Below are positions 1-8,000 of a stretch of 8,000 bases of DNA, piece by piece (the first letter of the stretch is position 1; every line of letters starts with the position of its first letter). This stretch comes from Chloroflexota bacterium (GTDB lineage Bacteria > Chloroflexota > Anaerolineae > B4-G1). The notes beneath the pieces are model-generated. The model worked only from the letters and a program-made list of their open reading frames with translations. It was not told the origin of the DNA and did not search any database. A program made the translations under genes and the position numbers. Location: NCBI GenBank assembly GCA_024232355.1, contig JAAEPW010000826.1, positions 1 through 8,000 of the forward strand, read 5' to 3'.

Positions 1-196
1 ACTTTGAGAAAGGGTGTAAATACAAGACTATGCCCCTATATGTGGGTGAAATTTCGTGACACCCCCAATATATGGAGTGTCGGTCGAAATTCATCGAAAC
101 TTTTACCGGAAACTAAAGATACCCAACAACTCAAAAAGTTTACCATATTGCATTCCAACGATATGCACGGTGATTTCCTGGCCGAGGCGCAAGGTG

Positions 197-205
197 CAGA
201 AGGAG
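197..205. repeat. Left copy of 9-bp target-site duplication
   Basis: The sequence cagaaggag directly abuts the left inverted end of the inserted element. It matches the copy at 318-326 exactly. In the host frame it falls in codons for A-E-G of the nucleotidase. Confidence 0.8.
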
Positions 206-317
206 GTATCATCTCAATATTCTGGGGGACTTGTACCGTAGCCGCGATTTCCATATCGCGTTCCCCTGCGAGGTATGGAAACCTCGTCTACATTACCGCA
301 CCTTATTGAAAAGATAC
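206..317. mobile_element. 112-bp MITE-like element with inverted ends and 9-bp target duplication
   Basis: The element is bounded by gtatcatctcaata (206-219) and tattgaaaagatac (304-317), which are inverted copies matching at 12 of 14 positions. The 9-bp sequence cagaaggag flanks it on both sides (197-205 and 318-326), as expected for a target-site duplication. The interior holds two hairpins whose loops are complementary to each other. It encodes nothing. Its removal with one flanking copy restores the host gene's frame, which independently supports these boundaries. It would have to be moved by a transposase encoded elsewhere, one that makes 9-bp duplications. The IS family cannot be named from this window. 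Confidence 0.85.
243..286. repeat. Paired hairpins inside the MITE-like element
   Basis: Hairpin 1 is cgcgat (243-248), loop ttccat, atcgcg (255-260). Hairpin 2 is cgaggt (269-274), loop atggaa, acctcg (281-286). Each stem is 6 bp and perfect. The two loops are exact reverse complements. The wider arms (238-260 and the reverse complement of 269-291) match at 18 of 23 positions. The block can therefore fold either as two small hairpins or as one long hairpin. Confidence 0.75.
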
Positions 318-1705
318 CAGAAGGAGATCTTGTCGGCGGTCTATCGTTGTTGTCGGGCTACCTTGATCATGTGCGCCGGGAAGAAAATAATGTTCTATAT
401 CTCATTTCCGGGGATATGGTGCAGGGTTCAATGATTGACTCTGAATACAAGGGCGTGTCTACTATGGAGATCATGAACTATTTGGCCCCCGACGTCGTGA
501 CCCTAGGTAATCATGAGTTGGACTATGGGTTGCCCCACCTGCTATTCTTGGAAAAGATGGCCAATTTCCCTATCGTCAATGCTAACCTCTATATCAAAGA
601 ATATCACAAGCGGCTTATGCGTCCTTACCTAATCCTCAATGTGGATGGTTTTGATATCATGTTCATTGGCATTGTCACTGATAGCGTTCTCAACAAGTTA
701 AAGACGAGCGAGATTGGTGCTTTTGTAGGTCTGCAGGATGCCAGTGCCGAGGTGGGCAAGATATGCAATGCCTACAAAGGTGATGATATTGATCTGACGA
801 TTCTTATGACGCATATTGGGTTCGAAGAGGACAAAAAACTGGCAGCGATGCTCGACCCAGAATGGGGGGTGGATATGATCATTGGGGGACACTCTCATAC
901 CATCCTGGAGCAACCGGCAAAAATCAACAACATTCTTATAGCTCAAGCGGGTACAGGCACGGACCAGATCGGGCGCTTTGACATCGTTGCGGATGATGAC
1001 ACAAATAGTATTGTTGAATGGACTTGGCAACTCATCCCTGTGGACGATGATCTGGCTGAGCCGGATAAGGATTTGCAAAAGTTCATTGATTCGTTCAAAG
1101 AGGTTGTGGATCGCAAGTACAACAAGATCATCTGCCGCATGGCACGAAAACTGACCCATCCCAAGCGTGAGGAAGAGACAGCGCTGGGTAATCTGATTAC
1201 CGATATTTTTGCAGAGCGGGCCGGGGCCGACCTCATGCTGTTGGGTAGTGGGGCGATTCGGGGCACAGAGTTGGGGGCTTTGGTGACGTTGGGCGATTTG
1301 TTAAAGGTATATCCCTATGATGGGGTACTGCTTAAACTCGCCGTTACCGGAGCTCAGATTAGGCATATCTTTGAATATATGATGGTTCCCGAAAATCGTC
1401 ACCCGGATGGAAATGTCTACCAAGTCAACGGAAATTTGCGAGCGGTCTATAATGATGCCGAACGGAGCATCAAGACGCTAACCCTGGGCGGAAATCCGGT
1501 GCAGGATGATGAGCACTATATCTTTTGTTTATCCGAGTATCACTTTAAGAATTCTGATACAGCATTGAACCTGAAAAATGAGGACTTGATCGCGTTGGGC
1601 CAGCCCAAGGTTGTTGCCACGTCCACGCAGGATGTACTGGAAGAATATTTGAGTACTCATCAAAGCCTCAACCGTCAAATAGAAGGGCGATTGGTATACG
1701 AATAA
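275..1705 (+). CDS. Residual ORF: 5'-nucleotidase lacking its first metal-binding motif
   Basis: This 476-aa open frame is the downstream part of the interrupted gene and is what an automatic gene caller would probably report. Its ATG lies in the loop of the second MITE hairpin. The first 14 residues (METSSTLPHLIEKI) are therefore element-derived, and native sequence begins about PEGDLVGG. It keeps the GD, GNHE, TH and GGHSH metal ligands and the whole C-terminal substrate domain, but lacks the N-terminal DxH motif that supplies two metal ligands in calcineurin-like phosphatases. An active enzyme is therefore unlikely. A gagg sequence sits only one base before the ATG, too close for a normal ribosome site. 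Whether it is translated at all is unclear. I treat it as a remnant, not a designed gene start. Confidence 0.5.
   Translation: METSSTLPHLIEKIPEGDLVGGLSLLSGYLDHVRREENNVLYLISGDMVQGSMIDSEYKGVSTMEIMNYLAPDVVTLGNHELDYGLPHLLFLEKMANFPIVNANLYIKEYHKRLMRPYLILNVDGFDIMFIGIVTDSVLNKLKTSEIGAFVGLQDASAEVGKICNAYKGDDIDLTILMTHIGFEEDKKLAAMLDPEWGVDMIIGGHSHTILEQPAKINNILIAQAGTGTDQIGRFDIVADDDTNSIVEWTWQLIPVDDDLAEPDKDLQKFIDSFKEVVDRKYNKIICRMARKLTHPKREEETALGNLITDIFAERAGADLMLLGSGAIRGTELGALVTLGDLLKVYPYDGVLLKLAVTGAQIRHIFEYMMVPENRHPDGNVYQVNGNLRAVYNDAERSIKTLTLGGNPVQDDEHYIFCLSEYHFKNSDTALNLKNEDLIALGQPKVVATSTQDVLEEYLSTHQSLNRQIEGRLVYE
318..326. repeat. Right copy of 9-bp target-site duplication
   Basis: The sequence cagaaggag directly follows the right inverted end of the inserted element and matches 197-205 exactly. 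The two copies are 121 bp apart, not a multiple of three, which explains the frameshift in the nucleotidase gene. Confidence 0.8.
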
Positions 1706-1718
1706 CGCCGCAGTCGAT

Positions 1719-1724
1719 TATAAT
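1719..1724 (+). promoter_or_regulatory. Possible -10 box before the 165-aa gene
   Basis: A perfect TATAAT lies 14 bp after the nucleotidase stop codon and 38 bp before the ATG at 1763. No good -35 sequence is found 16-18 bp upstream, so the promoter is only a candidate. If real, it would let the two downstream genes be expressed independently of the broken nucleotidase gene. Confidence 0.3.
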
Positions 1725-1762
1725 GTTTTGAAAGTGTGTGGGTAGATTGGAGGGAGATTACC

Positions 1763-2260
1763 ATGTCTAAACCCGGATCGTGGCTGAAGAATCTGTTTGA
1801 GCGGAAACCGGAGGAGGGGGTCATAGTAGACAAACTCACTCCGCGCATAAACCTTGTGGTTGAAGGCATCTTGGAAAACGAGAGTCTAACGTCTGATTTG
1901 GACGATGCAGCTGCTCAAGTGCTTCTCGATTGGGGAACCGCGTGTGTCAAAATGATCGCTCAAAGCACCGCTGGCCTAGATGACGTTGAGGCGGAAGAGA
2001 TCATGTCTCCAAGGCTGCGTGCCACCCGGCGGTTGATGCGGCAGGTAAACCGACGGGTTTCCAAGCCGTTTCCTATGAATGCTGAAACCGCCACCAAGTT
2101 ATTGACAAAGGTCATTGAACAAGCGACCATTATCTATGGCAAGGATTTTGTGCCTTCCGCTGGTGAACGGCGAGAGGCTTTTTTGAAAGAGGGATTTGTT
2201 TCCTCTGCTGAAGAATTCATCGTAAATCTGCGTTCGCTAATCGAAACAAGTATAGCTTGA
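1763..2260 (+). CDS. Hypothetical helical protein, 165 aa
   Basis: I do not recognise this protein. The start at ATG 1763 is chosen because a strong ribosome site, ggagggag (1749-1756), lies 6 bp upstream; an in-frame GTG at 1736 would add nine residues lying over that site. The product is soluble, with no signal peptide or membrane segment, and looks almost wholly alpha-helical. It has a basic-aromatic N-terminus (SWLKNLFERK), an acidic stretch around residues 44-49 and 72-79, a basic patch about 84-101 (PRLRATRRLMRQVNRRVSK), and a helical C-terminal half with few cysteines (one, C61). No catalytic motif is visible. It sits 57 bp after the nucleotidase remnant and 19 bp before the PLD-family gene, so co-transcription with the latter is likely. 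That suggests, but does not show, a shared process. Confidence 0.75.
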   Translation: MSKPGSWLKNLFERKPEEGVIVDKLTPRINLVVEGILENESLTSDLDDAAAQVLLDWGTACVKMIAQSTAGLDDVEAEEIMSPRLRATRRLMRQVNRRVSKPFPMNAETATKLLTKVIEQATIIYGKDFVPSAGERREAFLKEGFVSSAEEFIVNLRSLIETSIA

Positions 2261-2279
2261 ATTAAATTGGAGAAGATAG

Positions 2280-3635
2280 ATGACCAGGAAAAGCTCGACT
2301 AGAAAATCCAGCAAGAAAAGCGCACCCAAAAAATCTGCCCGGAAAAGCACTTCCAAGAAAACTCCCAGAAAACGCAAAACATCTACTGCTTCCAGAAAAC
2401 GCAAAACGTCTACTGCTTCCAGAAAACGCAAAACGTCTACTGCTTCCAGAAAACGCAAAACGTCTACTGCTTCCAAGGGTAATTTGCGATCTCGCTTGAA
2501 TCGGATCCTTCCCATAATTGCGGTTGTCGTTACAGTGATCTTTGGGGGATACTATGTGATGACTGGCATAGATCCACTAGGGTTGTTTGACAATACTCAA
2601 GACACATCACCCACAACGGGCATTACGGGTAGTGGTGGCGATTGGTGGCAGGTCTACTTTACCGATCCGCTAAACGTCAATGACCCGGAAAACCTAGCAG
2701 GCTCTATTCCCGAAAAGTTGATTGGCTATATCAATGACGCTCAAAACACCATCCATATCGCTTCCTTCGAGTTCAATCTCACCCCAGTGGCCGAAGCGCT
2801 CATCGCGGCTCACGAACGAGGCGTAGAGGTGCAGTGGGTCACGGACGATGAACACGGCATCGAGGCTGATGAGGAAGAGGATCATGGACAGTTTGCCATG
2901 CTTAAAGATGCTGGCATCACGATCAAAGATGATGATCGTGGAGCCTTGATGCATAACAAGTTTTGGATTTTTGATAGCCAAACCGTGTGGTCTGGTTCCA
3001 CCAATATCACGGTCAACGGCAATTTCAAGAACAATAACAACGTGATCGTGCTAGAATCACCAAAAGTGGCGGCGATTTACGAGCGCGAGTTTTCCGAGAT
3101 GTGGGACGACGGAGAGTTTGGTCCAACTTCAACGTCAACGGTGAATGATCAGTCAACAACCATTGATGGAACCCCCGTTCAGATCTTGTTTGCGGCTGAG
3201 GATGATGTGGCCGATCAATTGGTGCCATTGCTCGAAGGTGCGCAGAACAGCATCCGCTTTATGGCCTTTTCATTCACGCACGATGAAATAGGTGCCGCTG
3301 TGTTGGCGCGTGCGGAGGCAGGAGTGGATGTGCAGGGTATCTTTGAAACACGTGGTAGCGAGACAGAATACAGTGAATTGCCCGCGCTATTTTGCGCCGG
3401 AGTGACGGTCCGTCAAGATGGCAACCCGCGTACATTCCACCACAAAGCTTTCATAGTAGATGACAAAATGGTGCTGACCGGTTCGTTCAACTTTTCGAAT
3501 AATGCGAACAAAAGCAACGATGAAAATATGGTCATCATCACTAATACCGATATCGCGGCTCAGTATCTGCAAGAGTTTGAGCGACGTTGGGCCGAGGCCA
3601 GGGATCCGGATCCGGCGGATATGAATTGTGACTGA
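2280..3635 (+). CDS. Membrane-anchored phospholipase D-like protein with two HKD motifs
   Basis: This is a 451-aa phospholipase-D-superfamily protein. Members hydrolyse or transfer phosphodiester bonds in lipids or nucleic acids, and the substrate here cannot be told from sequence. Residues 1-75 are Lys/Arg/Ser/Thr-rich, including four exact copies of RKRKTSTAS at 30-65. One hydrophobic segment (about 76-97, ILPIIAVVVTVIFGGYYVMT) follows. By the positive-inside rule the tail is cytoplasmic and the catalytic part outside the membrane. A short Thr/Ser/Gly linker leads to two PLD repeats. The first motif is H225-x-K227-x4-D232 followed by GSTN; the second is H387-x-K389-x4-D394 followed by GSFN. 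Both catalytic sets look intact. The ribosome site ggagaag (2269-2275) lies 4 bp before the ATG. The gene is likely co-transcribed with the 165-aa gene and ends before a strong hairpin. Anchored nuclease or cardiolipin-synthase-like activity are the main alternatives. Confidence 0.88.
   Translation: MTRKSSTRKSSKKSAPKKSARKSTSKKTPRKRKTSTASRKRKTSTASRKRKTSTASRKRKTSTASKGNLRSRLNRILPIIAVVVTVIFGGYYVMTGIDPLGLFDNTQDTSPTTGITGSGGDWWQVYFTDPLNVNDPENLAGSIPEKLIGYINDAQNTIHIASFEFNLTPVAEALIAAHERGVEVQWVTDDEHGIEADEEEDHGQFAMLKDAGITIKDDDRGALMHNKFWIFDSQTVWSGSTNITVNGNFKNNNNVIVLESPKVAAIYEREFSEMWDDGEFGPTSTSTVNDQSTTIDGTPVQILFAAEDDVADQLVPLLEGAQNSIRFMAFSFTHDEIGAAVLARAEAGVDVQGIFETRGSETEYSELPALFCAGVTVRQDGNPRTFHHKAFIVDDKMVLTGSFNFSNNANKSNDENMVIITNTDIAAQYLQEFERRWAEARDPDPADMNCD
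2367..2474 (+). repeat. Four in-frame 27-bp tandem repeats encoding RKRKTSTAS
   Basis: Copies lie at 2367-2393, 2394-2420, 2421-2447 and 2448-2474. Copies 2-4 are identical at the DNA level. Copy 1 differs by a single base (a for g) that leaves the protein unchanged, because aca and acg both encode Thr. The near-identity points to recent expansion by slippage or unequal recombination. The 27-bp unit keeps the frame, so copy number can vary without breaking the gene. Confidence 0.95.
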
Positions 3636-3672
3636 GAAAAGACCATAGAGCACACACTCGGGAACAAAAGCG

Positions 3673-3702
3673 ATACGGCGCACCCTATAGGGTGCGCCGT
3701 AT
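3673..3702. terminator. Strong hairpin terminator between convergent genes
   Basis: The arms atacggcgcaccc (3673-3685) and gggtgcgccgtat (3690-3702) form a perfect 13-bp stem around a tata loop. It lies 37 bp after the PLD stop codon and 183 bp beyond the end of the - strand operon. On the + strand the stem is followed by tattctgc, a weak T-tract. On the - strand it is followed by cgcttttgttcc. It probably stops transcription in both directions. Confidence 0.75.
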
Positions 3703-3885
3703 TATTCTGCAACCATCGGTGGGGGCGATGCACAGGCCGCCAGGGAACAGACTGACTACTTGAGATATCGCGAGTGGCTACACCAGCCTATGCAAACAGA
3801 TCACTCACCTCCCTGTCATACTCGGACGCTGATGGGGTAATCAAAACCAGGCCAACAATTGGAAAGGGGCAAATGGGAACAACAA
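3703..3885. other. Convergent intergenic region with no recognisable gene
   Basis: These 183 bp separate the terminator hairpin from the end of the permease gene. A 63-codon + strand frame from GTG 3774 runs into the permease gene, but it has no ribosome site and no protein-like composition. I see no further repeats or signals. Confidence 0.5.
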
Positions 3886-4998
3886 CTACCCCAACCGCCG
3901 CAGTTGACGAGCGGCTAGGCTCACTCCTGCCACTAAACTCACCAGGGCAAACTCGACCAGTATGAGCAGCGTCTCAGTCCAGTCAGTTGGCCAGGACTGG
4001 AAAAGAACCAGGTCGCGCACAGGGTCCACGGCATAGGTGTTTGGAAACAGTCGGGCAATCCAAAGCACTTGAGCCCAGTTTTGGCGCACCGGGGCTAACC
4101 CGCCGCCGATGAAAAAGATAATCACACCGCCCAAGACGCCGCCTATCGCTCCGGCCATATAGTGCCGCGTACGCATCCCGAGCACGAGACCGACAGCGAT
4201 CCAAAAGAGCACCATCAATCCGGAGAGCAGCCACACGGCCCACAGAAACTGACCCGGCCAGGCACCAGTCCAAAGGTATACGATGAACAGTAGGGCTGTC
4301 CCGGTCACCAGTCCCATAAAAAGCGCGAGCAGCACTTTGGGGAGCAAAACCCACGCCAGCGAGCACGGGGCCAGCCCGTATTCCAGCGTGATCCTGGCCA
4401 GGTGTTCCTTGTACGTGAGTAAAAAGATGTTAAACATCCCCCCAAGGCTCACGCCGAACAACACCAATCCTACTGCGATCAACGGGAACCAGTGAATCAT
4501 CTCCGGGCGCGGGTACTCTTCTGCCAAGGCCAGGGGTGGACCGGGCTGGCCAATCTTTTCATAAAAGCGCCACACGATCTCTGCCGAGTAGATGCGGTGG
4601 TTCTTGGCCCGGTCGTCGTTATAGTTACTAAAATGCATCTCGATGTTGGGATTTTGCTCGGCCTCCAGCCGCGCCGAGAAATCCGGGGGGATGACCCACA
4701 CGCCATCGATGATGTGGGCATGGTATGCGTCCCAAGCTTTGTCTTTAGACAGGTCAGGAACATCGTAATAGGGTGTCCCAAACGGGGATATGACCTCGTC
4801 AATCGTCTGTCGCAAAACATCTCCCCACGGTCCGGTGTCGTGATTGATCACACCGATTTTAAAGGACAATCGTCCGCCAAACAACAACCCAAAGGCAACC
4901 ATCAGGATGCCGGGGGCGATGAATCCTCCCAAGACAGAGATGGGGTCTCGCATCAGAGCTTTGATCTCGGTTGAAAGTAGTATCCAAAAGCGTTTCAT
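3886..4998 (-). CDS. ABC-2 type transporter permease (second of pair)
   Basis: This 370-aa membrane subunit of an ABC exporter has the layout of ABC-2 permeases with a large outer domain. Segments are TM1 about 22-40, a hydrophilic extracytoplasmic stretch about 45-168, then five helices about 170-193, 218-241, 251-273, 281-300 and 343-363. The motif LFPNTYAVDP (317-326), before the last helix, is shared in part with the neighbouring permease (LTPNTYAVDL). The ATG at 4996-4998 is preceded by aggag (read from 5007 to 5003), which lies over the last codons of the upstream gene. Only one base separates the two genes, so translational coupling is likely. It is the last gene of the tetR-ATPase-permease-permease operon. 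The substrate is unknown; drugs, lipids or glycolipids are typical for relatives. Confidence 0.9.
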   Translation of the reverse strand: MKRFWILLSTEIKALMRDPISVLGGFIAPGILMVAFGLLFGGRLSFKIGVINHDTGPWGDVLRQTIDEVISPFGTPYYDVPDLSKDKAWDAYHAHIIDGVWVIPPDFSARLEAEQNPNIEMHFSNYNDDRAKNHRIYSAEIVWRFYEKIGQPGPPLALAEEYPRPEMIHWFPLIAVGLVLFGVSLGGMFNIFLLTYKEHLARITLEYGLAPCSLAWVLLPKVLLALFMGLVTGTALLFIVYLWTGAWPGQFLWAVWLLSGLMVLFWIAVGLVLGMRTRHYMAGAIGGVLGGVIIFFIGGGLAPVRQNWAQVLWIARLFPNTYAVDPVRDLVLFQSWPTDWTETLLILVEFALVSLVAGVSLAARQLRRLG

Positions 4999-4999
4999 A

Positions 5000-6073
5000 T
5001 CACTCCTGCCTTAGCACTCTCCAATGATACGTGAGGAATGCCAATGTTAGCACGCTCACACTGAATAGAGTGAGCGCGAGAATTGAGGCTGAGGGATTAC
5101 CGACTTTGGTGCCATAGTAGCGAAAGAAAAGCAGATCGACGGCGTAGGTGTTGGGCGTCAGGCGGCTGACTTTTTCGTACAATCCCCCAAAACCGGACGT
5201 CAGACCAAATGCGCCACCGAGAATCCAACACCCTATCCCGGCGATCAGTCCCGTCAACAAGGATGGAATGCTGCGACGGAATAAGAGCCCAATGATGATC
5301 CCCAAACTGCTGGCCGTGATCGCCACCGGCAGCAGGACAAGTCCCACCTGCCAGACCGAATCCGGCCAAAAGCTGGTCCGCCAGCCCTGGGCCAGCAGCA
5401 GCACGCCGGCTGAAAGAAGCGCCAAAAACACCAGCCTGGTCAGGCGGGCAGTCAACACCCACGCCGGTGCAATGGGCGCCAGGCGAAATTCCGCGATCGT
5501 GCGGAATTCAAAATCCTGGGCGGTGAGAACCCCACCGATAAAGACCGCTGCCAGAAAGGTCGTCATCGGCAGCATCGCCATGCCAAAGTAGACCGTGTAG
5601 GGCACGTCTGCCGGCAGCCACGGATGCTCCTCGATAGTCACTGCGGCATCGCCCAGCGCCTCGTCCCACAGGCGTAGTGTGGCCGCCGTCAGCCGGTTGC
5701 GCAGGTTCTTGACCTGGTTGCTGTCGATCAAACTGAAGCGTTGCACCGCTGTTGGGACGCCATCGCGGGATTCGACCGCGACGGTCTGGCGGAGTGTCGA
5801 ACTTTCCATCTGCGCTGCTTCCTCCGCGCTCACAATGATGGGGTTGATGTACGGCAAGCCTATGGGTGATCCTACTTCCTGCATCGCCGCCACCAATGCA
5901 TGACCTTTGTCAGTCGTTGGCTGTGTCACGTACACGTCAAACGTTGTCTGCACTAAAACCAAGGACATGAGCAGATACATCAAAGTGGGCTGGAGGATGG
6001 CTACCAGGTGAATGGGCAGCGCGGTGCGAGCTAGTTTGAACTCGTTTAACAAAAGAAGACGAAAGCGGGTCAT
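5000..6073 (-). CDS. ABC-2 type transporter permease (first of pair)
   Basis: This 357-aa ABC-2 exporter permease has TM1 about 20-42, a hydrophilic outer domain about 45-158, and helices about 161-184, 211-230, 242-265, 271-291 and 329-349. The motif LTPNTYAVDL (305-314) marks the region before the last helix. Outside this motif and the general layout it is clearly different in sequence from the downstream permease, so the exporter core is probably a heterodimer of the two. The ATG at 6071-6073 has a gggag ribosome site 6 bp upstream, overlapping the end of the ATPase gene; the intergenic gap is only 3 bp. Expression should follow the upstream repressor and promoter. Confidence 0.9.
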   Translation of the reverse strand: MTRFRLLLLNEFKLARTALPIHLVAILQPTLMYLLMSLVLVQTTFDVYVTQPTTDKGHALVAAMQEVGSPIGLPYINPIIVSAEEAAQMESSTLRQTVAVESRDGVPTAVQRFSLIDSNQVKNLRNRLTAATLRLWDEALGDAAVTIEEHPWLPADVPYTVYFGMAMLPMTTFLAAVFIGGVLTAQDFEFRTIAEFRLAPIAPAWVLTARLTRLVFLALLSAGVLLLAQGWRTSFWPDSVWQVGLVLLPVAITASSLGIIIGLLFRRSIPSLLTGLIAGIGCWILGGAFGLTSGFGGLYEKVSRLTPNTYAVDLLFFRYYGTKVGNPSASILALTLFSVSVLTLAFLTYHWRVLRQE

Positions 6074-6076
6074 AGC

Positions 6077-7009
6077 TCACTCCCTCAACGCCCGGCCCGT
6101 GTGATGCAGGAACACATCGTCTAGGGTGGGCCTCGCGATACGTATGGATTCCAGCCGGTGAGCGGCAGCCACCCGAGTGACCAGTTCACCGGCGATGCGT
6201 TCGGCGTTGCTCACTTCCAGGCGCAATCGATCTGGGAGGACGCGCGTCACCGTCTCTATTCCCAGGCCGCCGAACACCGACTCGGGAGCTTGGATAGTGG
6301 GAGTGGTGCGCAGGGTGACAATATCGCGCCCCAAGTCAGATTTGAGGTGTTCGGGGGAATCCAGCGCCATCGCCTGGCCGTGGTCGACGATTACCAACCG
6401 GTCACACAACGCGTCGGCTTCCATCATGTCGTTGGTTGAGATGATAAAGATCTTGCCCTGGGCCTGTTGCTCCTTGATGTGCTCCCACAGGACGTGCCGC
6501 CCCTGCACGTCCACGCCGAGCGTGGGTTCGTCGAAAAGAATGACGTCGGGATCGTGCAACAACGCGCGTGCCAGGGCCAGGCGGCGTTTCATTCCCCCGG
6601 AAAAGGTCCCCACGCGGTCTTTGCGTCGTTCCCATAGCCGCATCAACCGCAAGAACTCTTCGATCCGCTTCCCTGCACTGGACAGGTCGGCACAGTACAG
6701 CGCGGCGTGATGCCACAAATTGTCCACGGCGCTCAGGTCGGTGTAGAGATTCGTCTCCTGGGGCACCAACCCAATGCGCTGCCGTACCTGGCGCGGCTCG
6801 ACCTGTGGGTCGAAACCCAGCACACGCACCTCGCCGCTGTGCCGCCGCAACAAGCCCGTGATCAGGTTGACGGTCGTCGTCTTGCCCGCGCCGTTGGGCC
6901 CGAGCAAGCCAAAAACCTCACCCGATTCGACTTGAAAAGATAGGTTGTTTACGGCGACATGGTCGCCGAAACGGCGAGTTACGTTTTGTAGCACGATAGC
7001 ACTTGCCAT
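6077..7009 (-). CDS. ABC transporter ATP-binding protein, DrrA-like
   Basis: This 310-aa cytoplasmic ATPase would drive the two adjacent permeases. Visible motifs are Walker A GPNGAGKTT (37-45), Q-loop Q84 (LVPQET), signature FSGGM (136-140), Walker B VILFDE (156-161) and D-loop about 165-167 (GVD). The C-terminal extension ends PTLDDVFLHHTGRALRE, typical of the DrrA/daunorubicin-resistance type of drug and lipid exporters. One oddity is that the switch position, normally His in STHxMxEA, is Asn193 here (STNDMMEADALCD). The signature begins with Phe instead of the usual Leu. The ATG at 7007-7009 has aggaga (7020-7015) 5 bp upstream. The gene starts 9 bp after the tetR stop. An ATPase dimer with the two permeases is the expected complex. 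Confidence 0.95.
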   Translation of the reverse strand: MASAIVLQNVTRRFGDHVAVNNLSFQVESGEVFGLLGPNGAGKTTTVNLITGLLRRHSGEVRVLGFDPQVEPRQVRQRIGLVPQETNLYTDLSAVDNLWHHAALYCADLSSAGKRIEEFLRLMRLWERRKDRVGTFSGGMKRRLALARALLHDPDVILFDEPTLGVDVQGRHVLWEHIKEQQAQGKIFIISTNDMMEADALCDRLVIVDHGQAMALDSPEHLKSDLGRDIVTLRTTPTIQAPESVFGGLGIETVTRVLPDRLRLEVSNAERIAGELVTRVAAAHRLESIRIARPTLDDVFLHHTGRALRE

Positions 7010-7018
7010 AGTTTTCTC

Positions 7019-7615
7019 CTATTGTTTTAGAATGCCGTGCAGGTAAATGTCCACAAAGTGGTCAAAGGCTCCCTGCTGGGATTCGAACAGGAACTGTTCT
7101 CCCATGAGCCACTCGGTCATAAAGTAAGCAAAAAAGAATCCCACAAAAGCCCGAATCAGGGTGGGGGGAGGAATTGGCCGAAGGTCTCCGTTTGCCTGTA
7201 CGAGTTTTTGCGCAAAGCCAATCATCTGCGGAAACAAGCTCTCGAACAGTTGGGGAAAATGCCGCCCCTTGAACTCGACGATCTCGATAAACATCAGTTG
7301 CAGGTCATCGGGGCGACTTTTCAGGGCTGCCAGCATCCTGGCTGCGGCGTCGCGCACCAATTCTTCAGTGGTCTCCCCTTGGGCCGCAGCCAGCGCGGGC
7401 ACAATGTCCAGGTAGGGGTTGCGCTCCACCATGACGGCTGCGAGAATATCCTCCTTGCTGGCAAAGTGGTTATAGATGCCTCCAAGCGCCAGCCCCGCTT
7501 GCTCTGCGATCCGGCGCATCGAGGTGCCGTGATAACCCTGCTCAATGAACAAGCGATGCGCGGCTTGGATGACCCGGTCCCGGGTGCGTTTTCCTTTTGT
7601 TGCTTTGGTGGACAT
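7019..7615 (-). CDS. TetR/AcrR family transcriptional repressor
   Basis: This 198-aa regulator has an N-terminal TetR DNA-binding domain (about residues 10-57). The helix-turn-helix is TSMRRIAEQAGLALGGIYNH (31-50), followed by FASKEDIL, a conserved end of this domain. The remainder (about 60-198) is a helical ligand-binding and dimerisation domain whose sequence is not informative about the ligand. The ATG at 7613-7615 has aaggag (7628-7623) 7 bp upstream. It is the first gene of the operon and is followed by the exporter genes, so the likely circuit is repression of its own operon, relieved when the exporter's substrate or a related compound binds. A perfect palindrome right after the promoter's -10 box is the probable binding site. 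Confidence 0.95.
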   Translation of the reverse strand: MSTKATKGKRTRDRVIQAAHRLFIEQGYHGTSMRRIAEQAGLALGGIYNHFASKEDILAAVMVERNPYLDIVPALAAAQGETTEELVRDAAARMLAALKSRPDDLQLMFIEIVEFKGRHFPQLFESLFPQMIGFAQKLVQANGDLRPIPPPTLIRAFVGFFFAYFMTEWLMGEQFLFESQQGAFDHFVDIYLHGILKQ

Positions 7616-7636
7616 GGGTTTTCTCCTTTAAATAAA

Positions 7637-7650
7637 AACGAACGTTCGTT
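7637..7650. promoter_or_regulatory. Probable TetR-family operator
   Basis: The 14-bp sequence aacgaacgttcgtt is a perfect palindrome lying 3 bp downstream of the -10 box and covering the expected transcription start. The gaacgttc core resembles operators known for several TetR/AcrR regulators. A bound dimer here would block polymerase. It lies 21 bp before the tetR start codon, consistent with autoregulation. Confidence 0.82.
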
Positions 7651-7653
7651 CAT

Positions 7654-7682
7654 ATTTTATCATAAAACTATTTTGGTGTCAA
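7654..7682 (-). promoter_or_regulatory. Sigma-70-type promoter of the tetR-ABC operon
   Basis: Reading the - strand, a perfect TTGACA (7682-7677) is followed by 17 bp and TAAAAT (7659-7654), five of six bases of the -10 consensus. Transcription should begin about 7647, inside the palindrome, leaving a leader of about 32 bases. The match and spacing are those of a strong housekeeping promoter, fitting one held down by a repressor. Confidence 0.85.
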
Positions 7683-7707
7683 GAGTAATTTAAGGGGAGG
7701 TGCTGGT

Positions 7708-7734
7708 TTGTAGTAGGTGCTTTAGCGCCCACAA
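7708..7734. repeat. Small REP-like imperfect hairpin
   Basis: The stem ggtgc (7716-7720) and gcgcc (7725-7729), with one G-T pair, encloses ttta. Outer bases ttgt (7708-7711) and acaa (7731-7734) can also pair. It lies just upstream of the operon promoter. It could be a single copy of a dispersed palindromic repeat, but only one copy is in view. Confidence 0.4.
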
Positions 7735-7762
7735 GCTGTGCTGAGATGCTGTCGTTCAACGC

Positions 7763-7799
7763 ACCGGGCAAGAGCCGCTAGCAGCAACTCTTGCCCGGT
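7763..7799. repeat. Perfect 12-bp inverted repeat, possible terminator
   Basis: The arms accgggcaagag (7763-7774) and ctcttgcccggt (7788-7799) form a perfect 12-bp stem around a 13-base loop. No T-tract follows on either strand, so it is not a standard intrinsic terminator. It lies about 60 bp past the stop of the possible - strand gene at the right edge and may mark that gene's transcript end or a palindromic repeat. Confidence 0.6.
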
Positions 7800-7858
7800 A
7801 CGCAAATTGGTTTCAAGTAGCACTGTACGTTGCAAAGTTACGAACCCACACTTCTCAA

Positions 7859-8000
7859 TCAGCAATTCTCATTATGGCACTTGTGTGGTGCGTAGCTCGC
7901 TAAAAATGAACTTCCCTGCTCGCTTGGCAAGGCGAAATCGCTGTCATTTAGTTCCCAGTGGGGCAATTCATCATTATCAATGGTCAAATCACTCACCGTA
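7859..8000 (-). CDS. Possible C-terminal end of a gene entering from the right
   Basis: A - strand frame is open from the window edge to TGA at 7861-7859. It reads about 46 residues, including DLTIDNDELPHWELNDSDF and ending HKCHNENC. The acidic, varied composition looks protein-like, but the fragment is short and has no recognisable domain. An in-frame GTG at 7996-7994 exists, so a 45-aa small protein is a formal alternative; no ribosome site can be checked because the window ends. The 12-bp inverted repeat downstream would fit a transcript end. Confidence 0.3.
   Translation of the reverse strand, partial: TVSDLTIDNDELPHWELNDSDFALPSEQGSSFLASYAPHKCHNENC

Follow-up and report, generated by a model that had tools for sequence, protein, structure and literature searches.

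A short insert divides a 5′-nucleotidase gene

The window, by which we mean the whole stretch of 8,000 nucleotides of Chloroflexota DNA analysed here, carries near its beginning a 5′-nucleotidase/metallophosphatase gene that is divided by a short insert. The features of the locus are as follows.

115..204, plus strand: 5′ piece of the gene (5′-nucleotidase/metallophosphatase), ending in LHSNDMHGDFLAEAQGAEG and without a start codon at the positions where relatives start
197..205: target-site duplication, left copy, CAGAAGGAG, 9 bp, exact
206..228, plus strand: left terminal inverted repeat, GTATCATCTCAATATTCTGGGGG, compared with the ends of the full-size elements L124, L261 and L262
238..260, plus strand: REP unit 1 (GTAG, C, stem CGCGAT, loop TTCCAT, stem ATCGCG)
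269..291, minus strand: REP unit 2, inverted (GTAG, A, stem CGAGGT, loop TTCCAT, stem ACCTCG)
275..325, plus strand: ATG 275 within the element and the codons in frame with the 3′ piece, from frame analysis
295..317, minus strand: right terminal inverted repeat, GTATCTTTTCAATAAGGTGCGGT on that strand, with its G run eroded
318..326: target-site duplication, right copy, CAGAAGGAG, 9 bp, exact
326..1705, plus strand: 3′ piece of the gene, open to its own stop, with matches to Metallophos (PF00149) and 5_nucleotid_C (PF02872)

The insert comprises 112 bp (206–317) and contains no transposase gene. Its inverted ends (206–219 against 304–317) match at 12 of 14 positions, and the pairing continues for one base into each copy of the flanking repeat (205/318). 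Both the perfect 9-bp direct repeat (197–205 and 318–326) and the 14-bp ends with 12 matches that an earlier note had described were recovered exactly. This arrangement of repeat and inverted ends occurs once in the window and in none of 300 simulated first-order Markov windows, and the 8-kb window holds no second convincing end pair. An Rfam search with window positions 1–700 gave no match up to E = 1. The insert had no match among plasmids and only five records at E ~5, which is chance level, among phages, and the gapped shell pattern was found in no viral contig. A promoter and terminator scan of positions 1–800 returned 1 and 0 sites, respectively, with shuffle means of 1.8 and 0.6. RNA folding of 197–326 gave z = −2.13, as expected given the palindromes present. 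Upstream of the interrupted gene, positions 50–91 form an imperfect palindrome, the two overlapping 24-nt arms of which are 71% complementary.

The insertion parts the N-terminal HSNDMHGD motif from the remainder of the protein and supplies a stop, since the frame of the 5′ piece enters the element and ends at 307–309. The note's claim that removing 121 bp restores the reading frame holds: the two frames lie 121 bases apart, and homologous proteins are contiguous at this point. To judge from the reading frame, ATG 275 is a possible start for a product without the N-terminal HSNDMHGD motif.

Two further features of the window lie well downstream. Close to the beginning of a phospholipase D-like gene, a 27-bp tandem repeat (2365–2475; 4.1 copies, 98% matches) codes for a lysine/arginine-rich repeat, and the minus strand of 3886–7615 carries two ABC-2 permeases, an ABC ATPase and a TetR regulator in an ordinary exporter layout.

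Relatives carry the empty site

The homologues P0002–P0004 are 84–87% identical to the query over its whole length and read AEGDLIGG or AKGDLIGG unbroken across the insertion site. When the DNA flanks were aligned separately to four related loci, one from a MAG named Chloroflexi (L001) and three from MAGs named Anaerolineae (L079, L013 and L015), exactly 121 bases were missing in all four relatives tried. In L001 the two flank alignments overlap at the insertion site; in L079, L015 and L013 they end short of it, with consistent offsets and frames that continue through. The L079 homologue is 78% identical over part of the protein. The empty-site comparison thus came out as the insertion reading predicts: 4/4 relatives are without the insert in their DNA, and none carries the 121 bp within an intact frame. 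The ABC permease of the window was found in none of the four genomes of L001, L079, L013 and L015. In the order of L001's genome, represented by 48 genomes, relatives of the 3′ gene piece occur in 4/48 at E up to 1e-60, G007 not being among them.

The four relatives start 9–12 codons before the conserved HSND, three with ATG and one with GTG. The window codons that match this start region include no ATG, GTG or TTG except TTG 148, directly before HSND; the other in-frame start candidates of the interrupted gene lie upstream, at 4, 40 and 46. Either a second change in the gene or the use of a different start may lie behind this. The earlier assertion that the rest of the gene is undamaged was too strong: it stands for the 1.38-kb remainder, which is free of stops, but not for the start region, where the start codon of the relatives is missing.

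The insert belongs to a family of MITEs in related genomes

A search with the insert through the 48-genome order retrieved a near full-length copy with 84% identity in G007, another with 75% identity in G053, and numerous partial copies. With the limit set at E = 1, 31/48 genomes had a match, many of these at chance level. The 84% copy in G007 sits at a different locus, flanked there by an exact 8-bp duplication of its own. Of three genomes in the order to which L079's genome belongs, two gave weak matches only (best E 0.06). Among 396 sampled genomes of the class, a sample that takes in G002, G003 and G004 (the genomes of the Anaerolineae-named loci), the whole insert was matched in six at E up to 1e-9, all within the 48-genome order. 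The end motif GTATCWTYTCAATAW is more widely distributed, being present in 13/48 genomes of the order (backwards-pattern control, 0) and in 82/396 of the class sample (control hits, 3 in all). The family can be abundant: exact forward and reverse ends number 219 and 207 in G008, and 252 and 235 in G177. Further copies, which the earlier note had proposed to look for, therefore exist in related genomes.

These copies commonly lie between target duplications. Among 65 end pairings, taken mostly from loci chosen because they matched, an exact 8-bp duplication was seen in 33 and an exact 9-bp duplication in five, the window included; ten agree at 7/8 positions, and the remaining 17, some of them nested or wrong pairings, agree at no more than 6/8 or run off the contig. 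Twenty further stretches, picked for a forward end followed by a reverse end, yielded 22 pairings, with an exact 8-bp duplication in 13 and an exact 9-bp duplication in none. The duplication norm of the family is thus 8 bp, and that of the window is 9 bp. In G008, 21 copies of 110 bp, chosen by their left end and falling into seven kinds, average 98.5% in pairwise identity (minimum 89%), a similarity that suggests a recent burst. One MITE with its own exact 9-bp duplication (888–974) is nested in another of the same family (L128, 820–1065).

Full-size elements link the ends to an IS66-type transposase

Three full-size elements share these ends, or nearly so. The 1835-bp element L124 (655–2489) has the same ends and the duplication TGCAGATG, and its transposase sequence falls into two frames, both matching IS66 models. 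L261 (576–2332) and L262 (1467–3223) measure 1757 bp each, have exact 8-bp duplications and contain one uninterrupted transposase ORF of 552 aa each; they are nearly one and the same element, present in two genomes. Their ends are one base off the end motif, so the exact-motif count scores none in their genomes. The search for a full IS with the gtatc ends, which the note had expected to make 9-bp duplications, was thus successful, but the duplications of all three are 8 bp long.

The IS66 family typically has GTA-type ends and an 8-bp target duplication, both of which are present in L124, L261 and L262. Its members also have the accessory genes tnpA and tnpB, which are absent in a single-ORF subgroup; L261, with a single transposase ORF in 1757 bp, likewise lacks them. 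The L261 protein passes the cut-off of PF03050 (DDE_Tnp_IS66; 47.1 bits against 23.1) and falls below that of the NCBIfam IS66 model NF033517 (120.2 bits against 180), and for this reason we call the parent IS66-type.

Relatives of the L124 transposase half occur in 8/48 genomes: clear ones in G046, G040 and G041, fragments in G034 and G008, and weaker ones in three more. Only three of the 13 genomes with exact ends have such relatives (G046, with fragments in G034 and G008), and none was found in G007, which holds the closest copy of the insert (84%). Incomplete assemblies may account for this sparseness.

The core of the insert is an inverted pair of REP units

Between the inverted ends lie two GTAG-tagged hairpin units that form an inverted dimer with the GTAG tags outside, an arrangement called head-to-head, or HH, in the terms of the available part of PMC3733652. 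A REP pattern with two free stem pairs was found in 12/48 genomes at 114 places, with none for the control. Across 52 units, 103 of 104 free stem cells pair, compared with a shuffle mean of 52.5 and a maximum of 69, although related copies inflate such counts. In one contig, four REP-like units, three of which meet the strict pattern, stand in tandem with 31-bp spacing (G040:C439:12331-12448).

In G007 we examined 46 of 47 strict units together with their surroundings. Eighteen lie in a 121-bp shell with CAGCAATTCCCGTT ends, two lie there together with a third repeated flank, seven lie in that third flank, two are in the IS66-type shell, four surround a RAYT gene, and 13 are in none of these. 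The IS66-type shell and REP units are combined in seven copies (five in G007, one each in G046 and G053), most of which have one end eroded or missing, and L108 lacks the middle of the core. Over the 48 genomes the co-occurrence of REP units and shell is weak (6/12 versus 7/36; Fisher p = 0.06).

The shell with ends CAGCAATTCCCGTT is a second MITE family of G007, about 121 bp long, with a REP pair inside. Of 11 copies of the CAGCAATT shell (L126, L199–L201, L207, L208, L212, L216, L217, L226 and L231), nine have an exact 9-bp duplication, and the copy in L199 landed within another REP pair. Conversely, IS66-type shells enclose other cores, of the ACCACAGAG type in G046 and the CGGTCTCC type in G008, and those of G034 (L117, L118, L120, L121, L140 and L141) contain a different GTAG hairpin core, of the GCGGAATGGTATTCCGC type. 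Together, these copies show that the cores vary between lineages and that the ends stay constant. A third set of repeated flanks surrounds REP units in L197, L199, L206, L209 and L215 of G007 (AGTTGAATGGGATTAC / ATGACCCATTGTGGCTC) and is possibly another mobile shell.

REP units of the same kind adjoin RAYT genes at G007:C33, G014:C189 and G034:C108. A protein of 192 aa in G034 scores 141.6 bits against NF047646 (REP-associated tyrosine transposase; cut-off 80). A REP-like unit whose loop is a variant precedes it, the listed start being 30 bases past the GTAG of that unit. The RAYT gene of G007:C33, which has an internal stop, has two direct REP units on one side and an inverted pair on the other; that of G014:C189, also with an internal stop, stands between two inverted units. 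RAYT relatives at E < 1e-20 occur in 6/48 genomes, including the query's own G034, and five of the six have REP units. The resulting association (5/12 versus 1/36 genomes, p = 0.0024) depends on a threshold picked after the results had been seen and counts G034 itself. Of 12 PF01797 loci, only two (L150 and L151) have TTCCAT-type or variant units; in L145, a third, the loop of the GTAG hairpin is a different one.

Origin of the insert and of its core

Collectively, other copies, full-size elements, target duplications and empty sites in related genomes bear out the MITE reading of the earlier note, in which the inverted REP pair of the core had gone unnoticed. We consider it highly probable that 206–317 is a non-autonomous MITE of an IS66-type insertion sequence, with a head-to-head GTAG REP core, lying in the 5′-nucleotidase gene. 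In the mechanism that we propose, a transposase acting in trans on the ends of the insert would have put it into the gene, and repair of the staggered cut would have produced the 9-bp duplication that is seen there. Judging by the target duplications and by the full-size elements, the enzyme responsible for the insertion was a DDE transposase. The shell, of DDE type, and the cargo, of HUH/RAYT type, belong to two mobile systems, because REP units occur bare, in a second shell with different ends, and adjoining RAYT genes. A RAYT-type HUH transposase probably placed the REP units in the shell, or else they were captured when the MITE formed, since units of the same kind exist bare and adjoin RAYT genes; they would now spread as passengers of the shell.

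That the core is a REP dimer of the kind that adjoins RAYT genes would also fit another idea, in which a RAYT itself put the entire insert in place as a REPIN and both the inverted ends and the 9-bp repeat are coincidental or secondary. However, the known IS200/IS605 members, as far as they are described in the available part of PMC2817692, have neither terminal inverted repeats nor larger target duplications, whereas the insert has both. The same ends and duplications are moreover found around quite different cores without REP units, and on the strength of this recurrence we rejected a RAYT-only origin as extremely unlikely; movement of RAYT type may account for the cargo but not for the insertion. 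It is very unlikely, if marginally less so, that the shell derives from another DDE family and resembles IS66-type ends by chance: the missed NCBIfam cut-off and the scarcity of transposases among exact-end genomes would fit, but three full-size elements, two of them nearly identical, enclose a transposase between nearly the same ends and exact 8-bp duplications. Least credible is an assembly artefact or chance repeat. The locus was seen in one copy, but none of the 300 simulated windows reproduced it and the 84% identical element of G007 lies elsewhere with its own exact 8-bp duplication, and we rejected this explanation on these two grounds.

A different question is whether the MITE broke a working gene or reached one from which the enzyme was no longer made, the start region having already diverged. 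The lack of a start codon where relatives start would be explained by such earlier decay, but the remainder of 1.38 kb has no stop and is 84–87% identical to its homologues, and in-frame starts are available upstream and at TTG 148, so that we regard prior decay as somewhat unlikely.

The preferred reading, an IS66-type MITE with a REP cargo, lends itself to a broader proposal, which we put forward tentatively and with a little less than even confidence. The MITE shells of different DDE transposons might, in Anaerolineae-type Chloroflexota, repeatedly capture and exchange hairpin cores, RAYT-type REP dimers among them, so that one REP population would be spread by two chemistries, namely HUH single-strand transfer by RAYTs and DDE transposition in IS66-type and CAGCAATTCCCGTT-ended shells; the core might be needed or selected in the shell rather than being a random passenger. 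The picture of how REPs spread still depends in part on inference. Should REP dimers travel inside DDE-type MITEs, REP numbers per genome would not have to mirror RAYT activity, and a comparison of shells that have a REP core with shells that lack one would be a natural test of the role of the hairpins.

Comparison with known systems

Among the matches listed, literature on IS66 and MITEs, on Chloroflexi REPs and on Anaerolineae MITEs does not name this IS66-type MITE family. With IS66-type insertion sequences its parent shares the DDE_Tnp_IS66 transposase and also two features that are usual in that family, GTA... ends and 8-bp duplications. Unlike the norm of that family, the parent has a single ORF and is divergent from the NCBIfam model, and the window element lacks a transposase.

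With REPIN/RAYT (REPtron) systems, as the available parts of PMC3116915, PMC3733652 and PMC2817692 present them, the window core and its relatives share units of GTAG plus hairpin, inverted pairs and flanked RAYT genes; unlike those systems, the window has its pair between DDE-type ends that are flanked by a target duplication. The GTAG-15 sequences of Anabaena variabilis are GTAG-tagged REP dimers inside longer palindromes, according to the available part of PMC3733652, and the likeness lies in REP dimers within a repeated palindromic sequence. Section 7 of that source, so far as available, presents the palindrome as a target, without mention of a duplication or parent transposon, whereas here target duplications, empty sites and full-size elements show that the shell is a transposon.

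The closest precedent is QMITE2 of Coxiella burnetii, a MITE that contains a GTAG REP according to the available parts of PMC5896051 and PMC10969869. A MITE with a GTAG REP is thus already known, and the present element adds to that kind. In comparison with QMITE2, full-size IS66-type elements with the same ends are identified here, and the core is an inverted REP pair of a sort that also occurs in a second shell with different ends.
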